NCBI RefSeq assembly: GCF_001006305.1
Contig: NZ_LBHJ01000008.1
Span: forward strand, 1 to 64,000
Source of the DNA: Silvibacterium bohemicum
GTDB lineage: Bacteria > Acidobacteriota > Terriglobia > Terriglobales > Acidobacteriaceae
Direction: 5' to 3'
Length of the DNA: 64,000 bases
Shown in pieces: positions 1-64,000 of the stretch. The notes under the pieces were generated by a model. It did not search any database, had not been told where the DNA came from, and saw only the letters and a list, made by a program, of their open reading frames with translations. A program made the position numbers and the translations under genes. Positions within the stretch are counted from its first letter, which is position 1; each line of letters opens with the position of its first letter.

Positions 1-156
1 CTCCTCTGAAACCGCTGCTACCATCCTCCGCCTTAGCGGAGACTTACAGCGGCGGACCATCTCATTAGCCGACTTCGCAGAGAAAACGCTTCGGGCAACC
101 CTGCACCTGCGGATCGGGTCCAACTATTCAGGGAGCAATCCCGTGGAGGAGTATCG

Positions 157-330
157 ATGTCGAACACTCAGCAATCCGGGCATGACCAGGGAAGCCACAA
201 AAAAGAGAAGGAAGGCGCCGGCCATCAGCAGCAGCAACAGCAGCCCAACGATCAAAAGTCGGGGCAGCATGGTGACACTGGAAAGAAACAGGAACATCAG
301 CAGCACGGCGATTCCGGACAACGGAAATAG
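157..330 (+). CDS. 57-residue Gln/His-rich hydrophilic protein
   Basis: ATG at 157 lies 6 bases after a strong GGAGGA ribosome binding site (145-150). The reading frame runs 57 codons to TAG at 328-330. The product is very hydrophilic, built almost only of Gln, His, Lys, Gly, Asp and Ser, with a run of six Gln near the middle. It has no hydrophobic segment, no signal peptide and no Cys. The composition resembles small, disordered stress-related or desiccation-type proteins, but I recognise no family. It converges on the PoxB-like gene and the two share the terminator at 366-396. The good Shine-Dalgarno sequence and the terminator soon after the stop argue that it is a real gene. Confidence 0.6.
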   Translation: MSNTQQSGHDQGSHKKEKEGAGHQQQQQQPNDQKSGQHGDTGKKQEHQQHGDSGQRK

Positions 331-365
331 GCCGGCACGCTAACTGAGATCGATCGGTAAAGAAA

Positions 366-396
366 GAGGGGATGCGGCGGAATGCCGCATCCCCTC
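366..396. terminator. Perfect 13-bp hairpin terminator between convergent genes
   Basis: Arms 366-378 and 384-396 are perfectly complementary (13 bp, 5-base loop). The hairpin lies between the + strand small protein ending at 330 and the - strand oxidase ending at 422. It is A-rich on the left and T-containing on the right, so it can serve both directions. Confidence 0.75.
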
Positions 397-421
397 CTCG
401 TTTGATCCATAAGCCGATCGT

Positions 422-2149
422 CTACCGATTGAGAAAGTTTGTCATAGCCAGATCGATGACCTCGTCGCCCCGTCCATTCATCACGGTGCGAAGCATGTAA
501 AGGGTGAACCCGCGAGCCTGCTCCAGGGTGATAGTTGGAGGCATGGAAAGCTCCTGGCTGTTGACGATCACCTCGATCAGCGCCGGCCCATCGTGAGCGA
601 GCGCTTTCGTCATGGCGGGGCGCAGTTCTTCCGGCTTCTCCACGCGGATGCCGAGAATATCCGCAGACCCCGCCAGCTTGGAGAAATCCGGATTCACCAG
701 ATTCGTGCCGAAGCTCACCATGCCGATCGCCTTCAGCTCCAGTTCCACAAAACTGAGCGCGCTATTGTTGAAGACCACCAGTTTGACAGGGAGCTTGAGC
801 TGCCTCAAAGTGAGTAGGTCGCCGAGCAGCATGGCAATGCCGCCATCGCCGGAGAGACTGATGACCTGCCTGCCGGGGAACGCAGCCTGTGCGCCAATCG
901 CGTGAGGCATGGCGTTGGCCATGGTGCCGTGATTGAACGATCCCAGCAGGCGGCGCTTACCGTTCATCGTGAGATAGCGAGATGCCCAAACCGTCGGCGT
1001 GCCCACATCGCAGGTGAAGATCGCATCTTCGTCGGCGAGTTCGTCGACGATCTTGGCCACGTACTGCGGATGAATCGGCGTTCTTCCCGGCTCGCCGGTG
1101 GCCAGGCTGTCGAGATCTTTGCGTGTTTCTTTGTAGTGCTCCACGCATTTATCGAGATACCCGCGATCCGCTTTCTCCTGCAACAGCGGCAATAGCGCAC
1201 TGACCGTATCTCTCACCGTGCCGACTAACCCCAGATCGACAGGAGTTCTTCTGCCGATCTGCTCGCCGCGCACATCCACTTGAATGATCTTTGCTGACTT
1301 GGGATAGAACTGCTGGTAAGGGAAGTCCGTCCCCAGCATGAGCAGCGCGTCGCAGTTCATCATGGCGTGGTAGCCGGAGGCGAAGCCCAGCAGACCGGTC
1401 ATGCCCACGTCGTAAGGATTGTCGTACTCGATGAACTCTTTGCCGCGCAGCGCATGCACAACGGGAGCCTTGAGCTTCTCCGCAATAGCCAGCAGCTCCG
1501 CATGCGCCCCCTCGCATCCCGCGCCGCCGAGGATCGTAATCTTCTTGGCGCCATTGAGGATTTGCGCGGCTGCCTTGAGTTCTTTCTCCGAAGGATGAAT
1601 GACAGTGGCAAGGTCCTTGAATCCCAGTTCAATCGCAGGCGAGGGACATTCGCGCAGAGCGATATCGCCGGGCAGAACCACCACCGCGACACCGCGCTTG
1701 GCAATGGCCGTGCGCATGGCGATGGCCAGCACGCGCGGCATCTGCGCCGGGTGCGAGACCAGCTCGCAGTAGTAGCTGCAATCCTTGAAAAGATGTTCCG
1801 GACTGGTCTCCTGGAAGTAGCCGCTGCCGATCTCCAGGCTGGGAATCTGCGCGGCGATAGCCAATACGGGCACACGGCTGCGCTGGCAATCATAGAGCCC
1901 GTTAATCAGGTGCAGATTGCCGGGGCCGCAACTGCCCGCGCAGACCGCAATCTCTCCGGTCAATGCCGCCTCTGCGCCTGCCGCGAAAGCAGCGACCTCC
2001 TCGTGCCTCGTGTGCATCCATGCGATACCATCGCGGCGGCGGATGGTATCCGTCATGCCGTTGAGGGAATCTCCGGGAACTCCGTACACGCGCTTTACGC
2101 CTGCCGCGATCATCGTATCTACCAGAACTTCAGCGACGGTCTTGGACAT
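422..2149 (-). CDS. poxB: Thiamine-pyrophosphate-dependent pyruvate oxidase (PoxB-like)
   Basis: The protein has the three-domain layout of the POX/acetolactate synthase family. The N-terminal Pyr domain carries the catalytic Glu region (RHEE) and the C-terminal PP domain carries the GDGG...NN thiamine/Mg motif. The overall pattern is closest to pyruvate:quinone oxidoreductase, which converts pyruvate to acetate and CO2 at the membrane face. Length is about 575 residues, as expected for PoxB. I chose the ATG at 2149 over an upstream codon at 2191 because AAGGA and GAGG precede it and the family homology starts there. It follows fumC and malic enzyme on the same strand, so it may consume pyruvate made by the malic enzyme. 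A glyoxylate carboligase or acetolactate synthase role is less likely. Confidence 0.8.
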
Positions 2150-2265
2150 GTCCTCATCCTTATTCGGTTGTATTGAAATTGCCGCCGGCAATCGAAGGGA
2201 TCACGGCGGACATCGATGGACAACGAAAGAGCGCTTTCGTCGTCCATCGATGTGGATTGCGAAAG

Positions 2266-3711
2266 TCAGTGGTTAGGGAAGACCATTTTCTTCGGGTCGA
2301 CGACTTCATCGAATGTCTTCTCATCGATCCATCCCGTCGCCAGCGCCGCCTGCTTCAAGGTTGTCTCTTCATCCATCGCCTTGTGAGCGATCTTCGAAGC
2401 CTTGTCGTAGCCGATCACTGGACTGAGCGCGGTCACGAGCATCAGCGAGTTTTGCACGAACTGCGCGATGCGCTTCTCGTTCAGCTTTGTTCCTTCGACA
2501 GAGAAGACACGAAACTTCTCGCAGCCGTCGGCAAGAATGCGCGCAGAGTGAAGGAAATTGTTGATGATGATCGGCCGCATCGCATTCAACTCGAAGTTTC
2601 CCTGCGAACCGGCGAAGGCCACTGCGGCATCGTCGCCGATAACCTGAATGCAGATCATTACCATGGCCTCACACTGCGTGGGATTGACCTTGCCGGGCAT
2701 GATCGACGAGCCCGGCTCATTCTCCGGCAGTTCAAGTTCGCCGAGCCCACAGCGCGGACCCGAGGCCAGCCAGCGCATATCGTTGGCAATCTTCATCAGT
2801 GCGACGGCGAGAGAGCGCAGCGCGGCATGCGCGTTCACCATGGCATCGAGCGAGCCCTGTGCGGCGAACTTGTTCGGAGCTGTGACGAAGGGCAGTGCGG
2901 TCAGCTCCGCGATCTTCGCGGCGATGGCTTCGCCGAACCCAGCCGGAGCATTCAGCCCCGTACCTACCGCAGTGCCGCCGGCAGCCAATTGATAGAGACC
3001 GCCGAGAGAATGCTCGATCAACGCCATGGCGTCGCGAATCTGAACCGCATAGCCTGACCACTCCTGGCCCACGGTGAGCGGCACCGCATCTTCGAGGTGT
3101 GTGCGGCCGATCTTGACGACGTCATGCCACCGCTTCGACTTCTCCTCGATCGTCGCAGCCAGCGCATCGACTCGCGGCAGGAGATAGTTTTTGATTTCGA
3201 GAACGCTGGCGACGTGCATCGCCGTGGGAAAGGTATCATTCGAAGACTGCGCCATGTTGACGTGATCGTTGGGGTGAATGGGCGTCTTGCTTCCCAGCTC
3301 TCCACCGAGCAGTTGAATGGCGCGGTTGGAGAGCACTTCGTTCACGTTCATGTTCGACTGCGTGCCTGAGCCGGTCTGCCACACGTAAAGAGGGAACTCG
3401 CTGTCCAGCTTGCCGCCGATCACCTCATCGGCAACGGTGGTAATTGCCTCGGCGCGCCACCGGTCGAGATGACCCGAGGCCGCATTCACCAGGGCAGCGG
3501 CCTTCTTCACGTAGCCGTAAGCGTGATAAACCTGCTTGGGCATGCGGTCGTCGCCGATCGCAAAGTGGATCAGCGACCGCTCGGTCTGCGCTCCCCAATA
3601 GTGGTTGGCCGCAACCTCGATCTCGCCCATCGAGTCCGTCTCTTTACGGGTTCCGGTTGTGCCGATTCCGATGGGGAGCTGCTGCAGTTCGTGCGTTTCT
3701 TGCGTTGCCAC
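2266..3711 (-). CDS. fumC: Class II fumarate hydratase
   Basis: Catalyses reversible hydration of fumarate to L-malate in the TCA cycle (cytosolic homotetramer, no Fe-S cluster). The superfamily signature GSSIMPGKVNP is at residues 334-344, including the catalytic-loop Ser. The GRTHLEDA block carries the catalytic His near 205, and the substrate-binding SSNDTFPTA motif is near 156-164. Length is 481 residues, about 15 more than usual because of an N-terminal extension before RKETDSMGE. The start is GTG at 3711 with GAGGT 8 bases upstream. It sits 65 bp downstream of malic enzyme and 116 bp upstream of the PoxB-like gene, all leftward, probably one transcription unit. Confidence 0.93.
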   Translation of the reverse strand: MATQETHELQQLPIGIGTTGTRKETDSMGEIEVAANHYWGAQTERSLIHFAIGDDRMPKQVYHAYGYVKKAAALVNAASGHLDRWRAEAITTVADEVIGGKLDSEFPLYVWQTGSGTQSNMNVNEVLSNRAIQLLGGELGSKTPIHPNDHVNMAQSSNDTFPTAMHVASVLEIKNYLLPRVDALAATIEEKSKRWHDVVKIGRTHLEDAVPLTVGQEWSGYAVQIRDAMALIEHSLGGLYQLAAGGTAVGTGLNAPAGFGEAIAAKIAELTALPFVTAPNKFAAQGSLDAMVNAHAALRSLAVALMKIANDMRWLASGPRCGLGELELPENEPGSSIMPGKVNPTQCEAMVMICIQVIGDDAAVAFAGSQGNFELNAMRPIIINNFLHSARILADGCEKFRVFSVEGTKLNEKRIAQFVQNSLMLVTALSPVIGYDKASKIAHKAMDEETTLKQAALATGWIDEKTFDEVVDPKKMVFPNH

Positions 3712-3776
3712 AAATTACCTCGCGTGGAAGGGGTCGCCCGGGTGAATGGTAAGGGACTTGTGTTGATGGAATGAGC

Positions 3777-5492
3777 TTAATCGTCGAGGCGCTCATACGT
3801 CCGGTAGAACGGCTCCCAGACGTAGCTGTGAAGTTCCTTCTCGAAGGCCTTCTCGTCGCTGAACCCGGAAAGCCCCTCGGCGATAGCCTGCTTGCCCACT
3901 GCTTCAGCAACTAGCAGGCTCACCTTTCGTGAATCCGCAAGCGGAGGCAGAAGATCGGCATTCTTGTCGCGGTGCGTGGGCGATTGCGCTGCCAGTGCCT
4001 TGGCCGACGCCATGATCATCGCATCGGAGACACGTTTTGCTTTGGATGTGAGAATGCCGAGAGCGAGTCCCGGAAAGATATAAGAATTGTTCGTCTGCGC
4101 GAAGTGAACCGTCTTGCCGTTGATCTCGGCGGCAGGAAACGGGCTTCCGGTGCCGATCAATGCCTTACCGTCGCTCCACTTGAGCAGGTCGGCTGGGATG
4201 CCTTCCGAGCGGGAGGTGGGATTCGACAAAGGAAAGATGACTGGCCTGTCAGCATGCCTCGTCATCTCCCGCACAATCTCTTCTGTAAACACGCCAGCCT
4301 GCCCCGAAACCCCGATCAATACGGTTAATTTCGCATTGCGCGCGACGTCGGCGAGAGATATTTCATCGGAGTTAGAGAGTATCCATCCCTTGAGATCCGA
4401 TTTCTTGCGCACATACGGAGCTTGGTCAGGCCGAATATCTTTTCCGCCCTCCACCAGCAGGCCGTAGCGATCGACCGCATAAAAATGCCTGTGTGCCTCC
4501 GCATCGCTGAGGCCCTCCTCTTTCAAGGCTGCGAGCAAAAGATTCGCGATGCCGATACCCGCCGTACCAAAGCCCAGAATTCCGATGTTCTGCTCTTTCA
4601 GTGGAACACCGGTCGCCGTAACTGCGCCTAGAATAGTCGCCGTAGTCACTGCCGCAGTGCCTTGAATATCGTCATTGAACGTGCACAGCTGATCGCGGTA
4701 ACGCGCCAGAAGACGGGCGGCATTGGTGCCGGCAAAATCCTCCCACTGCAGAAGAATGTGCGGCCAGCGCCGCTTCACTGCTGAAACAAAGGCCTCGACG
4801 AAGTCATCGTATTCCTGACCGCGCACCCGCTTGCTGCGCCAGCCGATATAGATCGGATCGCGCAGGCGGTCCTCATTATCCGTGCCCACATCGAGCAGCA
4901 CCGGCAGGCAATGCTGCGGAGGAATTCCGGCGAGCGCGGTATAAAGAGCCATCTTCCCAATCGGGATGCCCATGCCTCCGGCGCCCTGGTCGCCCAGGCC
5001 CAGAATCCTCTCGCCATCGCTGACGACGATGCACCGCACCTTGTCATAACGCGGGTCCGCAAGTATCTGGTCGATGCGATGCTTGTTGGGATAGCTGAGG
5101 AACAGGCCGCGCGGCTTGCGCCAGATCTCGCTGAAGCGCTGGCAGCCCTCGCCCACTGTAGGCGTGTAAACAATCGGCAAAAACTTCTCGACATTGCGGG
5201 TGACAAGCGCATAGAACAACGTCTCGTTCGTGTCCTGCAGCTCCCGCATGAAGCTGTATCGTCCAAAGCTCGTCGTCTGCAGGTCGAAGGCCTTCATGCG
5301 GCGCTCCAACTGTTCGTCGAGCGCTCCCACATGCGGCGGCAGCAGCCCATGCAGCGCAAAGGTGTCCCGCTCAGCCTCGCTAAACGCCGTACCTTTATTC
5401 AATGCGGGATGAAGCAGAAGGTCGTAGCCAGCTAGCCTGGTTTTCACCACGCCCGCTTCAGAATTCTCTGTTACTTCGGATGGGGAGCTCAT
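3777..5492 (-). CDS. maeA: NAD-dependent malic enzyme (long form)
   Basis: Oxidative decarboxylation of malate to pyruvate and CO2 with NAD. The protein shows the long-form malic enzyme blocks in order: YTPTVGEGCQ with the catalytic Tyr, VVSDGERILGLGDQG, QWEDF, FNDDIQGTA with metal-binding acids, and a Rossmann GFGTAGIG motif in the second half. Length is about 571 residues, typical of SfcA/MaeA. The ATG at 5492 is preferred over the one at 5540 because AAGGA lies 8 bases upstream. It is the first gene of the leftward cluster with fumC and the PoxB-like gene, which suggests a coordinated route from C4 acids to pyruvate and acetate. NADP preference cannot be excluded from sequence alone. Confidence 0.92.
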   Translation of the reverse strand: MSSPSEVTENSEAGVVKTRLAGYDLLLHPALNKGTAFSEAERDTFALHGLLPPHVGALDEQLERRMKAFDLQTTSFGRYSFMRELQDTNETLFYALVTRNVEKFLPIVYTPTVGEGCQRFSEIWRKPRGLFLSYPNKHRIDQILADPRYDKVRCIVVSDGERILGLGDQGAGGMGIPIGKMALYTALAGIPPQHCLPVLLDVGTDNEDRLRDPIYIGWRSKRVRGQEYDDFVEAFVSAVKRRWPHILLQWEDFAGTNAARLLARYRDQLCTFNDDIQGTAAVTTATILGAVTATGVPLKEQNIGILGFGTAGIGIANLLLAALKEEGLSDAEAHRHFYAVDRYGLLVEGGKDIRPDQAPYVRKKSDLKGWILSNSDEISLADVARNAKLTVLIGVSGQAGVFTEEIVREMTRHADRPVIFPLSNPTSRSEGIPADLLKWSDGKALIGTGSPFPAAEINGKTVHFAQTNNSYIFPGLALGILTSKAKRVSDAMIMASAKALAAQSPTHRDKNADLLPPLADSRKVSLLVAEAVGKQAIAEGLSGFSDEKAFEKELHSYVWEPFYRTYERLDD

Positions 5493-5952
5493 TCGATCCG
5501 TCCTTGCTGGATTTAGGAGACAGAACAGCGATGTCTCCACAGCCTAGGATGCGAGTCAAATAACATCGGCTTCAGCAATTTGGCCGTCAGATTTTGCGTG
5601 ACGGAAACAGCAAATACCATCCCGCAGGATGTGCATCTCCCGCCTGGTGGCCGAGTGCAGATTTCCTAATTTTTATAAAACGAAGATCGAAGCAGAAAGT
5701 GTGGGATTTCTTCAAGGAACAAAATTTGCCGCAGAATAATGTCAATAGATATTCATAAGACTTATCGAAAGAGGACACAGCCATCAACACTCGCGCTTAT
5801 CGGCAATGAAGGCGGCGCATTCCCATGCGCCGTGGTCAAGATACGGCAGATCGTATCTCTTTTTGCGCTGCCGCCCACGGCGCGGTGAACTGCAATGTCC
5901 GGCTTGATGTGCCTGGTACTTTAGAGGCGGGATTCAAGAACCGGAGGCGCGG
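5493..5952. other. Intergenic, probable malic enzyme promoter region
   Basis: 460 bp without a convincing gene, more AT-rich than its surroundings (5660-5770). On the - strand a TTGACT hexamer lies upstream of the malic enzyme start, but no good -10 sits at the right distance. A short open frame at 5587-5790 (-) has no ribosome binding site and no recognisable content, so I do not call it. Confidence 0.4.
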
Positions 5953-6183
5953 TTACTTGGAGATTTCAGAGGTCTTTCCGCTTCTTCGGACGGCTTCAGC
6001 GAAATCGATTAAGATTCCGTCCTTGCACTTGTGTTCAAGCTCGGAGTAAAGCAAGTCCGCTTCCACGCTAGAACTCCCGATAGTCTTGGCACAAGATCTG
6101 CAGATCGAATCATGGTTGTTGGAAGCGACATTGAAACGATGAAGGAAACGGGAATCGGGCCGGCTCTCGGGGAATCGCAACAT
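5953..6183 (-). CDS. 76-residue CxxC/HxC small protein, paralogue A
   Basis: ATG at 6183 has GGAG 8 bases upstream and gives 76 residues, exactly the length of the gene at 6510-6740. The two proteins align without gaps over PDSRF.HRFN and HDSICRSCAK.TIGSS through ADLL...HKC...ILIDF. The CxxC pair plus a later HxC suggests a zinc-binding knuckle. There is no signal peptide, so it is probably cytoplasmic. I have a general memory of similar hypothetical proteins in Acidobacteriota, but I know no function. A longer frame from 6378 exists, but its extra N-terminus is not shared with the paralogue. An 18-bp palindrome lies about 145 bp upstream (6328-6345). Confidence 0.7.
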   Translation of the reverse strand: MLRFPESRPDSRFLHRFNVASNNHDSICRSCAKTIGSSSVEADLLYSELEHKCKDGILIDFAEAVRRSGKTSEISK

Positions 6184-6327
6184 GATGTGCTCCGGAGAAT
6201 GAGAAGAGCGTGGAGGAATTGGGGAACGGAGACCATGCGGAGCAAGTTGTTTGCCCCACCACGCGATGAGGCTCGGAGCAACTTTAACTGCTGGGTGGAA
6301 AGTAGCAGGTAGGAAGCAACGGGAGTA

Positions 6328-6345
6328 ACTAGGCAAATGCCTAGG
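6328..6345. promoter_or_regulatory. 18-bp CTAGGC-N4-GCCTAG palindrome (site 1)
   Basis: Arms 6328-6334 and 6339-6345 around a 4-base AT spacer. Right half and spacing match the palindrome at 7051-7068. It lies upstream of the 76-residue gene that starts at 6183. Probable operator for a dimeric regulator (inference). Confidence 0.55.
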
Positions 6346-6509
6346 TTCAAGGTCGATGGAGGTAACAATCGTCAGCATCTACTCCTGAATGGCTGAAGAG
6401 GATGCATAAGTGGCAAACCCTTGGTCGCGATTCTTATCCATCCCCATTCAACCATCCCAGTATGGATGGCGCCTGGTTCCTGGGTTGTTCCTGGAGGCTG
6501 GTTGTGCCA

Positions 6510-6740
6510 TCACTCAGGCTCAATACTTTCCATCCCGGTCCTTCTATAACCTCTTAGAAAGTCGATAAGGATACTGCCCTGGCACTTGTGCTGATTCTCA
6601 AAGTCGAGAAGATCCGCTTCGATGACCGAGCTTCCTACCGTCCTTGAGCAGGCCATACAGATTGAATCGTAGTATTGGGCAACGCCGTTGAATCGATGGC
6701 TGAATCGGGAGTCAGGAAGATGTTGAGAGGATGTCGCCAT
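6510..6740 (-). CDS. 76-residue CxxC/HxC small protein, paralogue B
   Basis: Full-length paralogue of the protein encoded at 5953-6183: same length, same CxxC (DSICMACSRTVGSS) and HKC elements, same EADLL and ILIDF blocks. The divergent positions are spread through the protein, so this is an old duplication and not a recent copy. Start is ATG at 6740, with only a distant GGAG (about 13 bases) upstream. Translational coupling to the gene just upstream (6772-6969, 31-bp gap, same strand) may explain the weak site. Predicted zinc-binding cytoplasmic protein of unknown role. A redox- or RNA-related role is possible but not shown. Confidence 0.7.
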   Translation of the reverse strand: MATSSQHLPDSRFSHRFNGVAQYYDSICMACSRTVGSSVIEADLLDFENQHKCQGSILIDFLRGYRRTGMESIEPE

Positions 6741-6771
6741 AGTGTGGGGGCTCCAGGGTTGGTAGAAGAAG

Positions 6772-6969
6772 TCACGAGCTATGTGGTGTAAATGGGGCTA
6801 TCTGAGGTTTGTGGCAGCTTACTTCTGCATGAGTGTCTTGCCAGCCCATTTGCCAGTGCAGCGGTTCCTTGCTGTCGAATGGCCTTCCGGCAAGGCAGGC
6901 CTGCACGCCGTTATAGTAAGAGTTCCAAAATTTTTGAACTTCAGGATGATATAAGGTAAGATTTGCCAC
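6772..6969 (-). CDS. 65-residue protein resembling ribosome modulation factor
   Basis: GTG start at 6969 with an excellent GGAGG 8 bases upstream. Residues about 18-50 (YYNGVQACLAGRP...WQMGWQDTHAE) have the spacing of ribosome modulation factor: Gly-x-x-Ala, then AGR, then W-x-x-GW with an acidic/Ala end. RMF dimerises 70S ribosomes into 100S particles in stationary phase in gammaproteobacteria; assigning that role here is inference from a short motif. The C-terminal tail (SCHKPQIAPF) is not RMF-like. The gene precedes paralogue B by 31 bp and has the CCTAGG palindrome 82 bp upstream, so the two are probably co-regulated. Confidence 0.55.
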   Translation of the reverse strand: MANLTLYHPEVQKFWNSYYNGVQACLAGRPFDSKEPLHWQMGWQDTHAEVSCHKPQIAPFTPHSS

Positions 6970-7050
6970 GAACTAGGCCTCCACAATTGAGCGGTAGTTT
7001 GGGCGCAAATGGCCTTTCATCTAACCTATCTAATCGTAGAGGACTTACTG

Positions 7051-7068
7051 CCTAGGTGATTACCTAGG
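7051..7068. promoter_or_regulatory. 18-bp CCTAGGT-N4-ACCTAGG palindrome (site 2)
   Basis: Perfect 7-bp arms (7051-7057 and 7062-7068) with a 4-base spacer. It lies 82 bp upstream of the GTG at 6969. On the - strand a TAGATA hexamer at about 7025-7030 could be the -10, which would put the palindrome over the -35 region, as for a class II activator. The same architecture occurs at 6328-6345. Confidence 0.6.
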
Positions 7069-7397
7069 TTTCCTTCTCCTTTTCCATAGGCTTCCTGTGG
7101 GAAACAACGCCCGCCCGAAAGCGTTCTTTTTGCATCTAAATTTTGTCAACCCAGGCAGACGGGCGGAGAAGGCAGATGCTCCTCGGAACCTGACGGGACC
7201 GCCTATGTCCATCCGCCAGATGCCGATGAACATGCAGAGATATCAGGATGAAGGATCGCACGAGTCGACTCCTCAAGGTCCAATACCGGCGCTAAATTGT
7301 GATCGCGATTATCGACTGAAAATCTCGGTGACCAGGACAAGGCAGCATGAGGGGCCGGCTAATATATCCCTTTGATTGGAAGATATCTAAAAATCGA
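7069..7397. other. Intergenic, no gene supported
   Basis: About 330 bp between the small-protein island and tRNA-Ser. An open frame from a GTG at 7097 (+) has no ribosome binding site, no domain and low-complexity content, so I leave it out. Confidence 0.4.
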
Positions 7398-7487
7398 TGG
7401 CGGAGAGTGTGGGATTCGAACCCACGTTAGAGTTTCCCCTAAACACGCTTTCCAAGCGTGCGCCTTCAACCACTCGGCCAACTCTCC
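7398..7487 (-). tRNA. tRNA-Ser (GGA anticodon)
   Basis: Read on the - strand, the 90-base sequence folds as a class II tRNA. The 7-bp acceptor stem is GGAGAGT/ACTCTCC, the anticodon loop CTTGGAAAG carries GGA, and there is a long variable arm (GTTTAGGGGAAACTC region). The T-arm is GTGGGTTCGAATCCCAC. The 3' CCA is encoded (complement of 7398-7400). Serine is assigned from the anticodon and the long variable arm. Confidence 0.95.
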
Positions 7488-7523
7488 TGACTTCTCTATC
7501 GAATTTAACATAGCCGGTTGCGG

Positions 7524-8960
7524 ATGGCGCTGCGGGTAGAATCGGGAAATCTTTCTCGATTTGCTCAGGGGCGCGACGCAGTGACCGATCATCTCATCTT
7601 CGACGAAAGCGGCAGCGAATTCGGCGGCAAAGTCGACGTCGCCGCCGAGCTGCGCGCGCTGCTGGCCTTGGCCATCCCGGTTGCGCTCTCTGAGATCGGA
7701 TGGATGACCATGACCGTGGTCGACGTCGTCATGGTCGGCAAGCTGGGACCAGACGCGATCGGCGCAGTCGGCCTGGGCAACGCGATTTACTATGCGCCCT
7801 CCATCTTTGGCATCGGCCTGCTGCTCGGCCTCGATACGCTGGTGTCGCGCTCCTGGGGCGCGAAGAACTTCGACGATTGCCATCGCTCGCTGGCGCAGGC
7901 CATGTATATTGTCCTTGCCTTCACACCGGTTCTCATGCTCTTCATGGTCGTGGCGCGGCCGCTCTTTGCCGGTAGTGGAATCGACCCGACGGTCAGCCTG
8001 CTAGCGCGGCAATATGTGGGCCTGCTCAACTGGGGCACTCTGCCGCTGCTGGTGTACGGAGGATTTCGCCGCTATCTGCAGGGAGTAGGACGGGTGCGGC
8101 CGGTGACCTTCGCGCTCATCTCGGCCAATCTCGTGAATCTTGCCGGGAACTGGGTCTTCATCTATGGAAAATTCGGCATGCCAGCGCTCGGCGTGCGCGG
8201 ATCAGCCTGCTCCACCGTAGTGGCGCGCATTTATATGGCGGGCGTGCTGGTATTTTTCGCATGGCAGCATGAGCGCCGCCGCGGCCACGGATTGTTCGCG
8301 CACTGGCCTGGTCCCGATTGGTCGCGCATACGCAGTCTCTTGAGCCTCGGTGTTCCTGCAGCCTTTCAAGTGATCCTTGAAGTTGCGGCTTTTGGAGCTG
8401 CCACCATCATGGCCGCGCATCTCAATCCCGTGGCGTTGGCCACGCATGAAATCGCATTGAGCTGCGCCGCTTACACCTACATGGTTCCACTGGGAATTTC
8501 CGCAGCGGGCGCGGTTGCTGTAGGCCATGCCATTGGAGCGAAGAACCCGGCGCGTGCACGGCGCGCAGGCTGGATGGCGCTCGGACTCGGAGTCGGCTTC
8601 ATGGTCGTGACCGCGCTGTTATTTCTCTTTCTGCCTCGACCCATCATGGAGATTTACAGCCGCGATGCGCAGGTGCTGATGCTCGGCAGCCACATCCTAA
8701 TCATTGTTGCAGCTTTTCAGGTCTTCGACGGCGCGCAGGCTGTAACGACCGGCGCACTGCGCGGACTGGGCGAGACGCGCTTTCCCATGTTGATGAACTT
8801 CGCCGGCTATTGGCTGATCGGATTGCCCCTTGGCGCGTGGCTCTGCTTCCACATGCGTTGGGGCTTGCCGGGATTGTGGATCGGCCTGACGCTTTCGCTA
8901 GTCCTGATTGCTTCGCTGCTGGTAAGAAGATGGCAGGTCGCAAAGATGCCGGTTCTTTAG
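7524..8960 (+). CDS. MATE family multidrug/toxin efflux transporter
   Basis: About 478 residues with twelve hydrophobic segments in two similar halves. The first half has the MATE features VDVVMVGKLG and GLLLGLDTLVSRSWGA; the repeat in the second half is near GISAAGAVAVGHAIGA. Family members export cationic drugs or metabolites by Na+ or H+ antiport at the inner membrane. The N-terminal 25-30 residues before the first helix are not conserved-looking. The ATG at 7524 is used, but the GTG at 7581 has a better upstream AGGGG and may be the true start. The gene is followed by a hairpin terminator at 8970 and converges on an Rrf2 regulator. Confidence 0.88.
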   Translation: MALRVESGNLSRFAQGRDAVTDHLIFDESGSEFGGKVDVAAELRALLALAIPVALSEIGWMTMTVVDVVMVGKLGPDAIGAVGLGNAIYYAPSIFGIGLLLGLDTLVSRSWGAKNFDDCHRSLAQAMYIVLAFTPVLMLFMVVARPLFAGSGIDPTVSLLARQYVGLLNWGTLPLLVYGGFRRYLQGVGRVRPVTFALISANLVNLAGNWVFIYGKFGMPALGVRGSACSTVVARIYMAGVLVFFAWQHERRRGHGLFAHWPGPDWSRIRSLLSLGVPAAFQVILEVAAFGAATIMAAHLNPVALATHEIALSCAAYTYMVPLGISAAGAVAVGHAIGAKNPARARRAGWMALGLGVGFMVVTALLFLFLPRPIMEIYSRDAQVLMLGSHILIIVAAFQVFDGAQAVTTGALRGLGETRFPMLMNFAGYWLIGLPLGAWLCFHMRWGLPGLWIGLTLSLVLIASLLVRRWQVAKMPVL

Positions 8961-8969
8961 AGTGAAAAA

Positions 8970-9003
8970 CTGCACGCAACGAAAATTGCGTGCAGGATTG
9001 TTT
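8970..9003 (+). terminator. Rho-independent terminator after the MATE gene
   Basis: A perfect 10-bp stem (8970-8979 with 8986-8995) and a 6-base loop, followed by a T-containing stretch. It begins 9 bases after the MATE stop. Confidence 0.75.
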
Positions 9004-9049
9004 CGGACACAGTCGACCCAACCACGATCGAAACGATCAGGCCGGCGCT

Positions 9050-9463
9050 CTAGTGAGTCTTTTTTGATACCTTCTTCGCCAGCTGGCTCAGCGTGGTCTG
9101 TGCCAACTCTTTTTCTACAGTCTTGGCTACATTGGCGAAGATCTGGTCGAGAGTGGAATTAATCTTGGCGTGCGACGCTGCTGGAAAAGATCCGGAATGA
9201 AAGAGCTCACCGGCATCCAGCGCGCGATGCACATCGCTGAGCGTGATTTCTTTCGCCGGGCGTGCGAGTCTCGACCCTCCGTGCGGGCCCTTCTGGCTTT
9301 CCACAATCTCCGCCTGCTGCAGCAGCGAAAAGACACGGCGAATCACTACGGGATTAGTGTTGAGCTTGCGAGCTACGTCCTCAGAGGTCTGCAGTACATC
9401 CGGTTCGGCAGCGAGCAAAACGAGGGCGTGGACGCCGGTAGCGAATCGGGTATTGACGGCCAT
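9050..9463 (-). CDS. Rrf2 family transcriptional regulator lacking cluster cysteines
   Basis: About 137 residues with an N-terminal winged helix (NTRFATGVHALVLLA, then TSEDVARKLNTNPVVIRRVFSLL) and the GPHGGSRLARP wing, typical of Rrf2/IscR. The protein contains no Cys, so it cannot bind an Fe-S cluster as IscR and NsrR do. It fits the cluster-free Rrf2 branch (YwnA-like), which responds to other signals. The ATG at 9463 is chosen because family homology begins at MAVNTRFATG. It converges on the MATE gene. Its target is unknown; autoregulation is likely from family behaviour. Confidence 0.85.
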   Translation of the reverse strand: MAVNTRFATGVHALVLLAAEPDVLQTSEDVARKLNTNPVVIRRVFSLLQQAEIVESQKGPHGGSRLARPAKEITLSDVHRALDAGELFHSGSFPAASHAKINSTLDQIFANVAKTVEKELAQTTLSQLAKKVSKKTH

Positions 9464-9693
9464 ATGTTGCCACGCTACCACAGGTTTTGGAAATTCCAGA
9501 AAGGGATTCTGAGGAAAGTTAATTTGTAACAGACGCGGATCGCAGTTTTCCCGAGCAGGAGTCGCATCGATCGCCGTTACTGCCGCAGAGGCGCATCGCG
9601 ATCGCTGAAGGGATAGGAATCCATGAAAGCCGCGCGGCGTTATAGCATCGATATTGGGTTCAGCCTTCGATCAAAAGCAGGGAGAGAAAGTAC

Positions 9694-10491
9694 TTGCGAA
9701 TTCTTTTTGTAGGCGACGTCTTCGGCAGCGCGGGTAGACGCATCGTCCGTGAGCATCTGGGGCACGTTGTCGCCGAGCGCGGTGTGGATCTGCTCATCGT
9801 CAATGCCGAAAACGCCGCGGGCGGCTTTGGCGTAACTCCCGCGATAGCAGAAGACCTCTTCGATCTCGGAGCACACGTGCTCACCACCGGCAATCATGTC
9901 TGGGACAAGCGCGAGATCATCGAATACATGCAGTCGGCGCCCGCCGGCAGCCACGAGCGGCCGCGCCGCGTCATCCGCCCGGCAAACTATGTTGCCGGCA
10001 CGCCAGGCCACGGTGTCTATGAGGGCGAGCTACCCAACGGACAGGCATACGCCGTCATCAATCTGCAGGGAAGAGTCTTCATGGCCACCAACGACGATCC
10101 CTTTCGTACAGCAGATGCTTTGCTCGAGAAGATTAAGGCCAAGGTGATCTTCGTCGACTTCCATGCCGAAGCGACATCGGAGAAGGTCGCGCTGGGATGG
10201 TATCTCGACGGCCGCGTCACCGCCGTAGTCGGCACACACACGCACGTTCCGACGGCCGATGACCGTGTGCTTCCCGGTGGCACCGCGTACCAGACGGACG
10301 TCGGCATGAGCGGTCCGTACGACAGCGTGATCGGTGTCGAGAAGGAGCAAGTGCTGAATCGCTTCCTCACCGGCATGCCGGGAAAGTTCGACGCCGCCAA
10401 AGGCGATCCCCGCATGGCTGCTCTATTGATCGAATGCGATGGAAAGACGGGAAGAGCACAGTCAACACAGCGCCTGTTGCTCGGCGAATAA
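9694..10491 (+). CDS. YmdB-type metallophosphoesterase (TIGR00282 family)
   Basis: 265 residues with the family's metal-binding motifs in order: GDVFGSAGR at residues 8-16, NAENAA, TTGNHVWD, FHAEATSEK and GTHTHVPTAD. The family includes Bacillus YmdB, a 2',3'-cyclic nucleotide phosphodiesterase that affects RNA turnover and biofilm decisions. The start is TTG with GGGAG 9 bases upstream, matching the family N-terminus (MRILFVGD). It is followed at 43 bp by brnT on the same strand, but the brn promoter looks separate. Confidence 0.9.
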   Translation: MRILFVGDVFGSAGRRIVREHLGHVVAERGVDLLIVNAENAAGGFGVTPAIAEDLFDLGAHVLTTGNHVWDKREIIEYMQSAPAGSHERPRRVIRPANYVAGTPGHGVYEGELPNGQAYAVINLQGRVFMATNDDPFRTADALLEKIKAKVIFVDFHAEATSEKVALGWYLDGRVTAVVGTHTHVPTADDRVLPGGTAYQTDVGMSGPYDSVIGVEKEQVLNRFLTGMPGKFDAAKGDPRMAALLIECDGKTGRAQSTQRLLLGE

Positions 10492-10493
10492 AC

Positions 10494-10523
10494 TTTATAG
10501 AGTTACCGATTTGTAGTTACAAT
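10494..10523 (+). promoter_or_regulatory. Candidate brnTA promoter with operator over the -10
   Basis: TTTATA (10494-10499) and TACAAT (10518-10523), spaced by 18 bases, form a plausible sigma-70 promoter. A perfect TTGTA-GT-TACAA inverted repeat (10511-10522) overlaps the -10 and would suit autorepression by BrnA. Transcription would start around 10530, leaving almost no leader before the ATG at 10534. Confidence 0.45.
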
Positions 10524-10533
10524 TGAGTAGCGC

Positions 10534-10842
10534 ATGATCTTGTTCGAGTGGGATAAGGCCAAAGCGGAGACGAACCGAAGAAAGCACGGCATTACGTTTG
10601 AAGAGTCGACTACTGTTTTCGATGATGCGTACGCCGTTTTTCGGGAAGACCGAGTGATAGATGGCGAACTGCGATGGCACGTGATCGGAGTCGCCTCGAA
10701 TATGACGGTGTTGCTGGTGGCACATACATTGCGAGATCCATCAGTAGGGCCGGACGAGGTAATCCGCATTATTTCGGCACGAGTGGCGACCAGGAAGGAG
10801 AAAATTCTCTATGACGAAAATCGTACGAAAGACCTTGGCTGA
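10534..10842 (+). CDS. brnT: BrnT family ribonuclease toxin
   Basis: 102 residues with BrnT features: FEWDKAKAETNRRKHGITFEES near the N-terminus, a central FDDAYAVFRED, then WHVIGVASNMTVLLV and RIISARVAT.KE near the end. BrnT is a RelE-fold endoribonuclease that is neutralised by BrnA. The toxin gene comes first and overlaps brnA by 32 bp, the usual brnTA order. No strong Shine-Dalgarno sequence precedes the ATG, and the candidate promoter would give a nearly leaderless message. The pair sits between ymdB and map, all in the same direction. Confidence 0.88.
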   Translation: MILFEWDKAKAETNRRKHGITFEESTTVFDDAYAVFREDRVIDGELRWHVIGVASNMTVLLVAHTLRDPSVGPDEVIRIISARVATRKEKILYDENRTKDLG

Positions 10843-11125
10843 CATCAAAGTGACTCCAGCCATGAAGCGCCATCTCAAAGAGCTCGCCAGCCGCCCGGAC
10901 AGCGAGATCGATTTCTCCGATATTCCCGAGCTGACGGAAGACTTCTTCAAGGGCGCAATCAGAAATCCCTTCTATCGCCCGGTGAAGAAGCAGGTCACAG
11001 TCCGGCTCGATTCCGACATCATTGCCTGGCTGCGAAAAAAAGGCACAGGCTATCAGACCAGGATGAATGCGCTTCTCCGCTCTGCCATGCTGAAGGAAAT
11101 TACGACAAAGCAGCGCCAATCTTAA
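10811..11125 (+). CDS. brnA: BrnA family antitoxin (ribbon-helix-helix)
   Basis: 104 residues. The C-terminal part (KKQVTVRLDSDIIAWLRKKGTGYQTRMNALLR, in two stretches) is the BrnA ribbon-helix-helix DNA-binding domain, with the hallmark WLRKKGTGYQTR. The N-terminal part has the LTEDFFKGA toxin-contact region. BrnA neutralises BrnT and represses the brnTA promoter. Translation begins inside the brnT end (32-bp overlap), indicating coupling. The stop is 10 bp before the methionine aminopeptidase start, so readthrough into map is possible. Confidence 0.88.
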   Translation: MTKIVRKTLADIKVTPAMKRHLKELASRPDSEIDFSDIPELTEDFFKGAIRNPFYRPVKKQVTVRLDSDIIAWLRKKGTGYQTRMNALLRSAMLKEITTKQRQS

Positions 11126-11135
11126 AGGAGAGCCT

Positions 11136-11879
11136 ATGTCCATCAAAACTCCGGAAGAGCTGGCCAGGATGAAGGCCGCGGGCCACGTCGTTCGCAGGAT
11201 GCTCGAAGCGATGAAGGCAGGCGTGCGTGTCGGCGTCACTACGCTCGAACTCGATCAGATCGGCGCGCAAACCATGCGCGAACACGGAGCCCGCTCCGCT
11301 CCGTCGCTGGTCTATGGCTTTCCCGGCGTGAGCTGCATCAGCGTGAATGAGGAGATCGTCCACGGCATCCCCGGCGCTCGCGCGCTGAAGAACGGCGATC
11401 TGCTCAAGCTCGATGTAACCATTGAGAAAGATGGCTTTATGGCCGATGCTGCCGAGACCGTAGTTGTCGGCGATGAGAGTGGCGTAGCGAAACAGCTGAT
11501 CGGCTGCGTGCGGCGCGCCTTCGATGCGGCGATGTCGGTGGCGAAGGCGGGCACGCGCATCTCCGAGATGGGCGCGGCTGTCGAAGCCGAGGTACGCAGG
11601 AGCGGCTTCTTCGTCATCCGCGAGCTATGCGGCCACGGTATCGGACGCACCATCCATGAGCGGCCGAACATTCCGAACTATGCCGATCCCAACGCGCGCG
11701 GCATTCTGACCGAGGGTCTGGTGATCACCGTCGAACCCATCATCGCCAGCCGCTCGGCAAATGCGTACCTCGCGCAGGATGGCTGGACCATGCGCACCGC
11801 CGACCGCGGCCTCGCCGCACACTACGAGCACACGCTGATGATCACCGATGGAGAGCCGTTGCTGCTGACAGCGGCTTAG
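11136..11879 (+). CDS. map: Type I methionine aminopeptidase
   Basis: Removes the N-terminal Met from nascent proteins; a dinuclear metal enzyme. It has 247 residues, with the metal ligands visible in LKLDVT (Asp), MADAAET (Asp), GHGIGR (His), VEPII (Glu) and YEHT (Glu). The start has AAAGGAG well placed upstream. In many bacteria map sits in the secY-infA ribosomal cluster; here it is instead directly behind brnTA, which may bring it under antitoxin control by readthrough (inference). A long composite repeat region follows the stop. Confidence 0.95.
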   Translation: MSIKTPEELARMKAAGHVVRRMLEAMKAGVRVGVTTLELDQIGAQTMREHGARSAPSLVYGFPGVSCISVNEEIVHGIPGARALKNGDLLKLDVTIEKDGFMADAAETVVVGDESGVAKQLIGCVRRAFDAAMSVAKAGTRISEMGAAVEAEVRRSGFFVIRELCGHGIGRTIHERPNIPNYADPNARGILTEGLVITVEPIIASRSANAYLAQDGWTMRTADRGLAAHYEHTLMITDGEPLLLTAA

Positions 11880-11937
11880 AGCCTGTTTGGTTTATCGCTC
11901 GTCAGTCGTTGTCGGCATAGACAGGTCGCACGTTCGT

Positions 11938-12240
11938 GGTCTCCCACCCTTCACGATATGACCATGAAGGATGGGGCACCCGACGACTGTCAGGACCCGG
12001 TGATTGTCTGAACCTTGATCAATATAAAACTGTGGTCATGAACCTTCGCAGCTGTACAGCTTCGCTCGTCTTGCAACCTGGGTCGTCGTCAAACCTAGGC
12101 CGTCATTCTGACGGGCAAAGCGAGGAAGAATCCCAGCGAAGTTTACGCAACAACCACTCTGAGATTCTTCGCGAAGAATGACGCGCAAAGGACGATGGGT
12201 GCCCCATCCCTTTCGCGTATTTGCGAAAGGGTGGGAGGCC
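11938..12240. repeat. Composite inverted-repeat region between map and lysS
   Basis: Outer arms 11938-11982 and 12197-12240 are inverted copies of one element. Each runs from CTCCCACCC to GATGGGGCACCC, with its own small hairpin inside (9-bp stem at about 12208-12232 in the right arm). Between them lies a copy of the GTCATTCTGA repeat family (12101-12183). No gene is present from 11880 to 12250. Confidence 0.7.
12101..12183. repeat. GTCATTCTGA palindromic dispersed repeat, copy 1
   Basis: Starts CGTCATTCTGAC and ends CGAAGAATGACG. The inner halves carry GAAGAATCCCAGCG and GAGATTCTTCG, so the unit is an imperfect inverted repeat of about 83 bp. Related copies lie at 16193-16281, 31730-31820 and, degraded or half, at 22396, 23885 and 63602. 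Confidence 0.7.
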
Positions 12241-12250
12241 ACAAGCGCTA

Positions 12251-14005
<1,755 letters not shown>

Positions 14006-14122
14006 TTGATTTCCCTTGAATTGGTCTTGGGTCAGTATAGATGTTCGGTCGGGAGCATGGGGTCAGGCCTCTCCCGGTTGTGTTTCAATAGGATTTCGGT
14101 CAATGCCCGCCAAACCAGAATC

Positions 14123-14377
14123 ATGGATGTCCCGCCACAAAACCCGAACCCCAATGCAAAGTCGGCCAGGGCCAGCGGAGGAGTCCACACCCTCGTCAGG
14201 GCGGAAAAACTCACCCAGATCGCTTTCGTGTTGCCATGCGCGCTGCTCATCGGCCTGGGAGCCGGTGTTCTGCTCGACAAGTGGCTGCACCAGCACTGGA
14301 TTTACATCGTCGGCCTTATCTTTGGAGCGGTTGCCGGCCTGGTCGAGGCCGTCCGTCAGGCATTGCGAGCTAGTTAG
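14123..14377 (+). CDS. atpZ: AtpZ/AtpI-type small FO-associated membrane protein
   Basis: 84 residues with two transmembrane helices. The GLGAGVLLDKWLH pattern fits the AtpZ-type (PF09527-like) protein found first in atp operons. These proteins help assemble the c-ring or carry Mg2+/Ca2+ (family knowledge). The ATG at 14123 is chosen over a frame opening at 13997 because the first 42 residues of the longer form are not family-like. It is followed 6 bp later by the next membrane gene and then atpB and atpE, so it heads an FO operon. Confidence 0.78.
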   Translation: MDVPPQNPNPNAKSARASGGVHTLVRAEKLTQIAFVLPCALLIGLGAGVLLDKWLHQHWIYIVGLIFGAVAGLVEAVRQALRAS

Positions 14378-14383
14378 GAACAC

Positions 14384-14848
14384 ATGACCGATTCTGTAAC
14401 CACACCGCAGTCTGATTCCATCCCGAATTCCGATGCGACGGCTGAAGCCAATGCCGCCATGAACTTCACCGACGCCGATCTCCGCGCGGCCATGCAGCGT
14501 TCGCTGCGTACCTGCGCGGCCATGGGCATCATCCTTACCGGCATCTTCGGATTTGTCTCCGGCTGGCGCTCCGCATTGCTGGCCATCGCCGGGACCATCG
14601 TTTCGCTGGTGGGTCTTTACGAGTGGCAGCAGCTCATCGACTTCGTCAACGCGCGCCTTGACCGACAAAAGCCGGCTCGCCCCGCGGCGCGGGTCGCGGT
14701 CATGTTCTTTCTGCGCCTGGGATTCGCCGCCGTTGTCATTTATGCTAGTCTAAAGTGTTCTCGCGGTACGCCTTACGCGCTGATCGCAGGTTTGGGACTG
14801 GGAGTCCTGGCCCTCGCCATCGAAGCCGTGCGGCTCATCCGCTCCTAA
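14384..14848 (+). CDS. ATP synthase subunit I-like membrane protein
   Basis: 154 residues. A hydrophilic Ser/Asp/Ala-rich N-terminus of about 35 residues precedes four hydrophobic segments in two hairpins (about 45-60, 64-80, 104-122, 130-150). Size, topology and position between atpZ and atpB match the ATP synthase I/UncI group, though sequence identity to E. coli AtpI is not obvious by eye. It probably assists c-ring assembly. The start codon lies 6 bp after the atpZ stop and the stop is 26 bp before atpB. Confidence 0.65.
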   Translation: MTDSVTTPQSDSIPNSDATAEANAAMNFTDADLRAAMQRSLRTCAAMGIILTGIFGFVSGWRSALLAIAGTIVSLVGLYEWQQLIDFVNARLDRQKPARPAARVAVMFFLRLGFAAVVIYASLKCSRGTPYALIAGLGLGVLALAIEAVRLIRS

Positions 14849-14874
14849 AACCAATCTTCGCATTTCAGGGATTT

Positions 14875-15618
14875 ATGCTCAGCCTCATCAACGCGCTCAC
14901 GCGACTGCTGAACCTCTACTTTGCCGCGCCGCTGGTCCCGTTTCTCACGAAGCTCGGCATTCACATCGCCCATCCCAACGCTCCGCTGCGCGACAACACG
15001 CTGACCCTCGAACTTCTGGTCACGCTCTTCCTGCTGCTCTTCTTCTTCGTCGCGCGGCTCACGCTCAGCGTCGACAAGCCGGGAACGACGCAGCATCTCG
15101 CCGAGATCGTGAACGAATTTGTCAGCAGCCAGGGCGAGGCCATCATCGGACACGGCTACGAGCCGCATCTGGTCTTCGCCACCATGATTCTGCTCTTCGT
15201 CGGGCTCTGCAATCTCATCGGGCTTCTGCCCGGTCTTGAGACTCCGACCGCGAATCCCGTGGTTCCCCTGGGCATCGCGTTGCTCACCTTTGTCTATTAC
15301 AACTGGAATGGCGTCCGCACCCAGGGCTTGTTTCGATATATCGCGCACTTCGCCGGACCTATCTGGTGGGTCGCGCCACTGCTGTTTCCGATTGAGATCA
15401 TCTCGCACCTTGCTCGCATCATGTCGCTCACCATCCGTCTTTACGCGAACATGTTTGCCAGCGATCTGCTCACCCTGGTCTTCTTTTCGATGGTGCCTCT
15501 CGGACTTCCAGTAGTATTTTTGGGCCTGCACTTCGGTGTGGCGCTGATCCAGGCTTATGTCTTCATGCTGCTGACTCTGATCTACCTCTCGCAGGCGGTC
15601 GCGCAAGAGGACCACTAG
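14875..15618 (+). CDS. atpB: F-type ATP synthase subunit a
   Basis: 247 residues and five to six membrane helices. The essential Arg is in SLTIRLYANMFA, and the GLLPGLETPTANP loop and C-terminal QAYVFMLLTLIYLSQAV are typical of subunit a. It forms the proton or sodium half-channels against the c-ring. The ATG at 14875 (AGGG upstream) is used. A longer frame opening at 14755 overlaps the previous gene and lacks conserved sequence in its first 40 residues. atpE follows after about 140 bp. Confidence 0.95.
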   Translation: MLSLINALTRLLNLYFAAPLVPFLTKLGIHIAHPNAPLRDNTLTLELLVTLFLLLFFFVARLTLSVDKPGTTQHLAEIVNEFVSSQGEAIIGHGYEPHLVFATMILLFVGLCNLIGLLPGLETPTANPVVPLGIALLTFVYYNWNGVRTQGLFRYIAHFAGPIWWVAPLLFPIEIISHLARIMSLTIRLYANMFASDLLTLVFFSMVPLGLPVVFLGLHFGVALIQAYVFMLLTLIYLSQAVAQEDH

Positions 15619-15758
15619 AATTTTGTTTTAAAAGAAAATTCTTCCGCGGCGGAGCGCTTCCGCCGCCGCCGGAAGCGCCGTTCAGCGTGAGGGGGCCAGC
15701 ACGGTGAGCCTCAACCACCCACTGGCGGCATATCACCCGGGAAGCAAGGAGATACACG

Positions 15759-16064
15759 ATGCGCAAACTGCAATATGTTCTTATGACGCTGGCCGTGCTG
15801 TTGATGGCCGTGCCGGCGTTCGCACAAACCGGACAGGGCGGCGGATCGGCCAGCCTGGTTCCCATCGGAGCCGGAATCGGCATGGCCATCGCTGCCGGTC
15901 TCTGCGGCCTGGGTCAGGGCAAAGCCACCGCTTCGGCAACCGAAGCGCTCGCCCGCAATCCCGGAGCCCGCGCCGGCATCCAGCTCTTGCTGGTTCTCGG
16001 CCTGGCCTTCATCGAGTCCCTCACCCTGTTCACCCTGGTTGTGATCTTCCTCAAGGCCAAGTAA
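15759..16064 (+). CDS. atpE: F-type ATP synthase subunit c
   Basis: 101 residues. An N-terminal signal-like segment (cleavage plausible after AFA, residue 22) precedes the usual two-helix hairpin. The ion-binding Glu86 lies in LAFIESLTLF and the polar loop is ALARNPGA. Gln53 is 33 residues before the Glu, the same spacing as Gln32-Glu65 in sodium-type rings, and Ser87 follows the Glu. However, the Thr67 and Tyr70 equivalents are Leu88 and Phe91, so coupling-ion type is ambiguous. A strong terminator follows. No atpF, H, A, G, D or C follows in this window, so F1 is encoded elsewhere. Confidence 0.95.
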   Translation: MRKLQYVLMTLAVLLMAVPAFAQTGQGGGSASLVPIGAGIGMAIAAGLCGLGQGKATASATEALARNPGARAGIQLLLVLGLAFIESLTLFTLVVIFLKAK

Positions 16065-16081
16065 CGCAGTTGGTAACATCC

Positions 16082-16117
16082 ATAAGAAAAGCCTCCGTCG
16101 ACGGAGGCTTTTTCTTA
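16082..16117 (+). terminator. Strong terminator after atpE
   Basis: GCCTCCGTC/GACGGAGGC stem (16091-16108) flanked by complementary A-rich and T-rich tracts, so the paired region is longer. It works in both orientations and ends the atpZ-I-B-E unit. Confidence 0.9.
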
Positions 16118-16192
16118 TGGCAGGTTCAGGGGAACAACATCATTGGACAGATTCGTCGGCCGTGGAGCCATCGCCGCTTTTTTGTAACGTCC

Positions 16193-16281
16193 CGTCATCC
16201 TGACGACCTGAGGGAGGAAGGATCTTAGCGATGTTGCGCCGTCAACGGAACTGAGATCCTTCGCTGCGCTCAGAATGACGA
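16193..16281. repeat. GTCATTCTGA dispersed repeat, copy 2
   Basis: Begins CGTCATCCTGACG and ends CGCTCAGAATGACG. The inner halves GGAAGGATCTTAGCG and GAGATCCTTCGC are inverted relative to each other. Same architecture as 12101-12183. Confidence 0.75.
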
Positions 16282-16302
16282 GCCTATAGCGCTATCCTTC
16301 CT

Positions 16303-16764
16303 TTAGCCCGCAGCCTCGGGATGTCCATATAGGGCCCCGGCGCTTTCCACTCTCAGGGGCGCGAGCAGCTGCTCCTCCGGTGTTACCAGGAAGCGGCGGA
16401 CGTAGCGCAGTGGCTCGTCCAGCGTTGCCATCTCGCGAAGATGATATCTCCAGGCATGCGGTTTCAGCGTCCGGCGAACATAGGCCTTACGCGTAATCGT
16501 GATCGTCTCGCCGCGGCTGTTAAGCCGGGAGAACTGCTGCATGGGAACGACGAACTGCGTCGGCTGGCCCTGCTTCCAGAAATGCTTGGCGAAGTCGTGC
16601 GAGAACAGCAGCGCATAGTAGCGGTGGCCGCGGGCCAGGGTATCGACGGCGGCCTGCGCGTCGCGCCACTCGGGATCGATCATCGCCTCATACCATGGGC
16701 GCAGATCGAATCCGTTGGTACGCGCCTGCAATAGAAGCAGGCGGAGAAGCTCTCTCTTGGTCAT
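16303..16764 (-). CDS. Conserved-looking hypothetical protein, 153 residues
   Basis: The ATG at 16764 has GGAGGTG 7 bases upstream, a near-ideal site. The protein is soluble and rich in Arg, Leu and aromatics, with no signal peptide and no Cys. It has a helical N-terminus (KRELLRLLLLQARTNGF) and a basic central part (ITITRKAYVRRTLKPHAWRYHLREM). I do not recognise a family. It stands alone between a repeat copy and a TPR gene on the opposite strand, so context gives no hint. Confidence 0.7.
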   Translation of the reverse strand: MTKRELLRLLLLQARTNGFDLRPWYEAMIDPEWRDAQAAVDTLARGHRYYALLFSHDFAKHFWKQGQPTQFVVPMQQFSRLNSRGETITITRKAYVRRTLKPHAWRYHLREMATLDEPLRYVRRFLVTPEEQLLAPLRVESAGALYGHPEAAG

Positions 16765-17021
16765 TCCAGCACCTCCGGGGGCACGTTGGGGATACGTCAG
16801 ACAGCCGGTTCCACGGATAACTCGACAATAGCACCGAAAAATTAATTTCGCGCCCGGGTTCGAGGAATATCCAGCTGAGACTCACAATCTACAAACCGAT
16901 TTCCGGCAAGAAATCCCTTTCTTTGGGAGCTTTTTCGCCGCATCTAAAAGGTCCCGTGATCTCGTCTATCGTTGGAGTACAGTTGTTCGGTCGGATTCTA
17001 TTTTGAGGAAAGACATTCATT

Positions 17022-18266
17022 TTGGTGGAGTTGCTCACTCGAGTTTTTAGAAGATCAAGCCGCGGCCTCGGCCGCCGGACGGCCATTCTTGTGTTTGGAA
17101 TCGGTATTTCCGCGACTGCAGGCGCGCAGGCCGTCGACACCAACCCGCTCAACCGTGCGCCCGAAACGCGGGCCGCCTTCGACCGCTTTTATGTCATGGA
17201 CTACGACGGGGCGCTCTCGCGCTTCCAGGCCATCCAGGCCGCGCATCCCCAGGATCCCATCGCCACCGATTACGTGCTGGATGTGACTCTGTTTAAGGAA
17301 CTCTTCCGGCTTGACCTGCTGGATACCACCTTCTATGCCAACGACGGTTTCCTCACCGGCAAGCACACCGTCGTCGAGGACCCCAAGGTCCGCGATCAGA
17401 TCAAATCCTTGTCGGACAAGGCCTTCGACCAAGCCGATGCAGCGCTGAAAATCAACTCCAACGACGCGAATGCACTCTTCGCGCGGGGCTGGGCGCGCAG
17501 CCTTGAAGCCGCTTACCTGGCAATGGTTGAACGGAGCTTCGGCGCAGGCCTAAAGCTGGCTCTGGGTGCCAAGAACGATCACGAAAAGGTGCTGCAGCTC
17601 GATCCCAACTATATCGACGCCAAAATGGTAGTGGGGATCTACCAATATGTTGTCGGAGCCCTGCCCTTCGGCTTCAAAATACTCATCGGCTTTGCAGGCA
17701 TCCACGGCTCGAAGAGCGCCGGCATGACCTTGCTTCAGGATTCGTCGGCGCGCGGGGTCATCACCAGCGTCGAATCGCGGACGGCGACGATGCTGTTCTT
17801 GCGCCGCGAGGCCAAGTATCCGCAGGCCGGCGAGATCGCCCGCGGATTGGCTGACCAATATCCGCACGACTTCCTGTTCAGCCTGGAACAGGCGAATCTA
17901 TTCAAAGACGCGGGAGATGGGCCGAAGGCCATCGCGCAGTACCGGCTGGTCATCGATAACTCCAAGCGCCCCGGCTACTTTCCCGCCTCGCATCTGGAGC
18001 TGGCGTACTTCGGCTTGGCCGATACCCTGCGCGGCCAGAAGATGTATCCCGCCTCCGTGGACGCCTATCGCGAGGCAGCCTTTATACCGACCACCAGCCC
18101 GGAGCTGAAGCGGCGCTGCCTGCTGGCAGCCGGCCAGGTCTACGACCTGATGAACGATCACGACAAGGCCCGCCAACAGTACCAGGCAGTGATCGACGCC
18201 GGCAGCGACAGCGTGCAGGCGGAACAGGCGCGCAAGTTCCAGCATTCGGCCTACACCGGCCATTGA
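17022..18266 (+). CDS. Secreted/periplasmic tetratricopeptide-repeat protein
   Basis: 414 residues. A basic N-terminus and hydrophobic stretch (TAILVFGIGISATAGAQA) form a signal peptide ending near residue 36. The rest is helical, with TPR-like units best seen at about 260-410 (AGEIARGLADQYP, AIAQYRLVIDNS, ARQQYQAVIDAGS). It probably acts as an exported scaffold or cargo-binding protein; no enzyme motif is present. The start is TTG at 17022, with GAGGAAA about 11 bases upstream; the GTG at 17025 is an alternative. The next gene (18407) follows after 140 bp. Confidence 0.75.
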   Translation: MVELLTRVFRRSSRGLGRRTAILVFGIGISATAGAQAVDTNPLNRAPETRAAFDRFYVMDYDGALSRFQAIQAAHPQDPIATDYVLDVTLFKELFRLDLLDTTFYANDGFLTGKHTVVEDPKVRDQIKSLSDKAFDQADAALKINSNDANALFARGWARSLEAAYLAMVERSFGAGLKLALGAKNDHEKVLQLDPNYIDAKMVVGIYQYVVGALPFGFKILIGFAGIHGSKSAGMTLLQDSSARGVITSVESRTATMLFLRREAKYPQAGEIARGLADQYPHDFLFSLEQANLFKDAGDGPKAIAQYRLVIDNSKRPGYFPASHLELAYFGLADTLRGQKMYPASVDAYREAAFIPTTSPELKRRCLLAAGQVYDLMNDHDKARQQYQAVIDAGSDSVQAEQARKFQHSAYTGH

Positions 18267-18406
18267 TTCGGGAGCGCCTGCCGCACCAGTCGCATCGGGG
18301 AACTGCGGCTCCCTTTCCCGCGTACCTTTTACTGACCGGAAATCCGCAAAGCCTAAGGGCGCAGCGGACGACTGGGTGTAAGCTTTCTTTCCAAGAGGGA
18401 ATCGCA

Positions 18407-18742
18407 ATGGCGGTATTCTGCAAAAACTGCGGCAATTCGATGAACGAAGGCGCTCGCTTCTGTTCCGCTTGCGGCGCACAGATGAACTTCGCTGCTCCAC
18501 CGGTCTACACCGCGCAAACCCGGCTCATTCGTCCGCGCGCCGGGCGCATGGTCGCCGGCGTTTGCCAGGGGCTGTCGAACAACTATGCTTGGGACGTAAC
18601 CTGGGTGCGGGTGATCACGGTGCTGCTGTCCATCTTCGGCGGCGGCGCGGGAATCGTCGCCTACGTGGTCTTCTGGGTGGTTATGCCCGAGGAGCCGCTG
18701 GCGCTCCCGTCCGGAACCACCTACGTTCCGCCGGCAAGCTAG
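18407..18742 (+). CDS. Zinc-ribbon PspC-domain membrane protein
   Basis: 111 residues. An N-terminal zinc ribbon CKNCG...CSACG (residues about 5-24) is joined by a short linker to a PspC domain (about 40-95: RPRAGRMVAGVCQGLSNNY, then VLLSIFGGGAGIVAYVVFW). PspC proteins sit in the inner membrane and sense envelope stress. The fused zinc ribbon is common in Acidobacteriota and Bacteroidota versions and its role is unknown. The ATG at 18407 has GAGGGA well placed; an upstream opening at 18263 overlaps the TPR gene end and is not used. Confidence 0.85.
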   Translation: MAVFCKNCGNSMNEGARFCSACGAQMNFAAPPVYTAQTRLIRPRAGRMVAGVCQGLSNNYAWDVTWVRVITVLLSIFGGGAGIVAYVVFWVVMPEEPLALPSGTTYVPPAS

Positions 18743-18826
18743 AGTCTTCTCTAATCGGGAATCGCTCTGAATGCAGCGACCTGCCGTTTGCAGATTATGG
18801 CGGCAGGCCGGGCTAAACTATTCTTC

Positions 18827-19630
18827 GTGTTCTACAACTCCGGCGACGCCAAGCTCTTCTATGACATCCAGGGCGAGGGGCAACCCCTGGTCCTGCTGCA
18901 TCCCATGCCTTGCAACCACCGCTTCTGGCTGCAGGTAGCCGCCGCGCTTACCCCGAAATACCGGGTGATCCTGCCCGACCTGCGCGGCCACGGCCAGTCC
19001 GAGGCCGGCGAAGGCTCCATCACCATGGAGAAGTTGGGCCGCGATATCGAGCGCCTTCTCGATGAGCTGCAGATTCCGCGCGCTCTCTTCGCGGGATGCT
19101 CCATCGGCGGATACACGCTCTATGAGTTGTGGCGAAAGGTTCCCGGCCGCGTGACGGCATTGGCCTTCTGCTGTTCGCGTCCTCAGGCCGATACCGAAGC
19201 CAATCGAATCAGGCGTGAGGAGTGGAATCGGATGATCACCGAGCGGGGAACCGGCGATTGGATCGAGTCCATGCTGGCGCAGCTGATCGGGTCAGCGGCC
19301 CGGCGGCGGGAGCCGGAGAAGATCGGCGAGGCGCGCGAGATGATGCAGATGGTACGGCCGGCAGCAGCGATTGCACTACAGCAGGGGCTAGCCGCGCGGC
19401 CCGATTCGGTGGAAACCGCCAAAACCATTCGCGTGCCGGCCTTTGTGCTGGCCGGCGGCGAAGACCAATCCTCGACCACGGCCGACATGAAGCTGCTGGC
19501 CGACACCATCCGCAATGGCGGCTACAGCGCGGAATTTACAGAGATACGCGACGCCGGACACTACGCCCCATGGGAACAGCCGCAGATGGTCGGCCGCCTG
19601 CTCCGGCGGTTCTTCGATTCAGTAAGCTAG
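18827..19630 (+). CDS. Alpha/beta-hydrolase fold protein
   Basis: About 267 residues. The oxyanion/HP region is LVLLHPMPCNHRFW, the nucleophile elbow is GCSIGGY, the acid is in GGEDQSS and the His is in DAGHYAP, so the triad is complete. It resembles 3-oxoadipate enol-lactonase-type and esterase-type hydrolases; the substrate is unknown. The GTG at 18827 is preferred because homology begins at FYNSGDAKLFYD. An ATG at 18797 and a TTG at 18788 are alternatives, and none has a strong ribosome binding site. Confidence 0.8.
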   Translation: MFYNSGDAKLFYDIQGEGQPLVLLHPMPCNHRFWLQVAAALTPKYRVILPDLRGHGQSEAGEGSITMEKLGRDIERLLDELQIPRALFAGCSIGGYTLYELWRKVPGRVTALAFCCSRPQADTEANRIRREEWNRMITERGTGDWIESMLAQLIGSAARRREPEKIGEAREMMQMVRPAAAIALQQGLAARPDSVETAKTIRVPAFVLAGGEDQSSTTADMKLLADTIRNGGYSAEFTEIRDAGHYAPWEQPQMVGRLLRRFFDSVS

Positions 19631-19709
19631 CCTTCTGAGTCAGCGGTCTTTCGCAGCAGTTGTCCCCCCGACCGTAGCGAAGCGAAGTGGAGGGACCTGC
19701 AGTTCTTTC

Positions 19710-20192
19710 CTACAGGTGATGGCACCAGCGAAAATGCAGATACTCCTCGATCCCGATAAGCAACAGGGTCGCGACGGAGAGGGCGAGCTGCACACGCTCC
19801 ATGCGAAGCTTGTGCCGGCTCGGCGGCTGCTGACGCCACTGCGACGCCGGACGACGGCGCAGCCGTCGAACCTGGAAGAGGATGCCGAGATTGGCGAGCG
19901 AGCCGAACAGCGCGAACGCGATCATCGGCACGCGAATCCAGTCAGCGTGAAAACGATCGAAGGCCGCACCCACCTCGGCGCTTAGCGCCAGAGCGCTTAT
20001 CCCAATAGCCAGACGGAGGCCGTCGAGCGCTGCAAAAAAAGTGCATATGCTCTGCAGCAGCGCAAATAAAAAGCTGGACCATGCAATCAGTCCTTGTGCG
20101 CGCCCATTGTCCTGCGACGTTGCCGGCGAAATGGCGACTTCGGATTTTTCTGCTACCGCAAGAAGGTTCGGCATCGAAGAGATAGATTCCAC
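19710..20192 (-). CDS. Four-helix membrane protein of unknown function
   Basis: 160 residues. Hydrophobic segments at about 34-54, 58-76, 88-108 and 132-150 suggest four membrane spans. Between spans 3 and 4 is a very basic cytoplasmic loop (VRRLRRRPASQWRQQPPSRHK). No family is recognised. The start is GTG at 20192 or ATG at about 20174; neither has a clear Shine-Dalgarno sequence. It is convergent with the hydrolase at 18827. The 19640-19709 gap carries a GTAGCGAAGCGAAGTGGAGGG motif of repeat-like character. Confidence 0.55.
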   Translation of the reverse strand: MESISSMPNLLAVAEKSEVAISPATSQDNGRAQGLIAWSSFLFALLQSICTFFAALDGLRLAIGISALALSAEVGAAFDRFHADWIRVPMIAFALFGSLANLGILFQVRRLRRRPASQWRQQPPSRHKLRMERVQLALSVATLLLIGIEEYLHFRWCHHL

Positions 20193-20299
20193 GCGAGCCA
20201 GATTCGGTTCTTCCGTCGAGTATTATTCTACCGGTTTCGCCGTTGAGCTTTCCTAAAGCGCGTTCTGTACGTCGAACCACCCGCAAGTGGAAATGAAAC

Positions 20300-20953
20300 C
20301 TACGCGTGTGCCGGCGTGGCTTCGCCGGGAATGGGCAATCCCTCGAGCAGGTTGCGCGCTTCGAGATCCTGCCGCAGCTGGCCGATGGAGTGAAACAGTA
20401 CCGCGTTCAGCCCGACGCTGGTCGCCGCCTCGATATTCTCCGGTTTGTCATCCAGAAAGAGCGTCTGCTGCGGGGCAACGCCCAGCCTTTCGCAGGTGTG
20501 AACGTAGATCGCGGGATCGGGCTTGCCGATGCCCAGCTCGCACGACCAGGTGTGGTGCTGGAAGTGAGCCAGCCAGCCGAACTCCTGCCGCATGTAGCAG
20601 AGCATCTCTTCGCCCATGTTGGAGAGAATCGCGGTAGGGAAGCCGGCATCCTGCAGAGCGACCACCCAGGCCAGCATCTCTTCGTTCAGAGAGGTCCACA
20701 TGAGCACGTCGGTCTCGATGAGGTACTGAATCCGCTCCGGTGTGAACGCAACTCCGGCATCCTTGGCCACACTGTTCCAATAGGTGATGCCGTTGAGCTG
20801 GCCGAGGTCATACTCGTGGCGAAAACGCCAGTAGGACGCGAAGAGCTTGGACTCGTCAAGGCCGGTGAGCGCAATCATTTTTTCTTTGGCAACGGGGTCC
20901 TCGCTGTTGCTCAGCACGCGTCCGTAGTCGAAGATCACCGCTGTAATGGCCAT
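20300..20953 (-). CDS. HAD-superfamily hydrolase (YihX-like subgroup IA)
   Basis: 217 residues. Motif I FDYGRVL has Asp9 as nucleophile but Gly11 in place of the usual second Asp, as in YihX-type sugar-phosphate phosphatases. Motif II is Ser111 in ILSNMG, motif III is Lys144 in GIGKPDP and motif IV is Asp168-Asp169 in FLDDKPENI. The helical cap lies at about 15-90. A small phosphorylated metabolite is the expected substrate. AGGAG lies 10 bases before the ATG. It diverges from the aminotransferase at 21111. Confidence 0.85.
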   Translation of the reverse strand: MAITAVIFDYGRVLSNSEDPVAKEKMIALTGLDESKLFASYWRFRHEYDLGQLNGITYWNSVAKDAGVAFTPERIQYLIETDVLMWTSLNEEMLAWVVALQDAGFPTAILSNMGEEMLCYMRQEFGWLAHFQHHTWSCELGIGKPDPAIYVHTCERLGVAPQQTLFLDDKPENIEAATSVGLNAVLFHSIGQLRQDLEARNLLEGLPIPGEATPAHA

Positions 20954-21110
20954 GAAGGAATTTCTCCTGTCGATCGGTTGTGAAGCGGATGAGGAGTGGT
21001 CGTTGCAGCCGGCCGGTTGCAGGCAGAATGTTCGCTAGCCGTTGCAAGCAAGCTGCTCCTTTCATTATGCCTAATCGGACTGCGCCGCTGCTCATGAAAA
21101 GATAGTTGCG

Positions 21111-22289
21111 ATGAGAGCGGTTCCTAAATTGTCATCACGCACCGCCTGGGATGTGGCGGAAACCGATCTGACGCGGGCCATACGCGAGCGGCGCACAGCG
21201 GGCCTGACGCTGATCGATCTGACCGCGTCCAACCCCACGCAATGCGGCTTTCTTTATGACGAGGCGGCGATCCTGTCGGCGCTGAGTGATCGGCAAGCCC
21301 TGCAGTACGATCCCGACCCGCGCGGGATGGAATCGGCACGCGCGGCAGTCGCCGGTTATTACTCCGATCACCGCATTGCAATCGATCCGGAGCGCATTTT
21401 TCTCACCACCAGCACCAGCGAGGCGTACAGCTACCTCTTCCGGCTGCTTGCCGATCCCGGCGACGAGGTGCTGATCGCGCAGCCCAGCTATCCGCTCTTC
21501 GATTTTCTGGCGCAGCTGGAGGATGTGCGGCTGGTGCCCTATGCGCTCTTTTACGATCACGGCTGGCATCTGGACATCGAATCTTTGCGGCAGCGAATCG
21601 GGCCGAAGACCCGGGCCATCGCCCTGGTTCACCCCAACAATCCCACAGGACATTTCACCAGACCCTCCGAGCGCGAGGCGTTGGAGGAGCTATGTGTCGA
21701 GCATGGCCTGGCGCTGATCGTCGATGAGGTTTTTCTGGACTACGCGCTCACCGGCCAGGCCGCACCAAGCTTCGCGACCGGGGAGCATCCGGCCCTGACC
21801 TTCGTGTTGAGCGGGTTGAGCAAGATCGCCGCACTTCCGCAGATGAAAGCGGCGTGGATCGCAGCCTTTGGACCGGAACCGGAATTAGCCGACGCCCTTG
21901 CGCGGCTGGAAATTATTGCCGACACGTTTCTGGCCATGAACGCGCCCATTCAATGCGCGCTGCCCGCATGGCTCCGGGGACGAAGAGAGATACAGCAGCA
22001 GATTCGCTCGCGCCTCGCAGGGAATCTCGCCATTCTCGATACAGCTCTCGCCTCGCAAAATATGGTGACCCGGCTCGATGTCGAGGCGGGATGGTATGCG
22101 ATTCTGCGCGTTCCAGCGCTAGCGCCCGACGAAGAGCTGGCGATCCGCCTGGTGCGCGAGCATGGCGTCTCGGTGCATCCCGGCTCGTCCTTCGGATTTG
22201 CCGACAGCGGATGGCTGGTGCTAAGTCTGCTCGTGCCTCCGGCTGATTTTCTAGCGGGAGTTCAGAGTATCCTCGATATCTTCCGCTAA
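21111..22289 (+). CDS. PLP-dependent aminotransferase, class I/II
   Basis: 392 residues with the fold-type I landmarks: Tyr127 (QPSYPLF), Asn176/Asn177 (HPNNPTG), Asp205 (IVDEVF) and the PLP Lys238 (SGLSKIAALPQ). It resembles the alanine/aspartate aminotransferase-like branch; the amino donor cannot be fixed by eye. The N-terminal segment has the L-T-x-SNPT pattern of this branch. No neighbours define a pathway. Confidence 0.88.
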   Translation: MRAVPKLSSRTAWDVAETDLTRAIRERRTAGLTLIDLTASNPTQCGFLYDEAAILSALSDRQALQYDPDPRGMESARAAVAGYYSDHRIAIDPERIFLTTSTSEAYSYLFRLLADPGDEVLIAQPSYPLFDFLAQLEDVRLVPYALFYDHGWHLDIESLRQRIGPKTRAIALVHPNNPTGHFTRPSEREALEELCVEHGLALIVDEVFLDYALTGQAAPSFATGEHPALTFVLSGLSKIAALPQMKAAWIAAFGPEPELADALARLEIIADTFLAMNAPIQCALPAWLRGRREIQQQIRSRLAGNLAILDTALASQNMVTRLDVEAGWYAILRVPALAPDEELAIRLVREHGVSVHPGSSFGFADSGWLVLSLLVPPADFLAGVQSILDIFR

Positions 22290-22395
22290 TCGCGAGCCGG
22301 GTGCCCGACGCCCCGACTTTCGGACGTGGAGTTCCACAAAACCGAATGGCAGTTCAGGAATTCCATTCGCGAAAAAGAGTCGCGCAGAAGCTACT

Positions 22396-22482
22396 CATCA
22401 TTCAAAAGAAACGTTTTTCTAACGAGGGCAGAGAGAAGAAATCTCAGCGAACGATGCGTATCGAGTTCGCTGAGAATGACGG
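22396..22482. repeat. Degenerate GTCATTCTGA repeat, copy 3
   Basis: The right half is clear (GAAATCTCAGCGAACG...TCGCTGAGAATGACGG). The left half is eroded (CATCATTCAAAAG). It lies in the 217-bp gap between the aminotransferase and P450 genes. Confidence 0.5.
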
Positions 22483-22506
22483 CTTTATCTGCCCAAGGGT
22501 CGATTC

Positions 22507-23772
22507 CTAATTTCGAATGGCAACGGGAAGCGACTTGAGAGATCGGAGAAAGAAAACAGGCTCGTATTCGAATTGATCGGTCCTAAGCTGGATGTGAGGC
22601 ATGCGCTGCGACAGATGCAATAACGCCACTTCTGTCTCCATCCGGGCCAGCGCTGCACCGAGGCAGGTGTGCGCGCCGTAGCCGAAAGCGACTGAGGAGA
22701 CATTTTTCCTGGTTACATCCAACACCTGTGGATTGGAAAACTTCTCCGGGTCGTGGTTGGCGGAACCGATTCCCATCAATACCTCATCGCCCTTGCGAAT
22801 AAGCTGCCCACGCATCTCAATGTCCTCGGTCGCGACTCGCTGAACCCAGAGCACCGGGCTTACAAATCGCAGTAGCTCCTCAACGGCGCCAGGCCACAAT
22901 TCGGGAGCAGCACAGAGATGCTCCCACTGTTTTCTGTCCGACAACAGGAACCGCAACGATCCCCCCAACAGATTTACGGTGGTCTCCTGTCCGGCGACGA
23001 ACATGAACATGGAGAGCACCACGATGTCATTTTCCGACATACCCAAAGATGCGGTGTCCGCATTCACCAGCGCGGAAATCAGATCGGCCTTGGGTTCCCG
23101 GCGTCTTTCCTCGAAGAGCCGCAGCAGAACTGCCTCGGCAACGTGGAGCTGCTCGGCGATACGTTCCACCTGTGCATCGTCCAAACGTAGTATTGCTCCG
23201 ACAAAGCTTATCTGCAGGTCCGCGGCCTTCACCATCAGCTCGCGGTATTCCTCGGGAATGCCCACAATATCGGCGATCGCCTGCGAGGGTAATGGCTTGG
23301 CAAAATCGGAAATGAAGTCGCATGTCGCGCTTCGTTCCATGTTGTCCAGCAGGTCGTTAACCCGCCGCTCCAGCGAGCTCTTGATCACGTTGGTGACCAG
23401 AGGTGTAAATGCCTTCATGACTGTCTGCCGCTGCGCCGTGTGCGCCGGCGCATCCAACGCCTGAATATGCCGGAGCAGGAGGCGTCTGCAGATTTCGAAG
23501 CTCGGACGCGTACTCGCCGGCAGATTCTCTGCGCGCCGTTCTACGATTTCGCTGTTATTGTTTGACAGGCGTTGGCTGTCGCGCATCGCCTGTCGCACGT
23601 CCTCGTATCGGGATAAAAGCCAGAAGGAATATGGCTCGCCCATGCGATAGACAGGATCTTCTGCCCTCAATTGCGTAAACATGGCAAAGGGATCCTGTAA
23701 ATTCGACGGCGCATGCAAATCGTATTTATGTGCTGCCGGAGCCGATATCTGCTGACTTTTCACTTGAACCAC
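22507..23772 (-). CDS. Cytochrome P450 monooxygenase
   Basis: 421 residues with standard P450 elements: I-helix AGQETTVN, K-helix EELLRF, and the haem-binding FGYGAHTCLG with Cys370 as thiolate ligand. It is soluble and class I-like in size, so it needs ferredoxin and a reductase. None is encoded nearby, so partners must come from elsewhere. Substrate unknown. The start is GTG at 23772; the GTG at 23763 has a better-spaced AGGGG and may be correct. It diverges from the TonB receptor at 24060. Confidence 0.9.
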   Translation of the reverse strand: MVQVKSQQISAPAAHKYDLHAPSNLQDPFAMFTQLRAEDPVYRMGEPYSFWLLSRYEDVRQAMRDSQRLSNNNSEIVERRAENLPASTRPSFEICRRLLLRHIQALDAPAHTAQRQTVMKAFTPLVTNVIKSSLERRVNDLLDNMERSATCDFISDFAKPLPSQAIADIVGIPEEYRELMVKAADLQISFVGAILRLDDAQVERIAEQLHVAEAVLLRLFEERRREPKADLISALVNADTASLGMSENDIVVLSMFMFVAGQETTVNLLGGSLRFLLSDRKQWEHLCAAPELWPGAVEELLRFVSPVLWVQRVATEDIEMRGQLIRKGDEVLMGIGSANHDPEKFSNPQVLDVTRKNVSSVAFGYGAHTCLGAALARMETEVALLHLSQRMPHIQLRTDQFEYEPVFFLRSLKSLPVAIRN

Positions 23773-23884
23773 ACCCCTGTCTTACCCATATTTGCGATAA
23801 CGTGAGTTTGCCAACTCAACCCGACCGCTCTGATATGTAAACCGGGCTCTTTTCTTTTTATTCCCCGCAGGAAAGATAACCCGC

Positions 23885-23937
23885 CATCACGTCGTCGTTC
23901 TGACGAATGGAGTGAGCAAAAATTCCCGCGGTTAGAA
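23885..23937. repeat. Half copy of the GTCATTCTGA repeat
   Basis: CATCACGTCGTCGTTCTGACG...GTGAGCAAAAATTCCCGCG matches only one half of the repeat family. It sits in the leader region between P450 and the TonB receptor. Confidence 0.4.
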
Positions 23938-23956
23938 GTCTTGAAATTCACCGGTT

Positions 23957-24021
23957 GTTATCAGGCATCGCACCGGCCACAGGGATAGCGGCCTGAGTTG
24001 GTAACGGCCTGCCGCTTTTTT
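23957..24021 (+). promoter_or_regulatory. Leader with competing hairpins upstream of TonB receptor
   Basis: A terminator-like hairpin pairs AGCGGC (23987-23992) with GCCGCT (24011-24016), followed by six T. An alternative stem pairs GTTATCAGGC (23957-23966) with GCCTGA plus TAAC (23991-24005, five-base bulge) and shares two bases with the terminator's left arm. The hairpin ends about 40 bases before the receptor ATG. This arrangement suits attenuation or a riboswitch; no known class is recognised. Confidence 0.45.
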
Positions 24022-24059
24022 GGGCGAACGAAGAGGGAACTCATTAGAATTGCTGATGA

Positions 24060-26525
24060 ATGCTAGCCTCTAAGCTGCTCTGCCGCTCCGCTCTGACTCT
24101 GATCTTCGTGCTGATGGCCGCTCGCCTGTCGGAAGCTGTAGCGGTGCATGGCACGGTCTCCGATCCATTGGGCAGGCCAGTCTCGAATGCGACCGTCGCT
24201 CTGGTGCAAAAGGGACAAGTCATCGCCACCGGGCACACGCTTTATGACGGCAGCTATCAGCTCAGCTCCTCGGCCTCGGGGCAATTCAATGTTCTGGCTG
24301 GCGGGGTCTCATTCAGGCAACTGCTTTCGAAGAACTTCTACGGCGCCACGCTCGACTCCATCGAGCAGAATATTGTCCTCGAGCCGGAATGGGTGCATCA
24401 GTCCATCGTTGTGACGGCCACGGGAACGCCGCAGCCCCAGGCGCAGGTCAGCGCGAACATTGCCACCATCACCAAGACCGATTTTCTGAATCGCGCCGAG
24501 ATGGTCGATCCACTGCGGCAGATCAACGGATTCGACGTGGTGCAGACCGGCCAGCGCGGCGGCGTAACATCGGTTTTCATCCGCGGCGGCAACTCCGATT
24601 CGAACAAGGTGCTGCTCGACGGCATCCCGATCGAGGACATCGGCGGACGCTTCGATCTTTCTACTATCTCGAGCACCGGCATCTCGTCGGTCGAAGCCTA
24701 TCGCGGACCGAACAGCGTGCTGTGGGGCTCGGATGCGGCCGCGGGAGTGATCGCCTTCGATACGCCGCGAGGCACGACTTCGTTTCCTTCGTTGCTGTAC
24801 GAAGGCGATGCGGGAAGCTTCGGCACCTATCGCAACGAAGTGCAGCTCGGCGGTACGTTGCGCAAATTCGATTACTACGGCGGCTTCGCCGATCTGCAGA
24901 CCAAAAACTCGCTGCCCATGGACGAATATCACAACATCACAAGCGTTGCGAATCTTGGATATCAGCTTTCAGGTGCGACTTCGGTCCGCTTGACGGCGCG
25001 CAATGCCGATGTTGCGACCGGATTGCCGGGAACCTACTCGTTCTTTGGCATGTCCAATGACGGCAAGCAATCCGACCAGGACATATCTCTCTCGGGAACT
25101 ATCGATCACAGCTTCAGCGATGCCTGGCATGGGTTGGTGCGGTACGGCATGGCGCGCAAGAGGGAAGAAGAGGAGCAGTGGTATCCGGCGGGACACCTGA
25201 TCGAAGGTAATTACTACGGCAATCAGGTAACGATCCACGGTGCAAATGGATATTCCGCGTCGGGCCAGGCTCTCATGAACTTCGGCGGCACCTATCCCTA
25301 TACTCTCGATCTGGTTTCGAACCGCGACAATCTCTATGCGCAGACGGATTACAGCATCACTCCGCACCTCACCGCCATTGCCGGCTTCCGCTATGAAGAT
25401 GAGCGCGGCGCGGAGAAGGAGTTTGCCTACGGTCTCAACGAAACTCTGGAGCGGGCGAACTACGACTACATGCTGACCATCAATGGCGAATACAAGCAGC
25501 GCATCTTCTATTCGCTCGCTGGTGGTATCCAGAAAAATCAGCTCTACGGCACACAGGGGACGCCGCGCGCGGGTGTGTCTTATTACGCGATCCGTCCCGG
25601 CAAAGGCATCTTCCACGGCACCAAGGTTAATTTCAACTACGCTCAGGGCGTAAAAGAGCCGACCATCGACGACCAGTTCGGCTCGCTCTACACATTCTTG
25701 CTAGAAAATGGCGGAGCGTCGACCATTCACCGGCTGGGCATCACTCCCATCGGCGCGGAGCAATCGCGCAGCTACGACGGCGGCGTTGAGCAAAGCCTCT
25801 TCGATGAACACGTCTTGTTGCGTGCGACCTACTTCCACAATGAATTCGGCAGGCAGATCGAGTATGTCGGCGCGAACCTTGTGCCCCAGCTTCTCCCTCA
25901 GCTATCGTCCGCCGAACAACAGCAGCTGGAGAGCTTTCTTGAAAGTGAAGGCGCCTTCGCGCTCACTTTGAATTCGATGGCCTTCCGCGCGCAAGGTCTG
26001 GAGACTGAAGTCGAGTACGGCATCGGAAAGAATATTTTCATGCGCGGCGGATATACGTACCTCGATGGCCAGGTACAGCGCTCGTTTTCGTCGGATGCCG
26101 TAGGCCCGAGCACCAATCCGAATATCCCCGGCGTGCTGATCGGCAATGTATCGCCGCTGGACGGAGCGCGGCCGTTCCGCAGGCCGCCGCATACCGGCTT
26201 CGCCAGCGTGAGCTATACCGGCAAGTCGCTGACCGTCGTAGGCACAGGCGCATTCGCCAGCCGCAGCGACGACTCCACTTATCTTGGCGGAGAAGATCCG
26301 TTCGGCGAAAACACGCTGCTGCTTCCCAATCGCAATCTGGATTCCGGTTACGCCAAGCTGGATCTCGGTGGAACCTTCCGGCTTACGTCCTGGCTGGGAA
26401 TCTATGCTCAACTCGACAATTTACTCAGCCAGCAACATATCGGACCGATCGGCTACCCCTCCCTGCCGATGAATTACCGCCTCGGGCTGCGCTTCTCGAT
26501 CGGCCACCCGCGCAAGACGCAGTAA
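24060..26525 (+). CDS. TonB-dependent outer-membrane receptor (BtuB-like plug)
   Basis: 821 residues. A signal peptide ends near residue 26. A small carboxypeptidase-regulatory-like beta domain follows (about 28-100: SDPLGRPVSNATV...YDGSYQL). The plug domain (about 115-240) carries IRGGNSDSNKVLLDGIPI, VEAYRGPNSVLWGSDAAAGVI. The rest is a beta-barrel of about 22 strands rich in aromatics. Plug wording is closest to vitamin-B12/siderophore receptors, but the substrate is not assignable. The ATG at 24060 is used because the signal peptide starts there; ribosome-binding sequence is weak (GAGGGA 20 bases away). It is possibly controlled by the leader hairpins at 23957-24021. Confidence 0.88.
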   Translation: MLASKLLCRSALTLIFVLMAARLSEAVAVHGTVSDPLGRPVSNATVALVQKGQVIATGHTLYDGSYQLSSSASGQFNVLAGGVSFRQLLSKNFYGATLDSIEQNIVLEPEWVHQSIVVTATGTPQPQAQVSANIATITKTDFLNRAEMVDPLRQINGFDVVQTGQRGGVTSVFIRGGNSDSNKVLLDGIPIEDIGGRFDLSTISSTGISSVEAYRGPNSVLWGSDAAAGVIAFDTPRGTTSFPSLLYEGDAGSFGTYRNEVQLGGTLRKFDYYGGFADLQTKNSLPMDEYHNITSVANLGYQLSGATSVRLTARNADVATGLPGTYSFFGMSNDGKQSDQDISLSGTIDHSFSDAWHGLVRYGMARKREEEEQWYPAGHLIEGNYYGNQVTIHGANGYSASGQALMNFGGTYPYTLDLVSNRDNLYAQTDYSITPHLTAIAGFRYEDERGAEKEFAYGLNETLERANYDYMLTINGEYKQRIFYSLAGGIQKNQLYGTQGTPRAGVSYYAIRPGKGIFHGTKVNFNYAQGVKEPTIDDQFGSLYTFLLENGGASTIHRLGITPIGAEQSRSYDGGVEQSLFDEHVLLRATYFHNEFGRQIEYVGANLVPQLLPQLSSAEQQQLESFLESEGAFALTLNSMAFRAQGLETEVEYGIGKNIFMRGGYTYLDGQVQRSFSSDAVGPSTNPNIPGVLIGNVSPLDGARPFRRPPHTGFASVSYTGKSLTVVGTGAFASRSDDSTYLGGEDPFGENTLLLPNRNLDSGYAKLDLGGTFRLTSWLGIYAQLDNLLSQQHIGPIGYPSLPMNYRLGLRFSIGHPRKTQ

Positions 26526-26760
26526 CGGTTACAGATACCGGTCCGGAAGACGTGGTTTCTATTGATGAAACTCGTTTTTGCGATTCGATCAACAAATACG
26601 CTGCCCCCGCGGCGTGAATCGTAACCGCCGCCGATAATTTATCCCGTCCTTAACATTCCCGATCCGGCTGCTTTGTAGTCTCGTCTCTGACGTTGAAGCT
26701 CCCCCGTCGCATTAACAGATAGTTAAGAACGATTTCATCAACTCCTTTTGAGGCTGATCA

Positions 26761-29700
26761 ATGAATTTCCTTATGCGCACTCGCGCATTTCTTTTACTTT
26801 TTCTCATTGTGGGTGTGTCGCTTGCAGTCGCGCCGCGTAGCTGGGCGCAGCAAACCCTTGGGACTATTAACGGTACAGTCACGGATAAGTCGGGCGCTGC
26901 GGTCGGAGAAGCAACTGTAACCGTCACCGGCGACACTACCGGGCTGACTCGTTCCGCTAAGACCCAGAAAAACGGATACTTCGAGATCCTGAATCTGCCC
27001 ATCGGTCCGTATACCGTGAGCATCTCTCACGATGGCTTCGACACCACCAATATCCCTGCGATTACCGTGCAGGAAGCGCGCGCCTCGACCGTCAATACGG
27101 AATTGAAGGTCGGTAGAGCGTCGGAGTCGGTGACCGTCATCGAGAATCCGATGTTGAATGCAACCGACACCACCAACGGCTATACGCTGGATCGCGCGCA
27201 GATCGAGGCGACTCCGCTGGCCACCGGCAGCTTTACCCAGCTGGCCATTCTCGCGCCCGGCGTTAGCGCCGAGCTCCTCGGCGGAACCGGCAGCAACGCC
27301 GGCCTCGGCAATCAGCCCATCTGGGCCAACGGTCAGCGCGACACCAGCAACACCTTCACCGTGAACGGTGTTGACGTAACCAACCTCTTCAACGGCAAGA
27401 GCTCCAGCCAGAGCGAGTCGCAGCGTAACAATTTCAACATTGGCGAGAGCGGCCAGCCGGGCGGCAGCGACCAGACCAGCACCTCGGTCGCCGGTTCGAA
27501 CGGCAATGGCCTAGCTTCGCCTCCTCCCGATTTCATTCAGGAGCTGCGGGTGAACACCTCGATGTATGACGCGCAGCAGGGAACCACGAGCGGCGCGCAC
27601 ATCGACGTCAACACCATCAGCGGTGGAAATAAATTTCACGGCACTGCCTGGGGAACGCGCGGCACCGACTGGCTGAATGCCGATCCCTTCTTCTTCAAGC
27701 AGGATGGATTGGCTACGCCACAGCTGCACCGATTCACCGCCGGCGGCACGGCCAGCGGTCCCATCATCAAGGACAAGCTCTTCTTCTTCCTCGGCTATCA
27801 ACATACCGGGTCGGACGATCAGTTCGCCGGCGTCTCTCAGTTCCAGGTTCCTTTCGGCCTCACCGACGACCGTTCCACAGCCGGCATTACCGCTGCGCTT
27901 CAGTCCTACTACACGCAATCGGGAACGAAATACACACCCATCGCGAAATACAATTCGGCGGCGGTTGCTCTGTTAAATGCCAAACTGCCCGATGGAAGCT
28001 TTTTATTTCCGTCAGCGGGCGCCAATGCTCAGGCCCAACTCACGGCTGACAACCCGGACGTCACCCTCTCTTCGACTTCCACCTTCAAGGCGGATCAGGC
28101 GGATGCCTCGCTTGACTACAGCCTCAGCTCCATTGATCATCTTTCCGCCAAGTATTTCTACCAGCATTCTCCGGCCTTCGCCCCGTTCGGCGTCTCTAGC
28201 ACGGAGGGTTTTCCTCAGAACGAAGACTCCGGCGCGCAGGTCGCAGCCCTGAGCAACAACATCGTGCTCGGCCCCAAGATCAATTGGGAGCAGCGTCTTG
28301 GATTTTCCCGGCAGAAGGTCTTCAGCAACTTCAACCCACAGCTCGGCGCCAACCAGGGCGGAATCACCATTCCCGGATTCAATAACTTCCCCGGTCTCGA
28401 GTTGAAAGACTTTGCCTACAGCAGCTCGAAGACGGTCGACGCTGGTCCGGAGTCGGCATTCGTCGACGCCGGATACTTTGAGAACCGGTTGTCGCCCTCC
28501 TCGAACGTCATCTTCACGTCGGGATCGCATACCATCTCTGCCGGTGCGAACTACAACTATAACCAGCTGAATATCCGAAACAATCGCGGGGGTTTTTCTG
28601 AGCTCGAGACGAAGAACTTTCCCAGTTTCCTTTCCGGTAAATTAAGCGACGGCACCATCCTGCTGGGTGATTCGCAGCGCTACTACCGCTCCCACGACAT
28701 CGGCGCTTATGTCCAGGATAAGTGGCAGGCGAGATCCAATCTCAGCATCACCGCCGGATTGCGTTACGACTTTAACGGTCCTTTGACGGAAAAATACGGC
28801 AACCTCTTCAACTTCGATCCCGCTCTTTATTCGGCGACGGATTCCGTAGTTACGAACAGCGGTTTCATCTGCGCGGGCAATAACAAGAACTGCGCAACTC
28901 CCGGCGTCAGCGACTCGACGCTCAAGGGACGGCAGTGGGGTATCGCGCCGCGTGTGGGCTTCGCCTACGCTCCGCCGTGGAACCAGGGCAAGGTGATCAT
29001 CCGCGGCGGCTTCGGCATCAACTATGATCGCGGTGAGCTCTTCCAGTACCTCTCGCCGCCGGCCGGACAGGGCATCGGTGGTCCTTTCGGTGTGACCGAG
29101 GAAGCCCCGCTGGCCTCGTATCAGAATTTCAGCGGCACTCTCGATGCGCCCTTCGGAACCAAGCCGCTTCCTCCCGGTGGAGTACCAGCCGGCAGCAGCA
29201 TAACCCAGTACTTCAATAGCGTGCTGCCTACCGCGAACCAGATCAAAAACGCTTGCACAGCAGCGAATGTCTACAACTCATCCTCTTTCGCTTGCTCGGC
29301 GATCCCGTATGTGATCGGCGACTACGACGTCAATAACAAGCTCCCGTATGCGGAAAACTGGAGTCTCGATTTCCAATGGCAGCCGCGCAGCGATCTGGCT
29401 TTGACCTTCGGCTATGTCGGCAACCGCGGTCGTCATGCCGTGATTCCTCTGCCCTTCAACGAGCCGCAGATTGCTACTCCCACTCACGCTATTAATGGGG
29501 AGACCGCATCTTACGGCTACCAGGTGCTGGCCGCGACTCCAACGACCTCGTGCCCGAACCCGTACCCGGCTAAATCCAGTCAATTTAGCAATGGCTGCGC
29601 TCTCTCCACGGAACCGTACAACACCTTCAGCGGCGGTAACGTCGATCTACGCGTGCCATTTGTTGGTTACGATCCGAACTCGACGCAGTTTAAGGCGGCC

Positions 29701-30708
29701 GGTGTTTCCGCTTACGACGCCTTCCAGACCCATGCTGAAAAGCGCATGAGCCATGGCGTGCAGGTGGGAGCCTCATACACCTATTCGCACACCCTCGACG
29801 AACAGTCCGATGTAGGACTCTTCTTCACCGGCGACAACCCGAGTAATCTCCGTAGCTCCTATGCTTCGTCGGACTTCGACCGGACGCACATCATCACCTT
29901 CAATTACGTCTTCGCACTGCCCAATCTGGAGCACCGTAGGAATCTGATCAGCTACGCCACGAATGGATGGTCACTGATCGGCCTGACTGTATTGCAGAGC
30001 GGACAGCCGTTCAGCATCTATGACTTCTCAGGTTCGGTAGGCAGCCAATACTTCGGCAACAACATCGAGCTGATCAACCCTGTTCTGCCTCTGGCTCCGG
30101 GAGTCACACCGCACCAGGCGAAGACCGGACATTCCGGCGCCTTCTTCAATTCCAACAACCCGCTTTCCTCATCACTCAATCCGACCAAGTTCCAGATCCC
30201 GTTGGTCAACCCGGGCAGCAACGGTGTTCCCAGCTGCGATCCCAGCGGCGGTCCTGGAGGCGGTCCTCTCTGCGACGTATACGAAACGAGTTTCGTACCT
30301 GGACAGCGTAATATCTTCCGCCAGGCCTTCCAGAAGCGTGCAGATATCTCACTGCAAAAGGTCACGAAGATTTCCGAGAGGGTGTCAGCTCGTTACACCT
30401 TCGATGTCTACAACCTCACCAATACGCCCAGCTTCGATATCCCGACCAACAACATCACTCTCAATCCTGAGTTCGGTGAGCTGAATGGAAACGAATCCGG
30501 AAACCAGGTGCAGCCGGGTACAGCGAACACGGGTGGACCGGCTACCGTAACCACGCCAACCGGCTCTGCAACCTGTCAGGGAGCGTCGCCGAACTGCGCT
30601 TACCAGCTCTATACCACTCCGGGCGCCAAGTCCAACTCACTCGGTGCGGTCAAGAACACCATCGGCAGCCCGCGCATCGTCCAGATGTCGCTCCACGTCA
30701 ACTTCTAA
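26761..30708 (+). CDS. Oar-like TonB-dependent receptor with carboxypeptidase-regulatory domain
   Basis: 1315 residues. Signal peptide to about residue 31 (...SWAQ), then a carboxypeptidase-regulatory domain (about 32-120: GTINGTVTDKSGAAVGEATVTV...GYFEILNLPIGPYTVS). The plug (about 130-290) includes FTVNGVDVTN and QELRVNTSMYDAQQG, and a very long beta-barrel ends in the C-terminal Phe (SLHVNF) expected for BAM recognition. This is the expanded acidobacterial family used for polymer-derived nutrients or surface functions; the ligand is unknown. GAGG lies 8 bases before the ATG. It is monocistronic, with a terminator at 30731. Confidence 0.92.
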   Translation: MNFLMRTRAFLLLFLIVGVSLAVAPRSWAQQTLGTINGTVTDKSGAAVGEATVTVTGDTTGLTRSAKTQKNGYFEILNLPIGPYTVSISHDGFDTTNIPAITVQEARASTVNTELKVGRASESVTVIENPMLNATDTTNGYTLDRAQIEATPLATGSFTQLAILAPGVSAELLGGTGSNAGLGNQPIWANGQRDTSNTFTVNGVDVTNLFNGKSSSQSESQRNNFNIGESGQPGGSDQTSTSVAGSNGNGLASPPPDFIQELRVNTSMYDAQQGTTSGAHIDVNTISGGNKFHGTAWGTRGTDWLNADPFFFKQDGLATPQLHRFTAGGTASGPIIKDKLFFFLGYQHTGSDDQFAGVSQFQVPFGLTDDRSTAGITAALQSYYTQSGTKYTPIAKYNSAAVALLNAKLPDGSFLFPSAGANAQAQLTADNPDVTLSSTSTFKADQADASLDYSLSSIDHLSAKYFYQHSPAFAPFGVSSTEGFPQNEDSGAQVAALSNNIVLGPKINWEQRLGFSRQKVFSNFNPQLGANQGGITIPGFNNFPGLELKDFAYSSSKTVDAGPESAFVDAGYFENRLSPSSNVIFTSGSHTISAGANYNYNQLNIRNNRGGFSELETKNFPSFLSGKLSDGTILLGDSQRYYRSHDIGAYVQDKWQARSNLSITAGLRYDFNGPLTEKYGNLFNFDPALYSATDSVVTNSGFICAGNNKNCATPGVSDSTLKGRQWGIAPRVGFAYAPPWNQGKVIIRGGFGINYDRGELFQYLSPPAGQGIGGPFGVTEEAPLASYQNFSGTLDAPFGTKPLPPGGVPAGSSITQYFNSVLPTANQIKNACTAANVYNSSSFACSAIPYVIGDYDVNNKLPYAENWSLDFQWQPRSDLALTFGYVGNRGRHAVIPLPFNEPQIATPTHAINGETASYGYQVLAATPTTSCPNPYPAKSSQFSNGCALSTEPYNTFSGGNVDLRVPFVGYDPNSTQFKAAGVSAYDAFQTHAEKRMSHGVQVGASYTYSHTLDEQSDVGLFFTGDNPSNLRSSYASSDFDRTHIITFNYVFALPNLEHRRNLISYATNGWSLIGLTVLQSGQPFSIYDFSGSVGSQYFGNNIELINPVLPLAPGVTPHQAKTGHSGAFFNSNNPLSSSLNPTKFQIPLVNPGSNGVPSCDPSGGPGGGPLCDVYETSFVPGQRNIFRQAFQKRADISLQKVTKISERVSARYTFDVYNLTNTPSFDIPTNNITLNPEFGELNGNESGNQVQPGTANTGGPATVTTPTGSATCQGASPNCAYQLYTTPGAKSNSLGAVKNTIGSPRIVQMSLHVNF

Positions 30709-30728
30709 CCTGTTTCTCTTCTTACCGA

Positions 30729-30757
30729 GGGCCGGCCATGTGCCGGCTCTTTTCTTT
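30729..30757 (+). terminator. Terminator after the Oar-like receptor
   Basis: GCCGGC (30731-30736) pairs with GCCGGC (30742-30747) across a 5-base loop, extended by GAG/CTC, followed by TCTTTTCTTT. Confidence 0.8.
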
Positions 30758-30868
30758 GCGGGGGAACCTTGCACATGCTGCTGGCGTATTCTTCGAGTGC
30801 GGGCCAGCGCCGATACGTTTTATCGCGTCTAAGCTAAGTGGTTCGCCACGCATGATGAAGGAGAAAGT

Positions 30869-31702
30869 ATGACCCCGCAGGAAGCGCAGATGTTGCAGGA
30901 TTTAGTGAACAAGGTAGAGAGCACTCAGCTCTCCGAGAAGGACCCGGATGCCGAGGCGCTTCTCAATGACGGATTGGCGCGCGATCCCGATGCCCTCTAC
31001 AAGCTGGCGCAGACCGTGCTGGTGCAGAATTTGGCCCTGAATCAGGCGCGTGCGCAGTTGCAGGCGCAGTCGGATCAGCTTCGCCAGCAGCTGGCGCCTC
31101 CACAGCAACAGCCGGCCCGCGCCACTAGCTTTTTAGGCAGCCTGTTGCATCGCCAGCCGGCCGCAGCGCCGCCTCCGAATCAAGCCCCGCAGTATGCTCC
31201 GCCGCAATACCAGACGGTGCCGCAGTATTCCTCCATTCCACAGGCGGGACAGCAAGTGGTCTATGAGCAGGCACCCAGCAGCGGCGCAGGCAGTTTTCTG
31301 CGCTCGGCCGCGACGACGGCAGCGGGTGTTGCTGCAGGCGCATTGGCCTTCGAGGGGATCGAGTCGCTGATTCATGGCGGTCACGAAGGCGGATTCTTTG
31401 GCGGTGGTCCGGGCTACGGCGGTGGAGGATACGGTGGCTACGGCATGGGCGGCGGCGCGCCGGTCGAAGAGACGGTCAACAACTACTACGGCGATCCGAA
31501 CTCGCAGGGCGGTTATACGGATGGCCCCGATATGCAGCCTCAAGGCCCCTATGAAGGCAGCGGCCAGGATCAGGACATGCAGCCGCAGGGACCGTACGAC
31601 GATTCCGGGAATACCGAAGAGGCAAGCTACGACGATCAGGGCATGGATGCCGACATGGGCGACGACGGCGGCGGCAACTACGGCAGCGACGATATGGGCT
31701 AA
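30869..31702 (+). CDS. DUF2076 family protein
   Basis: 277 residues. The N-terminal domain (about 1-75: MTPQEAQMLQDLVNKVEST, then ALNQARAQLQAQ) is the helical DUF2076 signature. A Pro/Gln-rich linker (about 80-140) follows, then a Gly/Ala segment (SAATTAAGVAAGALAFEGIESLI), then a Gly/Asp/Gln-rich low-complexity tail with two near-identical MQPQGPY units. DUF2076 proteins are periplasmic or envelope-associated; function unknown. AAGGAG lies 7 bases before the ATG. A copy of the dispersed repeat follows. Confidence 0.85.
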   Translation: MTPQEAQMLQDLVNKVESTQLSEKDPDAEALLNDGLARDPDALYKLAQTVLVQNLALNQARAQLQAQSDQLRQQLAPPQQQPARATSFLGSLLHRQPAAAPPPNQAPQYAPPQYQTVPQYSSIPQAGQQVVYEQAPSSGAGSFLRSAATTAAGVAAGALAFEGIESLIHGGHEGGFFGGGPGYGGGGYGGYGMGGGAPVEETVNNYYGDPNSQGGYTDGPDMQPQGPYEGSGQDQDMQPQGPYDDSGNTEEASYDDQGMDADMGDDGGGNYGSDDMG

Positions 31703-31729
31703 GGCCAACTCTAGGCCTTGAAACCTCAC

Positions 31730-31820
31730 CGTCATTTTGACGACCAACGAGAGGAAGAATCTCAGCGACTGTATTTTCACGCAGCATCGCGGAGATTCTT
31801 CGCTTCACTCAGAATGATGA
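31730..31820. repeat. GTCATTCTGA dispersed repeat, copy 4
   Basis: Starts CGTCATTTTGACG and ends CACTCAGAATGATGA, with inner halves GGAAGAATCTCAGCG and GGAGATTCTTCGC. Imperfect inverted repeat of about 91 bp between convergent genes. Confidence 0.75.
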
Positions 31821-31852
31821 CTGGAAGCAGTATTAACCGCAGGCGAATCCGG

Positions 31853-32773
31853 TCAGCGTTGGCTAAGCTGGCTGGGTTCCGCCACTGGCGGCTTCAACGT
31901 CAGCAGCAGCTTGACCGCGTCCTGATATCCCCAGCCCGCCGAAACCGGAGCGAAATCAGTTTCGTCCTCAGTGGTGTCGAACTCCAATGATTTCAGCATC
32001 AGCGCTTTACCGTGAAGGTTAAGCTTGAAGTGATACTGCTCCCAATGATCGTTGCCGACATCCTTCTGCTCCACCAGGATTGACCCGCCCTTGTAGAGCT
32101 TGCCCAGAATGCCCCAGCCGAAGTTGACGTAATCGATCAGATGCACGTCGAGCTTGACCATGCGCTCCTGCTGCTGGTCGATCCATAGCTCGCCGGCCAT
32201 GCCTGCATACACTTCCGCCTCGCGGTCCGGAGGATGGAATGCCGGGTTGGGCTTCAGTGAGAGCCTGACCGCTTGGCCGCTCGGGCCCTGCTCCATGCTC
32301 TCGAAGTGATAGAGAAAGGCATCCGGCAGCAGCCGGATCATCTCGTTGGCACGATTGCTGTCCGCCTGTTCCCGCTTGTGGCGATGCTCCTGGACCTCGG
32401 GATGCTGAAGCAGGTTGTTCAGCCGGTCGAGCTCGTCCTGGTTAGCCACTGGTCCCAGAGGATGGCCGTCATATTCAATGAGTCGCGCCACGTCGCCATC
32501 TTTCGTCTCGATAATTTCTTTGGTGGTGACGCGGTTGTTATCAACCTTATGAAGCTTGTAGCGATAGGGATGAGCACCGTTGCCGGGTTTCAGCTCGTTG
32601 GCCACCGCGCGCCGCACCAGGGCCACGGGATCGGCGGCAACCGCATCCTGGGTCATCGCCTGGCCCATCGCAGCCCGGGAGCAGGCGTACAAGGAAAACG
32701 TCAGGCAGAGCAGACTTACGACAATGCTGAATGGAAAAACAGGCCGTTGGATTCTGTCGCCCTTATCTCTCAT
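31853..32773 (-). CDS. Exported protein of unknown function, 306 residues
   Basis: An N-terminal hydrophobic segment (about 14-30) ends at LYAC, a borderline lipobox, so the protein is secreted or lipid-anchored. The mature part has no enzyme motif that I recognise. It has a helical half with HRHKREQADSNRANEMIRLLPDAF and a beta-rich half (ELWIDQQQERMVKLDVHL) that recalls the periplasmic lipoprotein-carrier fold (LolA/RseB-like), but only by pattern. AGGGG lies 5 bases before the ATG. It is convergent with the DUF2076 gene. Confidence 0.6.
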   Translation of the reverse strand: MRDKGDRIQRPVFPFSIVVSLLCLTFSLYACSRAAMGQAMTQDAVAADPVALVRRAVANELKPGNGAHPYRYKLHKVDNNRVTTKEIIETKDGDVARLIEYDGHPLGPVANQDELDRLNNLLQHPEVQEHRHKREQADSNRANEMIRLLPDAFLYHFESMEQGPSGQAVRLSLKPNPAFHPPDREAEVYAGMAGELWIDQQQERMVKLDVHLIDYVNFGWGILGKLYKGGSILVEQKDVGNDHWEQYHFKLNLHGKALMLKSLEFDTTEDETDFAPVSAGWGYQDAVKLLLTLKPPVAEPSQLSQR

Positions 32774-32937
32774 TGACCCCTGATGAAAAACCCGCTTGGT
32801 TGCTTATCTTACGGGCTTTTGCAAATCATCGAACGCTGCAATTTGTTTAGACGCAAGAAACGCCATCGGAGTCTGACCACCCTGACCGGATATACCTATC
32901 GGCAGGGCGGCCCTCGTCTCTCGACTATGTCTTGCGG

Positions 32938-34167
32938 CTACGTCGAATAATCCGCATTGATGCGGACGTACTCTTCCGTGAGATCCGTAGTCCAGAAGCG
33001 GCACTTGCCCTGTCCTATGCCGAGATCGATGCGTATCGTGTATTCGCGATTTTTCAGGTATTCGTGGGCGCGCTGCTTGTCGAAGTCGGGAACGCGTCCG
33101 CCGTTGATGCAAATCTGCTGTTCGCCGAGCCAGATGGCGATACGCTCGGGCTCGATCTGCGCTCCCGAGTATCCGGTTGCCGCCATGAGGCGACCCCAGT
33201 TGGGATCGGAGCCGGCCCAGGCGGTCTTGACCAGTGGCGAATGCGCGATGGCCTTGGCAACCTTGAGCGCATCGGCATCGCTGGTTGCGCCTTCGATCTG
33301 CAATTCGACGACGTGCGTCACGCCTTCGCCGTCATCGACGATCTGCTTCGCCAGCGAGGTGCAGATATCCTGGAGAGCCGCGCGGAATGCCGGATGCTTC
33401 GCATCGACCGCCGCTCCGCTCGCTCCTGAGGCGAGTAAGAGAACGGTGTCGTTGGTCGAAGTATCGCCGTCGATGGAAATGCGGTTGAAGCTGACCTCGA
33501 CCGCATCGTGCAGAAGAGTATTCAGCTCTGCAGGTTCGATGGCGGCATCGGTAAACACGTAGACCAGCATGGTTGCGTGCGGCACCAGCTGGGGATGAAT
33601 CATCCCCGCGCCTTTGGCCACTCCGGCGATCCGCACCGTCCGGTCGCCGACGCTCACCAGCGCATGCGCAACCTTGGGCCGGGTGTCCGTGGTAAGGATG
33701 GCGTTCGCGAATGCGGCAAAGTTCTCGGTGGTCCCGGCAAGCTGACGCTCGACCTCGGGCAGAGCAGCCACCAGCTTCTCCGCAGGCAGCGGCACACCGA
33801 TGATCCCTGTCGAAGAAGGGAAGACCTCATGGCCTTCCGCTCCGAAGGTCCTGGCCGCAGCGGCGCAGACTGTCTCGCATGCCTGCATGCCAATTTCGCC
33901 CGTGGCGCAATTGGCATTGCCCGCATTCACGGCAACGACGCGCACGCGTCCTCCGCTGCGCTGCAAATGGCGGTCTCCAACGTGAATCGGGGCAGCCTTT
34001 ACGTTATTGCCAGTAAACATGGCAGCGGCGCTGGCAGGTTGGTCGGCGACGGCGACCGAGAAATCGGGTCTGCCACTGGGTTTGAGTCCGGCGGTTACGG
34101 CGGCAAAACGAAACCCGCCGGGGAGCGAGTTTTCGGGGAGCAGAGATCTTTGCATCATGGTCTGCAT
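32938..34167 (-). CDS. argJ: Bifunctional ornithine acetyltransferase / N-acetylglutamate synthase
   Basis: Arginine biosynthesis: transfers acetyl from N-acetylornithine to glutamate. 409 residues. The self-cleavage site is Ala198-Thr199 in HPQLVPHATML, where Thr becomes the N-terminal nucleophile of the beta chain. The oxyanion region is SSTGIIG (118-124) and the substrate region is SIDGDTSTNDT. Compared with the usual HPNMATML, there is a small insertion before ATM. No other arg genes are adjacent. It starts 20 bp from the divergent ABC ATPase. Confidence 0.95.
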   Translation of the reverse strand: MQTMMQRSLLPENSLPGGFRFAAVTAGLKPSGRPDFSVAVADQPASAAAMFTGNNVKAAPIHVGDRHLQRSGGRVRVVAVNAGNANCATGEIGMQACETVCAAAARTFGAEGHEVFPSSTGIIGVPLPAEKLVAALPEVERQLAGTTENFAAFANAILTTDTRPKVAHALVSVGDRTVRIAGVAKGAGMIHPQLVPHATMLVYVFTDAAIEPAELNTLLHDAVEVSFNRISIDGDTSTNDTVLLLASGASGAAVDAKHPAFRAALQDICTSLAKQIVDDGEGVTHVVELQIEGATSDADALKVAKAIAHSPLVKTAWAGSDPNWGRLMAATGYSGAQIEPERIAIWLGEQQICINGGRVPDFDKQRAHEYLKNREYTIRIDLGIGQGKCRFWTTDLTEEYVRINADYST

Positions 34168-34187
34168 TTACTTTATCAACTGAAGAG

Positions 34188-34988
34188 ATGACACGTTTGC
34201 AGAGTGCAGAATCCTTACGCTTTCTTGATATGCAGCACGTCGATGTCGCCCGCGGCGAAGCGATCGTGCTGCACGATATCAACCTCAAAATCGATGCCGG
34301 TGAGCACGTCGCCATCCTCGGCCCGAACGGCTGCGGCAAGTCGACGCTGATCAAGACCATCACCTGCGAGTGCTATCCCATCTGCGCGCCGGGGACCAGC
34401 ATCGAGCTTCTGGGCCGCGCGCGGTGGGATGTCTCGCAGCTTCGCCAGCAGCTGGGAGTCGTCGAAGCGCATCTTCCCGGCGAACGCACCGGCGTCACCC
34501 GCGGCATCGATGCAGTGGTGGCCGGCTTCTTCTCGGCTTCGACGCTGTGGCCGAATCTGCACGTCACGCCAGAGATGCGCGAGCGAGCGCACGAGGCGCT
34601 GATCCGCATGGGAGCAACGTATCTGGAACAGAAATTCGTTGGACAGATGTCAGCCGGCGAGCAGCGGCGCATCATGATTGCGCGAGCCCTGGTGCATCGG
34701 CCCGGTATGCTGCTTCTCGACGAGCCCTCGAATGCGCTGGACATTGCCGCGCAGCGTGAGCTGCGCGAGGCGCTGCGGCTGGTGGTGCAACAGGGAACCG
34801 GCGTCATCATGGTGACCCATCATCTCGCCGACATTCTGCCCGAGATGAATCGCGTCATCATGATGCGCGAAGGACGCATTTTCGCCGACGGAACGAAGGC
34901 GGAACTCATCACCGCGCAGAAGCTGCAAGAGCTGTTCGGAGTCGAGGTAACGCTCACCCAACGGGATGGATATTGGCACCACTGGTAA
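34188..34988 (+). CDS. ABC transporter ATP-binding protein
   Basis: 266 residues, one ATPase domain: Walker A GPNGCGKST, signature MSAGEQRR (a variant of LSGGQ), Walker B MLLLDEPSNALD and the switch His in VTHHL. It resembles the FecE/ModF-like or YlmA-like stand-alone ATPases. No permease or binding protein gene lies next to it, so the partner is unknown or the protein acts on ribosomes or other targets. The ATG at 34188 is used; an internal ATG at 34230 is less likely because the beta strand LRFLDM would be cut. Confidence 0.85.
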   Translation: MTRLQSAESLRFLDMQHVDVARGEAIVLHDINLKIDAGEHVAILGPNGCGKSTLIKTITCECYPICAPGTSIELLGRARWDVSQLRQQLGVVEAHLPGERTGVTRGIDAVVAGFFSASTLWPNLHVTPEMRERAHEALIRMGATYLEQKFVGQMSAGEQRRIMIARALVHRPGMLLLDEPSNALDIAAQRELREALRLVVQQGTGVIMVTHHLADILPEMNRVIMMREGRIFADGTKAELITAQKLQELFGVEVTLTQRDGYWHHW

Positions 34989-35013
34989 AGGCAGGGTGTA
35001 GGGAATCGGGATT

Positions 35014-35140
35014 AGGGGGCAGCAAATCAGGGTACAGGGGGCAGCAAACTAGGGTATAGGGGGCAGCAAACTAGGGTATAGGGGATAGGGTTTAGAAGAC
35101 AAGCCTGGTCGGCCGCACTGAACGCTATCCCCTATACCCT
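35014..35140. repeat. Three 22-bp G-rich tandem repeats with inverted C-rich partner
   Basis: Units 35014-35035, 35036-35057 and 35058-35079 share AGGGGGCAGCAAA..AGGGTA. The segment 35073-35088 is perfectly complementary (16 bp) to 35125-35140. C-rich sequence of the inverted type continues to about 35195. The array fills the gap between the ABC ATPase and the convergent tannase gene. Strong GC skew allows hairpin or quadruplex formation and may stop transcription from both sides. Confidence 0.75.
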
Positions 35141-35195
35141 GTTTTCTGCACCCTGAACCCTATCCCCTGTCCCCTGTTTTTCCGCCCCCTACACC

Positions 35196-36839
35196 CTACT
35201 TCTTATCCGCTGTCTTTACGCAGCTGAAGTTCGTTGCATCCGAAGTGTCTCCAGTTCCGTTGTACTTCGGCTCCTTCGGATAGGCGCAGACTGGCCGGGT
35301 CATGGTTAGCTTGGGAGCGCTCTTGCCGTCGCTCTCGATCTTGGCGGCGATAACCTGTTCCGGCGCCATGCCCCCATCGACCCACTGCTCCAGCGCGCGG
35401 TAGATATCGTGCTGGACGTCATCGGGTCCGGTGCCGGGACGCCATCCGAACTGGCCGAAGCTGCTCGCGCCGGGTCCCGCATAGCAATGCTGCATTCCGG
35501 GAACCATGAAGAGGCGGACAAACGAATCCGCATTGCTGTTGGCCTGCTTCACCTGCTGGTAGTAGTCGATGGTGCTGAGCGGCGATATGGCCGGGTCGTT
35601 CCAGCCATGATAGAGGATCAGCTTGCCGCCGCGGCTGGCGAAGGGCTTCAGGTTGGGATCGGTGGCGTTGAGCGCCGTTGCCGTTTTGGCAATCGCGGTT
35701 TTCAGGCCGTCGTCGACGGTGAAAGTTTTAAAGTCCCAGTGCGGGTTGTCGTAGACCATGTTGGAGAAATAGCCGATGCCGTAGCCAGCACCCTGGCTCC
35801 TGCCGGGCTCCGCTCCAAAAATCCATGGCACCCAGCCGTTAGGACCCAGCTCGCCGCCGGGCAGGCCACCCGGATAAATCTGCCGGCCGCTTGAGTCCAG
35901 CGTCGGAGAATAGATGGTCTTCAATATCGCCACCTGAGGAGGCGTCAGGCAGCTGTTCGAATCCTCGCCGGTGCAGGCCAGCATCTCGGGCTTGAAATGG
36001 CAGGTACGTGGATCGTTGACCACGCCGTCCTTTAGCCCATCGTTGGCGTCGCAGGCATCGAGAACGGCCGAAGAAAGGGTGACAAGCTTGGCCGGAGAGA
36101 TGTAGCTTGCGGGATCGGACAGGAGCGCCTGCGTCTTGTGCATGCCGGCGGTGAGGTTGTTGGTCCAGATATAGGCGGGTGCGCCGGCCAGAATGCCGTC
36201 GTAGTCTTCAGGGAAGCGCTGCGCTTCCATGAGCGCCTCGCGGCCGCCGTCTGAACAAGACGCGAAGTAGGAACGCGCCGCCGGCTTGCCGTAGTAGGCG
36301 TCGAGGATGGCCTTGGCGTTGGCGGTCATCTCATGGATGCCGCGATAGCCGAAATCGATGATCTTCTCCGGCTGGTTAAGCGCCCACGCTGCGCCTCGGG
36401 TCGCGTGCCCGGTATCGGTTCCCGCTGTGGCGTAGCCCTGGCTCACAGACAGTGCCAGCAGCGAGTAGTTGATGTCGCCGGCGAAGCCGCCGTTTCCCTG
36501 TCCGCGGAATTTGCTGTTCCAGGCGGCCGCCGACTGGCTGCTTTCCGGCGTACCGTTCAAGGGCAGCCACACTTCAATCTTGATCTCGGAGGCGGGTGTC
36601 GGCGCGGCTTCTACTGCGACCCGGCAGAAGGCGGGAATGTGCTTGTAAATGGCGGCGTCCGCAGGCGAGGCCGCGTCTCCCGGAGGAACGAACTGGCCGG
36701 CTGGGACTTCCTCGGCGAGAAGAACCTTGGTGTGGGGCAGATTCAACTTCGCGAGGTCGGCGCACGACGTCGCCTTCTGACCTAGAGCCGCGGAAGCCAG
36801 CAAAAACGGGGCGATCCCTAAATGTAACCACCGATGCAT
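35196..36839 (-). CDS. Tannase/feruloyl esterase family protein
   Basis: 547 residues with a signal peptide (to about residue 20, ...AALGQ). Catalytic CS-D-HC signature: Cys195-Ser196 (SCSDGG), Asp415 (HGWNDP) and His451-Cys452 (MQHC), with the two Cys expected to form the disulfide joining Ser and His. Lid-domain Cys pairs and a DANDGLKDGVVNDP Ca-binding loop (about 264-277) are present. It hydrolyses ester bonds of gallate or ferulate-type plant compounds in the periplasm or outside. This suits a soil or plant-litter lifestyle. No other hydrolases are clustered with it. Confidence 0.9.
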   Translation of the reverse strand: MHRWLHLGIAPFLLASAALGQKATSCADLAKLNLPHTKVLLAEEVPAGQFVPPGDAASPADAAIYKHIPAFCRVAVEAAPTPASEIKIEVWLPLNGTPESSQSAAAWNSKFRGQGNGGFAGDINYSLLALSVSQGYATAGTDTGHATRGAAWALNQPEKIIDFGYRGIHEMTANAKAILDAYYGKPAARSYFASCSDGGREALMEAQRFPEDYDGILAGAPAYIWTNNLTAGMHKTQALLSDPASYISPAKLVTLSSAVLDACDANDGLKDGVVNDPRTCHFKPEMLACTGEDSNSCLTPPQVAILKTIYSPTLDSSGRQIYPGGLPGGELGPNGWVPWIFGAEPGRSQGAGYGIGYFSNMVYDNPHWDFKTFTVDDGLKTAIAKTATALNATDPNLKPFASRGGKLILYHGWNDPAISPLSTIDYYQQVKQANSNADSFVRLFMVPGMQHCYAGPGASSFGQFGWRPGTGPDDVQHDIYRALEQWVDGGMAPEQVIAAKIESDGKSAPKLTMTRPVCAYPKEPKYNGTGDTSDATNFSCVKTADKK

Positions 36840-36991
36840 TCAATTCCTCCAGGAATGGTAGAGGTATTGAAACATCTTTCATGTCGCGCTGGAATGAATA
36901 CTGCGGCTTCGCATTGGCTGGATGAATCCGTGCGCCGCTTGCCCTGTTGTTGTCATCCCGGCGGTAGCGCAAGCGCCGGTGTTTCCAATCC

Positions 36992-37249
36992 TCAAAGGCT
37001 ATCGGGGCAGGCGCCGAACTTCTGTTCGAGAGCGGTGACATCTTCAGATTTCTTGGATCGCCATGTCTCTTCTTTCCACTTCTTGGCCTCCGGCGAAGCG
37101 TCGGTCTGCAGCTCCTGATAGACGCAGCTAAGGACGCGGTCCAAAGGCTCCTCAACCCAGGTGTTGCCCTGGCCGTGTACGCGGGTTGCGCCCTTCTCCC
37201 AGCCACGCGGGGTGAGATGCCACTCGGTCCACTCTTTTCTTACCGGCAT
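36992..37249 (-). CDS. 85-residue Trp/Lys-rich small protein
   Basis: The ATG at 37249 has AGGAG 6 bases upstream, an excellent site. The protein is cytoplasmic-looking, with MPVRKEWTEWHLTPRGWEKG at the start and a charged C-terminus (WKEETWRSKKSEDVTALEQKF). There are five Trp and two Cys. I recognise no family. It is divergent from the MBL hydrolase (start codons 134 bp apart). Confidence 0.7.
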   Translation of the reverse strand: MPVRKEWTEWHLTPRGWEKGATRVHGQGNTWVEEPLDRVLSCVYQELQTDASPEAKKWKEETWRSKKSEDVTALEQKFGACPDSL

Positions 37250-37383
37250 GTTTGCTCCTGTTCTGTCGTCGATTGCGCACGTTCATTTTAGTGCAATCGG
37301 AGTTCGTTCACGCGAATCGGGCGAAGCCATTTGTACTCCCGGAGCGGCTTTCCAGACAATCCGGTATCGACGACAATGGGCTC

Positions 37384-38016
37384 ATGATCTTTGAGACTTT
37401 TCCGGTAGGCCGGCTGCAATGCAACTGCTCGATTGTGGGCGATGAGACGACACGCGAAGCCATGGTGATCGACCCCGGTGACAACATTCCCGACATCCTG
37501 GCGCGGCTGGCCAAACATAAGCTGACGCTGAAGCAGATCATCATTACCCATGGGCATATCGATCATGTGGGCGGGGCTCTGCAGTTGAAGCGGATAACCG
37601 GCGCACCGGTGCTGATGAACGAGAAGGATATGGAGCTGCTGGAGATTATGGACGTGCAGGCGGGATGGCTGGGCATGACTCCGCCCGAGGTCGCTCCACC
37701 AGATATGAGCGCGGACGATGGCATGGTGGTCGGCATCGCCAACCATGCGGCGCAGGTGATCTATACGCCGGGACATACCCAGGGATCGATCTGCCTGCAC
37801 TTCGCGCCGGAGAAGCTGCTGATCGCGGGGGATACGCTTTTTGCCGGCTCAGTGGGGCGCACCGATCTGCCCGGAGGCAATTCGGCGCAGATTCTGGCCT
37901 CCATCCACAACCGGCTGCTGGTGCTTCCGGAGGAGACGCGCGTCATTCCTGGACACGGATACGAGACCAGCATCGGAGAAGAGCGGGAGAGAAACCCCTT
38001 TCTCCAGGGAGTCTGA
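37384..38016 (+). CDS. Metallo-beta-lactamase-fold hydrolase (glyoxalase II-like)
   Basis: 210 residues. The metal motif HGHIDH is in ITHGHIDHVGG, further ligands are in TPGHTQGS and AGDTLF, and the last His is in PGHGYET. It matches the YcbL/GloB-like group that hydrolyses thioesters such as S-lactoylglutathione, but specificity is uncertain. The ATG at 37384 is chosen because MIFETFPVGRLQCN is the family N-terminus; a frame from 37252 adds 44 unrelated residues. Confidence 0.88.
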   Translation: MIFETFPVGRLQCNCSIVGDETTREAMVIDPGDNIPDILARLAKHKLTLKQIIITHGHIDHVGGALQLKRITGAPVLMNEKDMELLEIMDVQAGWLGMTPPEVAPPDMSADDGMVVGIANHAAQVIYTPGHTQGSICLHFAPEKLLIAGDTLFAGSVGRTDLPGGNSAQILASIHNRLLVLPEETRVIPGHGYETSIGEERERNPFLQGV

Positions 38017-38055
38017 AGAAAGGGATTTTTCTCGGCTCCTATGGCTCCTATGGCT

Positions 38056-38967
38056 CTATGGCTGCTGCTGTTCTGGCGGCTGAGCCTGTTGTTGCTGCTG
38101 GCGCGACTGCATGTCCTGCAGGATCTGCTGCGGGGTTCTCACGCCGCCGTTAGGTTGGCCAGGGACGCCGGGTCCTGGTGACGAAGGCGCCGGTTGTGGA
38201 GGCGGCTGGTTGTCCTGATACTGCGTCGGGGCCGGCTCTTCGTCCTCGTCGTCCTGATTGGAGCGGACCGAATTTCGCATGCCGCCGGCGGCCGCGGAGC
38301 CGGCACTGGCGCCGCGTGGGCTCAGAGTCAACTGGCTCGGCGTCCCAGCCGTCGTCTTGCCGAACATCACGATGTTGTAGCCGGTGCCGTCGAGCAGCGC
38401 CGAGAGGATCTCGCGCGGATCGCCGGGGCCGTAGGTGCCAAAGATGCGCTGATCTTTATTCATGCCGTCGACGGTCATGCCGGCGGAGGTGGAAAGCTGA
38501 TTCAGAATGGCGCTCAGGCTGGAATTGTTGGCAGCGATGGTCAGCTTGCCTCCGGCCAGATCGACCTTGGCAGCCTCCGCGGGATGGTCGAGAACGGAAG
38601 CGGGCAGGCCCGATGAGGAGGCCGGCGCCATCGCGCTTGGTGTGGGAGCGGCTTGCGCCCCGGCGCCCTGTGGTGGTGGAACAGACTGGTTCTGCGGCGT
38701 ACCGGCTTGCTGGGCATTGGGCTGCTGATTCGGAAAGCCGAGATGGCCGTGTCCCTGAAAGGTTCCCGGCGGCTGCATCACCTGCCCCGAGGCGGTCGCG
38801 CCGAGCAAAAAGGTCAACGTCGAAGCAAGAAACAGGCGGCTGGGGGCATTCGTCCGCAGGCAGGCGTAATGCGCGATGGACGTTAGGGGAGCAGCTACGG
38901 ACGCGCCCTTGCCTTCGTCTCCGGACCGAAATTCTTCATCCAACCCGAGCTGCGGAATACGGTTCAT
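38056..38967 (-). CDS. STN-domain (secretin/TonB short N-terminal) protein
   Basis: 303 residues. A cytoplasmic N-terminus of about 42 residues precedes one hydrophobic segment (LFLASTLTFLLGATASGQ), then a Pro/Gln-rich linker, an STN-like domain (about 132-202: VDLAGGKLTIAANNSSLSAI...GYNIVMFG) and a second low-complexity Pro/Gln/Gly tail ending in poly-Gln. STN domains occur at the start of secretins and TonB transducers. Here the domain stands alone, so it may bind a secretin or another envelope complex. The unusually long pre-membrane N-terminus hints that the true start could be internal. Confidence 0.65.
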   Translation of the reverse strand: MNRIPQLGLDEEFRSGDEGKGASVAAPLTSIAHYACLRTNAPSRLFLASTLTFLLGATASGQVMQPPGTFQGHGHLGFPNQQPNAQQAGTPQNQSVPPPQGAGAQAAPTPSAMAPASSSGLPASVLDHPAEAAKVDLAGGKLTIAANNSSLSAILNQLSTSAGMTVDGMNKDQRIFGTYGPGDPREILSALLDGTGYNIVMFGKTTAGTPSQLTLSPRGASAGSAAAGGMRNSVRSNQDDEDEEPAPTQYQDNQPPPQPAPSSPGPGVPGQPNGGVRTPQQILQDMQSRQQQQQAQPPEQQQP

Positions 38968-39050
38968 GACTCTACCAGCTTCCGGGCATAAGCCTTTCTG
39001 CCCTCTCTGTACTAGACTAGCAGTGGTTTCGATTCGCTCACCAATTTTGC

Positions 39051-40187
39051 GTGCCGGTTTCTCAATCTATGCATCCAGTTAGCCGCGGTTTTTCCTTCAC
39101 CTCTCCTTATCGGCGCTTTGCGGAAATAGGACTCGCCGTCGCAGCAATCTTTTGTGCTGCCACCCAGGCTCACGCCGTCACCTGCACCACAGAAAGCCAG
39201 ATGACCAACGCCGAGCGTGCGGAGTACGTTCGCGCGCTGCGGGCCTTGGAAGCTCCCATGCAGGCCGGGAACACGGAAGCCGTCAAGGCTCTCACCATCG
39301 CCCCGGTCGCGGCCTCCTTCGAGGGGATCGCGCAAAGTATCCAAACCCTCTCGCCGCAGATCCAGGGCGCGGCCTTCACCGTGAACGTGATGTACCGGCT
39401 GGATTCCACCGACCTCAAAACCACGGAGGAGGAGACGCAGTTTTTCTGCTCCGTCGGAGGATCGTCGATGGTAGTGACGGTCACCATCCCCCAGCTTCCG
39501 CCCGGGGTCTATCTGCTGGCCTTGTCGCATGCCACCGGCGTCGAGCATCCGCAGCAGGTTTCGTTGATTCTGCAGAAAGAATTGCCGCCTGGCGCAGCGA
39601 CTGTAGGGGCAGGGGCCGTAAGTGCGACGGCTACAAGTGCGTCGGTTAAGACGCCGCCTGCCAGTCCGGAAACGCCGGCAAGCTGGAAGCTGGCCGGGTT
39701 CTTCGTCAAGCCCATGAGCCTGGGAGGCAAAGAAGGCACCTGGTATTGGTCGGAGGCGCGGCAGTATGCGCAGAAAAAGCAGCCATGGACCGCCTATTTC
39801 TACTATCAGACCGCGGCTTTTCTGCTCATCCCGGTAGATTTTCTCTCCAGCCCGAACCTGGAAAAGCTGCAGAAGGAGATGCAGGGTGTACGTCCCCCGG
39901 ATCTTCCCGGCGCCGAGCCGATGAAGCTGGCTGCGGGTGGAAAGACATTTGAGATTACGAATCTGCGTACCGAGGCATTCTCCGGCGAGCTGGACCTGGT
40001 CGTGAATTACAACTCGAAAGACACCTCGGACCCGGTCGCCACGCGTGCGGAGATCGTCGAGCTCATGAAAGCCCTGATCGCCGCGCACCCCGAGATTCGA
40101 CAGGCATTTCACGGCATCTGGGTCTATGCTCAAGCGCAGGGGCAACGTACCTTCGCGATCGAGCTTCCCATGGGACAGATTTCGTAG
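39051..40187 (+). CDS. Exported protein of unknown function, 378 residues
   Basis: The N-terminus holds a signal peptide (...AVAAIFCAATQAHA, to about residue 42). The mature protein has two parts. One (about 45-170) has Cys45 and Cys133, a possible disulfide. The other (about 205-375) is marked by LAGFFVKPMSLGGKEGTWYW and ends with AQGQRTFAIELPM. A Thr/Ala/Pro linker joins them. No catalytic motif is recognised. The start is GTG at 39051 or ATG at 39069; neither has a strong ribosome binding site. It is divergent from the STN-domain gene. The opposite-strand frame here is a shadow. Confidence 0.65.
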   Translation: MPVSQSMHPVSRGFSFTSPYRRFAEIGLAVAAIFCAATQAHAVTCTTESQMTNAERAEYVRALRALEAPMQAGNTEAVKALTIAPVAASFEGIAQSIQTLSPQIQGAAFTVNVMYRLDSTDLKTTEEETQFFCSVGGSSMVVTVTIPQLPPGVYLLALSHATGVEHPQQVSLILQKELPPGAATVGAGAVSATATSASVKTPPASPETPASWKLAGFFVKPMSLGGKEGTWYWSEARQYAQKKQPWTAYFYYQTAAFLLIPVDFLSSPNLEKLQKEMQGVRPPDLPGAEPMKLAAGGKTFEITNLRTEAFSGELDLVVNYNSKDTSDPVATRAEIVELMKALIAAHPEIRQAFHGIWVYAQAQGQRTFAIELPMGQIS

Positions 40188-40215
40188 TGGTCACTGCGAC
40201 AGAACGTACTTTGAA

Positions 40216-40245
40216 TTGACGGGGTATCCCTCATCCCGCTGTTAT
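40216..40245 (+). promoter_or_regulatory. Candidate sigma-70 promoter
   Basis: TTGACG (40216-40221), an 18-base spacer and TGTTAT (40240-40245). It lies 166 bp upstream of the nitroreductase ATG in a 223-bp gene-free gap. Confidence 0.4.
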
Positions 40246-40410
40246 TTTGCTTTTACGGCATCGACTCTCGCCCCCGGTCGAGTCATGCGATGGGCGTCGC
40301 ATCTTATCGTTGGTGTCTTTGGAAGCGGAAGTGTCGATAAGAGTGCGCGCTCGATCAACCTAGACAGCCAGAGATGAGTCAGGTTACAACCAGAAGGGAC
40401 CATCTGCCGC

Positions 40411-41067
40411 ATGGGGAATATGACGGAAAAGACACTCTCGCAGGCAATCGCGGGCCGGCGCGACACTCCGAGTTTTGACGGAACGCCTGTGCCGGAAGCC
40501 GACTTGAAGCGGATTCTGGACGCGGGTCTCCATGCGCCTTCAGGCTATAACCTGCAGCCGTGGCGCTTCGTCGTGGTGCGCAATGTGGAGCAGAGGCGCC
40601 GCCTGCGGGCTGCGGCCTACAACCAGGCAAAGGTGGAAGAGGCTCCGGTGGTGATTGTGGCCTGCGGAGACGCCGATGGATGGCGCAACGGAGATCTCGA
40701 GGAGATGCTGCGCATGGGTTGCGCCGGCGGCATGCCGGAAAATTACGCCGAGCGGGCACGGCAAAATATCCCCAATTACTTCTCTGAGCTGCCTGACATG
40801 GCGGCCTGGCTGAACAAGCAGGTGATGCTGGCCTTCACTACCATGATGTGGACGGCCGAGGTGATGGGCTACGACACCGCTCCAATGGAAGGCTTCGAAG
40901 AACAGAAGGTTCGCGAGGCGCTGAAGCTTCCCTTGAGTTATCAGGTAGTCGCGCTGCTGGCCATCGGACATCTCAGCGGTTCGGACAAATACTTCGGCGG
41001 ACGCTTCAGCATGGGACGAACGGTCTTCGAGGGGGAATACGGGAAGCCCATCCGCTTCAGCTCCTGA
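40411..41067 (+). CDS. Nitroreductase family protein
   Basis: 218 residues. FMN-binding and dimer features: AIAGRRDTPSFDG with the Arg pair near residues 16-17, HAPSGYNLQPWRFVVVR and a C-terminal GRFSMGR basic patch. These flavoenzymes reduce nitro groups, quinones or other substrates with NAD(P)H. Physiological substrate unknown. The start is ATG at 40411, with a second ATG at 40420 three codons later. Confidence 0.88.
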   Translation: MGNMTEKTLSQAIAGRRDTPSFDGTPVPEADLKRILDAGLHAPSGYNLQPWRFVVVRNVEQRRRLRAAAYNQAKVEEAPVVIVACGDADGWRNGDLEEMLRMGCAGGMPENYAERARQNIPNYFSELPDMAAWLNKQVMLAFTTMMWTAEVMGYDTAPMEGFEEQKVREALKLPLSYQVVALLAIGHLSGSDKYFGGRFSMGRTVFEGEYGKPIRFSS

Positions 41068-41231
41068 CCTTTCGATCCTTCTCTCTTGTCGTTTCCGCTG
41101 TATCCTCCTGTAGCCATCTCCTTCCGAGGTAGCAGCGCCACAAAATTCCTGCCGCCACGCAGTTTTTTGCAGCTCATCACAACGATTTTCGGACACAGAG
41201 AAGAAATTTCCTGAAGGTTAGTTCTATCGCT

Positions 41232-42796
41232 ATGAAAGAAAACAGCGTTGGCGCCTTTTCGCGCCCTCACGGCGACATCGCGCGATGGCATATTGTCCTT
41301 GCGTTCACGTCAGCGATTTATCTTTACCTGAATCTCTTCAGTTCGCTCCGGTTTCCGTTCCTGCTCAGCGGCGATCAGATTTATTTCTGGATGGGAGCCC
41401 AGCGGATCGTGGGCGGGCAGGCGATCTACCGTGATTTTTTTCAATGCACGCCTCCCGGCACCGATCTCGTCTACGCAGCCTGCTTCAAAGTCTTCGGAGA
41501 GACGATCTGGGTGACCAATGCAGTTGCTCTCGTCCTTGGGGTGCTCTCGGCCTGCCTGTGCTTTTCTCTCGCGCGGCAGCTCATGAAGAATGCGCCTGCG
41601 ATGCTGGCGACGGCCTTGTTCCTGGTCCTCATATACGGCAAATTTTTGAATGCTACACATCATTGGTTCGCCGTCCTCTTGATTTTCCTCGCAGTGCGCG
41701 TCAGCATGGAGCGATTGAGCATCGGAAGGATGGCATGGTCAGGCGCGCTTCTGGGGCTTGCCAGTTTTTTTAATCATGTCCACGCGGCAGCAGCTCTTTT
41801 CGCCTTTGTGATTTATCTCTTGTTGAGCGGCGTGCGGAAGCACGAAGAGCGCGTGCATATGGCGAAGTCTGCAGCGGCTCTCATCCTCACTTTCGGGGCT
41901 GTTGCGCTGTGTCTGTATGCCCACTATCTCGGCACCGTCGGTTTCGAGCGGTTATGGTTCTGCCTGGTGCAAGCCGTATCCCGATATGCCGCCGAAACTC
42001 CTTGGTCTTTTGGTCTCCCCGGGCGGTTAGGATGGCGACTCTCCCCGGATTGCTGCCGTATTTGGCTGTTTACATCCTTCTGCCATTGGTCTACGCGTTT
42101 GCCCTCTGGAAATGCTGGCGCCTGCGCAGCGACTTGCTCTTTCCCTGGAACCAGGCCACGCTCCTCAGTCTGACCGGACTCTTACTCCTCCTTGATGTGG
42201 CAGTCAGCGTCAACGTGCTGAGGCTCTTCGCGATCGCGATGCCTGGAATCGTGCTGGTGGTGTGGGCGGCCGGAAGGTTGCGCCTTCCTGCTAGAGCAAT
42301 GTTCCTCGCAGCCTCGGTCGCCGTGATTGTATTCGGCGCCTATCAGACGATCGAGAAGCACGCCGTGAACAGCTCGCGTGGCGAACTGGCTGGCGGGCAG
42401 TTTGCCGCCACTCGCGAAGTCTACGGGAAGTTGCAGCTGTTAGCGCAGCGTACACAGCCGGGAGAGTTCTTTCTTCAAGCCGGGTGGCCCGGCGGCTATC
42501 TCCCATTGAAGGTACAGAATCCGCTTTACCTGCCGACATTGTCTCGATGGGATCCGGGCTTCAACAAAGACATGAAGCCGGTCATCCGGCAGCTGGATGC
42601 GAGGCAGGTCCGCTATGTGTTGTGGACGCACCACCTGGATGAGCGATGCGATTTCACGGCTTGCAGGGACGATCTGTCGCCCGTTCGATCCTATTTAACA
42701 GCGTCTTTCCGGCCGGTGCAGGCATTCCCGGACGGAGACGTCCTTTGGCAGAGAGTAGAGGGCAGGGAACCCGCCGATGGCCGTCCGATGATGTGA
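41232..42796 (+). pseudogene. Frameshifted multi-span membrane protein (glycosyltransferase-like)
   Basis: Two frames together encode one protein of about 521 residues. Frame 1 (41232 to about 42020) has about eight hydrophobic segments, beginning DIARWHIVLAFTSAIYLYL, with GDQIYFWMGAQRIVGGQAIYRDFFQCTPPG in its first loop. Frame 2 (about 42024-42796) continues with more helices (LLPYLAVYILLPLVYAFALW) and a soluble tail. Adding one G to the GGG at 42021-42023 restores a continuous reading through FGLPGAVRMATLPG. Topology and the acidic first loop resemble GT39/PMT-like or ArnT-like glycosyltransferases. The cause may be a true one-base deletion, a sequencing error after CCCCGGG, or recoding. 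Confidence 0.7.
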
Positions 42797-42827
42797 GGTC
42801 GCGATGCAGACTTACATCGGTCTGCTG

Positions 42828-44441
42828 TCAGACGGCCGTTTCCACTCTTCTGACTTCGGCGGCGATCGCACGCAGCTCGGGCAGCACATCTCCCAAAGCC
42901 ACTGCCCCAGCGCCACGGCTTCCCAACGCGAAATAGAGATCGCGATAGTGCCTGAAGAGCCGGTCGTAGATCGCGACCGCTTCGGGCTGCGGTTTGTAGG
43001 TCGTGTAGTCGAGACACATCGCCGCCTGGGCGTCTTCAATCGTCTGGAATGCCCCAGCCGCCAAAAGCGCAAAGATACCCGAGCCCAGGCTGGTGGGAAT
43101 CCCTGCTGGCACCAGCACCGGCTTGTTGAGCACGTTAGCGTACACCTGATTCAGGACTTTATTGTTCTGCGGGATGCCGCCGGCGTTGATGACCCGGTCG
43201 ACGGGCACCTCATGCCCCGCCATCCGTTCAAGGATGATGCGGGTGTGAAACGCCGTGCCTTCGATGGCCGAGAAAAGCTCGTCCTGCGCGGTGTGGATGA
43301 GATTCCATCCCAGCGTCACGCCGCCCAGCTCGGAGTTGACCAGCACGGTGCGGTCACCGTTGTCCCAGCTGAGACGCAGCAGCCCGGTCTGTCCGGCGCG
43401 ATAGGCTTCGAGTCCCTGAGACAGGTCTGCGACCCGTGTTCCGGCACGCCGCGCAATGGCCTCGAAGATATCTCCAGTGGCCGAGAGCCCGGCTTCGACG
43501 CCAGTGTAGTGGGGATGCACGCTGCCGGGCACGATGCCGCAGACGCCGGGCACCAGCGTGGTCTTCTTTTCCATGGCGATGATGCAGGTCGATGTGCCGA
43601 CCACGTTCACTACGTCGCCCTCGCGGCAGCCTGCGCCGATGGCGTCCCAGTGTGCGTCGAAGGCTCCGACCGGAATGGGAATGCCTGCTTTCAGTCCCAT
43701 GGCCTCCGCCCACTTCGGCGCGAGATGGCCGGCAATCTTGTCCGAGGTGAGGTATTCGCCATCGAAGCGCGCGCGGATGCCGTCGAAGAGGGGATCGAGT
43801 GCGGAGAAAAACTCCTGCGGCGGAAGCCCGCCCCACTTCGGGTTCCACAGCCATTTGTGGCCCATGGCGCAGACGCTTCGCTTGACCTGGGTCGCGTCGG
43901 TAATGCCCGCCAGTGTGGCGGCCACCATGTCGCAATGCTCGAATGCGGTAAAGAAATGCTGGCGTTTCTGGGCATTATGGCGCAGCCAGTGCAGCAGCTT
44001 GGCGAATCCCCACTCGTGCGAATAGACGCCGCCGCACCACTGGATGGCTTCGAGCTTCTGCGCGTGGGCCAGCGCGGTAATCTGCTGCGCTTCCTTCTTG
44101 GCGCGGTGATCGCACCACAGGTAGTAGTCGTCGAGGGGCTCGAGCTGCGCGTTCACCGGCACCACGCTGGAGCCGGTGGTGTCGAGCGCGATGGCCTCCA
44201 CCTGCGCTCCGTCGATACCAGCGCTGTCGAGGGCCTTTCGCGTGGCGCGCACCAGCGCGTTCATCTGATCGGTGTGGGACTGAGTGGCGTAGTCGGGGTC
44301 TTCACGCTTGCGCTTGAGAGGATATTCCGCGCTGGCGGTGCTCAGGCGGCCGCAGTTCACGGTGCCCGCTCCGTGGCCGCTATCCAGCAGGGTTACGCGA
44401 ACGCTCAAGGTTCCAAAATCGACTCCGGCTACGACTGCCAC
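42828..44441 (-). CDS. araB: Ribulokinase
   Basis: Phosphorylates L-ribulose in L-arabinose catabolism. FGGY-kinase fold, 537 residues: N-terminal phosphate loop VDFGTLSVRV, ALDTTGSSVVPV with the ribulokinase-type DYYLWCDHRA, and the C-terminal NAGGIPQNNKVLNQVYANVL (ATP and interface region). The start is GTG at 44441 with AAGGAG 5 bases upstream. It is the last gene of the leftward ara set but is separated from araA by two hairpins with T runs and an AAAACGTTTT operator-like site. It may therefore have its own promoter. Confidence 0.93.
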   Translation of the reverse strand: MAVVAGVDFGTLSVRVTLLDSGHGAGTVNCGRLSTASAEYPLKRKREDPDYATQSHTDQMNALVRATRKALDSAGIDGAQVEAIALDTTGSSVVPVNAQLEPLDDYYLWCDHRAKKEAQQITALAHAQKLEAIQWCGGVYSHEWGFAKLLHWLRHNAQKRQHFFTAFEHCDMVAATLAGITDATQVKRSVCAMGHKWLWNPKWGGLPPQEFFSALDPLFDGIRARFDGEYLTSDKIAGHLAPKWAEAMGLKAGIPIPVGAFDAHWDAIGAGCREGDVVNVVGTSTCIIAMEKKTTLVPGVCGIVPGSVHPHYTGVEAGLSATGDIFEAIARRAGTRVADLSQGLEAYRAGQTGLLRLSWDNGDRTVLVNSELGGVTLGWNLIHTAQDELFSAIEGTAFHTRIILERMAGHEVPVDRVINAGGIPQNNKVLNQVYANVLNKPVLVPAGIPTSLGSGIFALLAAGAFQTIEDAQAAMCLDYTTYKPQPEAVAIYDRLFRHYRDLYFALGSRGAGAVALGDVLPELRAIAAEVRRVETAV

Positions 44442-44466
44442 ACAGGCTCCTTCAACGAAAATCGGT

Positions 44467-44499
44467 TAAAAAAATCAGGCCGGAACGAGTAGTCCGGCT
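44467..44499 (-). terminator. Second terminator-like hairpin between araA and araB
   Basis: On the - strand, GCCGGA and TCCGGC pair across a short loop, followed by CTGA and seven T (complement of 44468-44474). Confidence 0.55.
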
Positions 44500-44505
44500 T
44501 TCGAG

Positions 44506-44515
44506 AAAACGTTTT
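44506..44515. promoter_or_regulatory. LacI-type operator candidate upstream of araB
   Basis: Perfect palindrome AAAACGTTTT with a central CG, 65 bp upstream of the araB GTG. Similar to the two sites between araD and the LacI-family gene. Confidence 0.5.
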
Positions 44516-44530
44516 ATCATTCTAGCCGGA

Positions 44531-44565
44531 AAAAGGCTACCGTGGAATCAACACGGCAGCCTTTT
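44531..44565 (-). terminator. Terminator after araA
   Basis: AAAAGGCT-a-CCGTG pairs with CACGG-c-AGCCTTTT (one mismatch, 7-base loop). Read leftward it ends in a T run. It lies 43 bp past the araA stop. Confidence 0.75.
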
Positions 44566-44607
44566 CTCTTCGAACAACAAACTTTCCCGCTGCTTGAAAC
44601 AGTGGGA

Positions 44608-46029
<1,422 letters not shown>

Positions 46030-46075
46030 ATGCCCCTAATCTCTTTCAATTGCTTAAAAATATCGATGGAACTGC

Positions 46076-46288
46076 CTAGCGCAGTTTCCGCGGCCAAAAA
46101 CGAATGGTGTAAGAAAGTCCGGCAACAAACATCAGCCCACCCCACCAGATGGGAGCATGCAGCGAATTCAGCACCGGAGGGTGAACGAGAGGATGGCTGA
46201 GCTCCCATATCCCCTCGGCGGTAATGACGACTCCGTAGATGAAGAACAGAACTCCTGCAAAGAACCAAATTGAAAGTGCTTCACGCAT
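46076..46288 (-). CDS. 70-residue two-helix membrane protein in the ara operon
   Basis: The ATG at 46288 has AGGGGAG 9 bases upstream. Two hydrophobic helices (about 5-25 and 45-62) flank a His/Pro-rich loop (ELSHPLVHPPVLNSLHAP), with a basic C-terminus (RFWPRKLR). It begins 14 bp after the symporter stop and precedes the isomerase, so it is co-translated with the transporter. Small two-helix proteins next to sodium:solute symporters may be accessory subunits; that role is inference. The longer frame from 46357 overlaps the symporter and has no site. Confidence 0.75.
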   Translation of the reverse strand: MREALSIWFFAGVLFFIYGVVITAEGIWELSHPLVHPPVLNSLHAPIWWGGLMFVAGLSYTIRFWPRKLR

Positions 46289-46302
46289 CGGCCTGCTCCC
46301 CT

Positions 46303-48030
46303 CTACCAGAAGATGATGTTGAGAATAATGAAGAGGACGGCGATGGCGCCCGCCCATACGATCGGTTTCTGATACCAGTGCTCGTCATGTTCTTGAGGGA
46401 TTGGCGATGCTCCGTAAACCAGGCCCTCCAGCTCCGCCACCGGCCGCGCCGGAGTCATATAGCTGACCACCACGGTTACGATGACGCACACCAGCCACGA
46501 CCACAGCGCGCGATACATATCCAGAGCCAGGGCCCTGGCGTCTGGCGAGAGCGCTACATAACGCACCGCCGAAGGATCGTTGTGCACCCACGCCCACAGC
46601 CCGACTGCGGTAGCGGTGCCGGCGAGGAGGCCCCAGAACCCTCCCGCCTTAGTGGCGCGCTTCCAGAGCATGCCCAGGATCACCGTCCCAAAGAGCGGCG
46701 CGATGAAGAAGCTGAACAGGCTTTGCACGTAGTCCATGATGCTGGCTGCGTGCTGCACGAGATAAGCCGTGCCCACCGAGATGAGCACACCGACGAAGGT
46801 GCACCAGCGGCCCATCGAAACATAGTGGCGGTCGCTGGCCTTCTTGTTCAGGAATGCGCCGTAGATGTCATAGGTCCACACTGTCGAAAAGGCGCTGACA
46901 TTGCCGGCCATGCCCGACATGAATCCAGCGATCAGGGCGGTTACGCCCAGGCCGAGCAGGCCGGGACCGCAGTAGCGCACCAGCATCAGCGGCAGCACTT
47001 CGTTGTAGCTGTGCTGACCGGTGGCCACGGCTTGCGATTCGCCGACGAGATGGAAGGGAAGCACCGACAGTGCGATCAGGCCGGGCAGGATGACGATGAA
47101 GGGCACGGCCATCTTGAAGCCCGCGCCGATGATGGGAGCCATGCGCGCGGCGCGCAGGTTATGCGCGGAGAGCACGCGCTGGACGACCAGGAAGTCGGTG
47201 GTCCAGTAACCGAAGCTGATCACCAGCCCCAGGCCGAAGACGATGCCCGACCAGTGCACGCCCATGGGATTGTCGCTGAAGTGGCCCAGGCCGCTCCACA
47301 TGTGAACGTACTGCGTGTTGCCAACGTTGGTGAGGATCTGCGCTTTGAGCTTGGTCCAGCCGCCGGCCTCGATGAGCCCCAGGATCGGCACCAGCAGCGC
47401 TCCCAGCCAGATGAGGATGAACTGCAGCACCTCGTTGTAGATGGCCGAGCGCAGTCCGCCCAGCGCGACATAGAGCGCCACGGTGATGGACGAGACCCAG
47501 ATGCTGAAGTTCAGATTCCAGCCCAGGACAACCTTCATCACCAGCGCCATCGAATACATGTTGATGCCGCTCATCAGCACCGTCATGAAGGCGAAGCTGA
47601 CGGCGGAAAGAGCGCGCGCGCCATTGCCGTAACGCAGGTAGAGATAGCCGGGAACGGAATTGACCTTCGAGATGTAATAAAACGGCATCATGATGATGCC
47701 GAGAAACAGCATCGCCGGAATCGCGCCGATCCAGTACCAGTGTGTGGCCAGGATGCCGTACTGATAAGCCGAGCCAGCCCAGCCCATCAGCTCCAGCGAT
47801 CCGAGGTTTGCCGAGACGAAGCTCAGGCCCGCGATCCAGGCGGTCATCTCGCGGCCGGCCATGAAGAACTCTTCGCTGGTGTTGGCCGACCCTTTCAAGT
47901 AAAAGCCGATGAAGAGGACGATGCCGAAGTAGATGGCAATGACGGCGATGTCGACCGCGTTGAGGTGGGCGAGCTGCTTGGTGACGGGCCCCTCGAAGAG
48001 GGCCAGCATGAGACCGGGTAGAAGGTGCAT
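46303..48030 (-). CDS. Sodium:solute symporter (SSS/SGLT family), probable L-arabinose uptake
   Basis: 575 residues, about 14 membrane helices. SSS features: FFMAGREMTAWIAGLSFVSANLGS, then YYISKVNSVPGYLYLRYG, and the GYWTTDFLVVQR segment typical of SglT-type sugar symporters. It imports sugar with Na+ across the inner membrane. Position between araD and araA makes L-arabinose the likely substrate. AAGGA lies 10 bases before the ATG. Adjacent to a 70-residue membrane protein that may be its partner. Confidence 0.88.
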   Translation of the reverse strand: MHLLPGLMLALFEGPVTKQLAHLNAVDIAVIAIYFGIVLFIGFYLKGSANTSEEFFMAGREMTAWIAGLSFVSANLGSLELMGWAGSAYQYGILATHWYWIGAIPAMLFLGIIMMPFYYISKVNSVPGYLYLRYGNGARALSAVSFAFMTVLMSGINMYSMALVMKVVLGWNLNFSIWVSSITVALYVALGGLRSAIYNEVLQFILIWLGALLVPILGLIEAGGWTKLKAQILTNVGNTQYVHMWSGLGHFSDNPMGVHWSGIVFGLGLVISFGYWTTDFLVVQRVLSAHNLRAARMAPIIGAGFKMAVPFIVILPGLIALSVLPFHLVGESQAVATGQHSYNEVLPLMLVRYCGPGLLGLGVTALIAGFMSGMAGNVSAFSTVWTYDIYGAFLNKKASDRHYVSMGRWCTFVGVLISVGTAYLVQHAASIMDYVQSLFSFFIAPLFGTVILGMLWKRATKAGGFWGLLAGTATAVGLWAWVHNDPSAVRYVALSPDARALALDMYRALWSWLVCVIVTVVVSYMTPARPVAELEGLVYGASPIPQEHDEHWYQKPIVWAGAIAVLFIILNIIFW

Positions 48031-48113
48031 CTATTTACGTTCCTTAGGTTGTGACAAAATGCAAAGCCATAAAGCCGGAAAATATGTGTAACTTCTTACC
48101 CTGCGTGAAACGT

Positions 48114-48806
48114 CTAGCGAGCCTGTCCGTAGGTGGCATCGGCCCCATGCTTGCGGAAATAGTGACGGTCGAGCAGCGCCTGCGAAACTCCGCCGCAGGC
48201 AGCGTTGAGGGTGACGGTGAAATAGGCCATGCGGGCGATCGATTCGAGCACCACGGCGTTGTAGGCGGCCTCGCCGGGCGTCTTCCCCCAGGCGAATGGC
48301 GCGTGTCCCCGCACCAGGACGCCGGGCACTGCGGCTGGATCGAGGTTTTGGAAGCGCCGGATGATCGCCACGCCGGTGTTCAAGACGTAGTCGCTGCCGA
48401 TCTCTTCGTCGGTCAGCTCCTCGGTCACCGGGACCGGGCCGTAGAAGTAGTCGGCATGGGTGGTGCCGAAGGGTGGAATCTCGCGGCCGGATTGCGCCCA
48501 TGAAGTCGCATATTCCGAGTGGGTGTGAACAACGCCGCCGATGGCAGGGAATTCGCGGTAGAGAAGCAGATGCGTTCCCAGATCAGAGGAGGGACGGAGG
48601 GTGCCCTCGACGATTTTGCCGTTGAGATCGGTGACCACCATGTCGCTGGGCTTCATGGTTTCGTAGGGCACGCCGCTGGGCTTGATGACCACCAGCCCGG
48701 CCGCGCGGTCAATGCCGCTGGCGTTGCCGAAGGTGTAGAGGACGAGGCCGCGGCGCACGATCTCCAGATTGGCTTCGAGCACCTCGCTGCGCAGTTGGTC
48801 TAACAT
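48114..48806 (-). CDS. araD: L-ribulose-5-phosphate 4-epimerase
   Basis: Converts L-ribulose-5-P to D-xylulose-5-P. 230 residues, essentially the length of E. coli AraD. Class II aldolase fold: LYTFGNASGIDR with GNASG, KPSGVPYETM, the zinc His pair in VVHTHSEYATSW, and the third zinc His in VRGHAPFAWG. The ATG at 48806 is chosen because homology starts at MLDQLRSEVLEANLEI and GGAGGAG lies upstream. It is the first gene of the leftward ara operon, facing the LacI-family regulator with two operator candidates between. Confidence 0.93.
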   Translation of the reverse strand: MLDQLRSEVLEANLEIVRRGLVLYTFGNASGIDRAAGLVVIKPSGVPYETMKPSDMVVTDLNGKIVEGTLRPSSDLGTHLLLYREFPAIGGVVHTHSEYATSWAQSGREIPPFGTTHADYFYGPVPVTEELTDEEIGSDYVLNTGVAIIRRFQNLDPAAVPGVLVRGHAPFAWGKTPGEAAYNAVVLESIARMAYFTVTLNAACGGVSQALLDRHYFRKHGADATYGQAR

Positions 48807-48844
48807 CGAGCCGAAAACTCCTCCCCGAGCATAATGCCAGTTAC

Positions 48845-48856
48845 TAAAGCGTTTTA
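48845..48856. promoter_or_regulatory. LacI-type operator candidate O1 (TAAAGCGTTTTA)
   Basis: TAAA-GCGT-TTTA palindrome with a central CG, near a CATTAT -10-like hexamer of the araD promoter on the - strand. Confidence 0.5.
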
Positions 48857-48872
48857 CCACCTAATCTTTGGC

Positions 48873-48880
48873 AAACGTTT
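48873..48880. promoter_or_regulatory. LacI-type operator candidate O2 (AAACGTTT)
   Basis: Perfect AAACGTTT in the context GGCAAACGTTTACTGG, 17 bp from O1. It lies in the divergent gap between araD and the regulator gene and could act on both promoters. Confidence 0.5.
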
Positions 48881-48938
48881 ACTGGAACTTTGAAAGTATG
48901 CGCTTTAAACTGTTCAAGTCAAGCAAGAGGTAGTCTTT

Positions 48939-50054
48939 TTGGCCATCAAAAAACGTCCGCGTCAACCGAAGAGTGAAAACCGCCGTCTGGATATCCGCGA
49001 TGTGGCGAAACACGCCAAGGTTTCAATCGCCACCGTCTCGCGCACCATCAACCGCGTCCCCACGGTCGACAAGGAGCTGGCCGACCGCGTGTGGCTCGCC
49101 ATTAGCGAGCTGAATTATTTTCCGAACACCCAGGCGCGCGCCCTGGTCTCCGGACGCACCCGGCTGCTGGGCCTGCTCATCTCCGAAATCACCAACCCGT
49201 TTTTCCCCGAGCTGATCCGCGGCTTCGAGGACATCGCCGTCGAGAATGGATACGAGATTTTGATCGGCTCAACGAACTACCATCCCGAGCGCATGTCGCT
49301 CGCCGTGCGGCGCATGATCGAGCGCAACGTCGAAGGCGTCGCGGTGATGACCTTCGGCGTGGAACAGCCGCTGCTGGAAGAGCTGGCCTCGCGCCATGTG
49401 CCCATGGTCTTCGTCGATTCCGGACCGCCGGGCGACCTGGTGCGCCCGCTGCTGGTGGATTACCGCAAGGGCATTCAGCAGGGCGTGCAGCATCTGGCCG
49501 TGCTGGGCCATCGCAAGCTGGGATACATCAGCGGCCCTTCGCAACAGCGGTCGTCGCAACTGCGGACGGCCGCGTTTCTCGAATCGCTGGAGCAGATCGG
49601 GGTGACGCCCAATCCGGAGTGGATCTTCGAAGGCGACCACACGCTGGAGGGCGGCATGCGCTGCATGGAGCAGCTGCTGGCGCTGCCCGAGTTGCCCACC
49701 GCGATCATGTGCTCGAACGACATGACCGCCATCGGCGGCCTGCGCGTGCTCACCCGCGCCGGCTTGCGCGTTCCCGAAGACATCTCGCTGATCGGCTTCG
49801 ACGACATTCACCTCGCGGAGTTCGTCAATCCGCCGCTGACTACGGTCCGCATGTCGAGGAACGACCTTGCCCGCTCCGCATTCGGCGCGCTGCGCGCCAT
49901 CGCCGAACAGGAGCAGGGAGGCCATCCTCGCGAATGGAAGGTCACCACCTCGCTCGTCGTCCGGCAATCGACCGGCTACCCTCGCGACAGCGCACTGGCG
50001 CCGGCCGCAGGCACGCCGAGCACAAAGAAAAAGAAGAGCAGCAAGAAGGTGTAA
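48939..50054 (+). CDS. LacI family transcriptional regulator (probable arabinose repressor)
   Basis: 371 residues. N-terminal LacI helix-turn-helix (about 18-70: DIRDVAKHAKVSIATVSRTIN, hinge NTQARALVSGRT), then the periplasmic-binding-protein-like effector domain with SEITNPFFPELIRGFED and CSNDMTAIGGLRVLTRAGLRVP. The C-terminus ends in a poly-Lys tail. Start is TTG at 48939 with AGAGGT 9 bases upstream. Divergent to araD, so it likely represses the ara operon and itself until a sugar ligand binds (inference from context). Confidence 0.88.
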   Translation: MAIKKRPRQPKSENRRLDIRDVAKHAKVSIATVSRTINRVPTVDKELADRVWLAISELNYFPNTQARALVSGRTRLLGLLISEITNPFFPELIRGFEDIAVENGYEILIGSTNYHPERMSLAVRRMIERNVEGVAVMTFGVEQPLLEELASRHVPMVFVDSGPPGDLVRPLLVDYRKGIQQGVQHLAVLGHRKLGYISGPSQQRSSQLRTAAFLESLEQIGVTPNPEWIFEGDHTLEGGMRCMEQLLALPELPTAIMCSNDMTAIGGLRVLTRAGLRVPEDISLIGFDDIHLAEFVNPPLTTVRMSRNDLARSAFGALRAIAEQEQGGHPREWKVTTSLVVRQSTGYPRDSALAPAAGTPSTKKKKSSKKV

Positions 50055-50129
50055 CGAGTACCGGGATTTCGACGAGCAGGCTATATGCTGACATCAACAC
50101 ACGGCTGGTTATCTCATGAAAATCACGCA

Positions 50130-51011
50130 TCAGTTTTCCGCTCCATCGAGAAAAGTCTTGACCGCGGAGATGGTGAACTGTCCTTTGCACTCGAGCACTA
50201 CATGGCCGCAGCCGGGAATGATGGCCAGCTCTCCTTTGGGCAATAGCTGGAAGAGCTCGACAAACTTGGGAATCTGATTGTAGGGATCGTGATCACCCGC
50301 AATGATCAGAGTCGGAATTCTGATCGACTGAATCTGATCATCGGTCACGTAGACCGGACCCAGCCACATGGCATTGAGCTTCTCGTTAAACTCCAGCCAT
50401 CGTTCCGGCTGCGGCATCAGCATCTTCCGGGCGGACGCGAACTGGGGCGAGTCTCTTTCCACATCGGAGGGCTTCGAATTCCTCTCCTCCGCTTGCGCGC
50501 TTGGAGTCCAATCGGCAAACTTCCGAGGTCCACCGATGGCGACTAAGCGCCGTATCAGCTCCGGATGCGCGCTTGCCAGGGTGTACGAGGTGATTGCTCC
50601 GTCGCTGAAGCCCAGCACGTCGACTTTGTCGCTTGTCTCGTGACGGATCACCGCAAAGGCGTCGTCGGCGAACAGGGAGTAGGAAAAAGGCTTCGTCCCG
50701 ATATCCGATTTTCCATGGCCGCGAGTGGCGATCGCAATCACGCGGCGATGCTTGCTCAACTCCCCAATCAATTCGCCGAACTCTTCGATGTATCCGTACA
50801 GGCCGCCGTGCAGCAGCACGAGCGGAGTTCCGCCGCTTCCGTAAGTCTCGTAATAGATGTTCGCGTCATCCACGCGCAGAGAATGCCCAGCCGCCGGGTT
50901 CGCCCCATACGGGACTGTTTCGACCTTGTTTTGCGCTTGCGCACCGAACACGATCAGCGTGGCGACAAAGATGGCGCACAGGGCCATCCTCACATTTCGA
51001 TATTTGCTCAC
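50130..51011 (-). CDS. Secreted alpha/beta-hydrolase
   Basis: 293 residues with a signal peptide (to about 27, ...FGAQAQ). Oxyanion region LVLLHGGLYGY, nucleophile elbow GFSDGAI with Ser, acid in AGDHDPY, His in GCGHVVLE; triad complete. It probably acts in the periplasm on an ester or lactone. No pathway context. It is convergent with the LacI gene. Confidence 0.8.
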   Translation of the reverse strand: MSKYRNVRMALCAIFVATLIVFGAQAQNKVETVPYGANPAAGHSLRVDDANIYYETYGSGGTPLVLLHGGLYGYIEEFGELIGELSKHRRVIAIATRGHGKSDIGTKPFSYSLFADDAFAVIRHETSDKVDVLGFSDGAITSYTLASAHPELIRRLVAIGGPRKFADWTPSAQAEERNSKPSDVERDSPQFASARKMLMPQPERWLEFNEKLNAMWLGPVYVTDDQIQSIRIPTLIIAGDHDPYNQIPKFVELFQLLPKGELAIIPGCGHVVLECKGQFTISAVKTFLDGAEN

Positions 51012-51274
51012 AGAACATCTCCCCTCGGACGCAGTGCGTCCGCATGAATGTTCAACTTGCGGGAAGATTGAGGAACTTCACTCGATGGGGTCGGGTAGCT
51101 TTGGGCGAGCCCTTCCCCCAAAACGGCAAGGGAAGCTCGCATCAACCATCGCTCTAGACACGCACCTGTTATTTCAGGCCCCTGCGTCTATCGCTACCCG
51201 GGTTGACGAGATCAGACTAGAGGAGCGGCAAATCCCTGTCAACGAAAAGCGATAGCCCATCGTATCCGCGCGTT

Positions 51275-52738
51275 TTATTTCAGCGCATCGACCGCGCGCA
51301 GCTCGTCGGCGACAACCTCTCGCGGCAGCGGAGCGTAGCCCAGCGCAGAGCCTTGCTTCTGCCCGGTGGTGAGCATCCAGCGCAGAAACTTGCCTACCGC
51401 TGCGCGACGCTCGATGTTGCCGCCTGTGGTTGGCACCACCAGGGAAGTGAAGGTTGCGATGGGATAGGCGTTCCTGCCTGCGGCGTTCAGGATCGAGGCT
51501 CCCGGTGTGTGCGCATTCGCGGCGGCCGCAATGATGCTGTCGAGATCGGCCTTGATAAATCGTCCTGCGGGATTCTGCACGGCGGCATAGCTGAGCCGAT
51601 GCTGAATGGCATAGATGAGCTCGACATATCCGATGGCGTTGGGGGTGTGCGCGACTTTGTCGGCTACGCCTTCGTTGCCGGAGGCATCTTCACCGACCGG
51701 CCATGTAACGCTCGCGTCCACTTTCGTCTTCCACTCCGGGCTGGCTGTCGCGAGAAATGCGGTCCAGGCATAGGTCGTACCGCTGCCGTCGGAGCGATGC
51801 ACGACGGCGATCTCCGTATCGGGCAGTCGAACACCGCTGTTTGCTTCCCGAATGAGTGAGTCGTTCCATTTGCGGATCTTGCCCGAGTAGATATCGGCGA
51901 GCAGACGCGGCGTAAGGTTTAACGACCGGCCGGAGCCGGGCAGGTTGTAGATCGGCACCACGCCGCCGACGATGGTGGGGAAGTAGAGGAGACCGGGCTG
52001 TGCCGAATCCTGCTGCGCTGGGATATCGGAAGCTGCCATATCGATCTTGGACGCGGCGAGCTGCTGAAGACCATCTACCGAGCCGATCGCGCCGTAGCCG
52101 ATCGGGAATCCGCCCGGCTCCGCGGCGAAAGATTGGAACCATTTCTGATAGAGCGGAGCAGGGAAGGTCGCGCCCGCAGCCCGGAGCGATACGGTTGTGC
52201 TTCCAGTTGCCCCCGGAGCTGTCGCAGCGGTGGAGACACCGGCCTTCAATGCGGCCAGCAGCCGGTCGCTCAGATTGTCCGCGAGATCGTCGAGGATATT
52301 CGTCATGCGGAAGCGGCTCGGCGTTACGAGATAGGACCAGAGCGTGCGATTCGAGGCGTCAGTGAGCTCGGCCGACAGGTATCCCTGATAGTTGGTGAGC
52401 ATTACGCTTTTCGAACGCGGGTTCGGTGAAACCGTTCCCGTCGGCCAGATGACTGCGCTGCTATGCAGAATGGCATCGGCCGATGCCGCGTCGTTTACGA
52501 CCCGGACCGCGCTGCTCTTCTTTAAGCGATCGATGAGCCGCCTGCGCGTCGCCTCCGCAGTCGGCCCGCTGCCTGCCGGTGCTACGAAGACGGAATGAAC
52601 GGTATGCAAGCCTGTGCTGGTCTGAGATTGCGCGCCGCTCTGAAAAAGCGAGAATGCGAAAAGAACAGCGAAGAGCAGGAGCTTCCCGCCGCTGGTGCGA
52701 TAGCCCGGAATTCGTCCGCCGCAAAAAGTCAATCTCAT
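51275..52738 (-). CDS. PstS-like phosphate-binding domain fused to an N-terminal exported domain
   Basis: About 487 residues. Signal-like segment (LLLFAVLFAFSLFQSGAQ) is followed by an unfamiliar domain of about 130 residues (LHTVHSVFVAPAGSG...LSDRLLAALKAG), reminiscent of CsgG/TolB-type N-terminal folds. A PstS-type solute-binding domain follows (from LRAAGATFPAPLY; phosphate loop HRSDGSGTTYAW; IGYVELIYA). The pst permease genes are not adjacent, so it may be a sensor or scavenger rather than a classical transporter subunit. The ATG at 52738 is preferred over a TTG at 52771. Confidence 0.75.
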   Translation of the reverse strand: MRLTFCGGRIPGYRTSGGKLLLFAVLFAFSLFQSGAQSQTSTGLHTVHSVFVAPAGSGPTAEATRRRLIDRLKKSSAVRVVNDAASADAILHSSAVIWPTGTVSPNPRSKSVMLTNYQGYLSAELTDASNRTLWSYLVTPSRFRMTNILDDLADNLSDRLLAALKAGVSTAATAPGATGSTTVSLRAAGATFPAPLYQKWFQSFAAEPGGFPIGYGAIGSVDGLQQLAASKIDMAASDIPAQQDSAQPGLLYFPTIVGGVVPIYNLPGSGRSLNLTPRLLADIYSGKIRKWNDSLIREANSGVRLPDTEIAVVHRSDGSGTTYAWTAFLATASPEWKTKVDASVTWPVGEDASGNEGVADKVAHTPNAIGYVELIYAIQHRLSYAAVQNPAGRFIKADLDSIIAAAANAHTPGASILNAAGRNAYPIATFTSLVVPTTGGNIERRAAVGKFLRWMLTTGQKQGSALGYAPLPREVVADELRAVDALK

Positions 52739-52807
52739 GGCCGAGAATAGCTTGCAACAATCTTTATACAAATTGGATGAATTGGAGCGATTCTCGCCGC
52801 CGATACG

Positions 52808-53737
52808 CTATTTTGCCTGGCGGCCGCTCTTCACCGGTGGAGGCGGAGGCGTGTGCGGCCGCGCGCGGCCGGTGGCGATCTCCAGAAAAGCATGCGCGGC
52901 TCGGGTGAGGGTCTTGTCCTTGCGGAAGACCAGCGCCAGCTCGCGGTTCAGCCGCACCCCTTCGAGCTTGATGATCTGCACCAGGCCGGCCTTTTCGTCG
53001 AGCAGCACATTGGTGCGGGGCAGAAAGCCCATGCCCAGCCCGGCAATGATCAGGCGCTTCAGCAACTCGCTCGATTCGACCTCCATGGCCACGCGAGGAT
53101 GCACGTCGTAGCTGCGGAAGAGGTCTTCGATCAGCTCGCGCTGGCGCCCCTGCTTGGGCAGCAGCAGCGAGTGCTGCAGAATCTCGGGGAACTTCACTAC
53201 CTCGCGCGCGGCCAGCGAATGATTCTTGGGGGCGACCAGCACGATCTCATCGCGATGGATGAGATCCATTGTGAGCCGGGGATCTTTGAGGGGAAGCGAG
53301 ATGACGCCGAAGTCGACTTCGCGATTGAGAACCGACTCCAGGGTGCGGCCGCGATCCGCGCGCACGATGCTCAAGCCCACGCGCGAATACTGCCGCTTGA
53401 ACTGCGCAAAGACGGTGGGCAGCACGTAGAGGCTGGTCGCCTCGTTCGCGCAGACGGAGATCTCCCCGCGCGGCGAACGATGTAGCTCGCCGATTGCCAC
53501 CATGATGTGGTTGTGTACCTGCAAGCAGTGCTCGGCGAAGGGCTCGAAGACCTTGCCCGCGGCGGTGAAGGTGACCTTGCCGCCGTCGCGGTCGAAGAGG
53601 CGCGCGCCGACTTCGTTTTCAAGCGTGCGGATCTGGGCCGAGATCGCCGGCTGGGTGACCATCAGCTTTTCCGCGGCGCGGGAGAAGCTGCGCAGCCGGC
53701 AGACTTCCAGAAAGGTTCGCAGTTGCTCAAAATCCAT
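52808..53737 (-). CDS. LysR family transcriptional regulator
   Basis: 309 residues. N-terminal winged helix (about 1-60: MDFEQLRTFLEVCRLRSFSR, then VTQPAISAQIRTLENEVG), then the two-lobed effector domain with RLIIAGLGMGFLPR. A proline-rich tail (HTPPPPPVKSG) is unusual. No divergent target gene lies immediately upstream; the nearest gene on that side ends at 53925. The closest downstream gene on the same strand is the PstS-like fusion (70-bp gap from the stop at 52808 to its start at 52738), which may be a target. Confidence 0.9.
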   Translation of the reverse strand: MDFEQLRTFLEVCRLRSFSRAAEKLMVTQPAISAQIRTLENEVGARLFDRDGGKVTFTAAGKVFEPFAEHCLQVHNHIMVAIGELHRSPRGEISVCANEATSLYVLPTVFAQFKRQYSRVGLSIVRADRGRTLESVLNREVDFGVISLPLKDPRLTMDLIHRDEIVLVAPKNHSLAAREVVKFPEILQHSLLLPKQGRQRELIEDLFRSYDVHPRVAMEVESSELLKRLIIAGLGMGFLPRTNVLLDEKAGLVQIIKLEGVRLNRELALVFRKDKTLTRAAHAFLEIATGRARPHTPPPPPVKSGRQAK

Positions 53738-53924
53738 GCGTGACTCGAATCCATTCCCGCGGCGAGAGCTGGCGAAAAATCTCCGTCGACAGGACCAGGC
53801 CGGCCAGACAACGCTATCGCAGCTCTCTCGCTTGCAAAATTAATGCAAGCATAAAGAACTTTTTTACGGATTGAAAGGATTATCGTTGTGCGTCGATCGC
53901 TCGTCCCGCGCCGTTGACGAGGTG

Positions 53925-54872
53925 TTACTTAACCTTGGCTTCCTCATCAATAGTCGTTTGGAAATATTCGAGGCTAAGCTGCAGCCCAGTCTCGAGATCG
54001 ATCTTCGGCTCCCATCCAAAGAGACGCTTCGCCTTTGAGATATCCGGCTTGCGCTGCATGGGATCATCCTGCGGCAGCGGACGATAAACAATCTTGCTCT
54101 TCGAGCCTGTGACCTTGAGCACGGTCTTCGCGCAATCCAGGATGGTCCACTCATTGGGATTGCCGACGTTGACCGGCAGATGTTCGTCAGAACGTGAGAG
54201 ACCGAGAATGCCTTCGATCTCATCGGCGACATAGCAGAAGCTCCGCGTCTGATCGCCCTCGCCGTAGACCGTCAGGTCTTCGCCCTTGAGCGCCTGCACT
54301 ACAAAATTTGAGATGACGCGGCCATCGTTCTTCTGCAGACGCGGACCGTAGGTATTGAAGATCCGCACCAGGCGCGTGTCGACGTGGTAGTAGCGATGGT
54401 AGGCCATGGTCAGCGCTTCGGAGAAGCGCTTCGCTTCGTCATAGACCGAGCGCGGTCCGATGGGATTCACGTTGCCCCAGTAGTCTTCAGTCTGCGGATG
54501 GACCGAAGGATCTCCATAGCACTCGGAGGTGGAGGCGTGAAGAAATTTGGCGCGATACTTCTTGGCCACTTCGAGAGCATTACGCGTGCCCGACGAACCG
54601 ACCGCCAGCGTTTCGACGCCCAGCTTCGAATAATCGACCGGGCTGGCCGGCGACGCGAAGTTGAAGACGTAATCGACGCGGCCCGGATCGAACGCTTCGC
54701 AGATATCCAGCTCGCGGAACTCGAAGCGCACCTCGTTGTCGAGATGCTTCAGGTTGTTGAGTGATCCCGTGGCCAGATTATCGACGCCGACGACGCTGTT
54801 TCCGTCCGCGAGCAAAGCATCTGCCAAATGTGAGCCTAGAAATCCGGCGACTCCGGTGATGAGTATGCGCAT
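53925..54872 (-). CDS. UDP-glucuronate decarboxylase (UDP-xylose synthase)
   Basis: 315 residues, extended SDR fold. NAD motif GVAGFLGSH (7-15), catalytic STSECYGDP and Tyr144-x3-Lys148 (SVYDEAK), and [22 protein letters not shown] typical of UXS. It makes UDP-xylose from UDP-glucuronate for cell-surface polysaccharides. No glycosyltransferase cluster surrounds it. ATG at 54872; upstream gap is about 290 bp before the beta-lactamase gene. Confidence 0.9.
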
Positions 54873-55167
54873 TTGTGCAATAAACTCGCTTGTCGTTTGT
54901 ATTTGAATGGCGATGAAACGCGTGCGTGAAATAAATCAGAGCGTTGACGACGCAAAGACCCTATGTACAAATACTCTGCCTCAATAGTAGGCAAGCAGCG
55001 CAGAGAACGCAACAACTCGAAGAGGATTATCAAGCAGTTAGCGGCAACCCAAATTGCGGCTATTTATTCCCGAGTTATGCGGAGAATCAAGATGTGCATG
55101 GGCGCGATGCGTGCGCAATGCTCTAATCGTTTCAGCTAGCCTGTTCTGCCACCTGCCCATGCACACT

Positions 55168-56055
55168 ATGCGAACGATATTGAGCCGCCGCCGTTTTCTT
55201 GCCGTCACCGCTCTTGCTACGCCTGCTCTTCTTCATGCGATGCCGGAGGAATTCAGCACCTTGCCTACAGCTCTCGCGCGGCTCGAACAGACCAGCGGCG
55301 GCCGCCTCGGCGTGAGCGTGCTCGACACTGCAAATGGTACGCGCACAGGCCATCGTGCCGACGAGCGCTTTCCCATGTGCAGCACCTTCAAGTTTCTGCT
55401 GGCCTCCGCGGTGTTGCAGCGCGTCGATAGCCATGTCGAGGGCCATCGCGAGACGCTCGATCGCGCCATTTCAATTCCTCCCAAGCCGCTGGTGCCCTAC
55501 TCGCCGCTCACTGAGCCGCATGCCGGTGGAACCATGACCATCTCCGATCTCTGCCACGCCGCGTTGACGCGCAGCGACAATACCGCCGCGAATCTTCTGC
55601 TCGAAAGCATCGGCGGTCCCTCGGGCATCACCGCGTTTTCGCGCTCCATTGGAGACCAGGTCACGCGGCTTGATCGCACCGAGACATCGCTGAATGAATC
55701 GCTAGCCGGCGATCCACGCGATACCACTTCGCCTCGGGCTATGGCCGACGATTTGAAATCCGTGCTGCTGGGAAATGTGCTTTCTTCGGTTTCGCGCGAT
55801 CAGCTGACACAGTGGATGGAAGCGAACCTCACCGGCCTGGAACGCCTGCGGGCAAATCTGCCGCAGGGCTGGCGCGCAGCCGACAAAACCGGCTCGAACG
55901 GCGAGCACACCACCAATGACATCGGTGTCTTCTGGCCTGTGGGGCGCCCGCCGGTCATCGTCACCGCCTACATCACGCAATGTCCCGGCCAGGAGAGCAA
56001 GCGGGGAGCGATGCTTGCCGAGGTCGGCAGGCTGGTTCGACTGTCGCTCGTTTAA
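55168..56055 (+). CDS. Class A beta-lactamase
   Basis: 295 residues. A twin-arginine-type signal (SRRRFLAVTALATPALLHA) is expected, cutting after residue 24. Active-site motifs: Ser72-x-x-Lys75 (CSTFK), SDN 136-138, Glu172 and Asn176 (ETSLNES), KTG 240-242 (DKTGSNG). The Cys before the Ser and the KTGS/TTNDIGVFWP wording resemble the CTX-M/PenA side. The site equivalent to Cys238 is Asn, so the carbapenemase-type disulfide is absent. Chromosomal resistance-type gene; start at 55168 or 55159, no good ribosome site. No ampR-like regulator adjacent. Confidence 0.92.
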   Translation: MRTILSRRRFLAVTALATPALLHAMPEEFSTLPTALARLEQTSGGRLGVSVLDTANGTRTGHRADERFPMCSTFKFLLASAVLQRVDSHVEGHRETLDRAISIPPKPLVPYSPLTEPHAGGTMTISDLCHAALTRSDNTAANLLLESIGGPSGITAFSRSIGDQVTRLDRTETSLNESLAGDPRDTTSPRAMADDLKSVLLGNVLSSVSRDQLTQWMEANLTGLERLRANLPQGWRAADKTGSNGEHTTNDIGVFWPVGRPPVIVTAYITQCPGQESKRGAMLAEVGRLVRLSLV

Positions 56056-56097
56056 CAGGCATGTGCCGATCCGCATCGGCCGTGTCACTCTATCTCC

Positions 56098-57282
56098 ATG
56101 GCACTCACCCAATCCCTCATACGCGAGCTGGCCCGAGAGGCGGGTTTCACGCTGGGCGGAGTGGCTGCGGTGCCGGATGCTACCTCAATCGCGAGTCAAG
56201 AAGAGCGCGAGCGTTTCGCTGCGTGGGTCGATGCCGGACACGCTGGCGAGATGGACTACCTGAAGCGTGTGAACGAACAGGGAGATCCGCTGCGGTCTTC
56301 GGTTCGCGCCCCTTTTCCGTGGGCGAAGTCGGTGATCGTCTGCGTGGCCGATTACAGCTCGGAGCATCCGCGATCAATCGATCCTGCGCCCGAAGGCGCG
56401 GCGTGGATCGCGCGCTATGCCTGGTCGGGTTCTCAAAATATGGGCGAGGCGCAGCGGCCGTCCGATTATCACAAGATGCTGCTGAAGCGCCTCAAGGCCA
56501 TCGAAGCCAGGTTGCAGGAGCAGTTCGGGGCCATCGAATCGCGATGCTACGTGGACACCGGCCCCATCGTGGAGCGGGTCTACGCACGCTATGCCGGCCT
56601 GGGCTGGACAGGAAAAAATACCTGCCTGCTGAATCAGCAGCTAGGGTCGTGGCTCTTTCTCGGCGTGATCATTACCTCGCTCGAAGTCAGAGCCGATGAG
56701 CTGGCCTTGCCGGCCGCCGACCGCTGCGGAAGCTGCACCCGCTGTATCGACGCCTGCCCCACCCAGGCGCTTACGCCCTATCGGATGAATGCCACGCGCT
56801 GCATCTCGTATCTGACCATCGAGAAGCGGGGAATCATCCCGGGCGCCGTTCCGGGCGACGGCGGCATCACCGATCTGCGCGAGGGAATCGGCCGCAATGT
56901 CTTCGGCTGCGATATCTGCCAGGATGTCTGTCCCTGGAATAAGAAGAGCGCTGCCGGAAGAGCTTTCATCGTCGCCGACCCGGAGCTTGCTCCGCGCACG
57001 GCGCTGATCAATCCCGCACTCGACTGGCTGGCTTCGATGAGCGAACGAGACTTCGGCGAATGGTTTTACGGCTCGCCGGTGAAGCGGGCGCGGTTCGATG
57101 GTTTCCGGCGCAATCTGGCCATCGCCATGGGCAACAGCGGATTGCAGCGATTTCTGCCACAACTGCGCGAGTGGGCAAGATCCGCCGAATCGGGACTTTC
57201 CGATGCGGCGGAATGGGCGGTACGCCGGCTGGAAGGCGAGAGCACCCCGGATGATGCCGCAGAGACACGAACGGCCCCTTGA
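56098..57282 (+). CDS. queG: Epoxyqueuosine reductase
   Basis: Last step of queuosine synthesis: reduces epoxyqueuosine in tRNA with cobalamin and two 4Fe-4S clusters. 394 residues. The N-terminal catalytic region includes YVDTGPIVER with Asp153. The Fe-S motifs are Cys210/213/216/220 (CGSCTRCIDAC) and Cys271/274/278 (CDICQDVCPW). The C-terminal HEAT-like part is shorter than in some homologues. The ATG at 56098 lacks a strong Shine-Dalgarno sequence. It starts 42 bp after the beta-lactamase stop. Confidence 0.93.
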   Translation: MALTQSLIRELAREAGFTLGGVAAVPDATSIASQEERERFAAWVDAGHAGEMDYLKRVNEQGDPLRSSVRAPFPWAKSVIVCVADYSSEHPRSIDPAPEGAAWIARYAWSGSQNMGEAQRPSDYHKMLLKRLKAIEARLQEQFGAIESRCYVDTGPIVERVYARYAGLGWTGKNTCLLNQQLGSWLFLGVIITSLEVRADELALPAADRCGSCTRCIDACPTQALTPYRMNATRCISYLTIEKRGIIPGAVPGDGGITDLREGIGRNVFGCDICQDVCPWNKKSAAGRAFIVADPELAPRTALINPALDWLASMSERDFGEWFYGSPVKRARFDGFRRNLAIAMGNSGLQRFLPQLREWARSAESGLSDAAEWAVRRLEGESTPDDAAETRTAP

Positions 57283-57381
57283 CCGATAGGCGGGACTGGC
57301 AAGAGGCCGCAGAAGATTATGCGGGCTTATCGGCTGGGACTGCGCCGAAACGACCCGTCTGGAGATGCAAGCGAAAGAGTG

Positions 57382-57588
57382 TCAGCTGCCTCGGACGACG
57401 TTCGCGGCGTTGAGGCCCTTTGGACCCTGCTGGCATTCGAATTCCACGGGCTCGCCCTCGTTCAACGTTTTGTAGCCGGTGTCCTGAATCGCGGAAAAAT
57501 GCACGAAGACGTCTTCGCCCGTCGCACGTTGAATGAACCCATAGCCCTTTGCGCCGTTAAACCACTTCACTACGCCACGTTCCTTCAC
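57382..57588 (-). CDS. Cold-shock protein (CspA family)
   Basis: 68 residues from a GTG at 57588 with AAAGGA 6 bases upstream, giving the family N-terminus [22 protein letters not shown]1 KGYGFIQ and RNP2 VFVHF are intact. Single OB-fold RNA chaperone. An ATG-initiated form at 57618 adds ten residues ([10 protein letters not shown]) and is less typical. A candidate promoter at 57790-57818 would leave a leader of about 195 bases, as expected for cold-shock genes. Confidence 0.93.
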
Positions 57589-57930
57589 ATCCACTCCTTT
57601 GGTGAACAGACCAGTCATGCGCCGTCAGTTCTGTTCTGAGACACCGAGAGCCGCCAACATCGCGCCACATCGCGACGATTCGGCAGCTCGCGTCGACTAC
57701 GAACAGTTCGGAAAACGCCGGAACCCAATACCGAAAAAATGGCCTTCCAAGTAACCTAAAAACTCTCAAAAAAGCCAAGTGGTTTACCAGTTATGTCAGG
57801 AAACGGTTTGTGACGCAAGCTAAAATTTCGTAAGGGAAATGCTCGCAACATCATGTTACTGAAGGACATTGTCCATCCGTACTCATCATTTAGGCGGGCT
57901 GAGCCAGCAGCGGAAGGCGGTAGCGGGGAG
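57589..57930. other. Cold-shock gene leader and intergenic region
   Basis: 342 bp without a gene. It holds the presumed long 5' leader of the cold-shock gene and its promoter. I see no clear small RNA. Confidence 0.4.
57790..57818 (-). promoter_or_regulatory. Candidate promoter for the cold-shock gene
   Basis: On the - strand TTGCGT (57813-57818), a 17-base spacer and CATAAC (57790-57795). Confidence 0.35.
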
Positions 57931-59631
57931 CTACCACTGACCCCAGTCGCCGCGCAGCAGAACCCATGCCGCGAGCAGCAGATTGCTGGTCGCGTGGGCC
58001 ACGACTGCGTCGCCGATTCTGCCCCGCCACTTGAGTACGCCTGCGAAGGCGAGCCCGGCCACGATGCCCGCCAGCCAGTGCCGGCCGTGCATCGCGCCAA
58101 AGAGAGCGGAGGAGATGCAGACGGACAAGATGCTCAGCGTACGAAATGGCACCTCGTCGAAGCTGCGGCTCATGAGGCGGCGCGTGAGGTAGCCGCGGAA
58201 GGCAAGCTCTTCGGCGATGGGCACCGTGATGATCGCAGCGGCGGTGCGGAAGGCGATCCAGGCCACTCGCGCGTGCGGGGTCAGAGCTGCCAGGGAGGCG
58301 CCCAGGGTGTTGGCCGCATCTTCCTTTTTCAACCACTCCGGTGCGATCCAGACCAGAAAGATGGCCAGTCCGGTCACTGGCGCCAGCCAGCCGAAGCGCC
58401 AGTCGAGTTTCTTGTACTCATGCCGAAAATGCCAGAGGGCGATGGCGGCGGCCAGAAAGCGCAAAGGATAGAGCCATTCGAAAGTGCCCGATGCCGCCTT
58501 GGAGACAAAAGATGCGGCCAGGATGGCAAGGAAGGGAACCAGATAGGCTCCGGTTGCTGCCGACTCTCCGCTTTCGGTGTGGACTGCGATTTTGCTATCA
58601 CCCGTCGCTGCGATTTCCGAGCTATGCACTCCGTCTGCCGGAAGCCCGGCGTAGGTCGGCGTGGCGCGCACCCAGGAGAGCTTGCGCGTCGCCATCGAAA
58701 AGGTGAGGGCGACACCGGTGAAGGCGATCCAGCCCGCCTGCGAGTGGAAGCCGACCATGGCGATATCGCCCGCGCCCGCGTTCCCGATCAGGATGATGGC
58801 GCAGATGCGGACAATATTGAGCACCCAGACGAAGAGCATCGCCGCTGGAATGAGCAGCAAGGCCTGCGGGAAGCGATTTTCCTTGCGGAAATACCACAGC
58901 CAGACCACGGTGAAGACCAGCACCAGGCCCAGGCCTTCCAACCCCGAGCACTGCTCCCTTACCGTAACGGCAAAGCGCTGGGTGCCGATGATGTAGGTCT
59001 GCGGATCGACGATGACGTTGGGCAGAAAGATACGGAGCACCGCGTCGACGGATCGGAACGCGATCGCCTGCAGAGCGCTGCCGCCGCCGAGCAGGGGATT
59101 TCCCCACATCGCCTGCAGCGGACTGCGCAGGAGTGCCGCCACCAGCCCGGCCAACGTAGCGATCAGCCAGATGGGATTGGTGATGCGAAAGGCTCTGATC
59201 CACGCCTGAAGCGGCAGGCAGGAGAGAGCCAGAAGCGTCACCGAGATAAGAAGAACGCTGCTGGCGAAGATGTGTGCCGGCGCTGCGTAGGGGTGATACT
59301 TGGGGCCGCGTGGAGCAATCACATAGGGCAGCCAGATGATCAGCACGCCGGCCAGGTGATAAATGTACCAGCGTTTATTGAATGGGATCTCGAGGCGATC
59401 CGCCTTCAATGCCGAGTAGCCGAGGCCCAGAAAGACCGCGAAGGCGACGATGCCGAAGGGTGCGAGAATGCCGAAGATGGCCGCGCGGCGCGAGATGGTC
59501 GCCAGCAGCAGGCAATCGCAGCACAGGGTTGCGGCGAGGAAATAGAAACGGCCGAGGAGGTAACGCGGAAGACTAAAAACCAGCCTTGGCCGAAAGCGAG
59601 CATTCCCGGCCAAGGCTGAGTTTGAATCCAT
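57931..59631 (-). CDS. Exosortase E-type / CAAX-protease fusion (XrtE-like)
   Basis: About 566 residues, many membrane helices. The exosortase half (about 1-320) has the catalytic Cys230 (QCSGLEG), Arg277 (NIVRIC) and His298 (GFHSQAGW). A linker (about 325-365) joins it to a CPBP/CAAX protease half with Glu476-Glu477 and Arg481 (EELAFRG), His517 (AMHGR) and His548 (VAHAT). Numbering counts from a TTG two codons upstream at 59637. Exosortases cut C-terminal sorting signals and transfer the protein onto an envelope acceptor. This fused type is described as exosortase E/protease of the VPEID-CTERM system. Its substrate is encoded 17 bp upstream. Confidence 0.9.
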   Translation of the reverse strand: MDSNSALAGNARFRPRLVFSLPRYLLGRFYFLAATLCCDCLLLATISRRAAIFGILAPFGIVAFAVFLGLGYSALKADRLEIPFNKRWYIYHLAGVLIIWLPYVIAPRGPKYHPYAAPAHIFASSVLLISVTLLALSCLPLQAWIRAFRITNPIWLIATLAGLVAALLRSPLQAMWGNPLLGGGSALQAIAFRSVDAVLRIFLPNVIVDPQTYIIGTQRFAVTVREQCSGLEGLGLVLVFTVVWLWYFRKENRFPQALLLIPAAMLFVWVLNIVRICAIILIGNAGAGDIAMVGFHSQAGWIAFTGVALTFSMATRKLSWVRATPTYAGLPADGVHSSEIAATGDSKIAVHTESGESAATGAYLVPFLAILAASFVSKAASGTFEWLYPLRFLAAAIALWHFRHEYKKLDWRFGWLAPVTGLAIFLVWIAPEWLKKEDAANTLGASLAALTPHARVAWIAFRTAAAIITVPIAEELAFRGYLTRRLMSRSFDEVPFRTLSILSVCISSALFGAMHGRHWLAGIVAGLAFAGVLKWRGRIGDAVVAHATSNLLLAAWVLLRGDWGQW

Positions 59632-59648
59632 AGACAATGGTGCTCCGC

Positions 59649-59861
59649 TTACTTCCTCTTGCGGGCGCGCATAACTGTCAGCGTTCCTGCCAGCAGGGTG
59701 ATGCCACTGAATGCAAGGCTTGGATCAACTTCAGGAGCCGAAGGGGCCTCGTGGCCTGGGCCTGGGTCATGGGGCCAGGGCCTGTCGTACGCATGAGCCA
59801 TCACACCCGTACCAAGCGCCAGTCCTACAGCCAGGGTTGAATACCTGAAAAGTTTCTTCAT
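59649..59861 (-). CDS. VPEID-CTERM-like sorting substrate, 70 residues
   Basis: A signal peptide (MKKLFRYSTL...VMAHA, cut after 24) is followed by about 17 Pro/His/Asp/Gly-rich residues (YDRPWPHDPGPGHEAPS). The sorting signal is APEVDP (42-47), one transmembrane helix (48-64) and the basic tail RARKRK. This matches the VPEID-CTERM plan with Ala for Val and Val-Asp for Ile-Asp. After signal-peptide cleavage and sorting, hardly 20 residues would remain as exported product. The ATG at 59861 is preferred over the GTG at 59867. It precedes the exosortase gene by 17 bp; the two form a one-substrate system. Confidence 0.85.
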   Translation of the reverse strand: MKKLFRYSTLAVGLALGTGVMAHAYDRPWPHDPGPGHEAPSAPEVDPSLAFSGITLLAGTLTVMRARKRK

Positions 59862-60325
59862 AGTCACGCTCTCGGTTTTGTTATCGGCAAGACCACTCGG
59901 TCATTCCAGCAAGGATTGCGGATTCCCCTGAAGGCGAAGCCTCATTCTCCCGGTTCGACAGTGCGCCGGTTAAGTTGACCAGACACCTTGCGTCTGGGGT
60001 GGCTGCAAACTACAGAATTCGGGGGAAGTTCCGCGGTGCGAAGCTCGGGTCGCTGCTCATATGCGGCTATCGAGCCAGCTGGTTCTTCTCAGCAATAACA
60101 AGATTATGCACCCAGATTCTGGCCGTGCAATCCCATTTTGGATTGCCCCAGGGGCGCTAAAAAGTAATAAATCGGTAACACGGAGAACGCTGGATTCGGC
60201 AGTGAAACGCTAAATTTGCTTCAGTTTTTTTGCTTCTATATGTAGATCCGGACCATTTTCAATCGCGATGAACGATTGGACCTGTGGTCTCGCCTAGTCT
60301 CGAATTACTGCATACTACTACACAG
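59862..60325. other. Intergenic, 464 bp, small hairpins only
   Basis: No gene supported. Two short hairpins are visible: AGGCGAAGCCT (about 59931-59941) and CCAGAC/GTCTGG (59979-59997). The former could be in the leader of the sorting-substrate gene. The 60100-60250 part is AT-rich and may contain the promoter of the YihY gene. I found no sigma-54-type site and no cyclic-di-GMP riboswitch core. Confidence 0.4.
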
Positions 60326-61246
60326 ATGCTCACCATTAAACCTGCGCTGCCCGAGGAGCGTGCGACCTATCCGCCGTCGCGTTCGGCCGCCAATGCCAGC
60401 TTTGCGGGACAGCTGAAGACGCTGGCAATCTACCTGGCCCAGAGCGAGGTCCATACCTACGCATTCAGCGTCGCGGCGAATACCATCCTCTCGCTCTTTC
60501 CCTTTATCGTCATGACCTGGACCATCGAGCGCCGCGTCTTCCATTCGCAATCGATGGAAAGCGTCCTGGGAGACATGCTGCGCTATTTCCTGCCCGCCCA
60601 CCAGGATTTTGTCGTCAAGAACATGGCGTTGCTGGCGCATGCGCGGGGCAAAGTGCAGGTCATCTCCATTGTGACCTTGCTGATTTCCTCGACCGGCGTG
60701 TTCATGCCTCTCGAAGTGGCTCTGAATCGCGTATGGGGCGTGACCAAGAACCGCTCTTATCTCGTCAACCAGCTCATCTCCCTGGGACTGGCCGTTTCGG
60801 TCGGTGTGCTCGCACTTTTCTCCGTGGCCTTCACTGCTGCCCAGAACCGGGTGCTCTCGATTCTCTTTCTCAACCGCACGCAGGGCATTGTCTTCCATCT
60901 GCTCGGTGGAGCGATCCTGCGCATGTCGGCGGCGCTTTTCAGCATCGGCATCTTCTTCCTTATTTACTGGGTGCTTCCCAACCGCAAATTGCCGGTAGCC
61001 GCCGTGCTTCCCACCGCGATTGTGACCGGGCTGCTTTGGGAGATGGCCAAGACCATCTATGTCTTCGTCCTGCCGTGGATGGATTTGGAGTCCGCCTACG
61101 GGCCTTTCTCCGTCTCGGTGAGCCTGATGATCTGGGCCTTTCTCACCGGATTGATCCTGCTGGCAGGCGCACATCTCTCGGCGACGCGGTACACTCTACG
61201 GCTCGCTCACCAGGCCGATCTCGAAGAACAGCAGGCCAAGCCGTAG
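60326..61246 (+). CDS. YihY/BrkB family membrane protein
   Basis: 306 residues with six hydrophobic segments. The first conserved segment (FSVAANTILSLFPFIV) and the STGVFMPLEVALNRVWGV block mark the YihY/virulence factor BrkB family. Its function is not established; it was once misassigned as RNase BN. The C-terminus ends in a charged tail (EEQQAKP). The ATG at 60326 is used; a GTG at 60284 gives a longer form without better support. Confidence 0.88.
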   Translation: MLTIKPALPEERATYPPSRSAANASFAGQLKTLAIYLAQSEVHTYAFSVAANTILSLFPFIVMTWTIERRVFHSQSMESVLGDMLRYFLPAHQDFVVKNMALLAHARGKVQVISIVTLLISSTGVFMPLEVALNRVWGVTKNRSYLVNQLISLGLAVSVGVLALFSVAFTAAQNRVLSILFLNRTQGIVFHLLGGAILRMSAALFSIGIFFLIYWVLPNRKLPVAAVLPTAIVTGLLWEMAKTIYVFVLPWMDLESAYGPFSVSVSLMIWAFLTGLILLAGAHLSATRYTLRLAHQADLEEQQAKP

Positions 61247-61347
61247 ACACGAGCAGAGAACCAAGGGGTGAGGGTTTGGACACCTGCACCCACGGCCGGG
61301 TCTTATCGGTTTCTTAGCTGTCCAGTTTTCGCTAAACTCAGCAGCAG

Positions 61348-63534
61348 ATGGGACACCTACGCAACTTCGAGACCGCCGTCTTTCGGCGTGTACGTCGCGA
61401 TCCCCCGCTCGGAAAAGTTCACCGGATTGCGTTCTGGCTCTTCGTCTTCTATCTGGCCCTCAGTGCAGGGAGGCTGCTGCCTGGCCAGGCCGGCGTGTTT
61501 TTCGGCGGAGTGAGCGTTCTCACCCTGCTTTTGCTGGTCGCCTTCTGTATCCCGCTGCTGTGGCGCTGGGTCTTCGGACGCCTGATGTGGAAGGTCCGCA
61601 ACCGGCTGGTGGTCACCTATTTATTGATGGGTCTCGCCCCGGTGGTGCTCTTCGTCACGCTGGCCTCGATCCTGCTCTATGTGTTCTCCGGGCAGTTCGC
61701 CATCTTTGCGGCGAGCTCCGAGATTACCTCGGAGCTGGGGCACATTGCCACGCAGGACCGCGCCTTCGCTCTGCATATCGCCCACATGGTCGCCCAGCAG
61801 CCCAAGATCAAGGTGGTGGATCTCGCCGAAGCCGAAGACTCCATGCCTGTCCACGAGGATTTCGGTATGACTGTCGCGGCCTTCGAGGACGGCCAACCCC
61901 TGGCGCTCACGCCCTCCAGCCTGCATGACGCCAGCATTTCACAAGCACCGGCGTGGTATCACGACAATGACCGGGGAGATCGCTTCAAGCGCATCGTGAT
62001 CCACGAGGGCAAGCTGTATCTGCGCGCTATCGATACCCAGACGCTGGGCGGCCACACCATCACCACCATCACCAGCCTGCCGCTGCATCGCGAAAATGTG
62101 GACCAGATCGCGCGGGGGCTGGGCACCGTCACCATCGTTCCCGATGTCCAGATCGACGATGACGATATGCCCAGCGACGCGAAGCCTCCCAAGAAGGTGC
62201 AATTCAGCTACCAGCGCACCGCCAGAGGAGTAAAGGTCAACGGCGAAGACCTGGACGAGATGCAGACCCGGCGCCGGTCGATCACCGGTGGTATGCTCCC
62301 TGGCGCTCAGCACTTCTACGACGTTACCGTTACCTTCTGGGCGCCGCTCGACACCATTGACTGGGAAACGGGAAAACCGATCCAGACCTACGCCAAGGTC
62401 AGCTCGCGTCCCTCGCTGCTGTACCAGCGCCTCTTCATTACCTCGCTCAAGATTGCCGCCGTGATTCAGGAGATCCTGATCGGCATCGCCATCTTCTTCG
62501 GCGTCATCGAGCTGTTTGCGTTCTACATGGCCGTGCGTCTCAACCGCACCATCACGCGGTCGATCCGCGATCTGTATCAGGCGACGGTGGCCATCGATAA
62601 GGGTGACCTCTCGCATCGCATTCAGGTCACGCGCAACGATCAGTTGGCCGCTTTGAGCCGATCCTTCAATCGCATGATTTCTTCATTGGAGCGGCTGCTC
62701 GAAGAGCAGCGCCAGAAGCAGCGGCTGGAGAATGAGCTGGCCATTGCCCAGGAGGTGCAGGCCAATCTCTTTCCTCGCGGCAATATCAGCGTGCCATCGC
62801 TGGAGCTGCACGGCGCTTGCTATCCCGCCCGCACCGTGAGCGGCGACTACTACGACTTCCTGGTATTCGGCGGCACCAGCATGGGGTTGGCCATCGGAGA
62901 CATCAGCGGCAAGGGCATCTCCGCTGCTCTATTGATGGCGACGCTGCACTCCGCGGTGCGTGCCTACCGCTTTGCCGGGGAAGAGCTGATCACGGCGGGA
63001 ACAGCGGCATTGGCCATCGCTTCGACCCGCGCCATGGGCGAAGATGAGGTCGAGTGCGGCGAGCTCTTCGAGGAGCCGTCGAAGATCCTGGCTCTGCTCA
63101 ACCGCCATCTCTATCGCAGCACGCAGCCGGAGAAGTACGCCACGCTGTGGCTGGGCCACTATGACGGGCTGACCAGCCGCCTCATCTACTCGAATGGCGG
63201 GCAGCTACCGCCGTTTCTTCTGCGCGCCGACGACTCGGTGACGCGCCTCGATTGCGGCGGCACGGTAGTGGGGCTGCTCAACAACATGAGTTACGAGCAG
63301 GCCACGGAGCAGCTCTATCCGGGAGACATTCTCATCGCCTATAGCGACGGTGTGACCGAGCCCGAGAATGAGTTTGGAGAATTCGGCGAGGACCGCCTGC
63401 TCGAAGTGGTGCGCCGCCATCGGCATCTGTCGCTCGAAGCCATCTCAGAGCAAGTGATGCAGTCGTTGCGCACCTGGATCGGCGGCCAGGAACAGCCGGA
63501 TGACATCACCCTGGTATTGGCACGGCAGCGGTGA
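61348..63534 (+). CDS. Membrane-bound RsbU-like PP2C/SpoIIE phosphatase with HAMP domain
   Basis: 728 residues. Three N-terminal hydrophobic segments (about 25-45, 52-72, 90-115), a large sensor-like region outside the membrane (about 116-370), another helix (about 375-400), HAMP (about 402-455: RLNRTITRSIRDLYQAT...DKGDLSHRI), a coiled coil with AIAQEVQANLFPRG, then a PP2C phosphatase domain (about 490-725) with SGDYYDF, AIGDISGKG, YSNGGQ and AYSDGVTE. It probably dephosphorylates an anti-anti-sigma factor in a partner-switching stress pathway. No anti-sigma genes are adjacent. Confidence 0.9.
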   Translation: MGHLRNFETAVFRRVRRDPPLGKVHRIAFWLFVFYLALSAGRLLPGQAGVFFGGVSVLTLLLLVAFCIPLLWRWVFGRLMWKVRNRLVVTYLLMGLAPVVLFVTLASILLYVFSGQFAIFAASSEITSELGHIATQDRAFALHIAHMVAQQPKIKVVDLAEAEDSMPVHEDFGMTVAAFEDGQPLALTPSSLHDASISQAPAWYHDNDRGDRFKRIVIHEGKLYLRAIDTQTLGGHTITTITSLPLHRENVDQIARGLGTVTIVPDVQIDDDDMPSDAKPPKKVQFSYQRTARGVKVNGEDLDEMQTRRRSITGGMLPGAQHFYDVTVTFWAPLDTIDWETGKPIQTYAKVSSRPSLLYQRLFITSLKIAAVIQEILIGIAIFFGVIELFAFYMAVRLNRTITRSIRDLYQATVAIDKGDLSHRIQVTRNDQLAALSRSFNRMISSLERLLEEQRQKQRLENELAIAQEVQANLFPRGNISVPSLELHGACYPARTVSGDYYDFLVFGGTSMGLAIGDISGKGISAALLMATLHSAVRAYRFAGEELITAGTAALAIASTRAMGEDEVECGELFEEPSKILALLNRHLYRSTQPEKYATLWLGHYDGLTSRLIYSNGGQLPPFLLRADDSVTRLDCGGTVVGLLNNMSYEQATEQLYPGDILIAYSDGVTEPENEFGEFGEDRLLEVVRRHRHLSLEAISEQVMQSLRTWIGGQEQPDDITLVLARQR

Positions 63535-63601
63535 GGCAGGTTTAACACCGCTCCTTCTTGCGGAGAAGTATTGATGCCTTCTATCGATGGTGAAACGTAC
63601 T

Positions 63602-63634
63602 CCTCATTCTGAGCTAAGCGAAAAATCCCAGTGA
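63602..63634. repeat. Half copy of the GTCATTCTGA repeat merged with a terminator
   Basis: CTCATTCTGAGCTAAGCGAAAAATCCCAG matches one half of the dispersed family. It runs directly into the hairpin at 63626-63660. Confidence 0.4.
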
Positions 63635-63660
63635 TGCGCTTTCCGCCTGCATCACTGGGA
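63621..63660 (-). terminator. Terminator of the nuo operon
   Basis: Perfect 12-bp stem 63626-63637 with 63649-63660, 11-base loop. Read leftward it ends in a T run (complement of AAAAA at 63621-63625). It follows the NuoN stop by about 50 bp. Confidence 0.85.
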
Positions 63661-63711
63661 CTCTTCTCGTCGGTCGTAAGAGTGACGAATTACTGAGACT
63701 CTAATACAGTC

Positions 63712-64000
63712 CTACCGCCCTGCCACCGCTGCCGAATCAGCATCCGGATTGATCACCGGATAAGTCGCGGCTGCAGCCTTGGCTTGCGCCAGGATCCGTC
63801 CCGGAGCGATACCCAGAATCAGCGTGGAAGCGACCGTGATCAGCAATGCGAGCAGCAGCGGCAGGGTTGCCGCAGGCACCGCCATGACCGGTGAGGATTC
63901 CGCCGGCTTGCTGTATATCGCAGCCAGCACTCGCAGGTAGTAATACGCCGCGATGCCGCTGTTGATGAGGCCGATCACCGCGAGCCAGACAAATCCGGAG
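63712..64000 (-). CDS. nuoN: NADH-quinone oxidoreductase subunit N, C-terminal fragment
   Basis: The frame is open to the window edge at 64000, so the 5' part is missing. The visible 95 residues read [29 protein letters not shown], then a final hydrophobic helix ([19 protein letters not shown]) and a polar tail. This matches the end of NuoN, the antiporter-like subunit of respiratory complex I. It is the last gene of a nuo operon running leftward, closed by the terminator at 63626. Confidence 0.88.

What the first reader, a model, noticed from the sequence alone, without database searches (positions are those of the whole stretch)
57931..59861. Exosortase/CAAX-protease fusion paired with a single, almost bodiless sorting substrate
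The exosortase has intact Cys/Arg/His, and the fused CPBP protease also has its metal motifs. The adjacent 70-residue protein has signal peptide, about 17 Pro/His/Asp-rich residues, APEVDP, helix and RARKRK. The two genes are 17 bp apart. Known from family knowledge: XrtE/VPEID-CTERM systems often have one dedicated target. Inferred: the product is a short surface-linked or released peptide, possibly an anchor, metal-binding tag or signal. What it does is undescribed as far as I know.
Basis: partly seen in the sequence, partly recalled or inferred. Interest (0 to 1): 0.75.

Follow-up and report, generated by a model that had tools for sequence, protein, structure and literature searches.

The report
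Sorting enzyme with nearly cargo-free substrate
A soil bacterium carries a known type of membrane sorting enzyme next to one tiny dedicated partner, and relatives suggest that what is preserved in such partners is the sorting tag and not any protein it carries, which raises the question of what the enzyme is for.

Summary
Window 57931-59637(-) encodes exosortase E fused to a CPBP (glutamic) protease, over the TIGR04162 cut-off, with catalytic residues intact. The 70-aa gene upstream (59649-59861, 17 bp away) carries the only tail of this type found in the genome. It misses the VPEID-CTERM model (TIGR04161) but is homologous to it.

In 150 genomes of the order, enzyme and tail occur in the same 10, neither in the other 140. 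In 250 genomes around a Bryobacterales genome: 47 both, 3 enzyme only, 4 tail only.

'Almost bodiless' is the rule, and more extreme elsewhere: predicted bodies have a median of 6 residues, with up to 8 tail genes per genome. In nine gene pairs from other acidobacteria the tail is strongly constrained (pN/pS 0.07), the five residues before it far less (0.60). Body length changed 7-12 times on a quick enzyme tree.

No third gene is general. In some genomes a fatty-acid-hydroxylase gene abuts the tail gene (17 of 17 strong hits), mostly convergent.

Against: 13 of 85 enzyme loci also have full-size PEP-CTERM-like proteins within about 8 kb, possible further clients.

Best reading: a dedicated two-gene module in which the processed tag matters more than cargo. 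That function is inferred.

The parts
57931..59637 (-). exosortase E / CPBP protease fusion (XrtE), 568 aa from TTG 59637; ATG alternative at 59631
   Evidence: TIGR04162 199.7 bits over cut-off 150; translation
58690..59637 (-). exosortase half (about residues 1-316); catalytic C230, R277, H298
   Evidence: TIGR04178 match at residues 224-316; residues in 73 of 73 rows
57931..58560 (-). CPBP glutamic protease half (about residues 360-568); E476, E477, R481, H517, H548, N552
   Evidence: PF02517 residues 460-554, TIGR03008 residues 380-568, conservation
59649..59861 (-). mini substrate gene, 70 aa (ATG 59861, stop 59651-59649)
   Evidence: translation; A2 search E 2.4e-27 (A2 contains this protein), next best in the genome 0.12
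59790..59861 (-). predicted signal peptide, 24 aa, ending AHA
   Evidence: crude cleavage rule
59736..59789 (-). body, 18 aa, Pro-rich, poorly conserved between relatives
59652..59735 (-). sorting tail PEVDP + helix + RARKRK, 28 aa
   Evidence: tail HMMs; A3 search

Best explanation
This is a two-gene exosortase E module with one dedicated substrate. Sec exports the small protein and signal peptidase removes its N-terminus, leaving a stub held by the C-terminal helix. XrtE's Cys/Arg/His site cuts at the PE motif and passes the stub, by analogy with archaeosortase, to an amine- or hydroxyl-bearing acceptor, most likely a lipid. The fused CPBP protease then acts on the leftover helix. In the family the cargo is not what is preserved: the tail is. 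The substrate is therefore best seen as a consumable tag or donor and not as a displayed protein. Shown here by computation: pairing, co-occurrence, intact catalytic residues, cargo turnover, and selection on the tail in relatives. Inferred: signal-peptide cleavage, cut site, acceptor, order of the two proteolytic steps, and biological role.
For: Same 10 of 150 genomes hold XrtE over cut-off and tail. All 43 XrtE genomes searched hold 1-8 tails at E <= 0.01. 47 both / 3 / 4 / 196 neither in 250 genomes. 73 of 85 loci have the tail gene within 1.2 kb. Among open frames of 90 aa or more, no cluster but XrtE is shared by more than 8 of 85 loci. Median body 6 aa. pN/pS tail 0.07, signal peptide 0.33, five residues before PE 0.60. 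Short versus long body changes 7 (starred branches only) to 12 times on a quick XrtE tree. Lipid acceptor by analogy: archaeosortase ArtA depends on PssA/PssD (PMC7157517, passages).
Against: No biochemistry. Signal-peptide cleavage was called by a crude rule. The selection result rests on nine pairs from other acidobacteria (five are paralogues within one genome, where gene conversion could mimic constraint), not on the window gene; in one copy (L144) the E of the PE motif is K. 13 of 85 XrtE loci have full-size proteins with PEP-CTERM-like tails within about 8 kb (one checked passes TIGR02595 on its tail): these may be further clients with real cargo, and such tails were searched in the window (none) but not genome-wide. 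CPBP residues are partly lost in 3 of 73 rows (L044, L092, L100) while the exosortase site stays. Some substrates do have bodies (L108, about 240 aa; L115 and L105, 135 and 115 aa in all). L049 and L113 have ample flanks and no adjacent substrate.
Confidence: 0.45

Rival explanations
1. Ordinary dedicated exosortase E system: the product is simply a short surface-anchored peptide (a spacer or coat) whose presence matters but whose sequence does not.
For: The pairing is already curated by name (TIGR04162 'VPEID-CTERM system'; TIGR04161). The window's Pro-rich 18-residue body and similar Pro-rich bodies of order relatives look like spacers.
Against: In many relatives the predicted body is 3-5 residues (53 of 129), short for a coat, and its length turns over repeatedly.
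Confidence: 0.3
2. The small protein is not the client that matters but a two-helix subunit, adaptor or pseudo-substrate that regulates or stabilises XrtE, which sorts other proteins, for example PEP-CTERM ones.
For: Strong tail conservation; near-strict pairing; PEP-CTERM-like proteins near XrtE in 13 of 85 loci; in-frame fusion of substrate and enzyme in one MAG (L048); tail helix moderately confident (block means 65-79) in a read-through model.
Against: Up to 8 tail genes per genome, many away from XrtE and in arrays of 2-4, which fits a consumable client better than a 1:1 subunit. The window itself has no other candidate tail.
Confidence: 0.18
3. Degenerate relic of a PEP-CTERM protein that lost its cargo.
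For: Bodies shrink and differ freely; broken or decayed copies exist (L004; L049; L101).
Against: The tail is under strong purifying selection in the pairs tested (pN/pS 0.07) and the pairing is kept across phyla.
Confidence: 0.05

Closest known systems
Exosortase E/protease with VPEID-CTERM (NCBIfam TIGR04162 / TIGR04161)
   Same: Same enzyme fusion over the curated cut-off; same kind of small adjacent partner; Methylobacter-group partners in my set (L105, L111, L115) pass the TIGR04161 cut-off.
   Different: The window's tail gets no TIGR04161 hit. Cargo-free bodies, tandem arrays and hydroxylase-linked copies are not stated in anything I could read; the curators' full model descriptions were not available to me.
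PEP-CTERM/EpsH (Haft et al. 2006, PMC1569441, passages read)
   Same: Signal peptide, motif + helix + basic tail, multi-pass enzyme with a catalytic Cys. That paper already reports four EpsH-CAAX protease fusions.
   Different: There PEP-CTERM tends to occur many times per genome (median eight) on diverse proteins, always with exopolysaccharide genes. Here one tiny substrate of this tail type; whether exopolysaccharide genes are linked was not tested.
Archaeosortase ArtA/PGF-CTERM with PssA and PssD (PMC7157517, passages read)
   Same: Exosortase-like enzyme whose processing depends on lipid-synthesis partners, with lipid attachment of the substrate.
   Different: The substrate studied there is the large S-layer glycoprotein; here the neighbour gene, in some lineages only, is a fatty-acid hydroxylase.
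MrtJ/JDVT-CTERM and myxosortase (PMC11980579, passages read)
   Same: CPBP protease acting in sorting; MrtJ forms a two-gene neighbourhood with a single target.
   Different: The tail has an invariant Cys, absent from the window's small protein.

Membership tests
Exosortase E/protease (TIGR04162) | score over curated cut-off 150 bits | tested here: met
   199.7 bits
Exosortase E/protease (TIGR04162) | Cys/Arg/His of exosortase and Glu-Glu/His/His-Asn of CPBP in one chain | tested here: met
   P0001 residues 230, 277, 298, 476, 477, 517, 548, 552
VPEID-CTERM sorting domain (TIGR04161) | score over curated cut-off 33 bits | tested here: not met
   no hit for P0002 at E <= 1 or E <= 10; relatives L105, L111, L115 pass
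VPEID-CTERM sorting domain (TIGR04161) | motif + helix + basic tail homologous to accepted members | tested here: met
   HMM of 14 tails from elsewhere, which includes Methylomicrobium L105, scores P0002 31.2 bits
Dedicated sorting pair | single enzyme and single substrate in the genome | tested here: inconclusive
   one exosortase and one tail of this type; PEP-CTERM tails were searched in the window only (none)
Exosortase substrates | proteolytic processing at the motif and anchoring | not testable with these tools
   needs biochemistry

The most novel reading that the evidence does not exclude
XrtE systems are cargo-free by design. The tiny substrate is a stoichiometrically consumed acyl donor, and XrtE caps a membrane lipid with a di- to hexapeptide (or a short Pro-rich peptide, as here). 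Need for dose explains the tandem copies, and in Bryobacterales-type genomes the abutting fatty-acid hydroxylase prepares the acceptor lipid. A protein-sorting enzyme would then have become a lipid-modifying one.
Probability: 0.15. Interest if true: 0.85.

Novelty: new variant of a known kind. Interest (0 to 1): 0.57.

Why it matters
Exosortases are thought to exist to anchor proteins. A family in which the enzyme and the sorting tag persist while the cargo shrinks to a few little-constrained residues separates the two, and gives a minimal, genetically simple system in cultured bacteria for finding what exosortases attach their substrates to. For archaeosortase the exact site and lipid are called unclear in a passage read here (PMC11980579).

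Tried and rejected
Third universal gene: clustering of 878 open frames of at least 90 aa from 85 loci gave nothing beyond XrtE in more than 8 loci; smaller genes were not clustered. Hydroxylase link: real adjacency, but 14 of 17 pairs are convergent, so not an operon, and no member at E <= 1e-25 in the window genome or the nine other order genomes; kept as a lead only. Viral contigs: no relative confirmed. Fold searches of the fusion model: no Foldseek hit with E <= 0.001; the best VIA-align row is SagB-SpdC, Z 6.7, rmsd 5.7, 176 aligned, over the CPBP half; no PDB sequence matched at E <= 1; uninformative. Read-through model: coordinates are not readable, so docking cannot be judged. A first alignment of the fused frame with separate substrates misplaced the substrates (A6) and was dropped. 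Metal-binding body: His and Asp not kept in relatives.

Rows dropped or limits: body table, 135 hits over 30 bits, 6 without a start by my rule, 129 listed, 2 plainly mis-started (L102 at 2108, L151 at 1434). Body values for the tree were set by hand from that table, some changed by eye or estimated, with 10 residues as the limit, and 7 of 73 rows left without a value; the tree is the quick one, the careful search was not finished. In the 85-locus count the 12 misses are: enzyme next to a contig end (L046, L054, L055, L077, L094, L114; L077 and L114 do have upstream sequence), weak candidates below my 25-bit limit (L060, L092, L108), a copy 4 kb away (L053), none (L049, L113; L049 has a 17-bit relic). 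Whole-genome searches of 250 genomes scored only part of the candidates per genome (10, 5 and up to 32), so their counts are lower bounds. TIGR04162 at E <= 0.001 also rings below its cut-off in 70 further order genomes and in 4 of 14 controls; only over-cut-off matches were used there.

Full report
What is there. On the minus strand the window encodes, 17 bp apart, a 70-aa protein (59649-59861) and a 568-aa membrane protein (57931-59637). The large one is exosortase E fused to a CPBP protease: TIGR04162 199.7 bits (cut-off 150), TIGR03008 129.5, TIGR04178 51.9, PF02517 and PF09721. All the catalytic residues looked for are present; in 73 aligned rows C230, R277, H298, E476, E477 and R481 never vary, H517 is kept in 70, H548 in 72, N552 in 71. 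AlphaFold gives a confident model (pLDDT 88.7, pTM 0.78).

The small protein. It has a signal peptide, about 18 Pro-rich residues, then PEVDP, a helix and RARKRK. NCBIfam does not name it: TIGR04161 (VPEID-CTERM) gives no hit. It is nevertheless homologous: an HMM of 14 tails from elsewhere scores it 31.2 bits, against 6.2 for the best other frame of the window and 7.1 for the best of 2000 shuffles, and Methylobacter-group partners, one of whose tails is in that HMM, pass TIGR04161. The genome holds one exosortase and one such tail (E 2.4e-27; next best 0.12). PEP-CTERM-like tails were looked for in the window only, where the small protein is the sole candidate of 573 frames.

Co-occurrence. 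Of 150 genomes of the same order, 10 have XrtE over the cut-off and the same 10, and no other, have the tail at E <= 0.001. The tail alignment contains sequences from nine of those 10, so presence there is expected; absence in the other 140, one of them in the window's genus (G059), is the test. The 10 lie in four genera and are not independent. In 43 XrtE genomes, 33 of them reached through a scan of named genomes, 43 have tails. In 250 genomes drawn from the order of G159 (its record is titled Bryobacterales), 50 have XrtE (E <= 1e-25; 46 over cut-off) and 51 have tails (E <= 1e-6): 47 both, 3 XrtE only (G212, G330, G370), 4 tail only (G185, G217, G359, G387), 196 neither (lower bounds, since not all candidates were scored). 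Of 85 non-redundant XrtE loci, 73 have a tail gene within 1.2 kb: 58 upstream on the same strand, 10 downstream on the same strand, 5 downstream opposite; 16 of the 73 have 2-5 copies. Six of the 12 misses have the enzyme next to a contig end.

Cargo. I listed 129 distinct substrate proteins with a predicted start and cleavage (crude rules). The exported body between signal peptide and PE motif has a median of 6 residues, and 78 of 129 have 8 or fewer, e.g. TNT, VPAT, GSVNA. Two long outliers (L102, L151) are mis-started; L108, below my 30-bit limit, has bodies of about 200 residues in proteins of 237-256 aa. In nine pairs from other acidobacteria (four between two genomes, five paralogous) pN/pS is 0.07 for the tail, 0.33 for the signal peptide and 0.60 for the five residues before PE. 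Gene conversion between paralogues could add to the tail's low value, and one copy (L144) has lost the E of PE. On a quick XrtE tree, short versus long body changes at least 7 times on starred branches and 12 by parsimony. So in the family the tail is preserved and the cargo is not. The window's own gene was not rate-tested.

Neighbours. Among frames of 90 aa or more no third gene accompanies XrtE generally: the next cluster occurs in 8 of 85 loci. In Bryobacterales-type genomes many tail genes lie away from XrtE in arrays of 1-4, and beside several of these sits a fatty-acid hydroxylase (PF04116) with conserved histidine boxes. In 250 genomes searched with that subfamily (the best 10 candidates per genome scored), all 17 hits of 300 bits or more (16 genomes) have a tail gene next to them, including 8 of 8 not used to build the model (one of these, L156, had been seen earlier, and another, L144, is a near relative of a seed). 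Of the 12 weaker hits 2 do, and 3 (one of them among those 2) lie next to XrtE. Orientation is convergent in 14, same-strand in 1, divergent in 2, so this is conserved neighbourhood and not co-transcription. The window genome and the nine other order genomes have no member at E <= 1e-25. Against a purely cargo-free view, 13 of the 85 loci contain 15 frames of 195-670 aa with PEP-CTERM-like tails; the tail of one passes TIGR02595 (20.9 bits, cut-off 16). Which exosortase serves them is unknown.

Mechanism. Exosortase-type cleavage at PE and transfer of the stub follows from family knowledge. A lipid acceptor is suggested by the dependence of archaeosortase ArtA on PssA/PssD (PMC7157517, passages) and, weakly, by the hydroxylase link. 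The CPBP half probably handles the leftover helix; its loss of catalytic residues in L044 suggests that this step may be dispensable. A regulator or adaptor role for the small protein is disfavoured by multi-copy arrays away from XrtE, but not excluded.

Known and new. The fusion (Haft 2006, PMC1569441, passages) and the pairing (NCBIfam names) are known. In the held library I found no paper on VPEID-CTERM, XrtE or this exosortase E (two papers hold the words 'exosortase E', seen in the listing only), nor one holding exosortase with sterol desaturase or with Acidobacteria and PEP-CTERM; Haft 2012 is not held. Within those searches the cargo-free bodies, selection on the tail, repeated body turnover and hydroxylase-linked arrays are undescribed.

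Context. The locus is syntenic with the same-genus genome G026 (matches over LysR, epimerase, queG, csp, XrtE, YihY and SpoIIE-like genes, named by my reading), so it is probably a vertically kept chromosomal module in this genus, though G059 of the same genus lacks it.

Noticed in passing
window 55054-56055 (+): A gene that reads like a class A beta-lactamase or serine hydrolase (STFK and KTG motifs, recalled, not family-tested); the DNA between its flanking matches is about 1 kb shorter in the syntenic place of same-genus genome G026 and shows no match to it.
   Followed up: partly
L048:7707-9563: Substrate and XrtE are in one open frame without a stop between them (653 aa stop to stop): a natural fusion or a lost stop in a MAG.
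   Followed up: partly
L044:7914-9608 (same as L003): Acidicapsa dinghuensis XrtE keeps the exosortase triad but has F for H517 and G for N552 in the CPBP half, with an intact substrate gene beside it.
   Followed up: partly
L101:1601-1891: Substrate gene interrupted between signal peptide and tail by an insertion that carries an inverted repeat.
   Followed up: no
L126:4116-4843, L135:3372-3788, L132:3759-4363, L125:3480-4333: Arrays of 2-4 tail genes without XrtE in the fetched stretch, abutting a fatty-acid hydroxylase gene.
   Followed up: yes
L005:1003-1254, L006:855-1112, L002:991-1242: These three substrates share a body with two cysteines.
   Followed up: no
L108:3564-4334 and 6518-7231: A Planctomycetota locus with two 237-256-aa proteins ending in a PEI(N/H) tail: the clearest exception with a real body.
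   Followed up: no
L004:3165-3410 (-): Apparently decayed second copy of the substrate between the intact copy and XrtE.
   Followed up: no
L040, L043, L045, L048, L056, L082, L083, L086, L101, L102, L107, L108, L109: Proteins with classical PEP-CTERM-like tails lie within about 8 kb of XrtE in these 13 of 85 loci.
   Followed up: partly
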